A DNA stretch of 64,000 nt from Vallicoccus soli (GTDB lineage: Bacteria > Actinomycetota > Actinomycetes > Motilibacterales > Motilibacteraceae): assembly GCF_003594885.1 (NCBI RefSeq), contig NZ_QZEZ01000001.1, forward strand, positions 62,001-126,000, given 5' to 3'. Within the stretch, counting starts at the first letter, position 1. Each line of letters begins with the position of its first letter. The notes beneath the pieces were generated by a model. It searched no databases. It saw only the letters and a list, made by a program, of their open reading frames with translations, and was not told the origin of the DNA. Made by a program: the position numbers and the translations under genes. Of this stretch, positions 1-64,000 are shown piece after piece.

Positions 1-957
1 CCGCTCGACCGCGTCCGTGACCACCTCGGCCCGGCCCTCGCGCACGACGCGGAACAGGTCGCCGTCCGGCACGACGCACAGCCGCTGGTCCCAGGGGTCG
101 TACGACGGCGTGAAGTGGGTGGCGACGTCGTAGCCGGGCGGCAGCTGCGCCGCGGCCCGCCGCTGCAGGAGCGCCGCGACCCGCTGCGGCCGGCGCCGGC
201 TGGCGCGGTAGAGGGCCCGGCTCAGCAGCACGTTCTTCCAAAGGACGACGGGGCGGACCACCGGCCCGGGGAGCGCCCGCCGCAGCCGGCGCGCCAGCGG
301 GTCGTCCGACGGCAGCGCCAGGACCCACGAGGGCGAGCGCTGCAGCATCGTCACCCGCGCCCCCCGCGCGGCGAGCGCCGGGACGAGCGTGACCGCCGTC
401 GCGCCGCTGCCGACGACGACCACGTCGCGCCCGGCCACCTCGAGGTCCTGCGGCCAGTGCTGCGGGTGCACCACGTCGCCGCGGAACGCCTCCCGCCCGG
501 GGAAGGCCGGCGCGTACCCCGCGTCGTAGCGGTAGTAGCCCGTGCAGGCGGCGAGCCACGAGCAGGTGAGGCGCAGCTCGTCCCCGGTGTCCCCGCGCGC
601 GACGGTGAGGGTCCAGCGGGCGTCGGCGGACGACCACGCGGCGGCGACCACGCGGTGGTGCAGGCGCACGCGCCGGTCGACGCCGGTCTCCGCGGCGGTC
701 TCGCGCAGGTACGCCAGGATCGACGCCCCGTCGGCGATGGCCCGGGGGCCCCGCCAGGGGCGGTCGGCGTACCCCAGGGTGTGCATGTCCGAGTCGGAGC
801 GGACCCCGGGGTAGCGGAACAGGTCCCAGGTCCCGCCCGTCGCGCCCCGGGCCTCGAGCACGGCGACGCTGCGGTGCGGGTGGTCCCGCAGCAGGCGCGC
901 GGCCATGCCGGTGCCGGACAGCCCGGCCCCCACGACGACGACGTCCACGTGCTCCAC
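1..957 (-). CDS. Flavin-containing / Baeyer-Villiger-type monooxygenase (3' end outside window)
   Basis: The 319 visible residues are the N-terminal two thirds of a class B flavoprotein monooxygenase, a cytoplasmic enzyme that uses FAD and NADPH to put one oxygen atom into a ketone, sulfide or amine. Residues 5-15 form the FAD Rossmann motif GAGLSG, and residues 158-169 read FRGDVVHPQHWP, matching the Baeyer-Villiger fingerprint FxGxxxHxxxWP. A second GxGxxA motif (about 183-188) binds NADPH. I chose the GTG start because GAGGAGG lies about 10 bases upstream; no better start exists before the preceding gene's stop. It lies 47 bases downstream of an ABC exporter on the same strand and may be co-transcribed. 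EthA-like proteins are the closest relatives I recognise; the substrate cannot be read from sequence. Family length is normally about 480-500 residues, so the C-terminus is missing here only because the window ends. Confidence 0.85.
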   Translation of the reverse strand, partial: MEHVDVVVVGAGLSGTGMAARLLRDHPHRSVAVLEARGATGGTWDLFRYPGVRSDSDMHTLGYADRPWRGPRAIADGASILAYLRETAAETGVDRRVRLHHRVVAAAWSSADARWTLTVARGDTGDELRLTCSWLAACTGYYRYDAGYAPAFPGREAFRGDVVHPQHWPQDLEVAGRDVVVVGSGATAVTLVPALAARGARVTMLQRSPSWVLALPSDDPLARRLRRALPGPVVRPVVLWKNVLLSRALYRASRRRPQRVAALLQRRAAAQLPPGYDVATHFTPSYDPWDQRLCVVPDGDLFRVVREGRAEVVTDAVER

Positions 958-1004
958 GCTGCGGGCCCTCCTCCTCGACGGCCCGTCCACGCTAACCCGT
1001 TGCC

Positions 1005-2585
1005 TCAGGCCACGTCCCGCCGCCGGTAGCCGGCCAGCGCCCCCGCCGCCAGGGCGGCGGCGAGGGCGGTGAGGACGGCCAGCGGCAGCACCCGCAGCGG
1101 CGCGGCCGGCAGGCCGGGCACGTGCCAGAACGGCGAGAGCGCCGCGACGGCGTCGGGGAGGGACAGCAGGTCGCCGAGCCAGCCCACCACGAAGCACCCC
1201 GCGAGCAGCGCCCACGCCGCGAGCGCGGCGCCCGGCGCCCAGCCGACGAGCAGCGCGGCCACGCCCGCCACGACGAGCACGGCGGGCACGTGCGCCAACG
1301 CGGCGCCGAGCAGCCCGGGGACGGCCGACGCGTCGCCGGTCGCCAGGGCGTGCGAGGTGCCCGCGCCGAGCCCGCCCGCCGCGACCACGAGCACGGTGCC
1401 CGCGACCGTGACGCCGAGCGAGCCGAGCAGCCAGCGGCCGCGGGAGAGCCCGGTCGCGAGCAGCGCCTCGGCGCGCCCCGCCGCCTCCTCGGCGCGCACC
1501 CGCAGCACGGAGCCGACGGCGTACCCCGTGGACAGCAGCGCGAGCAGCAGCACCACGGTCGCGAAGAACGCGTCCACGACGTCGGCGCCGCCCGCCGCGA
1601 GGACCTCGCCCAGGTCCGGGTTGCCCTCGACGATCGACTCCACCTCCCGCCCGAACGCCCCGAAGGCGAGGCCGGCCAGCAGGACGCCGGCCGTCCAGCC
1701 GAGGAGCGAGCCGCGCTGCAGGCGCAGCGCGAGGCCGGCGCCGCTGCCCAGGAGCGCGCCCCCGCGCGCAGGGCCCGGCCGGTCGGCGACGAGCCCGCCG
1801 CCGAGGTCCCGCCGGCCGAGCAGCGCCACCGCGGCCGCGGCGAGGAGGACCGTGGCCGCGAGGCTCGGCAGCAGCGGCCACCAGCGGTCGCCGCCGTACG
1901 CGTGGACCCCCTGGGACCAGCCCAGCGGGGACGCCCAGGACCAGGCGGTCCCCGTGACGTCGCCGACCGCGCGGAGCAGGAAGGCCGCCGCGAGCACCGC
2001 GCCGGCGAGCCCGAGCGCCCCGCGGGAGTGCGCGGACACCTGCGCCGCGCACGCGGCCACCGCGGTCAGCACGAGCCCGGCCGCGGCGACGGAGGCGCCG
2101 TACAGGAGCGAGCCCCGGGCCGGCAGGCCGAGGGGGAGCAGCGAGAGCGCGATCCCGGCCCCGACGACGAGGCAGGCGGTGCCCACCACCAGCAGCGCCG
2201 CGGCGAGGGGCGCCGCCCGGCCGACGGGGGCCGAGCGCAGCAGCTCGGTCCGCCCCTCCTGCTCCTCGCCGCGCGTGTGGCGCACGACGAGGAACACGCC
2301 CATGAGGCAGGTGGCGAGCAGCGCCGTCGTGCTGGACTCGAACACGACGATGCCGCCGAGCGTGTCGAGCGCGACGGGCGGGCCGTTGAGGGCCGTGCTG
2401 GCCGGGCTGCTGCCGACGGTCCGCTCGTACGCCGCCACCTCCTCCGGCGTGCCGTAGAGCGACGGCAGCGCGGCGGCGGTGGCGTGCACCAGCCCGACGA
2501 CGGCGACCACCCACACCGGCAGGCGGACGCGGTCGCGGCGCAGGGCGAGCCGGGCCAGCGCGCCCGTGCCCGCGAGCGCGTTCAC
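1005..2585 (-). CDS. ABC-2 type exporter permease
   Basis: A 526-residue integral membrane protein with about twelve hydrophobic segments in two similar halves. It resembles the permeases of actinobacterial exporters annotated for polyketide antibiotics or tetronasin-like drugs, which pair with one ATPase. The GTG start overlaps the ATPase stop as GTGA, the translational-coupling arrangement used repeatedly in this window, so the true start is well supported even though the frame stays open much further upstream. It would form the membrane channel of an efflux pump with the adjacent ATPase. The substrate is unknown; the neighbouring monooxygenase suggests a small organic molecule. Confidence 0.85.
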
Positions 2586-3493
2586 GGCGCCACCGCCGCC
2601 GGCTCCTCGACCCGGTCGCCGTAGTGGCGCAGGAACAGCTCCTCGAGCGTGGGCGGGTGCGCCGTCAGGCTCCGCACGCCGAGCGCCGCCAGGTGCCGCA
2701 CCGCCCCGTCGAGGTGGTCGGCGTCGACGTCGAAGGACACGCGCCGGCCCTCGAGGCGCGGCGAGCGCACGCCCGGGACCGCGCCGATCCCGACCGCCGG
2801 CCGCTCGGTCTCGGCCACCACCGTCGTGCGGGTGAGGTGGCGCAGGTCGGCGAGGGTGCCGCTCTGCACGGTGCGCCCGGCCCGGACGATGCTCACCCGG
2901 TCGCAGAGCGCCTCCACCTCCGCGAGGACGTGGCTCGACAGCAGGACGGTGCGGCCCGCGCCGCGGGCCTGCGCCACGCAGTCGCGGAACACCGCCTCCA
3001 TGAGCGGGTCGAGCCCGGACGTCGGCTCGTCGAGGACGAGCAGCTCCGCGTCGGACGCGAGCGCAGCGACCAGCGCGACCTTCTGCCGGTTGCCCTTCGA
3101 GTAGCCGCGGGCCCGCTTGGACGGGTCGAGCTCGAACCGCTCGAGCAGCGCGTCGCGCCGCCGGGGGTCGAGCCCGCCGCGCAGCCGGCCGAGCAGGTCG
3201 ACCGCCTCGCCGCCGGTCAGCTGCGGCCACAGCGTGACGTCGCCGGGGACGTACGCGAGCCGGCGGTGCAGCGCCACCGCGTCGCGCCACGGGTCGCCCC
3301 CGAGCACCCGCGCGGCGCCGCCGTCGGCCCGCTGCAGCCCCAGCAGCACCCGGATCGTCGTGGACTTGCCGGCGCCGTTGGGGCCGAGGAAGCCGTGCAC
3401 CTCGCCGGTGCGCACCCGCAGGTCCAGCCCGTCGAGGGCGCGGGTGCGCCCGAACCGCTTGACGAGCCCCTCGGCCACGATCGCGTCGTCCAC
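2582..3493 (-). CDS. ABC transporter ATP-binding protein (drug exporter type)
   Basis: A 303-residue cytoplasmic ATPase powering the downstream permease. It shows Walker [10 protein letters not shown] (about residues 38-46), a Q-loop, the signature YSKGNRQK (a common variant of LSGGQ in exporters of this type), Walker B LLVLDEP and the switch His in LLSSHVL. The C-terminal 80 residues form the usual accessory domain of DrrA-like ATPases. Translation probably starts at GTG 3493. The short intergenic region to the divergent GbsR/MarR regulator contains a perfect inverted repeat that could be the operator. Confidence 0.9.
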
Positions 3494-3512
3494 GGCGCCG
3501 AACGTACACAGC

Positions 3513-3530
3513 CTTCACCACCTTGTGAAG
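3513..3530. promoter_or_regulatory. Candidate operator of the GbsR/MarR regulator (CTTCAC-N6-GTGAAG)
   Basis: A perfect inverted repeat with 6-bp arms and a 6-bp centre lies between the divergent ABC exporter (start 3493) and regulator (start 3578). Winged-helix dimers of the MarR class bind such symmetric sites. Its position would let one bound dimer control both promoters. The assignment is by position and symmetry only. Confidence 0.5.
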
Positions 3531-3577
3531 ATCGAGAAGGTCGTGCACAGTGAGCGCCACCGGCGAGGGGAGCGGGC

Positions 3578-4093
3578 GTGGAGCAGGACGACGGGCGCGA
3601 CGACCTGCTGCGGGCGGTCGAGCTCGTGGCGCAGTCGCTGGAGTCCTCGGGCATGCCCCGGATGGCGGCTCGCGTCTTCGCGTACGTCCTCGCCGAGGAC
3701 GCCGAGCGCTACACCGCCGCGGACCTCGCCGAGGGCCTGCGGATCAGCCCGGCCGCGGTCTCCGGGGCGGTGCGCTACCTCGTCCACGCCCGGATGCTGT
3801 TCCGCGAGCGCGAGCCGGGCCGCCGGGGCGACGTCTACCGGGTCTACGACGACGACGTCTGGCGGGCGATCATGCTCGCCCAGCTCCCGGTCATGGAGCA
3901 CTGGGAGGCGGTGGTCGGCGAGGCGGTCGCCCTCGTGGGCGCCGACCGCCCGGGCGGCGCGCGGCTCGCCGAGACGCAGGAGTTCTTCCGCTTCCTGCGC
4001 GAGGAGATGGCCGGGGTGGTGGCGCGGTGGGGCGAGCACCGGGGCCGGCTCCGGGCGCCTGGCACGATGGGGCCGCCGGGAGGGCTCGCCTAG
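3578..4093 (+). CDS. GbsR/MarR-family winged-helix transcriptional regulator
   Basis: A 171-residue DNA-binding protein. Residues about 24-90 form a winged helix: helix-turn-helix around TAADLAEGLRISPAAVSGAV, followed by the wing around REREPGRRGDVYRV. The C-terminal helices resemble the dimerisation region of GbsR-like regulators often found divergent to ABC exporters. The GTG start has GAGGGGAG 5 bases upstream. The likely role is repression of the divergent exporter through the inverted repeat at 3513-3530. Oddity: the last five codons and the TAG stop lie inside the acceptor and D arms of tRNA-Ser(UGA), a 15-base sense overlap. Confidence 0.85.
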   Translation: MEQDDGRDDLLRAVELVAQSLESSGMPRMAARVFAYVLAEDAERYTAADLAEGLRISPAAVSGAVRYLVHARMLFREREPGRRGDVYRVYDDDVWRAIMLAQLPVMEHWEAVVGEAVALVGADRPGGARLAETQEFFRFLREEMAGVVARWGEHRGRLRAPGTMGPPGGLA

Positions 4094-4165
4094 TGGCCGA
4101 TGGCGGCGGTCTTGAAAACCGCTAGGGGCTCGCGCTCCTCGTGGGTTCGAATCCCACGCCCTCCG
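4079..4165 (+). tRNA. tRNA-Ser (anticodon UGA)
   Basis: Acceptor GGAGGGC pairs with GCCCTCC (4158-4164), the discriminator is G, the anticodon stem-loop is GCGGT-CTTGAAA-ACCGC, a long class II variable arm is present, and the T arm is GTGGG-TTCGAAT-CCCAC. All are diagnostic for tRNA-Ser reading UCA/UCG-type codons. CCA is not encoded. The 5' 15 bases overlap the end of the preceding regulator gene. Confidence 0.95.
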
Positions 4166-4178
4166 CCGGGAGGACGGC

Positions 4179-4209
4179 GCCGCAGGTACCCCCTGGGGGT
4201 ACTTGCGGC
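4179..4209. promoter_or_regulatory. Long palindrome downstream of tRNA-Ser with CsoR-like core
   Basis: Fifteen-base arms (one G-T pair) surround a single central T. The core GTACCCCC-T-GGGGGTAC (4186-4202) matches the G-tract/C-tract palindromes bound by the copper sensor CsoR. It lies 14 bases past the tRNA and about 80 bases before the copper genes, so it may also work as the tRNA's 3' hairpin. No csoR gene is in the window. Confidence 0.6.
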
Positions 4210-4232
4210 GGCCGTCCGGGCGGCGTACCGTC

Positions 4233-4249
4233 GTACCCCGTAGGGGTAC
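4233..4249. promoter_or_regulatory. Second CsoR-like operator (GTACCCC-GTA-GGGGTAC)
   Basis: A perfect 7-bp inverted repeat around GTA, 40 bases before the start of the His-rich secreted protein. It is the expected form of a CsoR-type copper-responsive operator, and the first genes behind it are copper genes. Two such sites in 65 bases suggest cooperative or two-promoter control. Confidence 0.7.
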
Positions 4250-4288
4250 CCGTGCCGCGGGTGCCCGCACCCGACCGGGGAGGACCCC

Positions 4289-5293
4289 ATGAGGACGCCG
4301 GTGAAGGTCGCCGCGTACGTCGCCGCGCTCGGCGCGGTCCTCGCCGCCGCCACCGGCGTGGGGGCCGCGGTGGGGCCGCTCGACGAGCCCGCGCCGCCCG
4401 CCCACGCGGCCGGGCACGCCGCTGGGAACGCGACCGGGCACGCGACCGGGCACGCCGCCGCAGAGCCCGTGCGGGCCCCGGCGCCCGGCGGCCTGGCGGT
4501 GGCGCAGGACGGCTACGCGCTGCGCCTCGCGCAGCGGGCGTTGCCGGCCGGGGAGGGCGTCCCGCTCGCGTTCCGCCTCGAGGGGCCGGACGGGCGTGCC
4601 GTGACGGCGTACGACGAGCGCCACGAGCGCGACCTGCACCTCGTCGCCGTGCGCCGCGACCTCACCGGCTTCCAGCACGTGCACCCCCGCCTCGGCGCCG
4701 ACGGCACCTGGAGCGTGCCGCTCGACCTGACGCCGGGGGCGTGGCGGGTCGTCGTCGACACCGCCCCCCGCGGGTACGACGGCTCCCTCGTCCTCGGCGC
4801 GGACCTGCTCGTCCCCGGCGACCACGAGCCGGAGCCGCTGCCGGCGCCCGCGACGGCCGCGACCGCCGACGGCTACGAGGTCACCCTCGACGGGGGGCTC
4901 GTGCCCGGCGAGCCGTCCACCCTCGCCTTCACCGTGACCCGCGACGGCCGCCCCGTGACCGACCTGCAGCCCTACCTCGGCGCGTACGGCCACCTCGTCG
5001 CCCTGCGCGACGGCGACGTCGGGTACCTCCACGTCCACCCCGAGGGCGAGCCCGGGGACGGCACCACCGAGCCCGGGCCGCGCGTCGCGTTCACCGCGAC
5101 GGCGCCGTCGCCCGGGGACTACCGCCTGTTCCTCGACCTGCGGCACGGCGGGACCGTGCGCACGGTGGCCTTCACGGTCCGCGCGGGTGAGCCGGCCGGG
5201 GACCCCGCCGCCGACCCGGCCGACCCGGCCGACCCGGCCGGAGCCCCGCGCACCGACCACCCCGCCGACCACCCCGCCGACCACGACCACTGA
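4289..5293 (+). CDS. Secreted His-rich protein of the copper operon (two YtkA-like domains)
   Basis: A 334-residue exported protein with an N-terminal hydrophobic signal/anchor (residues about 6-28). It is followed by a histidine repeat ([16 protein letters not shown]) and ends in another His/Asp-rich tail ([12 protein letters not shown]). Two similar beta-rich units each carry a HL(V)x-VR/LR...HVHP motif (around residues 117-132 and 230-252), reminiscent of YtkA/FixH-like domains. The gene lies directly behind the two CsoR-like palindromes and 10 bases before copA. I infer extracytoplasmic copper binding or buffering. It is not a known CopC or CusF family member by any motif I can see. Confidence 0.7.
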
Positions 5294-5303
5294 GGGGACC
5301 CCC

Positions 5304-7631
<2,328 letters not shown>

Positions 7632-7670
7632 GCCGCCGACGCCCGTACCACCGGACCCCGGAGCCCGACC

Positions 7671-7856
7671 GTGGCGTTCCTCGCCCGCCTCACCGCGTAC
7701 GCCCTCGCCGGCGCCGTCCTCGGCCTCGCGGCCGGGCTGCTCCTGCGCGCGCTCGGCGTCGTCGACAACCCCTTCTGGGCCGCGAGCGCCGGCATCCTCG
7801 CCGGCGCCGTCCTCTGCCCCCTGCAGGAGCAGCGGCGCCGCCGGCCCGGCGGCTGA
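7671..7856 (+). CDS. Small two-helix membrane protein
   Basis: A 61-residue hypothetical protein starting at GTG with two hydrophobic stretches (about residues 5-27 and 34-50), a short polar link, and a basic Arg-rich C-terminus (QEQRRRRPGG). It sits 39 bases downstream of copA on the same strand and could belong to the copper operon. No family recognised. Codon usage (nearly all third positions G/C) supports a real gene, but its size leaves doubt. Confidence 0.5.
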   Translation: MAFLARLTAYALAGAVLGLAAGLLLRALGVVDNPFWAASAGILAGAVLCPLQEQRRRRPGG

Positions 7857-7937
7857 GGCGATGACTCCGCGCCCGCCCGGCGGTCCACCGTCGGGCCGGT
7901 GAGGACCGGCGGCGACCGGCGAGGGCGAGGAGGGGCC

Positions 7938-8216
7938 GTGGTCATCGTGGCAGGGGCGTTGTGGGTGGACCCCGCGGCGCGGCAGGCGTACCTGGAGGAC
8001 TGCGCGGACGTCGTCCGCCAGGCGCGGCGGGCCGAGGGCTGCCTCGACTTCTCCCTCGCCCCCGACCTGCTCGACCCGGGGCGGGTGGACGTCTACGAGC
8101 GGTGGGCCGGCGAGGCCGAGCTGCACCGCTTCCGCGGCGCCGGCCCCTCCGGCGGCGCGTGGGACGCGATCCGCGAGGCGCGGGTGGAGGACTACCGGGT
8201 CGTCGTGGCGGACTGA
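7938..8216 (+). CDS. Antibiotic biosynthesis monooxygenase (ABM)-fold protein
   Basis: A 92-residue ferredoxin-like dimeric alpha+beta barrel protein of the ABM/YgiN type. Features are a strand VIVAGALWVDP, helix, the conserved EGCLDFSL region (about residues 34-41), DPGRVDVYERWAGEAELHRF (about 46-66) and a final YRVVVAD strand. Family members include quinol monooxygenases and many of unknown role. I moved the start from a longer frame to GTG 7938 because CGAGGAGGGG lies just upstream and homology begins there. It is followed by a repeat block, not a gene. Confidence 0.8.
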   Translation: MVIVAGALWVDPAARQAYLEDCADVVRQARRAEGCLDFSLAPDLLDPGRVDVYERWAGEAELHRFRGAGPSGGAWDAIREARVEDYRVVVAD

Positions 8217-8282
8217 CCCGGCGCCGCGGGGCCCGCGGGGCCCGCGGGCTCCCGCACTCGGCGCTCGGGCGTCTCGTACGGT

Positions 8283-8557
8283 CCCCTGTCCGGTTTGCGC
8301 AACGGATGCGCGGCGCGTCGCGCCCGCAGGCCGCCGACACGCCGCTCCGGGGGCACCGTCGCGTGCGCAGGACGGGCACGGGGTGCGCGCAGCGTGCGCA
8401 CACCCGGGTCCCGCCGCCGGCCGGGCACCGTCGTGTGCGTACACCCCCGGGGGACGCGCCCGGCGCCGGGCCCCTGTCCGGTTTGCGCAACGCATGCGCG
8501 GCGTGTCGTGCGGCTAGGCCCCCGACACGCCGCTCCGGGAGCACCGTCGTGTGCGCA
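8283..8557. repeat. Direct duplication of an 87-bp block (8283-8369 and 8471-8557)
   Basis: Two copies of a block beginning CCCCTGTCCGGTTTGCGCAA are offset by 188 bases and differ at only about ten positions. The second copy leads into the 52-bp tandem array. The CTGTCCGGTTTGCGCAA element looks like a diverged inverted form of the array core TGTGCGCAATCCGGGCAG. No coding function is seen between 8217 and 8846. Confidence 0.8.
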
Positions 8558-8840
8558 ATCCGGGCAGCTGCGGCGGACGCGCCGCTCCGGGTGCCCCGTC
8601 GTGTGCGCAAATCGGGCAGTTGCGGCGGACGCGCCGCTCCGGGTGCACCGTCGTGTGCGCAATCCGGGCGGTTGCGGCGGACACGCCGCTCCGGGTGCAC
8701 CGTCGTGTGCGCAATCCGGGCGGCTCCGGCGGACACGCCGCTCCGGGAGCACCGTCGTGTGCGCAAGTCGGGCAGCCCCGGCGGACACGCCGCTCCCGGT
8801 GCCCCCGTCGTGTGCGCAATCCGGGCAGCCCCGGCGGACA
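8528..8840. repeat. Tandem array of six 52-bp repeats
   Basis: Units begin CGCCGCTCCGGG, continue with the core GTCGTGTGCGCAATCCGGGC and end CGGCGGACRC. They start at 8528, 8580, 8632, 8684, 8736 and 8788; the last is 53 bp. Point differences concentrate in a few positions. Units abut without unique spacers, so it is not a CRISPR array. It fills the space between an ABM gene (stop 8216) and the leftward zinc-finger gene (stop 8847), so it lies at the convergent 3' ends of both. A diverged half unit lies near 8338. Confidence 0.95.
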
Positions 8841-8846
8841 CACCCC

Positions 8847-9179
8847 TCAGCGGGCGCAGTCGATGCAGCGGGTGGCGCCGGGGCGGGCCTCGAGGCGGGC
8901 GGGGGCGATGGGGCGGCCGCAGGAGGCGCAGGTGCCGTACGTGCCGTCGGCCACCCGGCGCAGGGCGCCCTCGAGCTCGTCGCGGGTGCGCAGGGCCTGC
9001 TGGAGCAGGTGGTCGACCTGGGCGCGCTCGAAGGCGATGGTGGCGCCCTCGGGGTCGTGCTCGTCGTCGGCGTTGGACGCCTCGGAGGCGGCGACGATGC
9101 CGGCGTGCTGCGCCTCGAGGGCGGCGACGTCGGCGCGGACCTGCGCGAGGCGGGCCCGCAGCCCGTCCTCGGGGGTCAC
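8847..9179 (-). CDS. TraR/DksA-type zinc-finger protein
   Basis: A 110-residue protein with an N-terminal coiled coil (about residues 5-75) and a C-terminal four-cysteine zinc finger: C84-x2-C87 (CASC) and C105-x2-C108 (CIDC). This is the DksA/TraR layout, in which the coiled coil enters the RNA polymerase secondary channel. Actinobacterial members are common and mostly uncharacterised. The GTG start overlaps the MFS stop as GTGA, so the pair is translationally coupled. Its stop lies 7 bases from the 52-bp repeat array. Confidence 0.85.
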   Translation of the reverse strand: MTPEDGLRARLAQVRADVAALEAQHAGIVAASEASNADDEHDPEGATIAFERAQVDHLLQQALRTRDELEGALRRVADGTYGTCASCGRPIAPARLEARPGATRCIDCAR

Positions 9180-10540
9180 CCGGCGGCCCGTACGGCGTCG
9201 GGCTCCGGCTCGGCCTCCAGGGTGCGGCCGGTGAGCTCGGGCAGGCCCCACGCGGCGAGGGCGGCGAGCGCGAAGGCCGCGGCGAAGACGCCGAACACCA
9301 GGCCGTTGCCGCCGGCGTCGCGCAGCGGCGGGACGGCGAGGGGGGCGAGGATCGAGGCGATGCGCCCGAAGCCGGCGGCCCAGCCGGCGCCGGTCGCGCG
9401 CAGGGCGGTCGGGTAGACCTCGGGGGTGGCGGCGTACAGGGCCCCCCAGGCGCCGAGGTTGAAGAAGGACAGCGCCATCCCCCAGGCGAGCACCGTGGTG
9501 GTGCTCCCGGCGGTGCCGAAGAGCGCCGCGGCGACGGCCGAGCCGGCGAGGAACGCCGACAGGGTGCGGCGCCGGCCCCAGCGCTCGACGAGCCAGGCGG
9601 CGACGGCGTACCCCGGGAGCTGGGCCAGGGTGATGACGAGGGTGTAGCCGAACGACCGGACGAGGTCGAGCCCCGAGGCGACGAGCAGCGTCGGCAGCCA
9701 GATGAAGGCGCCGTAGTACGAGAAGTTGATGCCGAACCACACCGCCCACAGCGCCGCGGTGCGCCGGCGCCGGCCGGGCGCCCACAGCGCCGCCGGCCCC
9801 GGTGCGGGCGCGTCCGGGTGCGGCGCGGGCGGCGGCCCGTCCGGGGCGGGGACGCCGGCGGCGCGCTCGAAGCGGCGCACCGCCTCCTCGGCCTCGGCGT
9901 CGCGGCCGCGCCGCTCGAGGAACCGCACCGACTCGGGCAGGCCGCGGCGGACCACGACCGCGTACGCCGCGGGCGCCGCGCCGAGCACGAACGCCCAGCG
10001 CCACCCGTCGTCGCCCTGGGGGACGACCACGTACCCGATGACGGCGGCGAGGACCCAGCCGACCGCCCAGAACGCCTCGAGCAGCACGACGACGCGCCCG
10101 CGGATGCGGGCGGGGGCGTACTCGCTGACGAGGGTGGAGGCCACGGGCAGCTCCGCGCCGAGCCCGACGCCGATGAGGAAGCGGAAGACGAGCAGCGACG
10201 CGACCGACCAGGACAGGGCGGCGGCGCCGGTGGCGACGCCGTACACGAGCAGGGTGAGGGCGAAGACCTGACGGCGGCCGACCCGGTCGGCGAGCAGCCC
10301 GCCGAGGCTCGCGCCCAGCGCCATGCCGACGAAGCCGACCGAGCCGATCCACGACAGCTCGCCCGCGGACAGGTCCCACTGCACGGCGAGCGCCGCCATG
10401 ACGAAGCTGATGAGCCCGACGTCCATCGCGTCCAGGGCCCAGCCGACGCCGGAGCCGACGACGAGCCGGCGGTGGGCCGGGGTGAAGGGCAGGGCGTCGA
10501 GCCGCTGCGCGCGGCTCGGCGCGGTCGGGGGGTGCGCCAT
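9176..10540 (-). CDS. MFS transporter (metabolite/sugar-acid type)
   Basis: A 454-residue twelve-helix major facilitator with a long central cytoplasmic loop rich in Pro/Ala/Asp (about residues 215-245). Motif A is seen as GGLLADRVGRRQ between helices 2 and 3, and its second-half copy as WLVERWGRRR. The N-terminal helix has the DAMDVGLISF signature of the SV2/AAHS-like subfamily, which moves organic acids and aromatic acids. ATG 10540 is chosen; an in-frame GTG six codons upstream is possible. Coupled to the downstream zinc-finger gene by a 4-base overlap. Substrate not deducible. Confidence 0.85.
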   Translation of the reverse strand: MAHPPTAPSRAQRLDALPFTPAHRRLVVGSGVGWALDAMDVGLISFVMAALAVQWDLSAGELSWIGSVGFVGMALGASLGGLLADRVGRRQVFALTLLVYGVATGAAALSWSVASLLVFRFLIGVGLGAELPVASTLVSEYAPARIRGRVVVLLEAFWAVGWVLAAVIGYVVVPQGDDGWRWAFVLGAAPAAYAVVVRRGLPESVRFLERRGRDAEAEEAVRRFERAAGVPAPDGPPPAPHPDAPAPGPAALWAPGRRRRTAALWAVWFGINFSYYGAFIWLPTLLVASGLDLVRSFGYTLVITLAQLPGYAVAAWLVERWGRRRTLSAFLAGSAVAAALFGTAGSTTTVLAWGMALSFFNLGAWGALYAATPEVYPTALRATGAGWAAGFGRIASILAPLAVPPLRDAGGNGLVFGVFAAAFALAALAAWGLPELTGRTLEAEPEPDAVRAAG

Positions 10541-10667
10541 GGGGACCTGCGTACCCACCGACGGCCGGTCCACGACCGCGGTTCCCGCACCCGCCGGCGC
10601 GGGCAGGGGGCGGGGTACGGCGCCGGCGACGGCCGGGGAGCGCCGGGCGCGGGGGAAGGGGACGCAC

Positions 10668-11672
10668 GTGGCGCAGGAGCGGCAGGTCGTGGTGGTCACC
10701 GGGGCGAGCGCGGGGGTGGGCCGGGCGGTCGCCCGGGCGTACGCCGAGCGCGGGGCGGCGGTCGCGCTGCTCGCGCGGGGTGAGACCGGGCTGGCCGCGG
10801 CCGCGCGCGACGTGCGGGCCCGTGGGGGCGAGGCGCTCGAGCTGCCGGTGGACGTGGCCGACGCGGAGGCGGTGCGCGAGGCCGCGGAGCGCGCGGAGCG
10901 CGCGCTCGGGCCGGTCGACGTGTGGGTCAACGGCGCGTTCTCCTCGGTCTTCGCGCCGTTCCGCCGCATCGCCCCCGACGAGTTCGAGCGGACGACGGCG
11001 GTGACGTACCTCGGGTTCGTCAACGGCACCCGCGCCGCGCTGGACCTCATGGTGCCGCGGGACCGGGGCGTCGTCGTGCAGGTCGGCTCGGCGCTGGCCT
11101 ACCGGGGGATCCCGCTGCAGAGCGCGTACTGCGGTGCGAAGCACGCCATCCAGGGCTTCACCGAGTCGGTGCGCTGCGAGCTCCTGCACGAGGGCAGCCG
11201 GGTCCGGCTGACGATGGTGCAGCTGCCGGCCGTCAACACCCCGCAGTTCGACTGGCTGCGCAACCGGCTCCCGCGGCACGCGCAGCCGGTGCCGCCGATC
11301 TACCAGCCCGAGGTGGCCGCGCGCGCGGTGCTGCACGCCGCGGACCACCCCCGGCGGCGCGAGTACTGGCTCGGCGCCAGCACCGTGGGGACGATCCTCG
11401 CCGACAGGGTCGCGTCGGGGCTGCTGGACCGCTACCTCGCCCGCACCGGCTACGCGAGCCAGCAGGACGACCGGCCGAACGACCCGTCGCGGGAGGGCAA
11501 CCTCTGGTGGCCGGCGGACGGGCCCGACGGCGAGGACCACGGCGCGCACGGCACCTTCGACGACGTCGCCCACGCCCGCTCCCCGCAGTGGGAGCTCAAC
11601 GTGCGCAAGGGCCGGGTCGCGGCCGCCGCCGCCGGCGTCGCCGCCCTGGCCCTCGGCGCCCGCCGCCGCTGA
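10668..11672 (+). CDS. Short-chain dehydrogenase/reductase (SDR)
   Basis: A 334-residue NAD(P)-dependent oxidoreductase. The cofactor motif TGASAGVGRAVA is at residues 10-21, the usual NAG triad is replaced by VNGAFSS, and the catalytic Ser, Tyr and Lys appear in GSALAY...SAYCGAKHA. The C-terminal 80 residues beyond the SDR fold are polar and end in a short hydrophobic helix with a GARRR tail. This extended form is common in actinobacterial SDRs beside carotenoid or stress genes. GTG 10668 is favoured by GGGGAAGGGG upstream. Substrate unknown. Confidence 0.85.
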   Translation: MAQERQVVVVTGASAGVGRAVARAYAERGAAVALLARGETGLAAAARDVRARGGEALELPVDVADAEAVREAAERAERALGPVDVWVNGAFSSVFAPFRRIAPDEFERTTAVTYLGFVNGTRAALDLMVPRDRGVVVQVGSALAYRGIPLQSAYCGAKHAIQGFTESVRCELLHEGSRVRLTMVQLPAVNTPQFDWLRNRLPRHAQPVPPIYQPEVAARAVLHAADHPRRREYWLGASTVGTILADRVASGLLDRYLARTGYASQQDDRPNDPSREGNLWWPADGPDGEDHGAHGTFDDVAHARSPQWELNVRKGRVAAAAAGVAALALGARRR

Positions 11673-11677
11673 GCGCG

Positions 11678-11714
11678 CCGCGGCCCGGCCCCCGTGGCGA
11701 GGACCGGGCCGCGG
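11678..11714. terminator. Bidirectional hairpin between SDR and MMPL genes
   Basis: CCGCGGCCCGG (11678-11688) pairs perfectly with CCGGGCCGCGG (11704-11714) around a 15-base loop. It lies between convergent stops. No T-tract, as is usual in high-GC actinomycetes. Confidence 0.7.
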
Positions 11715-11723
11715 GAGCGCGGG

Positions 11724-14042
11724 TCAGGCGGGCTGCGGCGCGCCCTCCGGCCGCGGGGCCGGCGCGGGCGCCGGCTCCGGGACCTCGAGCCGCCCCTCGA
11801 CGTGCAGCGCGGGCACGGCGCGGTCGAGCCAGCGGGGCATCCACCAGTTCGCCCGGCCCAGCAGGTGCATCGCGGCGGGGACGAGGAGCAGGCGCACCAC
11901 CGTGGCGTCGACGAGGATCGCCGCGGCCAGGCCGATGCCGATGACCTTGAGGAACACCGCGGGGCTCGGCACGAACGCGCCGAAGACGACGACCATGATC
12001 GCGGCCGCGGCGGTGATGACGCGCGCGGTGCCGGCCAGGCCGGCGAGGACGGAGCCGGCGTTGTCGCCCGTGCGGACCCACGCCTCGCGCATCCGGGCCA
12101 CGAGGAAGACCTCGTAGTCCATCGAGAGCCCGAAGAGCACCGCGAACATGAGCACCGGGATGAACGCCGGCAGCGGCGTCTCGCCGTCGATCCCGACGAG
12201 CTGCCCGGCCCAGCCGCCCTGCAGGACGAGCGCCACCACCCCGTACGCCGCGGCGATGGACAGCAGGTTCATCACGGCCGCGGTGAGCGCGACGACGACC
12301 GAGCGGAACGCGGCGACGAGCAGCAGCACCGACAGGGCCACCACGCCGCCGATGAGCAGCGGCAGCCGCGAGGCGACGTCCTCGTTGGAGTCGACCGCGG
12401 AGGCGGTGACGCCGCCGACGTGCACGAGCGCGCCGGTGCCGGCGGTGGCCGCGGGGACGACGTCGTCGCGCAGGCGGTGGACGAGGTCCTCGGTGGCCGA
12501 GGACTGCGGGCCGCTCGTCGGGACGACGGTGAGGACGGCGGTGTCGCCGGCCGGGTTGGGCTGCGCCGGGGTCACCGACGCGACGCCCGGGGTCGCGGCC
12601 AGCGCCGCGCGCAGCGGGTCCAGGGCCGCGGTGTCGCCGGGCCGCCCGAGCTCGGCGGCGAGCAGCAGCGGGCCGTTCGCGCCCGGGCCGAAGCCGTCGG
12701 CGACGAGGTCGTACGCGGTGCGGGTGGAGGTGCCCACCGGGTCGTTGCCGGCGTCGGGGAAGCCGAAGCGCAGCCCGAGCGCGGGAGCGGCGAGCACGAG
12801 CAGCGCTGCGACGCCCGCGACCGCGGCGAGCACGCGGTGCCGCTGCACGGTGCGGCTCCACGCCGTCCAGCGCGGCGACGGGGCGTGCCCGGCGGCGCGG
12901 GCCCGGGCGCGCCGGGGCAGGGGCAGGCGCAGCCGGTCGACGTGCCGGCCGAGGTAGCCGAGCAGGGCCGGGAACAGCGTGACGGACGCGGCCAGCACGA
13001 CGAGCACGGCGAGGATGGTCACGAGCGCCGCGCCGCGCATGTAGGTCAGGCCCATCGCGAAGAGGCCGAGCATGCTCACGACGACCGTGGTGCCGGCGAC
13101 GACGACCGCGCGGCCCGCGGTGTCGAGCGTCGCCCCCGCGGCCTCCTCCGAGCCCAGACCGGCCTCGCGCCACTCGCGGTAGCGGGTGACCATGAGCAGC
13201 GCGTAGTCGATGCCGATCCCGATGCCCATCATCGTCGCGAGCGACGTCGACCAGTCCGGCACGGCGACGAGCCCGGCGACGACCCCGGTCAGCAGCCCGC
13301 TGACCGCGAGGCCGCCGAGCGCGACGAGCAGCGGCAGGCCCGCGGCGACGACCGACCCGAAGACGAGCAGCAGCACCACGGTCGCGGCGGCCAGGCCGAT
13401 CGCCTCCGAGCCGACCTCGCCCTGCTGCGCCTGCGCGACCACCTGGCCGCCGAGGGCGACCTCGAGGCCCGGGCGCTCCGCGGCCTCGGCGATCGCGAGC
13501 ATCTCCTCGGCGTCCTCGACCGGCACGTCGACGGGGTTGACGACGTCGAGGCGCAGGTGCCCCAGCGCCGTGCGCCCGTCGGCGCTGACCGAGCCCGGCT
13601 GCGCGTACGGGTCCTCGACCGCCGCCACGTGGGGGGCGCCGCCGAGCTCGGCGAGCAGGGCGGCGACGTCCGCGCGCACCTCCGGCGCCGTCACCGGGCC
13701 CTCGGAGCGCACCACGACGTCGACCGTGTCGCCGCTGGCGGCGGGGAACCGCTGCTGGAGCAGGTCCTGCGCCTGGCGGCTGTCCGAGCCCGGCACCGAG
13801 TAGTCGGCCTCGAACTCGCCGGACGCCGTCACCGACAGCACGAGGGCGCCGACCAGGGCGGCGACCCACAGCAGCACCACCCGGCCGCGGCGGCGGTGGG
13901 CGAGCCGGCCGAGGCGGCCGAGCGGGCCGAGGCCGCCGAGGTCGGGCAGGCCGGACGGGCCGGGCGCGCCGGGCGAGGGGGGCGAGGGGGGCGAGGGGGA
14001 CGGGTCGGGCGGAGCGGTGCGCGGTCCGGGCAGGCGGGGCAT
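11724..14042 (-). CDS. MMPL-family RND transporter
   Basis: A 772-residue membrane transporter with twelve helices and two large extracytoplasmic loops (after helices 1 and 7), in the duplicated arrangement of the MmpL/RND superfamily. Recognisable motifs are GIGIDYALLMVTRYRE in helix 4 and GLSMDYEVFLVARMRE in helix 10, each with the proton-relay Asp-Tyr pair. The N-terminus is Pro/Ser-rich. I prefer the ATG at 14042, preceded by GGAAGGA, over one five codons upstream. Family members export lipids, siderophores or drugs. It is divergent from a TetR gene and shares its promoter region with a 15-bp palindrome. Confidence 0.9.
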   Translation of the reverse strand: MPRLPGPRTAPPDPSPSPPSPPSPGAPGPSGLPDLGGLGPLGRLGRLAHRRRGRVVLLWVAALVGALVLSVTASGEFEADYSVPGSDSRQAQDLLQQRFPAASGDTVDVVVRSEGPVTAPEVRADVAALLAELGGAPHVAAVEDPYAQPGSVSADGRTALGHLRLDVVNPVDVPVEDAEEMLAIAEAAERPGLEVALGGQVVAQAQQGEVGSEAIGLAAATVVLLLVFGSVVAAGLPLLVALGGLAVSGLLTGVVAGLVAVPDWSTSLATMMGIGIGIDYALLMVTRYREWREAGLGSEEAAGATLDTAGRAVVVAGTTVVVSMLGLFAMGLTYMRGAALVTILAVLVVLAASVTLFPALLGYLGRHVDRLRLPLPRRARARAAGHAPSPRWTAWSRTVQRHRVLAAVAGVAALLVLAAPALGLRFGFPDAGNDPVGTSTRTAYDLVADGFGPGANGPLLLAAELGRPGDTAALDPLRAALAATPGVASVTPAQPNPAGDTAVLTVVPTSGPQSSATEDLVHRLRDDVVPAATAGTGALVHVGGVTASAVDSNEDVASRLPLLIGGVVALSVLLLVAAFRSVVVALTAAVMNLLSIAAAYGVVALVLQGGWAGQLVGIDGETPLPAFIPVLMFAVLFGLSMDYEVFLVARMREAWVRTGDNAGSVLAGLAGTARVITAAAAIMVVVFGAFVPSPAVFLKVIGIGLAAAILVDATVVRLLLVPAAMHLLGRANWWMPRWLDRAVPALHVEGRLEVPEPAPAPAPRPEGAPQPA

Positions 14043-14093
14043 GCCGGGTCCTTCCATGACGAGACGTCAGCGAGGTGACGAGGACTCTGATCC

Positions 14094-14108
14094 GTGAAGC
14101 GCCTTCAC
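14094..14108. promoter_or_regulatory. Candidate TetR operator (GTGAAG-CGC-CTTCAC)
   Basis: A perfect 6-bp inverted repeat with a 3-bp centre in the 138-base gap between the divergent MMPL (start 14042) and TetR (start 14181) genes. Size and position fit a TetR dimer site controlling both. The half-site is the same hexamer as at 3513-3530 but with the arms reversed in order and a shorter spacer. Confidence 0.55.
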
Positions 14109-14180
14109 GAAAGCGCAGGGCCGTCACGCTGTCAAGGGTGTTAACGTCGGTGACGACCATTCGCACGACGAGGAGGCCGC

Positions 14181-14933
14181 ATGGCGGAGGGAGCCGCGGG
14201 AGGCGCCCCGGGATACGTGCCGACGAGGCGCGAGCGCGCCCGGGCGGCGACGGTGGACGAGATCAAGCAGACCGCGCTGCGCCTCGTGCGCGAGCGCGGC
14301 ACCACCGACGTCCCGTTCGCCGACGTGGCGCGCGCCATGGGGATGACCGCCCCGGCGCTCTACCGCTACTTCGCCGACCGCGACGCGCTGCTCACCGCGC
14401 TGCTCACCGACGCGTACGGCGACCTGGCCGACGCGCTGGCCGGGGCCGCGGCGCAGGTGCCGGAGGACGACCTCGGGTCCCGCCTGCTCGTCGTGGGCCG
14501 CGCCTACCGCGACTGGGCCCGGCGCGAGCCCCAGCGGTTCGCGCTGATGTTCGGCCTGCCCGTCCCGGGCTACCACGCGCCGGAGGAGGGCCCGCTCACC
14601 GAGGCCGCGAAGCGGGCGGTGCGCAACCTGCACGGGCTCATGACCTCCGCCGCCGCCGCGGGGCGGCTCGGGCCGCCGCTGCTCACCGGGGTGGCGGAGC
14701 CGGTCGCGCAGGAGATGTGCGCGACCCAGGAGGGCTGGTACGACGACCCGCTGCCGGCCGACAGCTACCAGGCGATGCTGCACCTGTGGTCGCTGCTGCA
14801 GGGCGCGGTGACCCTCGACGCGTACGGGCACTTCGACTGGCTGTCCGAGGCGACCCGCGACGCCCTCTTCGACGCGCAGGTCCGCCTCGGTGCGCGCCTG
14901 GCCGGCCTCCCGGAGCCGCCTGAGGGCGCCTGA
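14181..14933 (+). CDS. TetR-family transcriptional regulator
   Basis: A 250-residue regulator. Residues about 15-70 form the TetR helix-turn-helix (TVDEIKQTALRLVRERG followed by ADVARAMGMTAPALYRYFADRDAL, in two parts). The ligand-binding region with W, H and G positions resembles the WHG/TetR_C_13 domain. The ATG is preceded by GAGGAGG. Divergent from the MMPL exporter, which it probably represses through the palindrome at 14094-14108; the inducer is likely an exported lipophilic compound. Confidence 0.9.
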   Translation: MAEGAAGGAPGYVPTRRERARAATVDEIKQTALRLVRERGTTDVPFADVARAMGMTAPALYRYFADRDALLTALLTDAYGDLADALAGAAAQVPEDDLGSRLLVVGRAYRDWARREPQRFALMFGLPVPGYHAPEEGPLTEAAKRAVRNLHGLMTSAAAAGRLGPPLLTGVAEPVAQEMCATQEGWYDDPLPADSYQAMLHLWSLLQGAVTLDAYGHFDWLSEATRDALFDAQVRLGARLAGLPEPPEGA

Positions 14934-14983
14934 GCGGCGCGGGCACCGCCGTCCCGGGCCGCCTCGGGGGCACCCTCAGGCGG
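14916..14983. terminator. Inverted repeat spanning both convergent stop codons
   Basis: CCGCCTGAGGGCGCC (14916-14930) is complementary, with one mismatch-type pair, to GGCACCCTCAGGCGG (14969-14983), leaving a 38-base loop. The arms reach into the 3' ends of the TetR and alkyltransferase-like genes. Possible bidirectional terminator. Confidence 0.45.
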
Positions 14984-15320
14984 GCGGGCGGCCGTCCCAC
15001 CGCGCCGCGGCGAGGTCGACCCGCCCGTCCTCGACCGGCACCCCCTCGGCGGCGAGCCGGGCCAGGGCGCGCTCGCGCCCGACCGGCGCGGGCCGGCCGT
15101 CGGCGAGCACGACCCGCCACCACGGCACGTCGTGCCCGTGGTGCGCGAGCACCACCCCGACCGCCCGCGGGCTGGACTCGCCGAGCCACTCGCGCACGTC
15201 GCCGTAGGTCATCACGCGCCCGGCCGGCACCTGCGCGACCACCTCGAGCACCCGCTCGGCGTACGCGCTCGGCTCGTGCGCGCTCCTCGGTCCCACCGCC
15301 CCGCCCACGCGGCGCAGCAT
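14976..15320 (-). CDS. Alkyltransferase-like protein (MGMT family without catalytic Cys)
   Basis: A 114-residue DNA-repair protein of the O6-alkylguanine-DNA alkyltransferase fold. The winged helix and the arginine-finger region PAGRVMTYGDV are present, but the active-site PCHRV is replaced by P66-W67-W68-R69-V, so it cannot accept an alkyl group. Such ATL proteins bind O6-alkylguanine lesions and hand them to nucleotide-excision repair. ATG 15320 is the best start but lacks a clear ribosome binding site. Its start codon overlaps the divergent lycopene cyclase's ATG on the opposite strand within GCATGC. Confidence 0.85.
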   Translation of the reverse strand: MLRRVGGAVGPRSAHEPSAYAERVLEVVAQVPAGRVMTYGDVREWLGESSPRAVGVVLAHHGHDVPWWRVVLADGRPAPVGRERALARLAAEGVPVEDGRVDLAAARWDGRPPA

Positions 15321-16575
15321 GCCCGATGCTGGGGCCGTGCCCACCCGCCCCGCCGTCCGCGCCGAGCCCGACACCACCGACCTGACCGCGGACGTCGCCG
15401 TGGTGGGGGCCGGCGCCGCGGGGCTCGCGCTGGCCGACGCCCTGGCCCGCCGCGGCGCGGGCGAGCGGGTCGCGCTGCTCGAGACGCCCCGGGCGGACCT
15501 GCGCAGCCCGGAGCGCACCTGGTGCTCCTGGCAGGACCCGGCCTCCCCGGCGCTCGCCGGGTCGGTCGGCGCGGTGTGGCCGCACGCCGACGTCGTCGGG
15601 CCCGGCGGCGCCCGGCAGCGGCTCGACCTGCCCGTGCCGTACGTCCTCGTGCGCAGCGGCGACCACGCGCGGGCGGTGGGCGCGCGGCTGGCCGCCGCCG
15701 GTGCCCGGCGGCTCGCGGTGACGGTGACCGGGCTGCGGGACTCCCCGGACGAGCCGCGCGCGGTGGTGCGCGGGCACGACGCCGAGGGCCGGCCGGTGCG
15801 GGTGCGGGCCCGGTGGGTCGTCGACACCCGCCCGCCGCGCCTGCCCCCCGAGGTGCCGCCCGGGCGCACCCGGCTGCTGCAGCACTTCCGCGGCTGGTTC
15901 GTGCGCACCCGCGAGGACGCCTTCGACCCGGCGGCCGCCGTGCTCATGGACTTCCGCCCGCCGCAGCCGCCGGGCGAGGTGGCCTTCGGCTACGTCCTGC
16001 CGACGTCGCCGCGCGAGGCGCTGGTCGAGTACACCGGGTTCTCCGCGGCGCCGCTGGACGGCGCCGGCTACGACGCGGCCCTGCGGGCGTACGCGGCCAC
16101 GGCGGGCCTGCCGCCGTTCGACGTGGTCGCGGTGGAGCAGGGCGTCGTGCCCATGACCGACGAGCCGCTGCCGCGGGTCGTCGGGCCGCGCACGGTGCGC
16201 CTCGGCACCGCGGGCGGGGCGACGCGGCCCTCGACGGGCTACACGTTCGCCGCCGCGCTGCGCCAGGCCGAGGCCGTGGCCGGCGCCCTCGTCGCCGGGC
16301 GCCCGCCGGTGCCGCCGCGAGCGTACCGCCGACGGCACCTGGCCATGGACTCCCTGCTCCTGCGCGCCCTGGTGACGGGGCGGGTCGAGGGCGCGGCCTT
16401 CCTCGCCGACCTCTTCGCCCGGCACCCGGCCGAGCGGGTCGTGCGCTTCCTCGACGGCGCGACGTCCCCGTGGGAGGACCTCGCGCTCATGCGGACCGCC
16501 CCGCGCGGCCCGATGCTCGCCACGGTCGCGGAGCGCGCCCTGCCGCGGGGACTGCGCCGCCAGCCCCGGGGGTAG
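15319..16575 (+). CDS. crtY: Lycopene beta-cyclase (CrtY/CrtL type)
   Basis: A 418-residue flavoprotein that closes the ends of lycopene to beta-ionone rings in carotenoid synthesis. The dinucleotide motif VVGAGAAGLALADAL lies near residues 31-45. The family's catalytic region shows LQHFRGWFV, MDFRPPQ and GTAGGATRPSTGYTF (about residues 300-314), diagnostic for lycopene cyclases. A GTG at 15337 is an alternative start that would avoid overlapping the divergent ATL gene. No other carotenoid gene is nearby, so the pathway is split across the chromosome. Pigmented cells are expected. Confidence 0.88.
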   Translation: MPDAGAVPTRPAVRAEPDTTDLTADVAVVGAGAAGLALADALARRGAGERVALLETPRADLRSPERTWCSWQDPASPALAGSVGAVWPHADVVGPGGARQRLDLPVPYVLVRSGDHARAVGARLAAAGARRLAVTVTGLRDSPDEPRAVVRGHDAEGRPVRVRARWVVDTRPPRLPPEVPPGRTRLLQHFRGWFVRTREDAFDPAAAVLMDFRPPQPPGEVAFGYVLPTSPREALVEYTGFSAAPLDGAGYDAALRAYAATAGLPPFDVVAVEQGVVPMTDEPLPRVVGPRTVRLGTAGGATRPSTGYTFAAALRQAEAVAGALVAGRPPVPPRAYRRRHLAMDSLLLRALVTGRVEGAAFLADLFARHPAERVVRFLDGATSPWEDLALMRTAPRGPMLATVAERALPRGLRRQPRG

Positions 16576-16585
16576 TCGGTCGCCC

Positions 16586-17494
16586 GTGGCGGAGACGGGC
16601 GGCACGACCAGGACGGTCCTCGTGGCGACGGCCGCGAACGGGCTCATCGCGGTGGCCAAGGGCGTGGCGGCCGTGCTCACCGGCTCGGCGGCGCTGCTCG
16701 CCGAGACGCTGCACTCGGTGGCGGACACGGCCAACGAGGTGCTGCTCTTCGTGGGCCTGCGCCGCAGCGAGCGCCGGGTGGACCCCGAGCACCCCTTCGG
16801 CTGGGGGCAGGAGCGCTACTTCTGGTCGCTGCTCGCCGCCGTCGGCATCTTCGTCGTGGGCGGGGTCGCCTCGGTGTACGAGGGCGTGCGCGCCCTCCGC
16901 GAGCCCGAGCCGCTCGGCTCGGTGTGGCCGGGCGTCGCCGTGCTGGTCCTCTCGGCGGCCCTCGAGGGCTGGTCGTGGCGCACGGCCCGGCGCGAGCTGA
17001 GCGGCGACGCCGCCCGGCGGCGGATGTCGCGCCGGCGCTTCATGCAGGTGTCCTCCGACCCCGCGGCGACCACGGTCTACCTCGAGGACTCCGCGGCGCT
17101 CGTCGGCATCGCGCTCGCCCTGTCGGCGCTGCTCCTGCACGCCGCCACCGGCGACGCGGTCTGGGACGGCCTCGCGAGCATCCTCATCGGCCTGCTGCTC
17201 GTGGCCGTCGCCTTCGTGCTCGTGCGGCGCAACCAGGCCCTGCTCGTGGACACCTCCGCCCCGCAGCCCCTCGTGGACGACCTGCGCCGCGTGGTCGGCG
17301 CGCACGGCTGGGTCCGCGAGGTCCCGGCGCTCAGCGCCGTGTGGATCGGTCCGCGGCGCCTGCTCGTCGTCGTCGACGTCCGGGTCGACCCCGAGGGCCC
17401 CGCCGCCGGCCTCGTGCAGGACGTGGCGCGGCTGCGCGAGGAGCTGCTGCACCGCCCGTACGTCGCGCGGGCCGAGGTCACGCCGGTCCCGTAG
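16586..17494 (+). CDS. Cation diffusion facilitator, SLC30A9-like subfamily
   Basis: A 302-residue membrane transporter with about six helices and a small C-terminal cytoplasmic domain. The first metal-site motif is HSVADTANE (HxxxD, about residues 38-45). In helix 5 the normal HxxxD is replaced by LEDSAAL, preceded by SSDPAATTVY; this E-D pattern marks the ZnT9/SLC30A9-like branch rather than classical zinc exporters. The GTG start is 10 bases after lycopene cyclase. Substrate is probably a divalent cation; the altered second site makes Zn export uncertain. Confidence 0.8.
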   Translation: MAETGGTTRTVLVATAANGLIAVAKGVAAVLTGSAALLAETLHSVADTANEVLLFVGLRRSERRVDPEHPFGWGQERYFWSLLAAVGIFVVGGVASVYEGVRALREPEPLGSVWPGVAVLVLSAALEGWSWRTARRELSGDAARRRMSRRRFMQVSSDPAATTVYLEDSAALVGIALALSALLLHAATGDAVWDGLASILIGLLLVAVAFVLVRRNQALLVDTSAPQPLVDDLRRVVGAHGWVREVPALSAVWIGPRRLLVVVDVRVDPEGPAAGLVQDVARLREELLHRPYVARAEVTPVP

Positions 17495-17507
17495 GGGACC
17501 GCGCCCG

Positions 17508-19007
17508 TCAGGGCAGGACGATCTCCTCGCGCCGCAGGTCCACGCCGCCGGTGATGGCCACGAGGACGCGCTCCGGGGGCACCGGCCGGCCGAGGAAGTA
17601 GCCCTGGCCGATGCGGAAGTCGAGGTCGGCGACGGCCTGCAGCTCCGAGGCGGTCTCCAGGCCCTCGACGACGGCCTCGAGCCCCAGCGCGGCGGCGAGG
17701 TCGGCGACCGCGCGCACGATGGCCTGGTTGTCCGGGTCGGTGTCCAGGCCGACGACGAAGGAGCGGTCGACCTTGACCGCGTCGACCGGGAAGCGCCGCA
17801 GGTAGGCGAGCGAGGAGTAGCCGGTGCCGAAGTCGTCCACGACGAGGCGCACCCCGAGGGCCCGCAGGCGCTCGAGGGCCTCGGCGGTCGTGGGGATGTC
17901 GCGCATGAGGACGCCCTCGGTCAGCTCGAGCCCCAGGCGGTCGGGCGCGAGCCCGCTGCCCTCGAGCGTGCGGGCGACGACGTCGACGAGCCGGGAGTCC
18001 GCCAGCAGGCGCCCGGAGACGTTCACCCAGACCGCGGGGCCGGCGTCACCGAGGTCGCGCCCCCAGGCGGCGGCCTGCCGGCACGCCTCGGCGAGCACCC
18101 AGGCGTCGAGGTCGGCGAGCAGCCCGGCCTCCTCCGCGGCCGGCAGGAACGCGCCGGGCCCGAGCAGCTGCCCGTCGGGGTGCGCCCAGCGCACGAGCGC
18201 CTCCACGGCGCGCACCTGCCCGCTCGCGAGGTCCACCAGCGGCTGGTAGTGCACGCGCAGCTCGCCGCGCGGGATGGCCCGGTGCAGCGCGGTCTGCAGC
18301 TGCATCCGCTCCAGCGCCCGCGCGCGCATCCGCTCGTCGAACACCTTGACGGCGGCGCGCCCGGCGCGCTTCGCGGCGTACATGGCGGCGTCGGCGTCGC
18401 GCAGCAGGTCCTGCCCCGGCACCGGCTTCTCGGAGGTGGCGACGCCGACGCTGCCGGAGGAGTAGAGCTCGCGGCGACCGAGGACGAACGGGCGGGCCAG
18501 GGCCTGCGCGACGCGCCCCGCGACCTTCTCGGCGGTGGCGGCGTCGGGCAGGTCCTCGCAGAGCACGACGAACTCGTCGCCGCCGAGGCGGGCGAGCGTG
18601 TCCTCGGGCCGGATGGCCTCGCGCAGCCGGGTGGACACCTCGACGAGCAGCTGGTCGCCCACGCCGTGGCCGAAGGAGTCGTTGACGTCCTTGAAGTTGT
18701 CCAGGTCGGTGTAGATGAGCCCGATCGTCCCGGGGTGCCGGTCGAGCCGGGCGAGGGCGTGGTCGAGCCGGTCGAGCAGCAGCGCGCGGTTGCCGAGCCC
18801 GGTGAGGGGGTCGTGCAGCGCCTGGTGCTGCAGCTCCTCGCGGAAGGCGAGCCGCTCCTCGACGCTCTCGGACAGCGCGACGGCCATCCGCCGGACCCGG
18901 GCGCGCCACAGGCCCGCGGCGACGGCGGCGCCCGCGGCGCCGGCGGCGAGGGCGGCCTCGCGGGCCGCGCGCCGTACGGGTCGACCGTTCCCGTCCATCC
19001 TCGCCAT
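17508..19007 (-). CDS. Membrane-anchored GGDEF-EAL protein (c-di-GMP turnover)
   Basis: A 499-residue bifunctional signalling protein. One N-terminal hydrophobic segment (about residues 14-34) is followed by a diguanylate cyclase domain with intact GGDEF at 142-146 and an RxxD inhibitory site (R133-D136). A phosphodiesterase domain follows with EAL at 269-271, DDFGTGYSS and a GYFLGRP end. All main catalytic signatures are present, so it could make or degrade c-di-GMP. There is no sensory domain beyond the short anchor. Convergent with the CDF gene. Confidence 0.92.
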   Translation of the reverse strand: MARMDGNGRPVRRAAREAALAAGAAGAAVAAGLWRARVRRMAVALSESVEERLAFREELQHQALHDPLTGLGNRALLLDRLDHALARLDRHPGTIGLIYTDLDNFKDVNDSFGHGVGDQLLVEVSTRLREAIRPEDTLARLGGDEFVVLCEDLPDAATAEKVAGRVAQALARPFVLGRRELYSSGSVGVATSEKPVPGQDLLRDADAAMYAAKRAGRAAVKVFDERMRARALERMQLQTALHRAIPRGELRVHYQPLVDLASGQVRAVEALVRWAHPDGQLLGPGAFLPAAEEAGLLADLDAWVLAEACRQAAAWGRDLGDAGPAVWVNVSGRLLADSRLVDVVARTLEGSGLAPDRLGLELTEGVLMRDIPTTAEALERLRALGVRLVVDDFGTGYSSLAYLRRFPVDAVKVDRSFVVGLDTDPDNQAIVRAVADLAAALGLEAVVEGLETASELQAVADLDFRIGQGYFLGRPVPPERVLVAITGGVDLRREEIVLP

Positions 19008-19051
19008 CCCGGTAGGTCATCGCAGAGTGGTCATTGCGCCACGAACAGTAC

Positions 19052-19088
19052 GGGGCCGGGCGGGGGACGTCGTCCCCGGCCCGGCCCC
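19052..19088 (-). terminator. Terminator of the DUF3618/Holin-X operon
   Basis: A 10-bp perfect GC stem (19052-19061 with 19079-19088), extended by five further pairs inside, lies just past the stop of the leftward DUF3618 gene and before the GGDEF-EAL gene. A second small palindrome CCCCCGTACGGGGG follows at 19091-19104. Confidence 0.7.
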
Positions 19089-19108
19089 GTCCCCCGTACG
19101 GGGGAGCG

Positions 19109-19759
19109 TCAGCGCTGCTGCACGTCCTGGCGCGCCTGCTGCGCGTGCTCCTGGGCGTCGCCCTTCACGCCCTGCGCGGCGGAGGTGCCCTCCTCCTTGA
19201 CCGTCTGCGCGGCCTGCGTGGCGGTGTCCTTGACCGACGCCACGGCCTGCTGCGCGGCCGGCTGCATGTCGTCCTTGATCTGGTTGGCGACCTGCTGCGC
19301 CTGCTCCTTGAGCGGCTCGGCCGCGCTCTTCGCGGCCTCGGTGAGCCGCGACGCCGCCTGCTGCTCCTTCTCGCTCGCCGGCAGCAGGCTCGACACGAGC
19401 CAGCCGACGCCGAAGGCGATGAGCCCGGCGGCGAGGGGGTTGCCCTCGGCCTTGGCGCGCGCCTGGTGCGCGACGTCCTGACCGGTGCCGGCCGCGTGGT
19501 CGCGGGCCGAGGCGAGGCGGTCGCCCACGCCCGGGCCGTCGGACGAGGAGTGCATCCGGTCCTGCACGACCGAGACCTTGTCGTGGGCGGAGCCCATGAT
19601 CCGGTCCTTGAGGCCGGTCGCCGCGGTCCTGGTCCGGGTGACCCGCCGCTCGACGACGCGACCCGGGTTCACCTTCTCGTTCAGCGCGTCGACGTCGTAC
19701 GTCAGCTCCCGGCGCGTGTCCTCGATCTCGCGCCTCAGCTGCTCCGGGTCCGTGCCCAT
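19109..19759 (-). CDS. DUF3618-containing protein with amphipathic repeat tail
   Basis: A 216-residue protein. Residues 5-55 form the DUF3618 region (DPEQLRREIEDTRREL pattern), a hydrophobic stretch PLAAGLIAFGVGWLVSSLLP lies near residues 108-127, and the C-terminal 80 residues are a long Ala/Gln/Lys amphipathic helix of LEA/apolipoprotein style. The ATG has AAGGAGG at good spacing. It is the last gene of a three-gene set with the Holin-X and coiled-coil genes, an arrangement seen across actinobacteria that I associate with envelope or osmotic stress; the molecular role is unknown. Confidence 0.85.
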   Translation of the reverse strand: MGTDPEQLRREIEDTRRELTYDVDALNEKVNPGRVVERRVTRTRTAATGLKDRIMGSAHDKVSVVQDRMHSSSDGPGVGDRLASARDHAAGTGQDVAHQARAKAEGNPLAAGLIAFGVGWLVSSLLPASEKEQQAASRLTEAAKSAAEPLKEQAQQVANQIKDDMQPAAQQAVASVKDTATQAAQTVKEEGTSAAQGVKGDAQEHAQQARQDVQQR

Positions 19760-20238
19760 TCCGCGTCCTCCTTCAGGGTCTCGATCGTCTGCTCGGGCTT
19801 GGGGTTGACCAGCGCCATCTGCTTCTTGGCCCGCGAGTACAGGACCGCGCCGGCGATGGCCCACAGGAGGGTCACCACGAGGGCGCCGAGCCAGGTGAGG
19901 TCGGTCAGCTCCGCGATCGCCCACATGATCGTCAGGGACAGGAACAGCACGGCGAAGTAGCCGGCCACGCCCGCGCCGCCGAACATGCCGGCGGCCTTGC
20001 CGGCCTTGGTCGCCTCCTGGCGGACCTCGGCCTTGGCCAGCTCCACCTCCTGGCGCATGAGCCGGGAGAGGTCGCTCGTCAGCTCGCCGACGAGCTCGCC
20101 GACCGAGCGCCCCTCGACGTCGGGGTGCCCGTCCTCGGTGTACGCCTCGCCGACGACCTGCGGGCGGGCGTCCTGCTGCACGACGGGGCGGTCGGTGCCG
20201 GTGCCGGCACCGCTCCCCACGGAGTGCGCACCGCTCAC
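19735..20238 (-). CDS. Actinobacterial Holin-X (phage holin superfamily) membrane protein
   Basis: A 167-residue protein. A charged coiled-coil region (about residues 45-82, VGELVGELTSDLSRLMRQEVELAKAE in two parts) precedes two transmembrane helices (about 88-107 and 113-132). This is the 'Putative Actinobacterial Holin-X, holin superfamily III' layout; despite the name there is no phage context. Its GTG start overlaps the upstream stop by 4 bases and its end overlaps the DUF3618 gene by 25 bases, so the three genes form one translationally coupled operon. Confidence 0.85.
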   Translation of the reverse strand: MSGAHSVGSGAGTGTDRPVVQQDARPQVVGEAYTEDGHPDVEGRSVGELVGELTSDLSRLMRQEVELAKAEVRQEATKAGKAAGMFGGAGVAGYFAVLFLSLTIMWAIAELTDLTWLGALVVTLLWAIAGAVLYSRAKKQMALVNPKPEQTIETLKEDAEWARTRSS

Positions 20239-21056
20239 AGCGCGCCCCCTCCCGCGTCCCCGCGGGTGCGGGTCGGCGCGTCCAGGTCGAGGACGTCGTC
20301 CCCGGTGGCGAGCGGGCCGGTGGTCGGGTTGCGCTCGCCGAGGGCGTCGTGCCCCGTCGTCGTGGTGCCGAGCGGCGGGGCGCCGGTGCCGCCGTACGGG
20401 GCGGCGTCGCCCGCCGCGCCCGCGGTGGTGGCGAAGCCGGTGCCGGTGCCGTAGCCCGGGGTGGCGTAGCCGGGGGTGTCGGCGTACGCGCTCTGCCCGG
20501 CCGGCAGCGCGGGCCGCTGCTGGCCGCCGGAGGACGAGTGCGCGTCCTTCGCGCCGCGGGTGATGCGCCCGGCGACGAGGCCGGCCACGGCCGCCCCGGC
20601 GAGGAACGCCATCGGCCGGCGGGCGGCGTACGAGCGCAGGTCGTCGAGCAGGTCCGCGGGCTCGCGCCCCTCGATCCGGCTCGCGACGGTGCGCAGGCGC
20701 TCCGCGGCCTGGCGCGCGACCTCGGCGAGGGTCCCCTCGCCGCTGCCCTCGCCCCGCGCCATCTGCTCGAGCTCGTCGCTCAGCGAGTGCAGCGAGGTGA
20801 CGGCGCGGTCGCGCTGGGCGCCCGCCTGGCTCGTCACCTGGGTCTTGAGCTCGCCGGCGAGGTCGCGCGCCTGGGCCTTGGCCTCCTGGGCGACCTCGGC
20901 GACCTGCTGCTTCGACGTGTCAGCCACCTGCGACGCCGCCTGGCCGGCGCTCTGCCCGACCTGGCTGGCGTGCTCCTTCGCCGTGTCCTTGACGGCGCTG
21001 CCGGTGCCCTGCGACCCCCCGCCCTGGCCCGTGCCGTACGTCTGGGATGTGCTCAT
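20235..21056 (-). CDS. Coiled-coil membrane-associated protein, first gene of Holin-X operon
   Basis: A 273-residue protein with a low-complexity Gly/Thr/Ser N-terminus, a long Ala/Gln/Lys/Glu amphipathic helical region (about residues 22-125), a single hydrophobic segment AFLAGAAVAGLVAGR (about 149-163), and a Gly/Thr/Pro-rich disordered tail. The ATG at 21056 has GGAAGGAG five bases upstream. Together with the next two genes it makes a set with similar amphipathic helices, suggesting a membrane-surface scaffold. No catalytic motif. Confidence 0.8.
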   Translation of the reverse strand: MSTSQTYGTGQGGGSQGTGSAVKDTAKEHASQVGQSAGQAASQVADTSKQQVAEVAQEAKAQARDLAGELKTQVTSQAGAQRDRAVTSLHSLSDELEQMARGEGSGEGTLAEVARQAAERLRTVASRIEGREPADLLDDLRSYAARRPMAFLAGAAVAGLVAGRITRGAKDAHSSSGGQQRPALPAGQSAYADTPGYATPGYGTGTGFATTAGAAGDAAPYGGTGAPPLGTTTTGHDALGERNPTTGPLATGDDVLDLDAPTRTRGDAGGGAL

Positions 21057-21117
21057 CACGACTCCTTCCGCGGCCGGTCGGCCGCGCTGGGTCGTGAGTT
21101 GCCCCGAGGGCGGCAGC

Positions 21118-21954
21118 CTAACCCGGGGTCGGCCCGCGAAGATCGCGGCCGGCCGCCGGGTCCGGCAGCGACCACAGGCGCACCCCGCCGTGCAGGCCGG
21201 CGTTGTTGTGCACGACGTTCACCGGTCCGTGCGCGCGCATCCGCTGCACCTGGTGGGGGCGCAGCCGTCGCGCGTTGCCCCCGCCGAGGTGCAGGTGGTC
21301 CCACCACAGGACGGGCCACAGCGCCTCCACGGCGGCGGCGACCCGCCGCGACCAGCGCTCGTCGCCGACCCGGCGCCGGGCGCGGTTGCCGAGCCGCTCG
21401 TCGTACGTCGCCCGCCGCTGCGACAGGTGCTGCGACAGCTCGAGCTTGGGCAGCAGCACCCCGCCGTCGAACTGGGCGAACCCCAGCCCGGTGCCGAGGG
21501 TGAGCACGACCTCGTACCCGCGGCCCTCGATGACCGCGAGCCCGGCCATCTCGGCGTCGTTGACGACGCGGGCGGGCACCCCGAGCGCCTCGGCGAGCGC
21601 CGCCTGCGCGTCGAAGCGCGCCCAGGCCTCGACGAGGTCGGGGCGGCGGGGGCTGAACGGGCCGGACTCGGTCACGTAGTGCGGTGTCGCGTGCACCACG
21701 CCGTGGCGCACGAGGCCGGGCATGCCGACCGAGGCCCGGTCAGCGCCCTGCAGCTCCTCGGCGAGCGAGAGGACCGTGGCGACGTACACCTCGGGAGGGC
21801 ACGGGTACGGCGTCAGCACGCGCAGGCGCTGCGAGACCATCGCGCCCTGCGCGTCGAGCACGCAGGCCTTGATGCCGGTGCCGCCGCTGTCGACCGCGAG
21901 CGTCAGCGGCCCGGGCTCGCCGCCCGGGCCGCTCGCGGGGCTCGGGGCGGTCAT
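21118..21954 (-). CDS. ppgK: ROK-family polyphosphate glucokinase-like protein
   Basis: A 278-residue sugar kinase. The phosphate-binding DSGGTGIKACVLD (about residues 21-33) and GTGLGFAQF (about 153-161) motifs belong to ROK kinases. The order ELSQH and LHLGGGNARRL in the C-terminal half matches actinobacterial PpgK, which phosphorylates glucose with polyphosphate or ATP. Catalytic Asp is in VNDAEMAG. The first motif has S-G-G in place of the usual I-G-G. Downstream neighbour of an ACT-domain gene on the same strand. I cannot tell polyphosphate from ATP preference. Confidence 0.8.
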   Translation of the reverse strand: MTAPSPASGPGGEPGPLTLAVDSGGTGIKACVLDAQGAMVSQRLRVLTPYPCPPEVYVATVLSLAEELQGADRASVGMPGLVRHGVVHATPHYVTESGPFSPRRPDLVEAWARFDAQAALAEALGVPARVVNDAEMAGLAVIEGRGYEVVLTLGTGLGFAQFDGGVLLPKLELSQHLSQRRATYDERLGNRARRRVGDERWSRRVAAAVEALWPVLWWDHLHLGGGNARRLRPHQVQRMRAHGPVNVVHNNAGLHGGVRLWSLPDPAAGRDLRGPTPG

Positions 21955-22002
21955 GCCGTCACCCTGCCACGCGGCCCGGCGCGGCCCGGTCCGGGGCGCG
22001 CG

Positions 22003-22641
22003 CTAGGCGACCGGCGCGCCGCGCAGGCGCGCCGCGGAGCCCACGACCTCGCCGAGCTGCCCGAGCCGCCACAGCTCGGAGCGGTGGAAGGCGGGCCCGC
22101 CGGTGCGCACGACGAGCAGGCCCAGCGCGCCGGCCTCGACCGGCAGCAGGGCGCCCTCCCCCCACGGCCCGGTGAGGGGGCGCAGGCGCAGCGCCCCGGT
22201 GACGTCGTCCGCCGCGAGGCCGGGGCACCCGGTGCTGGCGCCGAGCACGGCCACCGCGGCGCCGTCGGTGCCCCACCGCAGCAGCGCCGCCCAGTCGGCG
22301 CCGACGCTGCCGGGCAGCATGTCGACCGCGGTGCGCAGCGCGTCCTCGGGGCGCGCCACGACGGCGGCGGCCAGCTCGAGTTCGGCGTGCCCGCTCACCG
22401 GCGGCGCCGTGCGCTGCAGGCCCTCCACGCTGACCCCGCGCACGGCGGCGACCCGCTCGGCCACGCGGTCGAGGTGGGCGCCGTCGCGGACCTCGACGAA
22501 GAGGTCGTCCAGGGCCCGGCCGGAGCCGCTCTCCAGCACCTCGAGGCGCACGATGTCGCCGGACGCGCCGCCGACCGCGCTCGTGAGCAGCCCCAGGCTG
22601 CCGGGGCGGTCGGGGACGCTGACGCGCAGGCGGGCGAGCAC
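22003..22641 (-). CDS. ACT-domain protein of unknown function
   Basis: A 212-residue protein whose first 75 residues form an ACT domain (RLRVSVPDRPGSLGLLTSAVG), the small-molecule binding fold of amino-acid-regulated enzymes. The remainder shows GAF-like alternation (WAALLRWGTDGAAVAVLG, GEGALLPVEAGALGLLVVRT) without catalytic residues I recognise. The GTG start follows CTGGAGGCCACC. Probably a regulatory sensor; ligand unknown. Confidence 0.75.
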   Translation of the reverse strand: MLARLRVSVPDRPGSLGLLTSAVGGASGDIVRLEVLESGSGRALDDLFVEVRDGAHLDRVAERVAAVRGVSVEGLQRTAPPVSGHAELELAAAVVARPEDALRTAVDMLPGSVGADWAALLRWGTDGAAVAVLGASTGCPGLAADDVTGALRLRPLTGPWGEGALLPVEAGALGLLVVRTGGPAFHRSELWRLGQLGEVVGSAARLRGAPVA

Positions 22642-22784
22642 GGTGGCCTCCAGGAGGGGAGGGGGCGGGGCTCCGCCGACGACGCTGCCGCGCGGGGTCG
22701 GGCCAGTGTGCCGGACCGCGCCGCGCCCCGCGCCCCCGCCCGGACCGCTTGTGCTCCCGCCGCGCGCCGCGGGAGCCTGCGGCC

Positions 22785-24227
22785 GTGACGGACACGGCGC
22801 AGGGGCGCGAGTACGACGTGGTGGTGGTCGGCGGCGGGCCGACCGGGGAGAACGTGGCCTCGCGGGCCGTGGAGGGGGGGCTCACCGCGGTGCTCGTGGA
22901 GCACGAGCTCCTCGGCGGCGAGTGCTCGTACTGGGCGTGCATGCCCAGCAAGGCGCTGCTGCGCGACACCGAGGTGCTCGCCGAGGCGGCCGCGCTGCCC
23001 GGGGCCGCGGCCGCGGTGACCGGCCGGGTGGACGTGCGCGCGGTGCTCGACCGCCGCGACGCGTTCACCTCGCACTGGAGGGACGACGGGCAGGTCGCCT
23101 GGGCCGAGGGCGCCGGCATCGCGGTGGTGCGGGGGCACGGGCGGCTGGCGGGCGAGCGGCGGGTCGTCGTCGAGGGCGCGTACGAGGGCTCGCAGCCCCT
23201 GGAGCTGCGGGCCCGGCACGCCGTCGTGCTCGCCACCGGCTCGGTCGCCGCGGTGCCGCCGGTGCCCGGGCTGCGCGAGGCCCGGCCGTGGACGAGCCGC
23301 GAGGCCACGAGCGCGGAGCAGGTGCCCGAGCACCTCGTGGTGGTCGGCGGCGGGGTCGTGGGCTGCGAGATGTCCACGGCGTGGTCCCGGCTCGGCGCCC
23401 GCGTGACCCTGCTCAACCGCGGCGACCGGCTCTTGCCGGGCCTCGAGCCGTTCGCGGGGGAGCTGGTGGCGCAGCGGCTGCGCGACGGGGGCGTCGACGT
23501 GCGCCTCGGCGCCTCGCCGGCCGCGGTGCGCCGCGACGGCGACGGCCCGACGACGGTCGTGCTCGAGGACGGTGCGGAGGTCACGGGCGACGCGCTGCTC
23601 GTCGCGACGGGCCGGCGGCCCGCCACCGCCGACGTCGGCCTCGACGCCGTGGGGCTGGAGCCGGGGTCGTACCTCGACGTCGACGACACCCTGCGGGTCG
23701 CCGGCGTGCCCTGGCTCTACGCCGCCGGGGACTGCAACGGGCGCAACCTCCTCACCCACATGGGCAAGTACCAGGCCCGCTGCTGCGCCGACGCCGTCGT
23801 GGCCCGGTCGCGGGGCGAGCAGGCGTCCCCGGACGACCGGTGGGCGCGCTGGACGGCGACCGCCGACGCCGGCGCCTGCCCGTCGGTCGTCTTCGCCGAC
23901 CCGCAGGTCGGCACGGTCGGGCGCACCGAGGCCGCCGCCCGCGAGGCGGGGCTGCGGGTCCGCTGCGTCGAGGTCGACCTCAACGGGGTGTCCGGCGCGT
24001 CGCTGCTCGGCGACGACGACGCGGGCCGGGCCAAGCTCGTCGTCGACGAGGACCGCCGGGTCGTCGTCGGCGCGACCTTCGCCGGGCGCGGGACCGCGGA
24101 GCTGCTGCACTCGGCCACGGTCGCCGTCGTCGGGGAGGTGCCGCTGGAGCGGCTCTGGCACGCCGTGCCCAGCTACCCGACGGTGAGCGAGGCGTGGCTG
24201 CGGCTCCTCGAGGCGTACGGCCTCTGA
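22785..24227 (+). CDS. Pyridine nucleotide-disulfide oxidoreductase (LPD/MerA-like)
   Basis: A 480-residue FAD/NAD(P)H flavoprotein of the dihydrolipoamide dehydrogenase/mercuric reductase family. FAD motif VVVVGGGPTGENVA near residues 12-25; redox-active pair C47-x4-C52 in GGECSYWACMPSK; NAD motif VVVGGGVVGCEMS; second FAD motif YAAGDCNG. The C-terminal dimer interface motif is SYPTVSE: the catalytic His of HPTxSE is Tyr464, while H459 and E469 remain. Loss of that His argues against ordinary dihydrolipoamide dehydrogenase. It is not near 2-oxoacid dehydrogenase genes, so the substrate is probably another disulfide or a quinone. Confidence 0.85.
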   Translation: MTDTAQGREYDVVVVGGGPTGENVASRAVEGGLTAVLVEHELLGGECSYWACMPSKALLRDTEVLAEAAALPGAAAAVTGRVDVRAVLDRRDAFTSHWRDDGQVAWAEGAGIAVVRGHGRLAGERRVVVEGAYEGSQPLELRARHAVVLATGSVAAVPPVPGLREARPWTSREATSAEQVPEHLVVVGGGVVGCEMSTAWSRLGARVTLLNRGDRLLPGLEPFAGELVAQRLRDGGVDVRLGASPAAVRRDGDGPTTVVLEDGAEVTGDALLVATGRRPATADVGLDAVGLEPGSYLDVDDTLRVAGVPWLYAAGDCNGRNLLTHMGKYQARCCADAVVARSRGEQASPDDRWARWTATADAGACPSVVFADPQVGTVGRTEAAAREAGLRVRCVEVDLNGVSGASLLGDDDAGRAKLVVDEDRRVVVGATFAGRGTAELLHSATVAVVGEVPLERLWHAVPSYPTVSEAWLRLLEAYGL

Positions 24228-24232
24228 CGGCT

Positions 24233-24262
24233 TTGCGAGCACTCCGGGCCGGGCGGTACCCT
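24233..24262 (+). promoter_or_regulatory. Candidate promoter of tRNA-Ser(GCU)
   Basis: TTGCGA (24233-24238) and TACCCT (24257-24262) are spaced 18 bases apart and end 13 bases before the mature tRNA. They fit a housekeeping-sigma promoter loosely. Confidence 0.4.
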
Positions 24263-24275
24263 GCCGACGTCTCCT

Positions 24276-24365
24276 GGAGGCGTCGCCTAGTCCGGTCTAT
24301 GGCGCCGCACTGCTAATGCGGTTTGGGCTAACCGCCCATCGGGGGTTCAAATCCCCCCGCCTCCG
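24276..24365 (+). tRNA. tRNA-Ser (anticodon GCU)
   Basis: Acceptor GGAGGCG pairs with CGCCTCC (24358-24364), discriminator G; anticodon arm CCGCA-CTGCTAA-TGCGG; long variable arm; T arm GGGGG-TTCAAAT-CCCCC. Reads AGC/AGU serine codons. Confidence 0.95.
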
Positions 24366-24373
24366 CCGACACC

Positions 24374-24408
24374 GAGGGGCCCGGCCGCCACTGGCGACCG
24401 GGCCCCTC
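24374..24408 (+). terminator. Terminator behind tRNA-Ser(GCU)
   Basis: GAGGGGCCCGG (24374-24384) pairs perfectly with CCGGGCCCCTC (24398-24408) around a 13-base loop, 8 bases past the tRNA. No T-tract. Confidence 0.75.
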
Positions 24409-24422
24409 GTCACGCCCCGGCC

Positions 24423-24478
24423 GCGATCATGCAGCCGCCCGGCGGCGATCATGCAGCCCTCCGGTCGCGATCATGCAG
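24423..24478. repeat. Three copies of GCGATCATGCAG at a pckG 3' end
   Basis: The 12-mer occurs at 24423, 24446 and 24467, i.e. every 21-23 bases, with CCG-rich linkers. The last copy contains the pckG stop codon. The motif holds GATC and ATGCAT-like symmetry. Like the 52-bp array it sits at a gene's 3' end. Confidence 0.85.
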
Positions 24479-26333
24479 TCCCGGTCCCTGGGGGAGGCGT
24501 ACCGAGCCGGGCGGCGAGCCCGTCGAGCTCGGCCCGCAGGGCCGCCGGGACGCTCGGCCCCAGCCGTTCGAACCACGCCGCGATCCCGGGCAGCTCCGCG
24601 CGCCACTCGTCGGGGTCGACGGCGAGGGCCGCCTCGAGGTCCTCCCGCGGCAGGTCCAGGCCGCGCAGGTCGAGGTCCCCGGGGCGGGGCACCCGCCCGA
24701 CGGGCGTCTCGACCGCCCCCACGGCGCCGTCGAGGCGGTCGGCGACCCAGGCGAGGACGCGGGCGTTCTCGCCGAAGCCCGGCCACAGGAAGCACCCGTC
24801 CTCGCCGCGGCGGAACCAGTTGACGTGGAAGATGCGCGGCAGCCGCGCGGCGTCGTGCGCCTTGCCGACCTCGAGCCAGTGGTCGAGGTAGTCGCCGGCG
24901 TCGTACCCGAGGAACGGCAGCATCGCCATCGGGTCGCGGCGCACGACGCCGACCTCGCCGGTCGCGGCGGCGGTCGTCTCCGAGGAGAGGGTCGCGCCGA
25001 GGAAGACGCCGTGCACCCAGTCGCGGGACTCGACGACGAGCGGCACCGTGGTGCGCCGCCGGCCGCCGAAGAGGATCGCGTCGACCGGGACGCCGCGGGG
25101 GTCCTCCCACTCCGGCGCCATGGTCGGGCAGTGCGCGGCGGGGGTGCAGAAGCGGGCGTTCGGGTGCGACGACGGCTCGGCGGACGCGGGTGTCCAGTCC
25201 CGGCCGCGCCAGTCGGTCAAGTGGGCGGGCGGCTCGTCGGTCATGCCCTCCCACCACACGTCGCCGTCGTCCGTGCGGGCGACGTTGGTGAAGACCGCGC
25301 CCCCGCGCTCCAGGGTGCGCATGGCGTTGGCGTTCGTGGCCCAGCCGGTGCCGGGGGCGACGCCGAAGAAGCCGTTCTCCGGGTTGAGGGCGCGCAGCCG
25401 GCCCTCCTCGTCGAAGCGCATCCAGGCGATGTCGTCGCCGAGGGTCTCCACCCGCCACCCGGGCAGCGCCGGCTCGAGCATCGCGAGGTTCGTCTTGCCG
25501 CAGGCGCTGGGGAAGGCGGCGGCGACGTACCGGGCGACGCCCTGCGGGCTCGTCAGCTTGAGGACGAGCATGTGCTCGGCGAGCCAGCCCTCGTCGCGCG
25601 CCATGGCGCTGGCGATCCGCAGCGCGTAGCACTTCTTGCCCAGCAGGGCGTTGCCGCCGTAGCCGGACCCGTACGACCAGACGGTCCGGTCCTCGGGGAA
25701 GTGGCTGATGTACTTCGTCGGGCTGCACGGCCACGGCACGTCGGCCTGGCCGGGCTCGAGCGGGGCGCCGACGGAGTGCAGGCAGGGCACGTACGGCGCG
25801 TCGGTCCCCATCCGCTCCAGCACCCGCGTCCCGGTCCGGGTCATGATCCGCATCGAGCAGGCGACGTACGCCGAGTCGGTCACCTCGACGCCGAACAGCG
25901 GCCGGTCGGCGTCGAGCGGGCCCATGCAGAACGGGACGACGTACATGGTCCGCCCGCGCATGCAGCCGCGGTAGAGGTCGGTCATGGTCCGGCGCATCTC
26001 GGCGGGGTCGACCCAGTGGTTGGTCGGGCCGGCGTCGCGCGGGTCGCGCGAGCAGATGAACGTCCGGTCCTCCACCCGCGCGACGTCGGAGGGGTCGGAC
26101 GCGCAGTGGAACGAGCCCGGCCGGGCCGGGAGCGGGGTGAAGGTGCCGGCCGCGACGAGGGTGTCGGTGAGCCGCGCGTGCTCCTCGTCCGAGCCGTCGC
26201 ACCACACGACGCGGTCCGGGGTCGTCAGCGCGGCCACCTCGCGCACCCAGGCCAGCAGCCCCTCGTGCCGGGTCGGCCCCTCCACCGCGGGCGGCCCCGC
26301 CGCCCCCTGCCCGGTCGTGGTCCCAGCGGTCAT
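24471..26333 (-). CDS. pckG: Phosphoenolpyruvate carboxykinase (GTP)
   Basis: A 620-residue cytoplasmic enzyme converting oxaloacetate and GTP to phosphoenolpyruvate, CO2 and GDP, the entry step to gluconeogenesis. The GTP-type kinase P-loop FPSACGKTN carries the hyper-reactive Cys278 and Lys280. Substrate-binding [12 protein letters not shown], metal-site residues in GDDIAWMRF and the guanine-loop FGENARVL are present. The ATG at 26333 follows GGAGGGACCGC; longer frames upstream run into non-conserved sequence. Family length about 600-620, so complete. Single gene with its own long upstream region (26334-26570). Confidence 0.97.
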
Positions 26334-26570
26334 GCGGTCCCTCCCCACCGCCCGCTCGTGGCGGGCTCCGACGGTCCCCGGCTCACGGGGTGCCGAGGAC
26401 CGTAGGGCCGTGGGGCGGGGCCGGACAGGGGCTGCGCCGTGACGCGGGCCACACGTTGCCGCCGTCTTGCAGCAGCGCCCCGGCCGTTGCAGGTTGTCGT
26501 CGTTGTCACGACGCAACGCGCGCTGTGGCGACGGCCACGCGGGCGAGGTGCGGGGCCGGCGCCGAGTGCC
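26334..26570 (-). promoter_or_regulatory. pckG upstream region with TTGCA and GTCGT/ACGAC elements
   Basis: About 240 bases without a gene. It contains TTGCAGCAG (near 26468), TTGCAGG (near 26487) and an imperfect inverted pair GTCGT...ACGAC (26496-26512), the sort of content expected for control of a gluconeogenic gene. No regulator can be named from these. Confidence 0.3.
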
Positions 26571-26572
26571 TG

Positions 26573-26578
26573 TATGCT
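26573..26578 (+). promoter_or_regulatory. -10 element (TATGCT) of tRNA-Arg
   Basis: TATGCT lies 32 bases before the mature tRNA-Arg 5' end in otherwise GC-rich sequence, with a weak TGCGGG at the -35 distance. Confidence 0.4.
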
Positions 26579-26610
26579 TCTGCACCGTGCCGCGGGCGAC
26601 CGCGTCACCT

Positions 26611-26683
26611 GCGCCCGTAGCTCAACGGATAGAGCATCTGACTACGGATCAGAAGGTTAGGGGTTCGAGTCCCTTCGGGCGCG
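26611..26683 (+). tRNA. tRNA-Arg (anticodon ACG)
   Basis: Acceptor GCGCCCG pairs with CGGGCGC (26676-26682), discriminator G; anticodon arm TCTGA-CTACGGA-TCAGA; T arm with GGTTCGAGTCC. A34 would be edited to inosine to read CGN codons. Confidence 0.95.
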
Positions 26684-26704
26684 CGCTGGGTTGAGACAGC
26701 TGAC

Positions 26705-26736
26705 CTGCGGGTCCTCCCTCCGGGGAGGGCCCGCAG
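26705..26736 (+). terminator. Strong terminator behind tRNA-Arg
   Basis: A 14-bp stem (one G-T pair) from CTGCGGGTCCTCCC to GGGAGGGCCCGCAG with a TCCG tetraloop, 21 bases past the tRNA. Confidence 0.85.
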
Positions 26737-26800
26737 CGTCGTCTCCGGGGTCCTGCTGCGGGCCGGCGCGACGAGCGCGAGGCGCCTGTCGAGGCTTGAG

Positions 26801-26819
26801 TAAGGGCAGCCTCACCTCC
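26801..26819 (+). promoter_or_regulatory. IdeR/DmdR-like iron box
   Basis: TAAGGGCAGCCTCACCTCC agrees at 13 of 19 positions with the actinobacterial iron box TTAGGTTAGGCTCACCTAA. It lies 13 bases before the start of a siderophore-binding lipoprotein gene, so iron-dependent repression is the natural reading. Confidence 0.6.
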
Positions 26820-26831
26820 TAGGGTGCTCGC

Positions 26832-27812
26832 GTGCCGAGCTCGCTGCCCCGCCGGACCGTCCTCGCCGCGGGCGCGGCCCTCCTCGTGGGCGCGTGCTCC
26901 CAGGAGCAGGCGGGGCGGCGCACGACGGGCGGCCGGGCGGCGGGCGGTGCGTTCCCACGCACCGTCGAGCACGAGCGCGGCGCGACCGAGGTCCCGGCCG
27001 CCCCGCGGCGGGTGGTGGCCGTCACCGACGGGGCCGAGCTGGCGTCGCTGCTCGCGCTGGGGGTCCGCCCGGTGGGGTTCGGCCAGCGGACGGACCCGCT
27101 GCAGCCGTGGACGCAGGAGGGCCTCGGGCAGGTCGGCGGGCAGGTGCCGACGTACGACCTGTCGAGCGGTGAGGTGGACCTCGAGCAGCTGGCCGCCTGG
27201 CGCCCCGACCTGCTGCTCGTGCAGGACGGGTTCGACGCGGACGGCATGTTCGAGCGGCTGTCCGCCCTCGCGCCGACCGTGACGACCTCGTTCATCGACT
27301 GGCGCCGCAGCGTGCGCCAGGTGGCCGACGCGGTGGGACGGCCCGAGGACGGCGGGCGCCTCGTGTCCCGCACGGAGGCGGTCGCCCGGTCGGCCCGGGG
27401 TCGGCTGTCCCCGTACCGGGGGGCGCGGCTGGCCATGGTCGTGTCGTTCGCCAGCGGCGAGGACTTCCTCCTCAACGCCGCCAGCCCGGTGGGCAAGCTG
27501 GCCCCGGCGCTGGGCCTCGCGCCGTTCCCCGCGTCGCGCACGCCCGGCGAGGCCGTGGAGCAGGTCTCCGCGGAGCTGCTGGGCGACGCGCTGGAGGGGG
27601 CGGACCTCGTCGCGGTCCTGGCCTTCGAGGACGGCGACCCCGCCCTGGCGCGGGTGGTCGAGCGGCCGGAGCTGGCCGGCGTCCCCGCCGTCGCCGCGGG
27701 GCGCGTCGCGGCGCTGTCCGTCGAGGAGTCCAACGGCGCCTACTTCGACTCGGTCCTGACGGTGCCGCGGAACGTGGCGCTGCTCGAGCGGCTGGCGCGC
27801 CTCGGGGCGTGA
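26832..27812 (+). CDS. Iron-siderophore ABC transporter substrate-binding lipoprotein
   Basis: A 326-residue exported lipoprotein. The signal is RRTVLAAGAALLVGACS with the lipobox Cys near residue 22 and a twin Arg at its start. The mature part is a two-lobed class III binding protein (FecB/TroA type) with the N-lobe around RRVVAVTDGAELASLLALG and PDLLLVQDG. It would capture ferric siderophore for an importer. Unusually, no permease or ATPase genes follow; the next gene is a phosphatase. The start GTG 26832 lies just past the iron box, so transcription likely begins very near it. Confidence 0.88.
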   Translation: MPSSLPRRTVLAAGAALLVGACSQEQAGRRTTGGRAAGGAFPRTVEHERGATEVPAAPRRVVAVTDGAELASLLALGVRPVGFGQRTDPLQPWTQEGLGQVGGQVPTYDLSSGEVDLEQLAAWRPDLLLVQDGFDADGMFERLSALAPTVTTSFIDWRRSVRQVADAVGRPEDGGRLVSRTEAVARSARGRLSPYRGARLAMVVSFASGEDFLLNAASPVGKLAPALGLAPFPASRTPGEAVEQVSAELLGDALEGADLVAVLAFEDGDPALARVVERPELAGVPAVAAGRVAALSVEESNGAYFDSVLTVPRNVALLERLARLGA

Positions 27813-27889
27813 TGCGCCCGGGCGTCCCGCGCCGCGCCCGGACGCGAGGGGGCACCCGCAGGGCTCCCGGCCGTCCCTAGGCTGTGCGG

Positions 27890-29104
27890 ATGCCTGCGGA
27901 CGACGGCGAGCGCCTCGCGACGTACCTCGCCCCGGTCGAGGCGGCGTCCCCGGTGGCGGCGGTGGAGGTCTTCGCCGCGCAGCTGGGTGAGCAGGTCGGG
28001 GCCCGCGAGGTCAGCTTCCTCATCACCGACTTCGCGGGGCGGTCGCTCGTGCGGCTGGGCCGGTCGGGCTCGCAGGGGGCCCAGCAGGGGGCCGACCAGG
28101 TGCCCCTCGACGACGAGGGGCTGCCGTACCGGCGGACCGTCGTCGACCAGGAGGTGCAGGTCCTCGAGGAGGCGGACGGCGCCCGGGTGCTGGCGCCGGT
28201 GACGGCGCGGGGGGACGCGATGGGCGTGCTCGAGCTGGTCCTGCCGGCCCGGCCGGACGGGGGGGCGGTCGCGGCCGTGGCCGCCGCCGCCCACGCCCTC
28301 GCGTACGTGGTGACCAGCGAGCGCCGCCACACCGACCTGTACGAGTGGGGCCGGCGCAGCCGCCCCGTGTCGCTCGCGGCGGAGATCCAGCGGCGGCTGC
28401 TGCCGGAGGCCTTCACCTGCGAGGCGGGCCAGTTCACCCTGGCCGCCTGGCTGGAGCCGGCGAGCACGGTCGGCGGCGACACGTTCGACTACGCGCTGGA
28501 CGCCGACCGGCTCTACCTGTCGATGACCGACGCGATGGGCCACGACGTCGACGCCGCCCTCATGGCCACCCTCGCCGTCGGCAGCCTGCGCAACGGGCGG
28601 CGCGCCTCGTCGGACCTGCAGGCCATGGCCGGGGGGACGAGCAGGGTCATCGACGAGCACTACGGCGGGGCGGGCTTCGTCACCGGGCTGCTGCTGAGCG
28701 TGGACCTGGCGTCGGGCCACGTCGAGGCCGTCGACGCCGGTCATCCGCCGCCGCTGCTCGTGCGCGGCGACGGGGTGCGGGCGGTGCCGCTCGAGGCCGA
28801 CCTCCCGCTCGGGGTGGCGCCGGACGTCCCCTACCGGGTGCAGCGCTTCCGGCTCGAGCCGGGTGACCGCCTCGTCCTGCTCACCGACGGGATGCTCGAG
28901 CGCAACGCGCGCCAGGTGGACCTGCCCGCGCTGCTGCTGCAGCACCGGGACGACCACCCGCGCCAGCTCATGCAGGTCCTCACCCAGGCGGTGCAGGACG
29001 CGGTCGAGGGCGCGGCCCTGGTCGACGACGCCACGGCGCTGTGCCTGCAGTGGCACGGCGGCAGCCCGCACCGGCGGGCGAGCGCGGGCGCCAGCACCCC
29101 CTGA
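27890..29104 (+). CDS. GAF-like/PP2C serine phosphatase (RsbU/SpoIIE type)
   Basis: A 404-residue protein with an N-terminal GAF-like sensor (about residues 10-145) and a C-terminal SpoIIE phosphatase domain. Metal-binding Asp motifs appear as VGGDTFDY, TDAMGHDVDAA, LTDGMLERN and VDDATALC. Such enzymes dephosphorylate anti-anti-sigma factors and so switch on SigB-type sigma factors; a SigB-type factor lies nine kilobases downstream. ATG 27890 chosen over a GTG two codons upstream. No anti-sigma partner adjoins it. Confidence 0.88.
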   Translation: MPADDGERLATYLAPVEAASPVAAVEVFAAQLGEQVGAREVSFLITDFAGRSLVRLGRSGSQGAQQGADQVPLDDEGLPYRRTVVDQEVQVLEEADGARVLAPVTARGDAMGVLELVLPARPDGGAVAAVAAAAHALAYVVTSERRHTDLYEWGRRSRPVSLAAEIQRRLLPEAFTCEAGQFTLAAWLEPASTVGGDTFDYALDADRLYLSMTDAMGHDVDAALMATLAVGSLRNGRRASSDLQAMAGGTSRVIDEHYGGAGFVTGLLLSVDLASGHVEAVDAGHPPPLLVRGDGVRAVPLEADLPLGVAPDVPYRVQRFRLEPGDRLVLLTDGMLERNARQVDLPALLLQHRDDHPRQLMQVLTQAVQDAVEGAALVDDATALCLQWHGGSPHRRASAGASTP

Positions 29105-29330
29105 GCCGCCGCGGGAGGGACGCGAGCGGCACGCTCCACTGGAGGGCCGCCCTGGAGCGGTCGCCGCGCCGACCGGCCGGCGGGCGTGCACGCGACGGGC
29201 CCTATGCTGCGCGGCGGGTCGAGACCGCCGGCCGTCCGCCGCGAGGCGGGTCGCGCTGCGACGTGCCCGCCGACGGAGCGAGGTGGCCCATGCCGACCCC
29301 CCGCAGGGCCCCCGACGGCCCGCAGCGCGC

Positions 29331-31217
29331 ATGAGCGGGCGCCCCGCGGTCGACCAGGCCGCCCTCACCCGCGTCCTCGGCGAGTTCGCCGCCACCGTGA
29401 CGGGCGAGTTCGACGTGCAGGACATCGTGCGCCAGCTCGCGGTCGGCGTCGTCGAGGTCCTCGACGTGGACGGCGCGGGCGTCATGGTCCCCGCGGAGGG
29501 CGAGCTGCTGCGCTTCGTCCACGCGACGGGCAGCCGGCACGGGTCGGTGGCGCAGCTCGAGCGCGTGCAGGAGGTGGTGCAGGACGGGCCGTGCCACGAC
29601 GCGCACCGCGACGGGCGGGTCGTCAACATCGCGGACCTGCCCGTCGAGGGCGCGTGGCCGCGCTACATGGCCGAGGCGGAGGCGCTGGGCCTGCGCGCGG
29701 TCTGCGCGATCCCCCTGCGCGCCCGCGGCCGCCGCTGGGGGGTCATGGACCTCTACCGCGGCAGCCGGCGGCGGCTCGACGAGCAGGAGCTGCAGGCCGC
29801 GCTCATGCTCGCCAACCTCGCGACGTCGTACCTCGTCGTGACGGCGGACCGCGACGCGGCCCGGCTGGCCCAGGAGCAGCTGGCGCACCGCGCGATGCAC
29901 GACCCGCTCACCGGCCTGCCGGTGCGGTGGGTCTTCCTGGAGCAGCTCGAGCACGCGCTCTCCCGCTCCGCCCGGGTGCCCGGGCGGGTGGCCGTCATGT
30001 TCCTCGACCTCGACGGGCTCAAGTACGTCAACGACACGTACGGCCACGAGGCGGGGGACCGGCTGCTGCGCACCTGCGTCGAGCGGGTCCGGGCGGCGCT
30101 GCGGCCCACCGACGTCGTCGCCCGCCTCGGCGGCGACGAGTTCGTCGTGCTCATGGAGGACCTCGAGGACGCCGACGTCGTCCACGGCATCGCCCAGCGC
30201 GTGCTCGAGCGGATCGCGCAGCCGTACGCCCCCGACGGGTACGTGATCCAGCCCTCGGCCAGCATCGGGGTGGCCCTCGCCGGCGAGCCGCAGCAGACGC
30301 CCGACGCGCTCGTCGCCCGGGCGGACGTCGCGATGTACCAGGCCAAGCAGTCCGGGCGCGGGCGCTACCGGGTGTTCGACGCGTCCAGCTACGCCGCCGA
30401 CCGCGCGCAGGCCGCGTCGCTGGACCGGCTCGTCGCCGCGCTGCGCCGCCCCGGGCCGCCGCACGGGCGTCTCGAGCTGCACTACCAGCCGGTGGTCGAC
30501 CTCGACGCGCCCGCGGGCTCCCGCACCCGGGTGCACGCGGTCGAGGCGCTGCTGCGCTGGCGCCACCCGGGGCAGGGGGTGCTCCCCGCCGGGGCCTTCC
30601 TGCCCGACGCCGAGCAGGGCGGCCTGCTCGGCGAGCTCGGCGCCTGGGTGCTGCCGACGGCCCTGCGCCAGCTCGCGGACTGGGACGCGCGGCTGGGCGA
30701 CGCGGCCCCGCGACGGGTCTTCGTCAACGTGTCGGCGCAGGAGCTGCTCGGGGAGGGCTTCGCCGGCCGGGTGTCCGCGGCGCTCGAGGCCGCGGGGCTG
30801 GGCCCGCACCGGCTCACCTTGGAGATCACCGAGACGGGGCTGCTCGAGGACCCGGCCGCGGCCGCGGCCGTCGCCGCCGAGCTGCGCGCGGGCGGCTGCG
30901 AGCTCGCGATCGACGACTTCGGCACCGGCCACTCCTCGCTCGGGCGCCTCGTCGCCATCCCCGCCACGACCATCAAGGTGGACCGCTCGCTCGTCGGGGC
31001 GCTGGCGCAGGGCGAGGCCGCCCGCGCGGTGGTCGCGGCGGTCCTCGGGCTCGGGCGCTCGCTGGAGCGGGCGGTCGTGCTCGAGGGCGTGGAGGACGAG
31101 GCGGCCCTGGACGAGCTGCGCTCGCTCGGGGCGCGCCTCGTCCAGGGCTACCACCTGGGCCGGCCCGTCCCTCCCGGCGAGCTGGAGGAGCGGCTGACCG
31201 GCGCGGCCGGCCGCTGA
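29331..31217 (+). CDS. GAF-GGDEF-EAL c-di-GMP turnover protein
   Basis: A 628-residue cytoplasmic protein: GAF domain (about residues 10-170), diguanylate cyclase domain with GGDEF at 267-271 and an RxxD inhibitory site five residues earlier, and phosphodiesterase domain with EAL at 405-407 and DDFGTGHSSL. All signature residues are intact. The GAF domain suggests control by a small ligand or redox state. It is a second, soluble member besides the membrane-anchored one at 17.5 kb. The ATG overlaps a 14-codon reading frame ending ATGA, which may be a leader. Confidence 0.92.
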   Translation: MSGRPAVDQAALTRVLGEFAATVTGEFDVQDIVRQLAVGVVEVLDVDGAGVMVPAEGELLRFVHATGSRHGSVAQLERVQEVVQDGPCHDAHRDGRVVNIADLPVEGAWPRYMAEAEALGLRAVCAIPLRARGRRWGVMDLYRGSRRRLDEQELQAALMLANLATSYLVVTADRDAARLAQEQLAHRAMHDPLTGLPVRWVFLEQLEHALSRSARVPGRVAVMFLDLDGLKYVNDTYGHEAGDRLLRTCVERVRAALRPTDVVARLGGDEFVVLMEDLEDADVVHGIAQRVLERIAQPYAPDGYVIQPSASIGVALAGEPQQTPDALVARADVAMYQAKQSGRGRYRVFDASSYAADRAQAASLDRLVAALRRPGPPHGRLELHYQPVVDLDAPAGSRTRVHAVEALLRWRHPGQGVLPAGAFLPDAEQGGLLGELGAWVLPTALRQLADWDARLGDAAPRRVFVNVSAQELLGEGFAGRVSAALEAAGLGPHRLTLEITETGLLEDPAAAAAVAAELRAGGCELAIDDFGTGHSSLGRLVAIPATTIKVDRSLVGALAQGEAARAVVAAVLGLGRSLERAVVLEGVEDEAALDELRSLGARLVQGYHLGRPVPPGELEERLTGAAGR

Positions 31218-31304
31218 GACCGGCGCGGGCGGCGACCGGTGCCCTCGGGGCGCAGCGGGTGCCCGGGTTGCGTGGGAGCGTCGCCGTGGCGCACGCTCGC
31301 GGCT

Positions 31305-31685
31305 GTGCCGGACGACGAGGACGACGGGGTCCCGGGCGAGGCGGGGGCGCCCGAGGGGGCCGCTCGCGGCGACGCCCCGCGCGGGCCCGGCGGGCGGGTG
31401 GTGGACCTGCGCTGCCTGCGGGGAGCGGACCCGCACCGGGCGACGGGGGACGTGCGCGCCGCCACCGAGCGCTTCCTGCGCGAGCTCCTGGGCCCCCTGG
31501 GCGAGGGCGGTGCCGGTCCCCGGGTCGGTGAGGTCCGCGCGGACCCGCGCCGCCGGCACCTGCGGCTGGTCGGCGAGGGTGACGGCGGGGACCGTGGCGA
31601 CGAGGGGGACCAGGGCGGGGACCAGGGCGGGGACGCGGCCGCGGACGGCGGCCGTGACGGCACCGGCCCGGCCCCGCGCACCTAG
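31305..31685 (+). CDS. Hypothetical acidic protein with Gly/Asp repeat tail
   Basis: A 126-residue protein of unknown function. A conserved-looking core (VVDLRCLRGADPHRATGDV, then ERFLRELLGPLGEG) is framed by acidic low-complexity sequence and a GDQGGDQGGD-type repeat tail. Third codon positions are almost all G/C, as in its neighbours, which supports coding. GTG 31305 is preferred over a longer frame from 31239. Confidence 0.5.
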   Translation: MPDDEDDGVPGEAGAPEGAARGDAPRGPGGRVVDLRCLRGADPHRATGDVRAATERFLRELLGPLGEGGAGPRVGEVRADPRRRHLRLVGEGDGGDRGDEGDQGGDQGGDAAADGGRDGTGPAPRT

Positions 31686-31828
31686 GCGGGCGGCCCCGCA
31701 CCACGCCCGTACGGGCCCGCGCCGCCCCGCCCGGGGCCGCGCCCGCGAGGATGGGCCCGCCCGGCCCGGTGCCGGGCGCCGGTGCCCGGCGGGGCGCCGG
31801 CGGCAGGCGGGCTCAGGGGAGGCGGGCC

Positions 31829-32476
31829 ATGGCGCAGAGCGGGCGGGCGCCGCTGCGGCGCGACGCGGAGCGCAACCGCGCGCGGATCGTCGAGGCGGCG
31901 CGCGACCTCGTCGCCGCGTCCGGGCTCGGCGTGGGCCACGACGAGATCGCCCGGGCCGCGCAGGTCGGCGTGGGCACGGTCTACCGCCGGTTCCCCCGCC
32001 GCGAGGAGCTGCTCGAGGAGCTGTTCGGCGCGCAGGTCGAGCACGTCGCCGGCCTGGCGCGCGCCGCGGCGGGGCAGGCGGACGCGTGGGCCGCGCTGCG
32101 CCGGTTCCTGGAGGAGGTCGTGCGCCTGCAGGCGGCGGACCGGGGCCTGCGCGAGCTGCTCGGCGGCTCGCCGCACGCGCCCGCGCTGGCGCGCTCGGCC
32201 CGCGAGCGGATCGCGCCCGAGGTCGCGGGCCTGCTCGCCCGGTCGCAGGCGGACGGGCGGGTGCGCGCGGAGGTGGGCGTGGCGGACCTGGCGCTCGTCC
32301 CGCTGATGACGGCGGCCGTCCTCGCCGCCGGGGCCGGGCCGGACGTCGCGGGGCGTGTGCTCGCCGTGCTGCTCGCGGGGCTCGAGGCGGTGCCCGGCGC
32401 CGCGCCGCTGCCCGGCGCACCCGCCCCCGACGAGGTGGTCGACCGGGTGCTGGCGGGCCCGCCCGCGGGAAGTTGA
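31829..32476 (+). CDS. TetR-family transcriptional regulator
   Basis: A 215-residue repressor. The N-terminal HTH runs over residues about 15-60 (ARIVEAARDLVAASGL; DEIARAAQVGVGTVYRRFP). The C-terminal part resembles TetR regulators of oxidoreductases. ATG 31829 follows GGGGAGGCGGGCC. It lies 83 bases upstream of a NAD(P)-binding protein gene on the same strand; a CCCTCCG...CGGAGGG pair (32482-32523) in that gap could be its operator. Confidence 0.88.
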   Translation: MAQSGRAPLRRDAERNRARIVEAARDLVAASGLGVGHDEIARAAQVGVGTVYRRFPRREELLEELFGAQVEHVAGLARAAAGQADAWAALRRFLEEVVRLQAADRGLRELLGGSPHAPALARSARERIAPEVAGLLARSQADGRVRAEVGVADLALVPLMTAAVLAAGAGPDVAGRVLAVLLAGLEAVPGAAPLPGAPAPDEVVDRVLAGPPAGS

Positions 32477-32559
32477 GCGACCCCTCCGTTTCCGTGGCAG
32501 GGTGGCGGGGCACGAGCGGAGGGACCTCTCCGCTCCCACCCCGGCCCCAGGAGGCCCCT

Positions 32560-32619
32560 GTGCCCCAGACCGTGCCCCAGACCGTGCCCCAGACCGTGCC
32601 CCAGACCGTGCCCCAGACC
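32560..32619 (+). repeat. Five 12-bp tandem repeats at a start codon (GTGCCCCAGACC)
   Basis: Five exact 12-bp copies, followed by a partial CAGACC, cover the first codons of the NmrA-like gene. Because 12 is divisible by three, copy-number change keeps frame but moves or adds start codons. Confidence 0.95.
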
Positions 32620-33528
32620 CAGACCGTGCTCCTCGCCGGCGGCACCGGCATGCTCGGCCGCCGCATCGCCCACCACCTGCTCGCCACCGGGGAGGCCGAC
32701 CTGCGCCTGCTCGTCCGGCCCGGCGCCGCCGACGACCCGCGGCGCCGCGCCGCCCTCGCCCCGCTCGTCGCCGCGGGCGCCCGGCTCGTCGAGGGTGACC
32801 TCGCCGACCCGGCGGGCCTGCCGGCCGCCGTCGAGGGGGCCGAGGTCGTCGTGTCGGCCGTGCAGGGCGGTCCCGCCGTCGTCGTCGACGGGCAGGTCGC
32901 GCTCGCCGGGGCGGCCGCCCGCGCCGGCGCCCGCCGCTTCCTGCCGTCCGACTTCGCCCTCGACGTGTTCAAGGCCCGTCCCGGCGACGTGGCCTCGTAC
33001 GACGTCCGCCGCGAGGCGGGCGAACGCGTCGAGGGCCTCGGGCTCGAGGTGGTGCACGTCCTCGGCGGGGCCTTCCTCGACCTGTTCGTCGAGCCGCGCG
33101 GCGTGCTCGAGGTCGACGACGCGACCGGCACCGCCACCTGGTGGGGCACCGGCGACGAGCGCTGGGAGGCGACGAGCGTCGACGACACCGCGCACTACGC
33201 CGCCCTCGCCGCGCTCGACCGCGACCTGCCGCCGGGCAAGCTCGCGGTGGCGGGCGACCGCCCGTCGGCGCGCTCCATGCTCGAGGCGCTGGGGCGGGCC
33301 CGCGGCCGCCGCTACGAGGGCTCCAGCCGAGGGAGCGTCACCGCGCTCGAGGCCGGCGTCGCGCGGGCGCGCGGGCGCGACCCGTGGTCCGTGGAGGCGA
33401 CGGTCGGGGGCTACCTCGTCTGCATGCTCACCGGGCGCACGGCCCTCGAGGACCTGCAGGGCGGGCGCTACCCGCAGGTGCGCCCCCGGACGTACGAGGA
33501 GCTCGTGGGGGCGGCGGCCGCCGCCTGA
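32560..33528 (+). CDS. NmrA-like NAD(P)-binding protein with repeated N-terminus
   Basis: A 322-residue Rossmann-fold protein of the atypical SDR/NmrA group: LLAGGTGMLGRR nucleotide motif (about residues 25-36), the central ERFLPSDFA-like region as ARRFLPSDFALDVF. Members are isoflavone-reductase-like enzymes or redox sensors. The first 22 residues are (V/M)PQT repeats made by five 12-bp tandem copies of GTGCCCCAGACC, each giving an in-frame GTG, so the true start may vary. The first GTG has AGGAGG at ideal spacing. Likely regulated by the TetR protein upstream. Confidence 0.82.
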   Translation: MPQTVPQTVPQTVPQTVPQTQTVLLAGGTGMLGRRIAHHLLATGEADLRLLVRPGAADDPRRRAALAPLVAAGARLVEGDLADPAGLPAAVEGAEVVVSAVQGGPAVVVDGQVALAGAAARAGARRFLPSDFALDVFKARPGDVASYDVRREAGERVEGLGLEVVHVLGGAFLDLFVEPRGVLEVDDATGTATWWGTGDERWEATSVDDTAHYAALAALDRDLPPGKLAVAGDRPSARSMLEALGRARGRRYEGSSRGSVTALEAGVARARGRDPWSVEATVGGYLVCMLTGRTALEDLQGGRYPQVRPRTYEELVGAAAAA

Positions 33529-33535
33529 GCGCAGC

Positions 33536-33566
33536 GCCGGGCCCGGTGCCGCGCGCCGGGCCCGGC
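33536..33566. terminator. Bidirectional terminator between NmrA-like and argG genes
   Basis: GCCGGGCCCGG (33536-33546) pairs perfectly with CCGGGCCCGGC (33556-33566) around a 9-base loop, between convergent stops. Confidence 0.75.
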
Positions 33567-33573
33567 GGCGGCG

Positions 33574-36700
<3,127 letters not shown>

Positions 36701-36718
36701 GGCCCGCCCCGCGCGCCG

Positions 36719-36750
36719 GCCCCCGCGCCCGTCAGGTCGGGCGCGGGGGC
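36719..36750. terminator. Bidirectional terminator between PhoD-like and ANTAR genes
   Basis: A perfect 13-bp GC stem with loop TCAGGT; the right arm lies in the last codons of the ANTAR gene and its stop codon is in the loop/stem junction. Confidence 0.75.
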
Positions 36751-38102
36751 AGGGCGAGGACCTGCTCGAGGGGCTCGCCGGGGTGCTCGACGACGTGGCG
36801 CGCGATGTCGCGCAGGCGGCGGTTGGTCGCCTGGCTGAGCCGGCTGAGCACGGCGAAGGCCTCCTCGGGGTCGCAGCCGAGCCTCGCGGCGACGATGCCC
36901 TTGGCCTGCTCGATGGTCGCGCGGCTGACGAGCGCCTGCTGCAGCTGCGCGGCGAGGGTGCGCAGGCCCTCCACCTCGCGCACCTCCTCCGCCAGCGCGC
37001 CGACGGCCTCGGCGAGCAGCGCCGCCAGCTCCTCCGCCTCCTCGTCGAAGGCCCGGGGGGCGCCCGCGTGCACGGCGAGCACGCCGCGCACCTCGTGCCG
37101 GACGACGACCGGCACCGCGAGCACCGAGCGGACCCCGCCCGACCGCGTCCCGCCCAGCCGGGGCCACCGCGGGTCGGCGCCGAGGTCGTCGGTGCGCACG
37201 ACGCGCCGGCCGGTCCACGCGTCGAGGCCGGGACCCTCGCCGGCCTCGCGCTCCACCCGGTCGGCGACGAGGGCGAGCGGCGCGTCCCCCGCGAGCAGCT
37301 CGGGCTCGCGGGGGTCGCCGAGGACCAGGCCGGCCGCCTCGGCACCGGGCAGGGCGCGGTGGGCGAGCGTCGACGCGCGCTGGGCGAGCCCCCGCAGGCC
37401 GGCGTCGGCCGGGGTGCGGCAGAGCTCGGCGAGCGCCTCCGCGACGACGAGGGCCGCGGCCGGGCGGCTGCCGGGGACGGGCGGGTCGGGCACGAGCAGC
37501 CAGCGCAGGGCGCCCCCGGCCTCGAGCGGCACGACGACGGCGCTGGCGGGGACCTCCGGGCCCGCGGCGAGGAGCCGCAGCCGCGCGCGCTGCACGCGCC
37601 CCGGCAGGGCGTCGCCCAGCACGCGCCGCAGGGCGGGCTGGTCGGCCTCGTGCACCAGCGCGGCGAGCGGGGCCCCCGCGACCGCGACGAGCCGGCGGCG
37701 GAGCACCGCCAGCGCGGGCGCGTTGGCCTCGCGCACCGTGCCCGCGGCGTCGGTGACCAGCACGGGGACGGGCATGGCCCCCGCCAGCCGGTCCTGCAGC
37801 CGCCGCTCGTCGTCGAGCCGCTGCAGCAGCCCGTCGACCCGGGCGCGCAGCAGGTGCAGCTCCTCGTCCGCCGCGCGGAGGTCCTCGTCGGCGCCGCGCA
37901 GCTCGGCGTGCACGACCTCGAGCTCCGCGAGCGCCTCCCGTGCCCCCGGCGGGTTCCGGCGCAGCCCCGCCATCGTGCTCTCGCGCTCCGCCGGCCCCCG
38001 GCGGTCGCCCCGCCCGCGGGTCCCGCTCGTCCCGCTCGTCCCGCTCGTCCCGGACGTCCCGGACGTGCTCGGCACCCCCTGCTGCGGCCCCACGACCTCC
38101 AC
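36732..38102 (-). CDS. PAS-GAF-ANTAR antitermination regulator
   Basis: A 456-residue signalling protein. After a TSG-repeat N-terminus (tandem 9-bp repeats in the DNA) come a coiled coil (about residues 60-105), a PAS domain (AMPVPVLVTDAAGTVREANAPAL, in two parts), a GAF domain, and a C-terminal ANTAR domain (ATIEQAKGIVAARLG, FAVLSRLSQATNRRLRDIA), which binds RNA hairpins to prevent termination. The GTG at 38102 has GGGAGG at good spacing; an internal ATG at MAGLRR is also possible. Divergent from a SigB-type sigma gene, so both may answer the same stress. Confidence 0.85.
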   Translation of the reverse strand: MEVVGPQQGVPSTSGTSGTSGTSGTSGTRGRGDRRGPAERESTMAGLRRNPPGAREALAELEVVHAELRGADEDLRAADEELHLLRARVDGLLQRLDDERRLQDRLAGAMPVPVLVTDAAGTVREANAPALAVLRRRLVAVAGAPLAALVHEADQPALRRVLGDALPGRVQRARLRLLAAGPEVPASAVVVPLEAGGALRWLLVPDPPVPGSRPAAALVVAEALAELCRTPADAGLRGLAQRASTLAHRALPGAEAAGLVLGDPREPELLAGDAPLALVADRVEREAGEGPGLDAWTGRRVVRTDDLGADPRWPRLGGTRSGGVRSVLAVPVVVRHEVRGVLAVHAGAPRAFDEEAEELAALLAEAVGALAEEVREVEGLRTLAAQLQQALVSRATIEQAKGIVAARLGCDPEEAFAVLSRLSQATNRRLRDIARHVVEHPGEPLEQVLALPPRPT

Positions 38103-38246
38103 GGCGCACCTCCCGTCCCGTCCGTGAGCGGTCCTCGGCCCTGGGCGTACCCCCACCCGCGGTGACTGGATCATCCGGGTCGGTGCCTGCTACCGTCCGG
38201 ACGGGTCGAGAGCGCGGCTCGCACGCACTCCCCCTGGGGGGCGCAC

Positions 38247-39041
38247 ATGTCCCTGGCGGCACCGACCACTGCCGAGCGGGCCGAGTCGCGGGCGAGGGCC
38301 CGCGAGACCTTCCGGCTCCTCCGGCGCACCGACAGCACGTACGAGAGGGCGGTGCTGCGCGAGCAGCTCGTCACCGACCACGCCTGGTTGGCGCGCAGCG
38401 TCGCCTGGCAGTTCCGCGGCCGCGGCGAGCCGCCGGACGACCTCCTGCAGGTCGCGACGGTGGGGCTCATCAAGTCCGTGGACCGCTTCGACCCCGACCG
38501 CGGGGTCGACTTCCCGGCGTACGCCCTGCCCACGATGACGGGCGAGGTCAAGCGCTACTTCCGCGACCTCGGCTGGGCCGTGCGCGTGCCCCGCGCGCTG
38601 CAGGAGCGGCGCCTGGCCCTGCGCAGCGCCACCACCGAGCTCAGCCAGCGGCTCGACCGCGCGCCGACGGTGGCCGAGCTCGCGGGCTACCTCCGCCTGT
38701 CCGAGGAGGAGGTGATCGAGGGCCTGGCCGCCTCGGCGGGCTACCAGGCCATGTCGCTCGACGCGCCGCTCCCGGGCGACGACAGCGGCGACGAGGCGGG
38801 CTCCTGGCTCGGCCTCATGGGCGACGAGGACCCGGGGATCGCCGAGGTCGAGGCCCGCGAGTCGCTCACCCCGCTGCTCAACGCGCTGCCGGAGCGCGAG
38901 CGCAGCATCATCGCCATGCGCTTCTACGGCGGCATGACGCAGACGCAGATCGCGGCGCGGGTCGGCATCAGCCAGATGCACGTCTCACGGCTCATCAGCC
39001 AGACGCTGGCGCGGCTGCGCTCCGCGCTGGAGGAGGGGTGA
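38247..39041 (+). CDS. SigB/SigF-type RNA polymerase sigma factor
   Basis: A 264-residue group 3 sigma factor with regions 2 (DLLQVATVGLIKSVDRFDP, in the -10 recognition core; FPAYALPTMTGEVKRYFRD), 3 (LSQRLDRAPTVAELA) and 4 (LPERERSIIAMRFYGGMTQTQIAARVG). Such factors direct general-stress, osmotic or sporulation regulons in actinobacteria and are controlled by anti-sigma/anti-anti-sigma pairs. No anti-sigma gene is adjacent, but an RsbU-type phosphatase lies at 27.9 kb. Ends in GTGA overlap with a small downstream frame. Confidence 0.95.
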   Translation: MSLAAPTTAERAESRARARETFRLLRRTDSTYERAVLREQLVTDHAWLARSVAWQFRGRGEPPDDLLQVATVGLIKSVDRFDPDRGVDFPAYALPTMTGEVKRYFRDLGWAVRVPRALQERRLALRSATTELSQRLDRAPTVAELAGYLRLSEEEVIEGLAASAGYQAMSLDAPLPGDDSGDEAGSWLGLMGDEDPGIAEVEARESLTPLLNALPERERSIIAMRFYGGMTQTQIAARVGISQMHVSRLISQTLARLRSALEEG

Positions 39042-39229
39042 GCGCGCCGGCCCGGGAGGCGCCGGTCGTGCGGTCCGGCCCCTGGTGCGCGGCAACCTGC
39101 CGCTGCGGCTGGGCGTCGCCCCGGCGCAGCAGCGAGCGCCGGGTCGAGCGCGACCTGGCCGAGCACGCCTGCCTCCTCGACCCCGCGCGCGGGTCCGGGG
39201 CCGGGGCCGCGGGCGCCGCCGGCGCCTGA
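39038..39229 (+). CDS. Small Cys-rich protein coupled to sigma factor gene
   Basis: A 63-residue hypothetical protein starting inside the sigma gene stop (GTGA). The centre reads WCAATCRCGW, then a polar helix ERRVERDLAEHACLLDP. The C-x3-C-x-C cluster with CGW resembles a recurring small zinc-like motif in actinobacterial proteins. Coupled translation with the sigma factor suggests a partner or regulator. Its ribosome site is only a base or two from the GTG, so expression depends on coupling. No known family. Confidence 0.5.
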   Translation: MSAPAREAPVVRSGPWCAATCRCGWASPRRSSERRVERDLAEHACLLDPARGSGAGAAGAAGA

Positions 39230-39264
39230 GCGACCCTGCCGCGCGCAGCGCCCCCCGGGACGGG

Positions 39265-39747
39265 TCACCCCGCAGGGCCGCGCAGCCACTGCAGGGCCGC
39301 GCCGAGGCGCTCGGGTGGGACCTCGTCGGCGACGGTGCCGGCGAGGTCGGCGATGGTCACGGACCGCAGGCTCGCCCGCCAGGCCCGCTCGGCGTCGTGC
39401 ATGGCGCGGGCGATCGGGCAGGCACGCGCGCAGTCCCGGGGCGGCGCGGGGAACGGTCCGCACTGGCGCACCTCGGTGCACACGAAGGCGGGGCCGGCGC
39501 CGTCCACCGCCTCGACCACGTCGAGCACGGTGACCTCGCCCGGGTCGCGCACCAGGGCGTAGCCGCCGGCCGCGCCCTGGCTGGAGCGGACGATCCCGGC
39601 GCGCGACAGCGCCTGCAGCTGCTTGGCCAGGTAGGTCGGCGACACGTCGTGCAGCTGCGCCAGCCGCTGCGCCGGCACCGGCCGCTCGGCCCCGGACAGC
39701 ACGACGCAGCAGTGCAGCGCCCACTCCACCCCGCCGGACATCTTCAC
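39265..39747 (-). CDS. Rrf2-family redox/metal-sensing repressor
   Basis: A 160-residue winged-helix regulator of the IscR/NsrR/RsrR family: MSGGVEWALHC start, HTH around VSPTYLAKQLQALSRAG, wing SSQGAAGGY. Four cysteines, C90-x5-C96-x9-C106-x3-C110, are placed as in Fe-S cluster members, so it may sense nitric oxide, redox state or Fe-S supply. Start GTG 39747 (VKMSGGVEW). Divergent from a NAD(P)-binding protein plus NDH-2 pair over an array of TGTCCG/CGGACA operators. Confidence 0.9.
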   Translation of the reverse strand: MKMSGGVEWALHCCVVLSGAERPVPAQRLAQLHDVSPTYLAKQLQALSRAGIVRSSQGAAGGYALVRDPGEVTVLDVVEAVDGAGPAFVCTEVRQCGPFPAPPRDCARACPIARAMHDAERAWRASLRSVTIADLAGTVADEVPPERLGAALQWLRGPAG

Positions 39748-39766
39748 GGCGCCAGGGTACTTGACG

Positions 39767-39815
39767 CGGACAGCCAGTGTCCGAGTAGTGTCCCGGACAT
39801 GAGGTGTCCGAGTAG
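39767..39815. promoter_or_regulatory. TGTCCG/CGGACA operator array between Rrf2 and its divergent operon
   Basis: CGGACA-N5-TGTCCG (39767-39783), TGTCC-C-GGACA (39789-39799) and two direct copies of TGTCCGAGTAG (39778-39788 and 39805-39815) fill the gap. Multiple symmetric half-sites in a divergent promoter region next to an Rrf2 gene point to autoregulation and control of the NDH-2 operon. Confidence 0.7.
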
Positions 39816-39846
39816 GGCGGGCGCCGTCGAGCGGGAGGAGAGGCGG

Positions 39847-40599
39847 ATGCGGGTCGTCGTCGCGGGAGGCACCGGGCGCACCGGGGCGGAGGTGGTGGCG
39901 CGCCTGCGCGCCGCAGGCCACGAGGCGGTCGCGGCCGCCCGGAGCACGGGGGTCGACGTGGTCACCGGCGACGGGCTGGCCCGGGCCCTCGCCGGGGCGC
40001 GGGTGGTCGTGGACGCCACCGGCACCACGGCCGGGCAGCCCGAGGAGCCGCTGCGGCTCTTCGAGGGCGGGGCGCGGAACCTCGCCCGGGCCGCGCGGGA
40101 CGCGGGGGTCGCCCACCACCTCGTCCTGTCGGTGGTCGGCGCCGACGCGCTGCCGGACAGCCCGTACCTGCGGGCCAAGCTCGCCCAGGAGGACGTCGTG
40201 CGCGGCGCGGGCACGCCGTGGACCGTGCTGCGCGCCACCCAGTTCCACGAGTTCGTCGGGACGGTCGTCGAGGGCGCGTACGACGGCCGGGTCGTCCGGG
40301 TCTCCGCCGCCCGCATGCAGCCGGTCGCCGTCGACGAGGTCGCGGACCTCCTCGCCGGGCTCGCCGTCGGCGCGCCCGCCGGGCTCGTCGAGCTCGGCGG
40401 GCCGCAGGCCCTGCCCGTCGGGGACCTCGCCGCGCGCTGGCTCGCCGCCCACGGCGACCCGCGCGAGGTCGTCGTCGACCCGGCGGCGCGGTACGCCGGC
40501 GCCGTCCTGCAGGACGCGTCCCTGCTGCCCGGGCCCGGCGCGCGCACCGGGACCACGACGTTCGCGCAGTGGCTGCGCACCCCGGTGGGGCAGCGGTGA
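39847..40599 (+). CDS. NAD(P)H-binding NmrA/SDR-like protein
   Basis: A 250-residue Rossmann protein: RVVVAGGTGRTGAEVVARL at the N-terminus, VVVDATGTT, and LRATQFHEFV as in SDR_a5/NmrA relatives that reduce quinones or sense NADP. ATG 39847 has GGAGGAGAGGCGG just before it. It overlaps the NDH-2 start by 4 bases, so the two are one operon, probably an alternative electron-entry module under Rrf2 control. Confidence 0.85.
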   Translation: MRVVVAGGTGRTGAEVVARLRAAGHEAVAAARSTGVDVVTGDGLARALAGARVVVDATGTTAGQPEEPLRLFEGGARNLARAARDAGVAHHLVLSVVGADALPDSPYLRAKLAQEDVVRGAGTPWTVLRATQFHEFVGTVVEGAYDGRVVRVSAARMQPVAVDEVADLLAGLAVGAPAGLVELGGPQALPVGDLAARWLAAHGDPREVVVDPAARYAGAVLQDASLLPGPGARTGTTTFAQWLRTPVGQR

Positions 40600-42026
40600 G
40601 CGCGGACCGTCCGCAGGTCGTCGTCGTCGGCGGCGGCTTCGCCGGCTTCCACGCCCTGCGCCGCCTGCAGCGCGACCTCGCTCCGGGCACGGCCGACCTC
40701 GTCCTCGTCAACCCGACCGACTACCTGCTCTACAGCCCGCTGCTGCCGGAGGTCGCGACGGGCGTCGTCGAGGCCCGGCACGTCGCGGTGTCGCTGCGCC
40801 GGGCCCTGCCGCGGGTGCGGCTCGTCCTCGGGCGGGTCGAGGACGTCGACCTGCAGGGGCGCGCGGTGCGCGTCGCGCGCAGCGCCCGCGCGGGCGGGTC
40901 GACCACGCTGCGCTGGGACCGGCTCGCGCTCGCCCCCGGCTCGGTGACGCGCCAGCCCCCGGTCCCCGGCGTGCCGGAGCACGGGCGCGGGCTCAAGACG
41001 CTCGTCGAGGCGGTGTTCCTGCGCGACCACCTGCTGGAGCAGCTCGACCTCGCCGACGCGACGCCGGACACCCCGGCGGGCCGCGCCGAGCGGGCCGCGC
41101 GCCTCACCGTCGTGGCGGTCGGCGCCGGCTACACGGGCACCGAGGTGGTCGCGCAGACCCAGCGGTGGCTCCGCCGGATCGAGGGCCGCTGGAGCCGCAC
41201 CCGGGCGCAGGACGTGCGCTGGGTGCTCGTCGACGTCGCGCCGGCCGTGCTGCCCGAGCTCGGTGCCGAGCTGGGCCGCCGGGCGCTCGCCCTGCTGCGG
41301 CGGCGGGGGGTCGACGTCCGGCTCGAGGTGTCGGTCGCCCACGTCGACGAGGAGGCCGTACGGCTCACCGACGGCACCACGGTCCCGACCCGCACCCTGC
41401 TCTGGGGCGCCGGCGTCGTGCCCAACCCGCTCGTCGGGCGCCTCGGGCTGCCGCTGCGCCGCGGCCGGCTCGTCGTCGAGCCCGACCTCTCGGTGCCGGG
41501 GGCGCCGCACGTGTGGGCCGCGGGCGACGCGGCCGCCGTCCCCGACCTGGCCCTCGCCGAGGGGCCGCAGGGCCGGTCCGACACGCCCCCCACGGCGCAG
41601 CACGCCCAGCGCCAGGGCGTCGTCATGGGGCGCAACATCGCCGCCAGCCTCACCGGCGGGCGGGCGCGCACGTACTGCCACCGTGACCTGGGCCTCGTCG
41701 CCGACCTCGGCGGCTGGGACGCGGTCGCGAAGCCCCTCGGCATCCCGCTCACCGGGCCCCTCGCGAAGGCCGTCGCGCGCGGGTACCACCTCTACGCCCT
41801 GCCCTCCACCCCGAACCGGGTCCGGGTCGCGGCGGACTGGCTGTTCCAGGCGCTGCTGCCGCCGGAGTCGACGCAGCTGTCGGTGGTCCGCGCGGACGAC
41901 GCGCGCGTCGCCGTCGCCCAGGGGCTGCTGCCGCCGCAGCCGTCGGGGCCGGACGTCGCAGGGGCCGCGCCGCGCAGCCCGCGCCCCGCGCCGGCGGGCG
42001 TCGACTCCTTACCTCATTCCCTGTAG
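40596..42026 (+). CDS. ndh: Type II NADH:quinone dehydrogenase
   Basis: A 476-residue membrane-associated flavoprotein moving electrons from NADH to quinone without pumping protons. FAD motif VVVVGGGFAGFHALRRL (about residues 8-24), NADH motif VVAVGAGYTGTEVVAQ (about 175-190), second FAD motif VWAAGDAAAV, and the quinone-site region GPQ...DTPPTAQHAQRQG. Start GTG 40596 overlaps the upstream stop. The Pro-rich C-terminal 30 residues are unusual. Co-regulated with a redox-sensing Rrf2 protein. Confidence 0.9.
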   Translation: MSADRPQVVVVGGGFAGFHALRRLQRDLAPGTADLVLVNPTDYLLYSPLLPEVATGVVEARHVAVSLRRALPRVRLVLGRVEDVDLQGRAVRVARSARAGGSTTLRWDRLALAPGSVTRQPPVPGVPEHGRGLKTLVEAVFLRDHLLEQLDLADATPDTPAGRAERAARLTVVAVGAGYTGTEVVAQTQRWLRRIEGRWSRTRAQDVRWVLVDVAPAVLPELGAELGRRALALLRRRGVDVRLEVSVAHVDEEAVRLTDGTTVPTRTLLWGAGVVPNPLVGRLGLPLRRGRLVVEPDLSVPGAPHVWAAGDAAAVPDLALAEGPQGRSDTPPTAQHAQRQGVVMGRNIAASLTGGRARTYCHRDLGLVADLGGWDAVAKPLGIPLTGPLAKAVARGYHLYALPSTPNRVRVAADWLFQALLPPESTQLSVVRADDARVAVAQGLLPPQPSGPDVAGAAPRSPRPAPAGVDSLPHSL

Positions 42027-42047
42027 GGTCACTGGGGTACGGGCAGA

Positions 42048-42056
42048 GGTCTGACC
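42048..42056 (+). promoter_or_regulatory. GGTCTGACC operator, copy 1 (before slcC-like gene)
   Basis: GGTCTGACC within AGAGGTCTGACCACGGG, 16 bases before the dehydrogenase start. Symmetric GGTC-T-GACC is the typical half-site form of FadR-type GntR regulators, and such a gene is the third in this operon. Fifteen or more flanking bases are identical to copy 3 at 52282. Confidence 0.8.
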
Positions 42057-42071
42057 ACGGGAGGTGCCCGC

Positions 42072-43067
42072 GTGGGCGCAGCGACCGACGGCGTGGCCGT
42101 CGTCGAGGACGTGCGGGGCACGGCGCTCGACGCGCTGGCCCGCAGCAGGGCGGTGGTGCGGGACGAGGGCGCCTGGGCGGACCCCGCCGCCCTGCGCCGG
42201 GCCGCGGACGGCGCCGCCGTCCTCGTCGTGCGCAACCGCACGCGGGTGGACCGTGCGCTCCTCGAGGACCTGCCCGCGCTGCGGCTGGTGGCGCGCGCGG
42301 GCGTCGGCCTCGACAACATCGACGTCGCCGCGGCCGACGACCTGGGCGTGGTCGTCGCCGCCGCCGCGGGGGCCAACGCGGTGAGCGTCGCGGAGCACGC
42401 GCTCGGGCTCGCGCTCGCCGTCGCGCGCGGCACGGTCGCCTCCGACGCGGCGGTCCGGCGCGGGGCCTGGGACCGGGCGCCCGGCCTGGAGCTCGCCGGC
42501 GGGACCTGGGGCCTGCTCTCGTTCGGGGCGACGGCGCGCGCGACGGGCCGCCTGGCGCGCGCCCTCGGCCTGCAGGTGCTGGCGCACGACCCCCACGTGC
42601 GCGACGACGACCCGGACCTGCGGGCGCTGGGGGCGCGGCTCGTCGGCCTGGAGGAGCTGGCCGCCGGCTCCGACGTGCTGAGCGTGCACGCCCCCGCCAC
42701 GCCGGCCACGCGGCACCTCGTGGGCGCGCCGTTCCTGGCGCGGATGCGGGCCGGGGCGGTGCTCGTCAGCGTCGGGCGCGGCGAGGTCGTCGACGAGGCG
42801 GCCCTGGCCGACGCCCTGCGGCGCGGGCACCTGCGCGGCGCCGGGCTCGACGTCCGCGAGCAGGAGCCGCCGGTGGCGGGTCCGCTGGACGGCCTGCCGG
42901 GCGTGGTGCTCACCCCGCACGTCGCCGGCATCACCGGGGCGGCCCAGGAGCGCGTCGTCGCCGCGCTGTGCCGCGACGCCGAGGCCGTCCTCGGCGGCGG
43001 CGAGGCCCGCGGCGCGGTGGGCCGCCACCGCAGCCCGGCGCGCGGGCGGGTGCCCTCGTGGACGTGA
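42072..43067 (+). CDS. slcC: D-2-hydroxyacid dehydrogenase, likely (S)-sulfolactate dehydrogenase
   Basis: A 331-residue NAD-dependent 2-hydroxyacid dehydrogenase. Catalytic Arg236 (SVGRG) and His283 (TPHVAG) and the LDVREQEPP Glu region are present. The nucleotide-binding glycines are altered: GLLSFGATAR (147-156) keeps only the middle Gly of GxGxxG. In known sulfolactate pathways an SlcC enzyme of this family oxidises (S)-sulfolactate to sulfopyruvate; here the next gene is ComC-like and SuyAB is nearby, so I infer that substrate. GTG start behind the GGTCTGACC operator. Otherwise a phosphoglycerate-dehydrogenase-like enzyme. Confidence 0.75.
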   Translation: MGAATDGVAVVEDVRGTALDALARSRAVVRDEGAWADPAALRRAADGAAVLVVRNRTRVDRALLEDLPALRLVARAGVGLDNIDVAAADDLGVVVAAAAGANAVSVAEHALGLALAVARGTVASDAAVRRGAWDRAPGLELAGGTWGLLSFGATARATGRLARALGLQVLAHDPHVRDDDPDLRALGARLVGLEELAAGSDVLSVHAPATPATRHLVGAPFLARMRAGAVLVSVGRGEVVDEAALADALRRGHLRGAGLDVREQEPPVAGPLDGLPGVVLTPHVAGITGAAQERVVAALCRDAEAVLGGGEARGAVGRHRSPARGRVPSWT

Positions 43068-44089
43068 CCGCGGGGGAGGCGCTCGAGCTCGTGGGCGGGC
43101 TGCTCGTCGACGCCGGCGTGCCGCGCGAGCGGGCCGCGGCGGTCGCGCGCGTGGTGGTGGTGGCCGAGGCCTGGGGGATCGCGAGCCACGGGCTGCAGCG
43201 GGTGCCGACGTACGTCGACCGCACCCTCGCCGGCGGCCACCCGCCGGACGCCGAGCTCGTCGTGGTGCGCGACACGGGCCCGCTGCTGACGCTGGACGGC
43301 GGCGGCGGTCTGGGCCACTGGCAGGTCGCGCACGCCGTCGCCGAGGCGGTGCCGCGGGCGCGGCGGTACGGCGTCGCGCTCGTCGCCGTCGGCGACTCCG
43401 GGCACTGCGGGGCGCTCGGGGTGTACGCCGCGGACGTCGCCGCCGCGGGGCTGGTCGGCCTCGTGCTCTCGTGCGGACCGGCGGCCATGGCGCCGTGGGG
43501 CGGTGCGCGCCCGCTCCTGTCCACCTCGCCGGTGGCCGGGGGCCTGCCGACGAGCGGCGGGCACGCGGTGGTGGACATGGCCCTGAGCACGGTCGCGCGC
43601 GGCACGGTCGCCCGCTACGCGCGCGAGGGCCGGCCGCTGCCGGAGGGGTGGGCGCTCGACGCGCAGGGGCGCCCGACGGCCGACCCGGCCGCCGCGCTGC
43701 ACGGCATGCTCGCCCCCCTGGGCGGGGCCAAGGGGTCCGCGCTCGCGTTCCTGGTCGAGGCGCTGACCGCCGGCCTGGTGGGCCCTTCGCTGTCCGCTGA
43801 CGTGGCCGACTTCTTCGACCCGGCCGCGCACGGGCGCCGCCAGGGGATCGCCCACACCGTCCTCGTCGTCGACCCGGCCGCCACCGACGGGCGCGGGGAC
43901 CCCGCCGGGGCGCGCCGGCGCCTGGACGACCTCGCCGCGCGCACCGTCGAGGCCGGCGGCCGCGTCCCCGGCGCGCGCCGCTCCCGGCCGGACGACCTCG
44001 ACCCCGCCGCGCCGCTCGCGGTCGACGGTGCGCTGTGGCGCGAGCTCCTCGCGCGCCGCGGCGCCGCCCCCGCGGGGCGGCGGCGGTAG
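43064..44089 (+). CDS. comC: Malate/L-lactate dehydrogenase family, likely (R)-sulfolactate dehydrogenase
   Basis: A 341-residue NAD(P)-dependent oxidoreductase of the LDH2/ComC/YlbC fold, distinct from Rossmann dehydrogenases. The family motifs GIASHGLQRVP (catalytic His) and GDSGHCGALG, then LLSTSPVA and GGAKGSALAF, are present. ComC reduces sulfopyruvate to (R)-sulfolactate, the substrate of SuyAB. With the SlcC-like gene it would epimerise sulfolactate via sulfopyruvate. The GTG start (43064) overlaps the previous stop; a GTG two codons earlier is possible. Family alternatives are malate or ureidoglycolate dehydrogenase. Confidence 0.78.
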   Translation: MTAGEALELVGGLLVDAGVPRERAAAVARVVVVAEAWGIASHGLQRVPTYVDRTLAGGHPPDAELVVVRDTGPLLTLDGGGGLGHWQVAHAVAEAVPRARRYGVALVAVGDSGHCGALGVYAADVAAAGLVGLVLSCGPAAMAPWGGARPLLSTSPVAGGLPTSGGHAVVDMALSTVARGTVARYAREGRPLPEGWALDAQGRPTADPAAALHGMLAPLGGAKGSALAFLVEALTAGLVGPSLSADVADFFDPAAHGRRQGIAHTVLVVDPAATDGRGDPAGARRRLDDLAARTVEAGGRVPGARRSRPDDLDPAAPLAVDGALWRELLARRGAAPAGRRR

Positions 44090-44130
44090 CGGCGGTAGCG
44101 TCCGGGGCAGGCCCGACGAGGAGCGCTGCG

Positions 44131-44877
44131 ATGACCCTTTCGAGCGACGGCGGGTGGCGCCCCCTGGGCGGCTCGCTCAACGGGCGGATCCGCGAGGAGA
44201 TCCTGCGGTTCGTCGAGGCGGGCGGGCTGAGCCCGGGTGAGCGGCTGCCGCCCGAGCGGGAGCTGGCCCTGCTGCTGCGGGTCAGCCGGCCGTCCCTGCG
44301 CGAGGCGCTGCGCGCGCTGCAGGCGGAGGGGCACCTCGTCGTCCGCCACGGGCAGGGCGTGTTCGTCGCCGAGCCGGTCGCGCAGCGCGCGCTGCGCTCG
44401 TCGCTCGCCGACCTCGACCACGACCTGGGGGAGCTCTTCGCCATGCGCGAGGTGCTCGAGGTGCCGGCCGCGCGCTGGGCGGCCGAGCGGGGCGACGAGG
44501 TCGCGCTGGGGCGGGTGCGCGAGGCGTACGAGCGGCTCGACGCCGCGCTCGCGGCGGCGGAGCCGGACGTCGCCGAGGTGCAGGCGCTCGACGCGCTCTT
44601 CCACCTGCGCATCGTGCAGGCCGCGGGCAACGGCCTGCTCGTGCAGACGCAGGGCGTCGTGGACGACCTGCTGCGCACCGGCATGCGCACCACCCTCGCC
44701 GTGCCGGGCCGGGCCCGGCGCTCGCACGAGGAGCACCGGCGGGTCCTCGCCGCGCTGCTGGCGGGCGACGGGCCCGCGGCCGCCCGCGCGGCCCGGGCGC
44801 ACGTGCGCAGCACGCGGGCGGCCGCGGAGCGCCGGCTGCGCGAGCTCGCCGCCCGGGACGCGGCCGCCGCGCGCTGA
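44131..44877 (+). CDS. suyR: FadR-type GntR regulator (candidate SuyR)
   Basis: A 248-residue repressor. N-terminal winged helix (residues about 18-85: LSPGERLPPERELALLLRVSRPSLREALRAL across two helices) and an all-helical FCD ligand domain with metal-binding Asp/His positions (about 110-235). ATG preceded by GAGGAG. FCD regulators bind hydroxyacids; its probable targets are the three GGTCTGACC sites in this window. It lies between the dehydrogenase pair and the sulfo-lyase genes, matching SuyR position in other bacteria. Confidence 0.85.
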   Translation: MTLSSDGGWRPLGGSLNGRIREEILRFVEAGGLSPGERLPPERELALLLRVSRPSLREALRALQAEGHLVVRHGQGVFVAEPVAQRALRSSLADLDHDLGELFAMREVLEVPAARWAAERGDEVALGRVREAYERLDAALAAAEPDVAEVQALDALFHLRIVQAAGNGLLVQTQGVVDDLLRTGMRTTLAVPGRARRSHEEHRRVLAALLAGDGPAAARAARAHVRSTRAAAERRLRELAARDAAAAR

Positions 44878-44909
44878 GCCGCCCCCGGGCGGGTGCCCGG
44901 GGGCGGCTC
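44876..44909. terminator. Bidirectional terminator between suyR and suyB
   Basis: A perfect 15-bp GC stem, GAGCCGCCCCCGGGC with GCCCGGGGGCGGCTC, and a GGGT tetraloop between the convergent stops; it starts inside the regulator's stop codon. Confidence 0.9.
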
Positions 44910-44922
44910 GGGGCCCTCGGCG

Positions 44923-46083
44923 TCAGGCGCTGCGGTAGAGCTTGGTGAGCGTGAACTCGCGGTGGCCCAGCGACTCGGCCGCGGTGAGCCGCCCGTTGAT
45001 CGTGCGCTCCACGAGGTCGATGAGCGCGTCGCCCGCCTCCTCGAGGGTGCGCCGGCGCGACAGCAGGCCGGAGCAGTCCACGTCCACGTGGTCCGCCATG
45101 AGCTGCGCCGTCCGCGGGTTGGCGGTGATCTTGACGACGGGCTGCACGGGGTTGCCGATCACGTTGCCCTGGCCCGTGGGGAACAGGTTCACGACGCCGC
45201 CCGCGGCCGCCATGAGCGTCACGCACTCCGCGGCGGCCGACGAGGTGTCCATGAAGTGCAGGCCCGCCCGGGTGGGGGCCTCGGCCGGGGCGAGCGCCCC
45301 GACGACCGGCGCGGTGCCGGTCTTGACGATGTTGCCCATCGCCTTCTCCTCGATCGTCGACAGGCCGCCGGCGATGTTGCCCTGCGTCGGCTGCGACCCG
45401 AGGAGGTTGGCGCCGGTCGCCTCGATCATCGCGACGTAGTCGTCGTAGAAGGCCTGGAAGCGCGCCCGCACCGCGTCGTCGAGGCACCGCTCCGCGATGA
45501 GGTGCTCGCCGCCGGTGAGCTCGCTCGTCTCGCCGAAGATCATCGTGCCGCCGGCCTCGACCCAGCGGTCGCTGAGGTAGGCCGTGACGCGGCACGACCC
45601 GAGCCCGGTCGTCGTGTCGGACTCGCCGTCCTTGGTCGTCAGCACGATCTCCGCGCGCTCCACGGGCTCGCGCACCAGCTCGCTGGCGTCCTGCAGGTAG
45701 CCCTGGGCCACGCGCGCGGCCCGCTCCACCACCCGCAGGTCGCCCAGCCCCTCGACCGAGAAGCCCTCGACCGGCTTGCCGCTCTTGGCGATGCCGTCGA
45801 CCACCCGCTGGGTCCAGTTCGGCTCGATGCCGATGACGACGACGGCGGCGACGTTCGGGTTCGCGCCGATGCCGATGAGGGTGCGGAACGTCAGCTCGAG
45901 GTCCTCGCCGAACTGCAGGCGGCCGAAGGCGTGGGGGAGCGCCATGGTCCCGGGGACCAGGGCGGCCACGCCCTCCGCGGCGGCGTTGGACAGGTCGTCG
46001 ACCGGCAGGACGACGACGTGGTTGCGGACCCCGACGGCCCCGTTGGCCCGCCGGTAGCCGGTCAGGCGACGCTGGTGTGCCAC
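44923..46083 (-). CDS. suyB: (2R)-sulfolactate sulfo-lyase large subunit (UxaA family)
   Basis: A 386-residue Fe-dependent lyase subunit of the altronate/galactarate dehydratase family. The segments GVRNHVVVLPVDDLSNAA, GTMALPHAFGRLQFGEDLEL and GANPNVAAVVVIGIEP in order are those I associate with SuyB, which cleaves (2R)-sulfolactate to pyruvate and sulfite. FGETSELTGGEH and the Cys/His positions for metal are present. It overlaps suyA by 22 bases. The sulfonate ABC transporter and two sulfolactate dehydrogenase-like genes support SuyB over altronate dehydratase. Confidence 0.85.
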   Translation of the reverse strand: MAHQRRLTGYRRANGAVGVRNHVVVLPVDDLSNAAAEGVAALVPGTMALPHAFGRLQFGEDLELTFRTLIGIGANPNVAAVVVIGIEPNWTQRVVDGIAKSGKPVEGFSVEGLGDLRVVERAARVAQGYLQDASELVREPVERAEIVLTTKDGESDTTTGLGSCRVTAYLSDRWVEAGGTMIFGETSELTGGEHLIAERCLDDAVRARFQAFYDDYVAMIEATGANLLGSQPTQGNIAGGLSTIEEKAMGNIVKTGTAPVVGALAPAEAPTRAGLHFMDTSSAAAECVTLMAAAGGVVNLFPTGQGNVIGNPVQPVVKITANPRTAQLMADHVDVDCSGLLSRRRTLEEAGDALIDLVERTINGRLTAAESLGHREFTLTKLYRSA

Positions 46084-46367
46084 CGGGCGCTCCTCACGTT
46101 GTGGATGTGGACGTGCTCGCCGCGCCGGACGGCGGCGCTGGCCAGGGCGGTGCGGACGCCGTACTCGACGACGTCCTGCCCCGGCTCGAGGTCGGCCAGG
46201 GCGACCTTGTGCCCCAGCGGGACCGGCGTGGTGACGAGGACCTCCTCGTCCGCGGCTCCGTCGAGGAAGCCCACGCGGGCGGGTCCGGGCTCGACGTCGT
46301 GGACCGCGACGGCGACGGCGTCGCCGTGCCGGTGGCCCAGGAAGTCGACGGGGGGTGGTGCGGCCAT
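46062..46367 (-). CDS. suyA: (2R)-sulfolactate sulfo-lyase small subunit (SAF domain)
   Basis: A 101-residue SAF-domain protein, the separate N-terminal piece of UxaA-type dehydratases. LGHKVALADL (51-60), DVVEYG (65-70) and HVHIHN with SARW (85-95) match SuyA. The ATG has AGGAGGAGGAG immediately upstream, and the GGTCTGACC operator lies 25 bases before the start. It heads the suyAB unit, 68 bases after the upstream FAD-TPR gene, and so may have its own regulated promoter as well as read-through. Confidence 0.85.
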   Translation of the reverse strand: MAAPPPVDFLGHRHGDAVAVAVHDVEPGPARVGFLDGAADEEVLVTTPVPLGHKVALADLEPGQDVVEYGVRTALASAAVRRGEHVHIHNVRSARWHTSVA

Positions 46368-46391
46368 GCTCTCCTCCTCCTGGTGGCCAGG

Positions 46392-46400
46392 GGTCTGACC
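46392..46400 (-). promoter_or_regulatory. GGTCTGACC operator, copy 2 (before suyA)
   Basis: GGTCTGACC in GGGGTCTGACCACGCGGG, in the 68-base gap between the FAD-TPR stop and suyA start. Same core and same right flank ACC ACG as the other two copies. Confidence 0.8.
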
Positions 46401-46435
46401 ACGCGGGTCGTACGGGGTCTCGGGGCGCGCCCGCG

Positions 46436-49210
46436 TCAGGCGCGCTGGGGCGCGGCGGCCAGCGCGAGGAGGCGCCGGTCGTCGGCCGGGGACGGGCGGC
46501 AGGCCAGGCGGTCGGCGAGCAGGCGCGCGGCGTCCCGGCCGCGCCCGCTGCGGGCCAGGCAGAGCAGCAGCGCCTCCTGCAGCGCCTCGCGCTGCGCGGC
46601 CGAGCCGCCGACCCGGTGCAGCACCGGCAGCAGCTCGGTGAGCAGGCCGGCCGCCTCCGCCCAGCGCTCCTCGACGAGGGCGAGCAGCGCCTCGCACACG
46701 TCGGCGACCGTGGTGCGCAGCAGGGGGTCGCGCGCGGCGCGGCAGTGCCGCCGCAGGTCGCGCAGCGCCCCGCCGTCGTGGGCCGCAGCCAGGCCCATGG
46801 CCGCGTGCAGGGCCGTGAAGGGCGTGCGCGGCCGGGCCAGCAGGTCCGGCCCGACCGCGGCCAGCACCTCGCGCACGTCGGGCGCGCCGGTCCCGTCGTC
46901 GGCGACGAGCTGCCAGCGCCAGAGCAGCGACGCCGCGTCGACGAGGGCGCGGACCCCGGTGACCGCGGGGGGCGCGAGCTCGACGGCGTAGCGCCGGCGC
47001 ACCGCCTCGACGTCCCCGAGGGCCAGCTCGTGCAGGGCCGCGTGCCACGAGAAGTGCGCGCGGTGGCTGGCGGAGCGCCCGCTCTGGCGGACCCAGTGGT
47101 CGAGCCACGCGCGGCCCTCCTCGTGCCGCCCGGTCTCGTAGAGGACGTGGGCCTGCGCGTGCACCGCGTGGCCGGAGGACGGCTCGCAGGACAGGGCGCT
47201 CTCGGCGAGCAGCCCGGCCTCCTCGTACCGTCCCTGGTCCTGGCGGGTGAAGGCGAGCAGCGAGATGAACCACCAGTGGTCCCCGTACGCGGGCGCCAGC
47301 CCCTCGAGCAGGTCCCACGCGTCCTGCCGGACGTCCACCAGGCCCGAGAAGGCGATGGTGGGGACGGCGGCGGAGACCGCGAGCACGTCCCGCGGGTAGC
47401 GGGCCACGTGCTCCACCAGCGCGGCGGCCCCGGCGCCGCGGGGGTCGCGCACCCGCAGGCGCACGACCTCCACGAGGCTGCGCTCGCGGTCGTCGCCCCG
47501 CTCGCGCACGGCGCGCCGCGCCGCCTCGAGCGAGGCGGCCACGTCGGCGTCCGCCCCCGCCTCGTGACCGAGCAGCGCCAGGGCGGCGTGGGCCAGGGCG
47601 AAGCCGGGGTCGGTGCGCGTCGCGTGCCGCAGCAGGCCCTCGGCCCCGTCCTGCAGCCGCATCACGCGCTCGAGGCCGGCGGCGTACGCCGCCGCCGCCT
47701 CGGCCGTCGTGGAGACAGGCAGGCCGAGCGGGTCGCGCGGGCGGGCGAGGGGGTGGTGCCCGCCGACGAGGCGGCCGTCGGCCAGCCGCCGGGGGAGCGG
47801 CGCCACGGCGTCGAGGACGCCGGTCGCCAGCGCCAGCGCCTGCGCCCTGATCTCGGGGACGGCCGTGGACTCCCACAGCTCGCCGCGACGCAGCGCGCCG
47901 AGCGCCCAGACGGGCGCGTCCGCCTCCCCCGCGCCGGTCACGAGGCGCCCGTCGACCGTCCGCAGCCCCATGCCGGCGGTCGCCGGCAGCGCCAGGGGGC
48001 CGCCGCCGCGAGGTCGCAGCAGGTCGTCGAGCAAGCGGTTGCCGAGCGTGCGGACGTCCGTGGCCGGACCCGTGCAGTTGACGACCCAGCCGACGTCCAC
48101 CGGGCCCGCTGCGCCGAGCCCGACCCGCAGCCCGCCGCCGGGCAGCGGCTCGGCGCCGGTCACGCGGCCCGCCGACACGTGCAGCGCGCCGCAGGCCCGC
48201 AGGGCGCCCAGCAGCCGGGCGCTCGAGGGCGGCATGCGGTGGCGCAGGACCCCCCACGGGCCGGCGTCGTGCGCCAGCAGCTCCCGGCGCTCGTCCTCGC
48301 CGAGGCGCTGCCACAGCTCGGCCAGCCGGAAGCGGAGCCCGTCCACCCCGGGGCGCCAGTCGCCCGTGCTGCGCGCCACGTCGGCCAGGTGGCGCCGCAC
48401 CGCGTCGCGCAGGCCGGGCAGGTCGGCGGGCCAGTCCGCCACGTCGGGGATCGCCGCGAGCCGGGGCGCCGGGGCGTGGGGGCGCGGGGGGCGCCCGCTG
48501 CGCGACAGCGCGAGCAGGCGTCGCCCGGCGCGCGCCCGGTGCCCGCTCAGCGACAGGACGACGTCGACCATGGTCAGGCCGGTGCCCACGAGCAGGACGT
48601 CGGGCGGGCCGGACCGGTCGCGCGCCACGACGTCGAGGGCGCCGGGCGCCCACGGGTCCGGCACGAGGAAGGCGGAGCGCGCCAGCGCCTCGGGCGCCCA
48701 CCCGGTGCCCGGCGCGGGCAGGCCGGTGGCCACGACCAGCGCGTCGGCCTCGAGGGCGCTGCCGTCCTGCGCGGTCACCGCGACCCCGCGGCCGGTGCGG
48801 TCCACCGCGACGAGCTCCTGGCGCAGGTGCCGCAGGGACACCGCCCCGGACGCGGCGGCGAGCGCCTCGCGCAGCCGGTCGTCGAGGTAGAGGGCGAACT
48901 GCCGGCGCGGGGCGAAGGAGTAGGGGTCGCGCACCCCGTCGCCGTGGCGGGTGCGCCAGGCGACGAAGTCGCCCGGCTCCTCGGGCAGGGCGGTCATGCC
49001 CGAGGCCGGCACGTTGAGCAGGTGCCGGTCGTCGGCCGTCCCGAAGGCGGTGCCGCGGCCCCAGCGGTCGGCGGGGTCCGCGAGCACGAGGTCCAGGCCC
49101 TGCCCTCGCCGCGCCGCGGCCCGGCACAGGTGCAGGGCCACGAGGGTGCCCGCCGCCCCGGCACCGGCCACCACGACCAGGGGGCGACCGCCCCGCCGCA
49201 CGACCGCCAC
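46436..49210 (-). CDS. FAD/NAD(P)-binding oxidoreductase fused to TTC38-like TPR domain
   Basis: A 924-residue protein with two unlike parts in one open frame. Residues 1-470 resemble the FAD-NAD(P)-binding (NAD_binding_9/HpnW-like) family: GAGAAG (16-21), GRGTAFG, HLLNVPASGMTALPEEPGDF, PRRQFALYL, LLVGTGLTMVDVV and WVVNCTGP. Residues about 496-924 begin LPVSTTAEAAAAY and run as helical repeats like the TTC38/TPR proteins of actinobacteria (FALAHAALAL, HAVHAQAHVLYETGRHEEG, HFSWHAALHELALG). No internal start or stop separates them. GTG start with GGAGGAGGAGGAG. It stands between the sulfonate transporter and suyAB; a role in sulfonate oxidation or sulfite handling is only inferred. Confidence 0.82.
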   Translation of the reverse strand: MAVVRRGGRPLVVVAGAGAAGTLVALHLCRAAARRGQGLDLVLADPADRWGRGTAFGTADDRHLLNVPASGMTALPEEPGDFVAWRTRHGDGVRDPYSFAPRRQFALYLDDRLREALAAASGAVSLRHLRQELVAVDRTGRGVAVTAQDGSALEADALVVATGLPAPGTGWAPEALARSAFLVPDPWAPGALDVVARDRSGPPDVLLVGTGLTMVDVVLSLSGHRARAGRRLLALSRSGRPPRPHAPAPRLAAIPDVADWPADLPGLRDAVRRHLADVARSTGDWRPGVDGLRFRLAELWQRLGEDERRELLAHDAGPWGVLRHRMPPSSARLLGALRACGALHVSAGRVTGAEPLPGGGLRVGLGAAGPVDVGWVVNCTGPATDVRTLGNRLLDDLLRPRGGGPLALPATAGMGLRTVDGRLVTGAGEADAPVWALGALRRGELWESTAVPEIRAQALALATGVLDAVAPLPRRLADGRLVGGHHPLARPRDPLGLPVSTTAEAAAAYAAGLERVMRLQDGAEGLLRHATRTDPGFALAHAALALLGHEAGADADVAASLEAARRAVRERGDDRERSLVEVVRLRVRDPRGAGAAALVEHVARYPRDVLAVSAAVPTIAFSGLVDVRQDAWDLLEGLAPAYGDHWWFISLLAFTRQDQGRYEEAGLLAESALSCEPSSGHAVHAQAHVLYETGRHEEGRAWLDHWVRQSGRSASHRAHFSWHAALHELALGDVEAVRRRYAVELAPPAVTGVRALVDAASLLWRWQLVADDGTGAPDVREVLAAVGPDLLARPRTPFTALHAAMGLAAAHDGGALRDLRRHCRAARDPLLRTTVADVCEALLALVEERWAEAAGLLTELLPVLHRVGGSAAQREALQEALLLCLARSGRGRDAARLLADRLACRPSPADDRRLLALAAAPQRA

Positions 49211-49239
49211 GGCTCCTCCTCCTCCTCGTCCCGCGAGCG

Positions 49240-50238
49240 TCAGCTCGCGCCCTGCGTCGCCTGGTTGTTCAGGAAGAGGTCGTCGGTCGCCGGGACCTCG
49301 CGGATCATGCCGATCGACTGCATGAACTCCGCGAAGGTGCCGAAGCCGGTGGGCTTCGTGGTCCAGCCGACGTCCTCGGCCGTGATCTGCGCCAGCAGCT
49401 CCTGCGCGGTCTGCCCCGTCTCGGCCGCCAGGGTGCGGGCCGCCTCCTCGGGCTGGTCGGTGAGGCGCTCGTTGGCCTCGCGCACCGTCGACACCAGGGC
49501 GTCGACGACCTCGGGGTTGCAGGCGGCGAAGTCGCGCATCGTGTAGGCGCTGTTGAACGTGTGCCGGCCGAAGAGGTCGTAGCTGGACAGCAGCGCGCGC
49601 GCCCCCGCGGCCTCCTCCTGCTCCTGGAAGGGCGGGGCGGTCAGGTGCCCGGCGACCTGCCCGGCCACGAGCGCCTGGACGCCGTCGGGGTGCCCCATGG
49701 CGACGACCTGGCTGTTCAGGGCCGCGGCGTCGCCGAGCTCCTCCTGGGCGCCGCGGCGCAGGACCACCGCCTGGATCGAGTCGGGCGCGGGCACCGCGAT
49801 GCTCCCGGCCCCCCGCAGGTCCTCGAGCGTCCGGATGGCGGGGTCCTGCACCATGAGCTGCAGGCTCATCTCGTTGAGCCCGGTCACGACCTGCCAGTCG
49901 ACGCCCCCGTCGACCCCGACGAGGAACGGGCCGATGCCGCCGGCCCCCACCTGGACGTCGCCGGCGATCATGCCGTCGCGGATGGCCGCGCCCGAGTCGA
50001 GCTGGCGCCACGACACGTCGACGTCGGGCAGCGCCTCCTCGAGCGTCCCCTCCTGCTTGGCGAGCAGGAGCGAGGCGTAGCCGAGGCCCGGCTGGTAGGC
50101 GATGGTCACCTCGTCGGCCGGCTCGCAGCCCGAGCCCGAGCCGGCGGAGGAGCTGGAGCTGCCGCAGCCGGCGAGGCCGACGGCGACGGCGGCGGCGAGG
50201 GCGGCGGCCCCGCGGGAGCGGAGTGTGGTGCGCAGCAT
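49240..50238 (-). CDS. ssuA: Sulfonate-type ABC transporter substrate-binding lipoprotein
   Basis: A 332-residue exported lipoprotein of the SsuA/TauA/NMT1 family. Signal with lipobox LAGC (Cys near residue 25), Ser/Gly linker, then EVTIAYQPGLGYASLLLAKQEG as the N-lobe start and QVGAGGIGPFLVG, VVAMGHPDGVQALVAGQVAGHLT in the hinge and C-lobe. It captures the sulfonate outside the cell for SsuCB. ATG 50238 follows AGAGGCACCC. It is separated from ssuC by a 220-base region holding a palindrome and a decamer minisatellite. Confidence 0.88.
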   Translation of the reverse strand: MLRTTLRSRGAAALAAAVAVGLAGCGSSSSSAGSGSGCEPADEVTIAYQPGLGYASLLLAKQEGTLEEALPDVDVSWRQLDSGAAIRDGMIAGDVQVGAGGIGPFLVGVDGGVDWQVVTGLNEMSLQLMVQDPAIRTLEDLRGAGSIAVPAPDSIQAVVLRRGAQEELGDAAALNSQVVAMGHPDGVQALVAGQVAGHLTAPPFQEQEEAAGARALLSSYDLFGRHTFNSAYTMRDFAACNPEVVDALVSTVREANERLTDQPEEAARTLAAETGQTAQELLAQITAEDVGWTTKPTGFGTFAEFMQSIGMIREVPATDDLFLNNQATQGAS

Positions 50239-50280
50239 CTGGGTGCCTCTCGGTGACGGCGGCGCGCGGCGGGCGCGCCG

Positions 50281-50298
50281 GGACCGCCGCGGCGGTCC
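50281..50298. repeat. 18-bp perfect palindrome in the ssuC-ssuA gap
   Basis: GGACCGCCG|CGGCGGTCC, 43 bases upstream of ssuA on its transcribed side and adjoining the decamer array. Possible attenuator or operator. Confidence 0.6.
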
Positions 50299-50300
50299 GT

Positions 50301-50420
50301 GTGCTGGGACGTGCTGGGACGTGCTGGGACGTGCTGGGACGTGCTGGGCCGTGCTGGGACGTGCCGGGGGGTGCTGGGACGTGCCGGGGGGTGCTGGGAC
50401 GTGCCGGGGGGTGCTGGGGA
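50301..50420. repeat. Decamer minisatellite (GTGCTGGGAC) of twelve units
   Basis: Twelve 10-bp units, five of one form in a row, then alternating GTGCTGGGAC and GTGCCGGGGG. One helical turn per unit. Lies between ssuC and ssuA in the transporter operon. No reading frame of note. Confidence 0.95.
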
Positions 50421-50459
50421 GCTGGGCCGGGCGGGCGTCGGGCCGGCCCGGCGCGGGCG

Positions 50460-51314
50460 TCAGGCCCTGCCGGCCATGCCCCAGCGGACGACGGTCCGCC
50501 GCTCCACCAGGGCGAAGAGCAGGTCGAGGGCGATGCCGATGAGGGCGATGGTGACGAGGCCCGCGAAGATCTCGGGGGTGCGCAGGAAGTAGCGCGCGTC
50601 GTTGATGAACCAGCCGAGCCCGCCCCCGCCGCCGGCGACGCCGAAGACCAGCTCGGCGGCGATGATCGTGCGCCAGCCGAAGGCCCAGCCGGTGCGCAGC
50701 CCGCTGAGGATGTGCGGCAGGGCCGCCGGCAGCAGCACGTCGCGCACCATGCGCCAGCCGCGCAGGCCGAGGGTGCGGCCGACGGCGACGAGCGTCGGGT
50801 TGACGGTGCGGAACCCGGTCGTGACGTTGATCGCGATGGGCCACACGACGGCGTTGGCGATGACGACCACCAGCGCCTGCGTGTCCAGGCCCAGCCAGAG
50901 GATGACCAGGGGCAGCACCGCGATCGACGGCAGCGGGTTGAGGATCGAGGTCAGCAGGGCCAGCAGGTCCTCGCCGAGCCGCGTCCAGGTGGCGAGGGTG
51001 GTGAGCACCGCGGCCACCACGGTGCCGATCGCCATGCTCGTGAGGAGCACCTGCAGCGTCAGGACGGTGGCGTCGAGGAGCCGGCCGTCCGCGAAGCCCT
51101 GCGCGAGGGCGCGCGCGACGTCGACCGGTCCGGCCACGAGCAGCGGGTCGACGCCCGAGGCGCTGACGTACAGCTGCCACAGGCCGACCATGGCGACGAG
51201 GAGCGCCGCCCGGCGCGGACCCACCGGCAGCGAGCCCCACCCGCGGCGCCGGCGGGGGGCCCGCGGGAGCGGCCGCGGCACGGCCGGGGTGGTGGTCGTC
51301 ACGGGGGCGCTCAC
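50460..51314 (-). CDS. ssuC: Sulfonate-type ABC transporter permease
   Basis: A 284-residue inner-membrane permease of the SsuC/TauC (BPD_transp_1) family with six helices and the cytoplasmic EAA loop (around GLRGWRMVRDVLLPAALPHIL, in two parts). The GTG start overlaps ssuB stop as GTGA. It forms the channel with SsuB for uptake of the sulfonate bound by SsuA. Confidence 0.9.
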   Translation of the reverse strand: MSAPVTTTTPAVPRPLPRAPRRRRGWGSLPVGPRRAALLVAMVGLWQLYVSASGVDPLLVAGPVDVARALAQGFADGRLLDATVLTLQVLLTSMAIGTVVAAVLTTLATWTRLGEDLLALLTSILNPLPSIAVLPLVILWLGLDTQALVVVIANAVVWPIAINVTTGFRTVNPTLVAVGRTLGLRGWRMVRDVLLPAALPHILSGLRTGWAFGWRTIIAAELVFGVAGGGGGLGWFINDARYFLRTPEIFAGLVTIALIGIALDLLFALVERRTVVRWGMAGRA

Positions 51315-52138
51315 TCGAACCCCAGCCCGGTGGGCTGGTCCTCGTCGCCGGCCAGCAGCGCCCGCAGGCGCGCGGTCGCCGCCCCCGTCGCGGGGTCGGT
51401 CGGGTCGCCGAGCCCGCTGACGTCGAGCTCCTCGACGACCCGCGAGGGGCTGCCGCCGAGGACGACGACGCGGGTCCCCACCTGGACGGCCTCCTGGATG
51501 CTGTGGGTCACGAAGAGGACCGCGACGCCGGTGCGCTCGGCCACCTCGACGAGCTCCGCCTGCAGCCGCGAGCGGGTCTGCGCGTCGAGCGCACCGAAGG
51601 GCTCGTCCATGAGCAGCACCTCGGGGTCCGTGGCCAGGGCCCGGGCGATGGCGACGCGCTGCTTCATCCCGCCCGAGAGCTGGTGGGGGAAGCGGTCGGC
51701 GGCCGCCGTGAGGTGCATGAGCGCGAGGTAGTCCTCGGCGCGGGCGCGCGCCTCGGCCCGCCCGCGCCCGAGGACCCGCTGGGGGTAGGCGATGTTGTCG
51801 CGGACCGTGCGCCAGGGGAACAGCTGGTCGAACTCCTGGAAGACGACGGCACGGTCCGGCCCGGGCCGCAGCGCTCCCCGCCCGCGCAGGGTGATGCTCC
51901 CGTCGAACGGCTCCACGAAGCCCGCGACCGCCTTGAGCAGCGTGGACTTCCCGCAGCCCGACGGCCCCAGGAGCATGGTCCGCTCGCCGCGGCGCACCTC
52001 GAACGAGACGTCCTCGACCGCCACCTGCGGGCGGCCGTCCACGACGTAGCCCACCCGGGCCCGCTCCACGCGGAGCAGCGCCCCTCCGGCGGTCACCGCG
52101 GCGCGCGAGCGCGCCGGGCGCGTCCTCATGCCGATCAT
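51311..52138 (-). CDS. ssuB: Sulfonate-type ABC transporter ATPase
   Basis: A 275-residue ABC ATPase of the nitrate/sulfonate/taurine importer family. Walker A GPSGCGKST, Q-loop VFQEFDQLFPWR, signature LSGGMKQR, Walker B LLMDEPFGALD and switch VTHSIQEAV are all present. ATG 52138 follows GGGAGGACCGCACGG. First gene of the leftward unit ssuB-ssuC-ssuA-FAD/TPR-suyA-suyB. The third GGTCTGACC site lies 144 bases upstream. Confidence 0.92.
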   Translation of the reverse strand: MIGMRTRPARSRAAVTAGGALLRVERARVGYVVDGRPQVAVEDVSFEVRRGERTMLLGPSGCGKSTLLKAVAGFVEPFDGSITLRGRGALRPGPDRAVVFQEFDQLFPWRTVRDNIAYPQRVLGRGRAEARARAEDYLALMHLTAAADRFPHQLSGGMKQRVAIARALATDPEVLLMDEPFGALDAQTRSRLQAELVEVAERTGVAVLFVTHSIQEAVQVGTRVVVLGGSPSRVVEELDVSGLGDPTDPATGAATARLRALLAGDEDQPTGLGFE

Positions 52139-52276
52139 CCGTGCGGTCCTCCCACGGCGGCGCGACCCTCGTCGCGCCGTCCCGTCGTCGTGCTGGTCCC
52201 GGGCCGCGCTGCCCGCAGGCACGACCCTGGCACCTCGCCGCAGCCCTTGTCTAGTAAACCGCTCAAGTTGCAGGGG

Positions 52277-52750
52277 CTAGAGGTCTGACCACGGGTGCGG
52301 GGCGTCGCGGCCGTCCCGGACCGGCCCGTGCAGCGGCACCTGCCGCAGCGGCGCGCCGTCCCCGACGAGCAGCACGGCGCCGGGGGCGAGCGCGTCGCGG
52401 AGCCGTACGAGCGCGCGCCGCCCGGCGTCGGGGTGCCGGCCGTCGAGCGCCCCGACGCGGACCGCGACCGCGAGGTCGTACGGCGCCTCGCCCGGCTCCA
52501 GGACGAGGTCCTCGACCGCGACCCGCCGGAAGCCGAGGACGCCGGCGGCGACCTCCGGCGCGGAGCCCTCGAGCGCCTGCCGCACGGCGGTCGCCGAGCG
52601 GTCCACGCCGAGCACGTACCCGCCGTCGAGCCGGCGGGCGACCTCGCGGGCCAGCGCCCCGGGGCCGCAGCCGACCTCCAGGACGCGCAGACCCGGGCGC
52701 AGGGGGAGCGCGTCGGCGACGGCGCGCAGGCGGTCGGACAGCGGGGCCAC
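52277..52750 (-). CDS. Class I SAM-dependent methyltransferase
   Basis: A 157-residue protein with methyltransferase motif [25 protein letters not shown] and a Leu-rich strand [23 protein letters not shown]. It is shorter than usual and lacks the C-terminal strands. The GTG start follows GAGGAGGTGCC. Its last four codons and stop form operator copy 3 of the sulfonate regulon. Substrate unknown. Confidence 0.78.
52282..52290 (-). promoter_or_regulatory. GGTCTGACC operator, copy 3 (before ssuB, inside a methyltransferase 3' end)
   Basis: GGTCTGACC in AGAGGTCTGACCACGGG, the same 17 bases as copy 1. It encodes the Ser-Asp-Leu end of the methyltransferase gene and lies upstream of the leftward ssuBCA unit. 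Confidence 0.8.
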
Positions 52751-52782
52751 GGCACCTCCTCGTCGCCGTGCACCGCAGCAGG

Positions 52783-52831
52783 GCGTCAGGGATCCGTCAA
52801 GACCGGGGGCGGGGGCGTCAGGGATCCGTCA
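52783..52831 (+). promoter_or_regulatory. Phased direct repeats before the kdp operon
   Basis: GCGTCAGGGATCCGTCA occurs at 52783-52799 and 52815-52831, 32 bases apart, and each holds two GTCA elements 11 bases apart. Direct repeats at helical spacing suit an OmpR-type regulator; KdpE, encoded at the end of this operon, is of that type. PhoP is an alternative. Confidence 0.55.
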
Positions 52832-52906
52832 GGAGGGCCGGGGGCGGGGTCGGGCCGGGCGTCCCCTGGAGGGGCACGACCCCGCACCCCCGACAGGAGC
52901 ACCCCC

Positions 52907-52990
52907 ATGTCCGACGTCCTCTTCCTCCTGCTGGTCCTGGCCTCCGTCGCCGGGCTGGCCCTGCTCGCGAAGGGGCTGGAGCGGCTGTGA
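52907..52990 (+). CDS. 27-residue membrane microprotein ahead of kdpF
   Basis: A single hydrophobic helix ([20 protein letters not shown]) ending GLERL. A similar tiny gene precedes kdpF in other actinobacteria as far as I can tell from its pattern. ATG has CAGGAGCACCCCC before it; its stop overlaps the kdpF start as GTGA. Confidence 0.65.
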
Positions 52991-53076
52991 GCGCCGAGGA
53001 CGCGGTCGGGCTGGTGCTGGCCGTCCTGCTCGCCGCCTTCCTGCTCGCCGCCCTGCTGCGCCCGGGGGGCGAGTGA
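52987..53076 (+). CDS. kdpF: K+-transporting ATPase small subunit KdpF
   Basis: A 29-residue single-helix peptide ([22 protein letters not shown] in the helix, Pro-Gly tail) matching KdpF, which stabilises the KdpABC complex. GTG start coupled to the preceding microprotein; its TGA overlaps the kdpA ATG by one base. Confidence 0.8.
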
Positions 53077-54737
53077 TGTCCGAGGGCCTCGCCGGCGCCC
53101 TGCAGGTCGCCGTCCTCGTCGCCGCCCTCGCGGCCGTCCACGCGCCGCTCGGCGACGCCATGGCGCGGGTCTTCACCGCGCGCCGCCACCTCGCCGTCGA
53201 GCGGGCGCTCTACCGCGTGGCGCGCGTCGACCCGGGCGCCGACCAGCGCTGGTCGACGTACGCCTTGTCGCTCCTCGGCTTCAGCGCCGCCTCGATCCTC
53301 GCCCTCTACGGGCTGCTGCGCCTGCAGCACCTGCTGCCGCTCTCGCTGGGGCGCGAGGGCGTGCCGCCGGACGGCGCCTTCAACACCGCCGTCTCCTTCG
53401 TCACGAACACCAACTGGCAGTGGTACTCCGGCGAGTCCACGCTCGGGCACCTCGTGCAGGTGGTCGGCCTGACCGTCCAGAACTTCGTCTCGGCGGCCGT
53501 GGGGCTCGCCGTGCTCGTGGCGCTCCTGCGCGGCCTCACCCGCTCGCGCACGGACCGCCTGGGCTGCTTCTGGGTCGACCTGACCCGCGGGTGCGTCCGC
53601 ATCCTCCTGCCGCTGGCCGCCGTGAGCGCGGTCGTGCTCGTCGCGGCCGGCGTGGTGCAGGACCTCGCGGGGCCCGAGGAGGTGCGCACCCTCTCGGGCG
53701 GGACGCAGACCCTGCTGACCGGGCCGGTGGCCTCGCAGGAGGCGATCAAGGAGCTCGGCACCAACGGCGGCGGCTCCTACAACGCCAACTCCGCGCACCC
53801 GTTCGCGTCGCCGAACCCCTTCACCAACCTCCTCGAGGTGTTCCTCCTGCTCCTCGTCCCGAGCGCTCTGCCCCGGACCTTCGGCCGGATGGTCGGCGAC
53901 CGCCGGCAGGGGCTCGCGGTCCTCGGCGTCATGGCCTTCCTCTGGCTGGCGGCGCTCGTCGCCACCACGGCGGCGGAGGTGGCGCACGCCGGCACCGTGC
54001 CGCAGGCGGTCGGCGCCGCGATGGAGGGCAAGGAGGTGCGCTTCGGCGTCCCCGGCTCCGCCCTCTTCGCGGTGTCGACGACCGCGACGTCCACCGGTGC
54101 CGTGAACTCGTTCCACGACTCCTTCACCGCCGCCGGCGGCGGGGTCACGCTGCTCAACATGATGCTCGGGGAGGTGTCGCCGGGCGGCGTGGGCTCCGGC
54201 CTCTACGGGATGCTCGTGCTCGCCGTGCTGGCCGTCTTCCTCGGCGGCCTCATGGTCGGGCGCACCCCGGAGTACCTCGGCAAGAAGATCGGCCGGCGCG
54301 AGATCACGGTGGTGGCGCTCTACGTGCTCGCGACGCCGACGGCCCTGCTCGTCGGGTCGGCGCTCGCGGTGTCCTTCGCCGGCCCCGCGTCCTCGGTCCA
54401 GGACCCCGGTCCCCACGGGCTCACCGAAGTGCTCTACGCCTTCGCCTCGGCGTCCGGCAACAACGGCAGCGCCTTCGCCGGCCTGGCCGTGGCGACCCCG
54501 TTCTGGAACACCGCGCTGGGCCTGGCGATGCTGGTCGGCCGCTTCGTGCCGATCGTCCTCGTCCTCTGCCTGGCCGGCGCCCTCGCCCGCCAGCAGCCGG
54601 TCCCGGCGAGCGCCGGCACCCTGCCGTCGCACCGCCCGCTCTTCGCGGGCCTGCTGACGAGCGTCGTGCTCGTCGTCGCGGCGCTCACGTACGTCCCCGC
54701 CCTCGCGCTGGGCCCGGTCGCCGAGGCGCTCGCATGA
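53076..54737 (+). CDS. kdpA: K+-transporting ATPase subunit A (channel)
   Basis: A 553-residue membrane protein with about ten helices and four selectivity-filter loops: [42 protein letters not shown] and [10 protein letters not shown]. It binds K+ and passes it to KdpB. ATG overlaps kdpF stop. Complete relative to family length of about 555. Confidence 0.97.
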
Positions 54738-54784
54738 GCGCCCGCGGCACCCGGTCTGCCGACCCCACCCCGGAGGCACCTGCC

Positions 54785-56881
54785 ATGACCACCGACGTCG
54801 AGGCCCCCGCGGGCACGGAGCCCGCGCCGGTCGTCGGCGCCGCCGCCCGGCGCCGCGTCGCGGGAGGCGCTTTCCAGCCGCGCGCGCTGTGGGCGGCACT
54901 GCCGCAGGCGGTGCGCAAGCTCGACCCCCGCGACGTCGCCCGCACCCCGGTGCTGCTCGTCGTCGAGGTGGGGGCCGCCGTCACGACCGTCCTCGCGGTG
55001 GTGGACCCGTCCGTCTTCGCCGCGGCGATCGCGCTGTGGCTGTGGGCGACCGTCCTCTTCGCCACCCTCGCCGAGGCCGTCGCCGAGGGCCGCGGCCGCG
55101 CCCAGGCGGCGACGCTGCGCCGCGCCCGGGAGCACACGACCGCCCGCCGCACCACGGGCGAGGTCGTCCCCGCGTCCGAGCTGCGGGCCGGCGACCTGGT
55201 CGTGGTCGAGGCGGGCGAGACGGTCCCCGGGGACGGGGACGTCGTCGAGGGCGCCGCGAGCGTCGACGAGTCGGCCGTGACCGGCGAGTCGGCGCCCGTG
55301 GTCCGCGAGTCCGGCGGCGACCGCTCGGCGGTGACGGGCGGCACCCGCGTCCTCTCCGACCGCATCGTCGTGCGCGTGACGGCCAAGCCGGGGGAGAGCT
55401 TCCTCGACCGGATGATCGGCCTCGTCGAGGGCGCCTCGCGCCAGAAGACCCCGAACGAGGTGGCGCTCGACATCCTGCTGGCCGCGCTGACCCTCGTCTT
55501 CCTCCTCGCGGTCGTCACCCTCCAGCCGCTCGCCACCTGGTCGGGCGAGCCGCAGGCGCTCGTCGTGCTCACGGCGCTGCTCGTCTGCCTGATCCCGACG
55601 ACCATCGGCGCGCTGCTGTCCGCCATCGGCATCGCGGGCATGGACCGGCTCGTGCAGCGCAACGTGCTCGCCATGTCGGGGCGCGCGGTGGAGGCCGCCG
55701 GCGACGTCGACGTGCTGCTGCTCGACAAGACGGGCACCATCACGCTCGGCGACCGGCAGGCGGTCGAGCTGCTCGCGGCACCGGGCGTCGGGGAGGAGGA
55801 GCTCGCCGACGCGGCGCGGCTGTCGAGCCTCGCCGACGAGACGCCGGAGGGCCGCTCGGTCGTCGTGCTGGTCGAGGAGCGCTACGGGCTGCGCGCCACC
55901 GGCCCCGGCGTCGTCGACGGGGCGTCGTTCGTCCCCTTCACCGCGCAGACCCGCATGAGCGGCGTCGACCTGGGCGACCGCCAGGTGCGCAAGGGCGCCG
56001 CGGCCGCCGTGCTGCAGTGGGTCCGCGAGGCCGGGGGCAGCACCCCGACGGAGGTGGGCGGGGCCGTCGACCGCGTCGCGGCCGCCGGCGGCACGCCGCT
56101 GGTCGTCGCCGAGGCGGGGCCCGGGACGACCGCCGGGGCGCGGGTGCTCGGCGTCGTCCACCTCAAGGACGTCGTCAAGCCGGGCATGCGCGAGCGCTTC
56201 GACGAGCTGCGCGCCATGGGCATCCGCACCGTGATGGTCACCGGCGACAACCCGCTGACGGCGCGCGCGATCGCCGCCGAGGCGGGGGTCGACGACGTCC
56301 TGGCCGAGGCGACGCCCGAGGACAAGCTGGCGCTCATCAGGGCCGAGCAGGCCGGCGGGCGGCTCGTGGCGATGACGGGCGACGGCACCAACGACGCGCC
56401 CGCCCTCGCGCAGGCCGACGTCGGCGTCGCGATGGGCACGGGGACGTCGGCCGCCAAGGAGGCCGGCAACATGGTCGACCTCGACAGCGACCCGACGAAG
56501 CTCATCGAGGTCGTGGAGGTCGGGAAGCAGCTGCTCATCACCCGCGGGGCGCTGACCACGTTCTCCATCGCCAACGACGTCGCGAAGTACTTCGCCATCG
56601 TGCCCGCGATGTTCACCGGGCTGTTCCCGCAGCTCGAGGCGCTCGACGTCATGCGCCTCGCGACGCCCGAGTCGGCCATCCTCTCCGCGGTCGTGTTCAA
56701 CGCGCTCGTGATCGTCGGGCTCGTCCCGCTGGCGCTGCGCGGCGTGCGCTACCGCCCGTCGTCCGCCGAGGCGCTGCTGCGGCGCAACCTGCTCGTGTAC
56801 GGCCTCGGCGGCCTCGTCGCGCCCTTCGCCGGCATCAAGCTCATCGACCTGCTCGTCCGCCTCGTCCCCGGGATCGGCTGA
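54785..56881 (+). CDS. kdpB: K+-transporting ATPase subunit B (P-type ATPase)
   Basis: A 698-residue P-type ATPase. Phosphorylated Asp314 in DKTGTIT, VTGES actuator loop, KGAAAAV nucleotide-binding, [10 protein letters not shown] hinge. It drives uptake of K+ at low external K+. Two starts compete: ATG 54734, overlapping the kdpA stop as ATGA, and ATG 54785 with GGAGG eight bases upstream; I favour the second because the intervening codons (TCT, CCT) look less used. Confidence 0.96.
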
Positions 56882-56883
56882 CC

Positions 56884-57498
56884 ATGACCTCGCTCACCGC
56901 CACGCTCGCCGCCCTCGGCCGGCAGTCGCTCGCCGGCCTGCGCGTGCTGCTGCTGCTCACGGTCCTGCTCGGGGTCGCGTACCCGCTCGCCGTCACCGCC
57001 GTCGCGCAGGTCGCGTTCCCGCGGCAGGCGCACGGCTCGATGATCGAGCTCGACGGGCGCACCGTCGGCTCGAGCCTCGTCGGGCAGGCCTTCGAGGGGC
57101 CGGAGTGGTTCCACGGCCGTCCCTCGGCCGCCGGCGACGGGTACGACGCCCTGGCCAGCGGCGCGTCCAACCTCGGCCCGGAGAACCCGGACCTGCTCGC
57201 GGCGGTCGAGGAGCGCCGGGCCGCCGTCGCCGCGCAGGACGGGGTCGACCCCGACGACGTGCCGCCCGACGCCCTCACGGCGTCGGCCAGCGGGCTCGAC
57301 CCGCACGTCTCCCCGGAGTACGCCCGCCAGCAGGCCGACCGCGTCGCGTCCGCCCGGGGGCTCGACCCCGCGGAGGTCCGCGGCCTCGTCGAGGAGCACG
57401 TGCAGGGTCGTACGCTCGGCGTCCTGGGAGCGCCCCGCGTCAACGTCCTCGAGCTCAACGTCGCGCTCGAGCGGCGGTCCGGCGCGGGGGAGCCGTGA
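56884..57498 (+). CDS. kdpC: K+-transporting ATPase subunit C
   Basis: A 204-residue periplasm-facing subunit with one N-terminal helix (about residues 17-38) and the conserved QAFEGPEWFHGRPS, GASNLGPENPDL and HVSPEYA...RVA segments. It assembles and tunes KdpAB. Starts two bases after the kdpB stop. Confidence 0.95.
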   Translation: MTSLTATLAALGRQSLAGLRVLLLLTVLLGVAYPLAVTAVAQVAFPRQAHGSMIELDGRTVGSSLVGQAFEGPEWFHGRPSAAGDGYDALASGASNLGPENPDLLAAVEERRAAVAAQDGVDPDDVPPDALTASASGLDPHVSPEYARQQADRVASARGLDPAEVRGLVEEHVQGRTLGVLGAPRVNVLELNVALERRSGAGEP

Positions 57499-57516
57499 GC
57501 GCCGGAGGGGGCTGAG

Positions 57517-60050
57517 GTGCGCAGGGGCAGGCTGCGGGTCTACCTCGGGGCGGCGCCGGGGGTCGGCAAGACGTACCGGATGCTCGGCGAGGCGCACCGG
57601 CGGGCCGAGCGGGGCACCGACGTGGTCGTCGCGCTCGTCGAGACCCACGGGCGGCGGCGCACCGCCGCGATGGTCGAGGGGCTGGAGGTCGTCCCGCGCA
57701 GGGTCGTCGTGCACCGGGGCGTCGAGCTCGGCGAGCTCGACGTGGACGCCGTCCTCGCCCGCCGACCCGAGGTCGCCCTCGTCGACGAGCTCGCCCACAC
57801 CAACGCGCCCGGCAGCCGGCACGAGAAGCGCTGGCAGGACGTCGAGGACCTCCTCGCCGCGGGGATCGACGTGATCTCCACGGTCAACATCCAGCACCTC
57901 GCGTCGCTGACCGACGTCGTCGCGTCGATCACCGGGGTGCGCCAGCAGGAGACGGTGCCCGACGAGGTGGTGCGCCGGGCCGACCAGGTCGAGCTCGTCG
58001 ACATGACGCCGGAGGCGCTGCGGCGGCGGCTGGCCCACGGCAACGTCTACGCGGGCGAGACGGTCGACGCGGCGCTCGCGCAGTGGTTCCGCCCGGGCAA
58101 CCTCACCGCCCTGCGCGAGCTCGCGCTGCTGTGGCTCGCCGACCGGGTGGACGACGCCCTCGAGGCGTACCGCGCCGAGCGGGGGATCGCCGCGACGTGG
58201 CCGGCCCGGGAGCGCGTGGTCGTCGCGCTGACGGGCGGGCCGGAGGGCGAGACGCTCGTACGGCGCGCCGCCCGCATCGCCCGCCGCGGCGCGGGCGGTG
58301 AGCTGCTGGCCGTGCACGTCGTGCGCGACGACGGCATCGCGGGGGCGGCGCCGGGGGCGCTCGCCGCGCAGCGCCGGCTGGTCGAGGAGCTCGGCGGCAG
58401 CTTCCACGCGGTGGTCGGGGACGACGTCGCCGACGCGGTGCTGGACTTCGCCCGCGGCGTCAACGCGTCGCTGCTCGTCCTCGGCGTGAGCCGCCGGCGC
58501 CGCCTCTCGGTGGCCCTGCGGCCCGGTGCCGGGGAGCGGGTGATCCAGGGGTCGGGCGCGATGGACGTCCACGTGGTGACGCACGAGCGGGCCGGGAGCC
58601 GCCGGCGCCGCGCGCCGCGCCGCGACCCGCTCGGCCGTCGCCGCAGGGTCGCGGGCTGGGTGCTCGCGCTCGCCGGCCCCGCCGCCCTCGCCGCCGTGCT
58701 CCTCGCGACGCAGGACCTGCACAGCCTGCCGACCGAGCTCATGCTCTTCCTGACCCTGACGGTCGTCGTGGCGCTGGTCGGCGGGCTGTGGCCGGCCGTC
58801 GCCGGCGCCGTCGTGGGCAGCCTGCTCGTCAACTTCCTCTTCACCCCGCCGGTGCGCACCTGGACCGTCGCCGACCCGGAGAACGCCTTCGCGCTCGGGG
58901 TGTTCGTCGCGGTCGCCGTGGCCGTCGCCTCGGTGGTGGACCTCGCCGCCCGGCGCTCGGCCCAGGCCTCGCGCGCCCGGGCGGAGGCCGAGACCCTCTC
59001 GCTGCTCGCCGGCAGCGTGCTGCGCGGCGAGGTCGGGGTGGACGCCGTGCTGGCCCGGCTGCGCGAGACCTTCGCGGTGCGCTCGGTGAGCCTGCTCGAG
59101 CGCGACGACGAGCGCAGCCCGTGGCGCTGCGTCCGGTCCAGCGGGGCCGGGCCCTGCGCCGCCCCGGAGGAGGGCGACGCGGAGATCGTGGTCTCCCCGC
59201 GGCTGGCGCTCGCCCTGCAGGGGCGGGTGCTGGCGGCGGGCGACCGGCGGGTGCTCGAGGCCTTCGCGGCGCACGCGGCGACGGCGCTGGAGCGCGAGCG
59301 CCTGGCCGCGGACGCCGCGCGGGCGCAGGAGCTCGAGGAGGGCAACAGCATCCGCTCGGCGCTGCTGGCGGCGGTCTCGCACGACCTGCGCACCCCGCTC
59401 GCGACGAGCCGCGCCGCCGTGAGCAGCCTGCTGCAGCAGGACGTCGCCTTCAGCCCCGAGGACGAGCGCGCCCTGCTCTCCACCGTCGACGAGGCGACGT
59501 CCCGGCTCGAGCGGCTCATCGACGACCTGCTCGACGTGTCGCGCATCGAGGCGGACGCGGTGCGGGTGCGGCTGCGCCCCGCCAGCCTCGACGAGGTGCT
59601 GCCGGGGGCGCTCGCGGCGGTCCCGCCGGGGGCGGTCGAGGTCGACGCCCCCGAGGACCTGCCGCTGGTGAGCACGGACCCCGGCCTCGTGGAGCGCGCG
59701 CTGGCCAACGTGGTGGAGAACGCGGTGCGGCACGCCCCGCGCGGCTCGCGGGTGCGGGTCTCCGCGGCCGTGGTCCCCGCCCCGGGCGGGCCGGTCGTGC
59801 AGGTGCGCGTCGTGGACCGGGGTCCAGGGGTCCCCGACGAGGACAAGCCGGCGATGTTCCGGCCGTTCCAGCGCCTGGGCGACGCCCCCGCGGGCGCCGG
59901 GACCGGCCTCGGGCTCGCCGTCGCGCGCGGCTTCCTCGACGCGGTCGGCGCCCGGGTCGCCGCCGAGGACACCCCGGGGGGTGGGCTGACCATGGTCGTC
60001 GACCTGCCGCTGGACGGGGCCGGGGCCCCCGCGGCCGCCGGGGCGGGCGC

Positions 60051-60054
<4 letters not shown>
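57517..60054 (+). CDS. kdpD: Sensor histidine kinase KdpD
   Basis: An 845-residue sensor. N-terminal KdpD domain with Walker A GAAPGVGKT (11-19) and LVDELAHTNAPG; a USP-like domain (about 225-360); four helices (about 385-480); GAF-like region; histidine kinase with phosphoacceptor H622 in SHDLRTPLA, N box VVENAVRHAPRGS and G boxes DRGPGVP, GTGLGLAV. It senses K+ need and turgor and phosphorylates KdpE. GTG start 18 bases after kdpC; overlaps kdpE by 4 bases. Confidence 0.96.
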
Positions 60055-60728
<674 letters not shown>

Positions 60729-61137
60729 GCACCGGGTGCACCGCTGACCCGACCGGGGTCGTACTTCGCGCAGGGTGAGACGAACTTTTCACACAGTGTT
60801 GACAACCTTGTCCCTCCTCCGGTGTGATGCGTCACAGGCCCCCCGGAACCGCCGGGGACGCCAGCCGTCCGGACCGCTGACCGGGCGCACGGGCCCCCCG
60901 CGCGCACCGGCACGGCCAGCGCCCGGACCGCGCCACGGCACGGGTGCCGGCCCGCCGTCGGCGCGCCCCCGTCCACCCCCGAACCGACGGCACGCGGTCG
61001 TTCCGCGTGCAAGCGCTTGCCGCCCTGCTCGGGGCACGAGGTCCCGAGGTCCGCGCACGCCTGCGCGCGCCCCGACGCACGACGCGTCGGCGGCGCCGCT
61101 CCGTGCTGCCCCGGCGGGCGCGCCTGGAAGGAGATCC
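60729..61137 (+). promoter_or_regulatory. 409-base region before the laccase gene with promoter and two palindromes
   Basis: TTGACA (60799-60804) and TGTGAT (60823-60828) are 18 bases apart. TGTGA-TGCG-TCACA (60823-60836) is a perfect palindrome over the -10, like a tight Crp/GlxR-type site with a four-base centre. GCAAGCGCTTGC (61009-61020) is a perfect LacI-type palindrome. This leaves about 300 bases of transcribed leader before the ATG. Confidence 0.55.
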
Positions 61138-62193
61138 ATGAGCGAGCCCACCTCCCCGCGGGACCTGCGCCGGAACGCGTTGTCCCGGCGGGCCCTGCTC
61201 GTCGGCGCCGCGGGCACCGTCGCCGCGACCCCCGTGGCCACCCTGGCCCTGGGCGCCGGCGGCACCGTCACGGCCGCCCCGGCGGCGGCCGCCACCGGCC
61301 GGACCCGCGCCATCACCATGTACGCCGAGCGGATGGACGGCGGCATGGTCGGCTACGGCCTCGAGCCCGGGAAGGCGACGGTGCCCGGCCCCCTCCTGGA
61401 GATGTGGGAGGGCGACACCCTCGAGATCACGCTGGTGAACACGACCGACCAGCGCCTGTCGATCCACCCGCACGGGGTCAACTACGACGTCGACAGCGAC
61501 GGCAGCCCCTTCAACGGCTCCTTCAACGAGCCGGGCGAGACGCGGACGTACACCTGGACGACCGTGCCCATGAAGCGCGACCGCGGCATCTGGATGCCCG
61601 GCAGCGCGGGCTACTGGCACTACCACGACCACGCGTGGGGCGAGCACGGCACCCAGGGCATCGCCGCGGGCCTGTACGGCGGCCTCGTCGTCCGGCGGGT
61701 CGGCGACATCCTCCCGGACCGCACGGTGACCGTCGTGTTCAACGACATGACGATCAACAACCGGATGGCCCCGGACGCCCCGATGTTCGAGGCCCGCCTG
61801 GGGGAGCGCGTCGAGTGGGTCTGCATCGGCCACGGCAACCAGCTGCACACCTTCCACCTGCACGCGCACCGCTGGGCCAACAACCGCACGGGGCTGCTGC
61901 AGGGCCGTGACGACGTGACGCAGGTCGTGGACAACCGCGACCTCAACCCCGGCGACTCGTTCGGGTTCCAGGTCGTCGCCGGGCTCGGCGTCGGCGCGGG
62001 CGCGTGGATGTACCACTGCCACGTCCAGTTCCACGCCGACGGCGGCATGGCCGGGATCTTCCTCGTGCGCAACGCCGACGGGAGCATGCCGCCCGGCGCG
62101 CAGGAGTCCATCGACCGCTTCCACGCGGGCCACGGCCACGGCACCACCGCGCCGCCGGCGAGCGGCAGCACCGGCGGCCACGCCGGCCACTGA
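61138..62193 (+). CDS. Two-domain multicopper oxidase (small laccase)
   Basis: A 351-residue secreted copper enzyme of the SLAC type, which oxidises phenolics and reduces O2 as a trimer. Tat signal SRRALLVG (about 16-23), Ala-rich h-region. Copper ligands: H110/H112 (HPHG), H161/H163/H165 (HYHDH), H237/H240/H242 (HTFHLHAH) and H293-C294-H295...H299 with C294 as type 1 ligand. A Gly/His tail (HAGHGHG, GGHAGH) follows. AAGGAG before ATG 61138. Family length about 320-345. Confidence 0.93.
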
Positions 62194-62266
62194 CCAGGCC
62201 CCCCCGAGAGACCTCCCGGCCCGACCCTGCCCCGGGCGCCCGCACCGATGACGAAGGAGCCAGAGA

Positions 62267-64000
62267 GTGCTACGTAGGCGCGAGACCCCCACGACGGCGA
62301 GGGGGCGCTCCCGACCGGGGGTCCTCCGGCCGCTGGCCGTGGCCCTGACGAGCGCGGCGCTCGCGGTCGGCCCGGCCGCGGTCCCCGCAGGCGCCCAGCC
62401 CGACGCGGCAGCGCAGGCCACCGCGGCGCAGCAGGCTCCCGCGGAGGCCCGCACGAAGGCGGCCGCGAAGGCGTCCGCGAAGGCGGCGGCGACGGCGGCG
62501 GCGCCGGTGCGCGTCCTCGTCTTCCACGGCGCCCCGGACGCGCAGGACGACCCGGTCGCGGAGGCGGCCCAGGCGGTCGCCCAGCTCGGCGCGCAGCACG
62601 GCTTCGCGGTCGAGGCGTCCTCCGACCCGGCCGTGTTCAGCGCCGCGGGCCTGGACGGCTACCGCGGCGTGGTGTTCCTGTCGGCCGAGGGCGTCGAGCT
62701 CACCGGCGCCCAGGAGAGCGCGCTCCAGGACTACGTCGGTGCCGGCGGCGGCTTCCTCGGCGTGCGCGACGCCGCGCGGGCCCAGGAGGCGTCGCAGTGG
62801 TTCGGCGGCCTCATCGGCGCCCGCGTGGCCGGCGCCCGGCCGGACCCGGAGGACGTCGCGGAGGTCTCCGCCACGGCGGAGAACGCCCCGAACGAGGACG
62901 CGGAGAACCTCGTCGACGGCGACCCCGGGACCAAGTGGCTGGCCTTCGAGCCGACCGCGACGCTCACGGTGCGCCTGGCCGAGGCGGTCGCGGTGAAGCG
63001 CTACACCCTGACCTCGGCGAACGACTTCGACGGCCGCGACCCCCGGTCGTGGACCCTGCAGGGCTCGCAGGACGGCCAGGCGTGGGAGGACGTCGACGCC
63101 CGCAGCGGCGAGGACTTCCCCGAGCGCTTCCAGCCGCGCGACTTCGACGTCGAGGGCGAGACCGCGTACGGCTGGTACCGCCTCGTCATCACCGAGAACG
63201 CGGGCGACGACCTCACGCAGCTCGCCGAGCTGTCCCTCTTCGGCCCGGACGCGGTCGAGCAGCCCGACCCCGAGCTGCCGGTGGAGGAGGGCACCGTCGA
63301 CCTCGTCGACCGCCAGCACCCGGCGACGGCCCCGCTGCCGCTCACGTGGGACCACGAGGACAAGTGGCTGGACTGGGCCGACGACCCGGCGGGCGAGGTG
63401 CACACCGTCGCCCAGCTCGAGCCGCAGGGCCAGCCGGCCGGCGGCGTCTCCGCGTTCACGCCCGTGTCCTGGTGCCGTGACTACGACGGCGGCCGCTCGT
63501 TCTACACCGGCCTCGGCGGGACGCCGGAGACCTGGACCGACGCGACGTTCCGCCGGCACCTGCTGGGCGCCCTGCAGTGGACGACGGGCACGGTCCGCGG
63601 CGACTGCCAGGCGACCATCGCCTCGAACTACCGCACCGAGCGCCTCACGGCGGAGAACGAGGACGGCGAGCTCGACCAGATCGGCGAGCCGCACGGCCTC
63701 ACGGTCGCGCAGGACGGCACCGTCTTCTACGTCGGTCGCGGCGCCTGCCCGAGCGGGCCGGTCGTGCCCTGGAGCGACCCCGACGTCGGGCTCGGCTGCG
63801 GCACGATCCACCAGTGGGACCCCGAGACCGGCCAGGCCTCGCTGCTGACGACGCTCGACGTCATGGGCAACCGCGGCAGCGGCGACGAGCTCGTCAAGAA
63901 CGAGGAGGGCCTGCTCGGCATCGTGCCGGACCCGGACTTCGCCGAGAACCACTGGCTCTACGTCTACTGGATGCCGCACGACTCGATCGACCGCGAGCGG
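62267..64000 (+). CDS. Secreted ThuA/discoidin/beta-propeller protein (3' end outside window)
   Basis: 578 residues visible. A signal peptide (about 1-44) and Ala/Lys-rich linker are followed by the first half of a ThuA-like domain (81-188, VRVLVFHGAPDA, GGGFLGVRDAA), then an F5/8 type C (discoidin) domain (about 200-328, ENLVDGDPGTKW, WTLQGSQDGQAW), then the second ThuA half (about 338-442, VDRQHPAT, FYTGLGG), then a glucose/sorbosone-dehydrogenase-like propeller beginning near 452. GTG start with AAGGAG seven bases upstream. Probably acts on or binds extracellular sugars. Frame is open at the edge. Confidence 0.85.
   Translation, partial: MLRRRETPTTARGRSRPGVLRPLAVALTSAALAVGPAAVPAGAQPDAAAQATAAQQAPAEARTKAAAKASAKAAATAAAPVRVLVFHGAPDAQDDPVAEAAQAVAQLGAQHGFAVEASSDPAVFSAAGLDGYRGVVFLSAEGVELTGAQESALQDYVGAGGGFLGVRDAARAQEASQWFGGLIGARVAGARPDPEDVAEVSATAENAPNEDAENLVDGDPGTKWLAFEPTATLTVRLAEAVAVKRYTLTSANDFDGRDPRSWTLQGSQDGQAWEDVDARSGEDFPERFQPRDFDVEGETAYGWYRLVITENAGDDLTQLAELSLFGPDAVEQPDPELPVEEGTVDLVDRQHPATAPLPLTWDHEDKWLDWADDPAGEVHTVAQLEPQGQPAGGVSAFTPVSWCRDYDGGRSFYTGLGGTPETWTDATFRRHLLGALQWTTGTVRGDCQATIASNYRTERLTAENEDGELDQIGEPHGLTVAQDGTVFYVGRGACPSGPVVPWSDPDVGLGCGTIHQWDPETGQASLLTTLDVMGNRGSGDELVKNEEGLLGIVPDPDFAENHWLYVYWMPHDSIDRER

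Follow-up and report, generated by a model that had tools for sequence, protein, structure and literature searches.

For the flavoprotein described here, the closest described system is FzmM, an L-aspartate N-hydroxylase among the class B flavin monooxygenases, in which an Arg-rich helical domain binds both aspartate and sulfate, Asn62 faces the flavin and Arg13 contacts aspartate (PMC10404684). The protein's second half resembles TTC38, the human form of which is a repeatedly observed target of panobinostat (PMC6885700, PMC9118197). In the literature searched, we found nothing on the function of PF13454, COG4529, YdhS or bacterial TTC38, and no description of an FAD-TTC38 fusion. We analyzed a 64,000-nucleotide stretch of the Vallicoccus soli genome (contig NZ_QZEZ01000001.1, positions 62,001 to 126,000), here called the window, which encodes a two-domain protein made of a PF13454 FAD/NAD(P)-binding half and a TTC38-like TPR-superhelix half. 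We take the latter to belong to the TTC38/StaR-like family, for which Pfam contains no model, with human TTC38 as a presumed homologue. The gene and its parts are as follows.

46436..49210, minus strand: fusion gene, 924 aa, GTG start at 49210, preceded by GAGGAGGAGGAGG
47786..49210, minus strand: FzmM-like flavin-monooxygenase half, residues 1-475, with PF13454 at 13-163
46439..47752, minus strand: TTC38-like TPR-superhelix half, residues 487-924
46805..47161, minus strand: putative active site H684xxxH688 / H719xxWH723 / D758 / R765 / H802, on successive predicted helices

The first-pass annotation had described a single frame joining an HpnW-like FAD/NAD(P)-binding domain to helical TPR repeats with no internal start. 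The 924 codons are indeed uninterrupted, with coding-type codon bias through the junction; analysis of codon-position GC gave a GC3 of 0.96-1.0 in every 100-codon slice, junction included. A strong Shine-Dalgarno run lies upstream of the GTG start, and the plus-strand frame over the same interval was rejected as a gene. The statement about internal starts needs qualifying: in-frame Met codons are present, for instance M413 and M517, although homologues are continuous through the junction. Both halves were confirmed, whereas the HpnW label did not survive, as no match to TIGR03364 was found in NCBIfam at E<=10; HpnW, which that model defines, is a DAO-type flavoprotein (PMC11203657). A sample of 394 genomes from the class contained full-length fusions in 33 genomes besides the host, at 40-69% identity. 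There are 21 named fusion loci, with carriers in Nocardioides, Mumia, Aeromicrobium, Marmoricola and Kineosporia. The fusion is also present on Streptomyces plasmids, under no more specific RefSeq name than 'FAD/NAD(P)-binding protein'. Because the fusion recurs in this many genomes and loci, it is real and a sequencing artefact or frameshift can be dismissed. The fusion is common, and both halves have known folds. Within the host, a whole-genome search matched the full fusion once only, and a profile search of the genome returned it as the sole PF13454 gene.

The N-terminal half is a member of PF13454 (NAD_binding_9), matching it over residues 13-163 (E 9e-34, 117.1 bits against a cut-off of 21.8). 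A 37-sequence profile of this half retrieved FzmM (8cp2) at E 4.7e-14, and FzmM was also the top Foldseek match of the AlphaFold2 model, followed by PvdA and SidA. The structure models were built on alignments of 21 sequences and are of middling confidence; in the full-length model, pLDDT falls under 50 at 53-79 and 437-477, around the flavin site. Ranked by Z, the best VIA matches include reductases for thioredoxin and bacillithiol disulfide, at Z 16-18 across about 280 residues. Since folds with two dinucleotide-binding domains are common, these Z values fail to split the classes, and as modeled the fold alone cannot separate an oxygenase from a reductase. The model does show the architecture of class B flavin monooxygenases, with the GxGxxG motif for FAD (G16-G21), a second dinucleotide motif (V205-D216) and the helices 264-340 of the predicted substrate domain. 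Within this helical insert (about 264-340), W285, R286, D290, R293, W300, W319, R323, H324 and R325 are invariant, and together with E447/R455 they are kept in fusions and FAD-only relatives alike. By analogy with FzmM, these residues suggest an anion-binding pocket at the insert, the profile leaving the two inserts unaligned. FzmM Asn62 aligns with the invariant N66 and Trp51 with F56. The aspartate-binding Arg13 aligns with Ala20, which rules out an L-aspartate N-hydroxylase. No CxxC redox pair was seen among the invariant residues of this half. The redox role proposed for the protein is thus well supported, the relatives found by both fold and profile being class B flavin monooxygenases.

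The second half gave weak TPR profile matches only. It models as a TPR superhelix (pTM 0.71), and its PDB matches are generic TPR folds, which is no proof of a unique fold. Its place among TTC38-like proteins comes instead from full-length similarity to stand-alone members that carry the same HxxxH/HxxWH/D/R/H/GGSxAQR signature, which appears undescribed in the literature searched. Across 69 sequences, 18 positions are near-invariant; four of them are His in two HxxxH pairs (H684/H688 and H719/H723), and the set also includes D608, W722, R765 and part of GGSxAQR. These residues stay invariant when stand-alone proteins from Proteobacteria are aligned, as do D758 and H802. H681, E692, H696 and H727 are shared by the fusion and closely related stand-alone proteins, whereas the more distant actinobacterial ones do not conserve them. 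At the level of sequence, the conserved residues suggest that this half is more than a scaffold and has a catalytic pocket, which may bind metal. A shared His pocket in the inner groove of the superhelix is plausible in the model, because the residues lie on successive predicted helices, where TPR proteins form that groove. Panobinostat is a metal-chelating hydroxamate, and its binding to human TTC38 would, indirectly and by analogy, fit a metal site. Stand-alone TTC38-like genes adjoin regulators and MFS transporters, a setting that resembles those of small catabolic or detoxification enzymes; close stand-alone genes in Nocardioides adjoin uvrC, which is uninformative. In Tardibacter and Paraburkholderia, a stand-alone TTC38-like gene is flanked by genes for an MFS transporter and a divergent HTH regulator (L178:3752-7238 and L182:3663-7297), an arrangement that suggests a small metabolic or efflux module.

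The genes around the fusion are the following.

42072..43067, plus strand: SlcC-like D-2-hydroxyacid dehydrogenase
43058..44089, plus strand: ComC-like (Ldh_2) dehydrogenase, best NCBIfam match L-sulfolactate dehydrogenase, below cut-off
44131..44877, plus strand: GntR/FCD regulator
44923..46083, minus strand: SuyB-like large subunit (GD_AH_C), 386 aa, with an 82% identical homologue elsewhere
46062..46367, minus strand: SuyA-like small subunit, 101 aa, 68 nt downstream of the fusion stop
49240..50238, minus strand: ABC substrate-binding protein, SsuA/TauA/NMT1-like, ending 29 nt before the fusion start
50460..51314, minus strand: ABC permease, SsuC/TauC-like
51311..52138, minus strand: ABC ATPase, TauB/SaoA-like

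The fusion gene had been placed between sulfonate import and suyAB genes, and this position is borne out: on one side is an ABC importer from the SsuA/TauA/NMT1 superfamily, on the other are suyAB-like genes. The co-directional run reads ABC ATPase, permease, binding protein, fusion, SuyA-like, SuyB-like, with the GntR, ComC-like and SlcC-like genes divergent from it. No terminator-like site was found between the binding-protein, fusion and suyA genes, in a scan that is weak in DNA of 78% GC, and the fusion gene is probably co-transcribed with the importer and suyAB. Because the binding protein scores 101 bits, below the SsuA-family cut-off of 163.5, we only infer that the importer is specific for sulfonate. 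Likewise, no NCBIfam model for SuyAB matched the suyAB genes over cut-off; we assign them provisionally on the basis of the split 101/386-aa subunits and of the company that such genes keep at ten other loci, where SlcC and ComC are constant and GntR is present in nearly all. The window cassette presumably corresponds to the published racemase-type slcC-comC-suyAB sulfolactate cassette. Two further features of the region were recorded. Close relatives of the binding protein (49240-50238, minus strand) are few, in 4 other genomes of the 394 at E<=1e-20, and one of them (L154) adjoins an SsuD-like monooxygenase, an FMN reductase and a flavin reductase. At 53076-60728 on the plus strand, KdpA (553 aa) is followed by genes whose sizes suit the remainder of a kdp operon (698, 204, 845 and 225 aa), an ordinary arrangement in which KdpA alone was tested.

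A dedicated role for the fusion in the SuyAB/sulfolactate pathway, for instance yielding sulfopyruvate or sulfolactate from an imported sulfonate, would suit the tight co-directional spacing and the absence of any other PF13454 gene in the genome. The comparison with other genomes points away from it. Neither the fusion nor the window-type importer was found in any of the ten other SuyA-SuyB-SlcC-ComC(-GntR) cassettes, which rules the fusion out as a core gene of the cassette; among the fusions sampled, the window copy alone adjoins suyAB, and nearly all others lie away from it. Five genomes of the host order were compared: the fusion occurs in the window host alone, two sister genomes carry an FAD-only gene, and neither fusion nor SuyB was found in the host-order relatives. 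In a FastTree phylogeny of the FAD half, in which deep supports are low, the window copy falls among Nocardioidaceae sequences. Its absence from order-level relatives and its nesting among Nocardioidaceae make the association with suyAB look like a recent juxtaposition, and we regard a dedicated SuyAB-pathway step as very improbable. The host probably gained the fusion gene laterally, to judge by this tree. The same tree nests FAD-only genes among fusions, so the TTC38 half would have been lost or gained several times and thus appears dispensable to the FAD half. Recurrent neighbors of the fusion (a CLC channel, a spermine-synthase fold, a metallophosphatase) share no common theme, and a 163-aa cluster that recurs beside it in some Nocardioides proved to be DUF520 and is probably incidental. 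As to the cassette itself, L141, L142, L144, L145 and L147 are compact suyAB-slcC-comC-gntR cassettes in one family of the class whose genomes are very small (1.3-1.9 Mb); streamlined actinobacteria may thus commonly use sulfolactate.

Beyond suyAB, the FAD module seems to be tied more broadly to organosulfur assimilation. Sulfur markers were found at 5 of 16 FAD-only actinobacterial loci and 6 of 40 fusion loci, compared with 0/17 random regions and 0/22 TTC38-only loci, the last two sets being pooled as controls (n=39). Against this small control set (0/39), the FAD-only loci gave p 0.001, and the fusions p 0.026, or 0.055 without the two query-donor loci. In Nocardioidaceae, fusions or FAD-only genes adjoin SsuA-like transporters, NtaA/DmoA monooxygenases and flavin reductases. 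Further examples, those on plasmids being hand-picked and outside the marker test, extend past the actinobacteria. In R. etli, the FAD-module gene is divergent from tauABC, with TauA over its cut-off; in Shinella and Acidisoma, the module adjoins sulfate-transport (sulfate ABC) and cysDNQ genes, in each case along with an Rrf2 regulator; and in Nostoc sp. UHCC 0302 its gene is last in an ssuA-ssuD-ssuC-ssuB run. No sulfur gene was seen near the module at the Azospirillum, Methylomagnum, Sphingomonas and Gluconobacter plasmid loci, and most fusion loci have no recognizable sulfur neighbor. In both Nostoc plasmids, the partner fused to the module is a persulfide dioxygenase domain of ETHE1 type, again under the RefSeq label 'FAD/NAD(P)-binding protein' only; in N. 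edaphicum, the match of this domain to the human persulfide dioxygenase ETHE1 has an E of 1.9e-62.

L094:7917-10226: FAD module-ETHE1-type fusion, Nostoc edaphicum plasmid pNe_5
L123:6001-8286: FAD module-ETHE1-type fusion, directly after ssuA-ssuD-ssuC-ssuB

The first-pass annotation had suggested from position a redox step on a sulfonate, or sulfite handling, to be abandoned if fusions lay only outside sulfonate loci. That condition does not hold outright: organosulfur clusters contain a small number of the fusions (N. gilvus, N. phosphati, N. insulae), and most fusions lie elsewhere. The idea gains from the general sulfur link of the FAD module, whereas a step in the SuyAB pathway, as read from position, is weakened.

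Our preferred reading, at a probability of roughly 0.4, is that the two domains of the fusion form an oxidase that acts on a small anionic compound, either organosulfur or amino. The N-terminal half would bind FAD and NAD(P)H, to judge by its fold and sequence, and would use O2 in the manner of FzmM and SidA to oxygenate N or S of a small anionic substrate held by the conserved Arg/Trp-rich helical insert. The product may then pass to the TTC38-like half, as its conservation suggests, where the invariant His/Asp/Arg pocket on the inner helices of the superhelix would probably bind a metal and run a second reaction, be it further oxidation, hydrolysis or elimination. In the window, the probable co-transcription with the importer and suyAB makes an imported organosulfur compound the probable substrate, whose product would enter sulfur (or sulfolactate) metabolism; elsewhere, the same enzyme would work without suyAB. 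The comparisons themselves show the fusion and how widely it occurs, its kinship with FzmM, the conserved residues and the genomic contexts; the oxygenase chemistry of the flavin, the metal, the reaction order and the substrate are what we infer from them. In a bolder version, which we consider quite improbable, TTC38/StaR-like proteins at large are unrecognized metal-dependent TPR-superhelix enzymes and the fusion joins flavin monooxygenase and metal site so that one chain carries out two oxidations in succession; for the window, a candidate reaction is the oxidative deamination of cysteate to sulfopyruvate for ComC/SlcC and SuyAB. Cysteate is the sulfonate analogue of aspartate, and its choice is speculation by analogy, from the substrate of FzmM and the neighboring sulfopyruvate and sulfolactate enzymes.

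Other divisions of labor between the halves were weighed against the two-domain oxidase. The FAD half could be the whole enzyme and the TTC38 half a non-catalytic scaffold or docking arm, for example for a flavin or sulfur-carrier partner. This fits a generic superhelix that best matches proteins which serve as scaffolds or bind peptides, and it fits the FAD-only versions found in many genomes and interleaved with fusions in the tree. Five His with Asp, Arg, Trp and GGSxAQR kept from Proteobacteria to Actinobacteria, however, exceed what TPR packing needs, and stand-alone TTC38 forms sit in metabolic-looking modules, so a purely docking arm seems to us rather unlikely. Alternatively, there may be no oxygenase at all, the FAD half supplying the C-terminal half with electrons as an NAD(P)H-dependent reductase of flavin or of disulfides/persulfides. 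The reductases among the top VIA matches and the Nostoc relative joined to a persulfide dioxygenase speak for such an enzyme, but invariant residues without a CxxC pair, along with profile and Foldseek rankings that favor FzmM and the N-hydroxylases, make it distinctly unlikely.

Taken together, these comparisons set the window fusion beside several known systems. FzmM (PDB 8cp2/8cp5), the best solved relative of the FAD half by profile and by fold, likewise has FAD and NAD(P) Rossmann domains with a helical domain between them and a flavin-facing Asn (N62/N66). In contrast, identity is about 21-25%, the insert spans about 75 residues in the window protein and 184 in FzmM, Ala20 stands where FzmM has Arg13, and FzmM has no TTC38 half. 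The E. coli YdhS group ('FAD/NAD(P)-binding protein') has PF13454 in common with the fusion, and most plasmid-borne PF13454 members were found without a C-terminal extension. The slcC-comC-suyAB cassette is complete beside the window fusion, with SuyA, SuyB, SlcC, ComC and GntR all present, whereas elsewhere it occurs without fusion or window importer. Stand-alone TTC38/StaR-like bacterial proteins, 420-500 aa long, correspond to the C-terminal half over its full length and carry its His/Asp/Arg/GGSxAQR signature, but no flavoprotein is fused to them. TTC38 is an uncharacterized family that reaches humans, where it is an off-target of the HDAC drug panobinostat, and a bacterial member covalently joined to a redox enzyme and bearing an invariant His pocket makes TTC38 chemistry directly testable. 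Lastly, the Nostoc fusion (P0004, pNe_5) carries an FAD module about 30% identical to that of the window, with an ETHE1-type metallo-beta-lactamase-fold dioxygenase as partner where the window has TTC38; this separate fusion, beside or inside an ssu gene set, hints at a flavoenzyme of organosulfur assimilation that is as yet undescribed.
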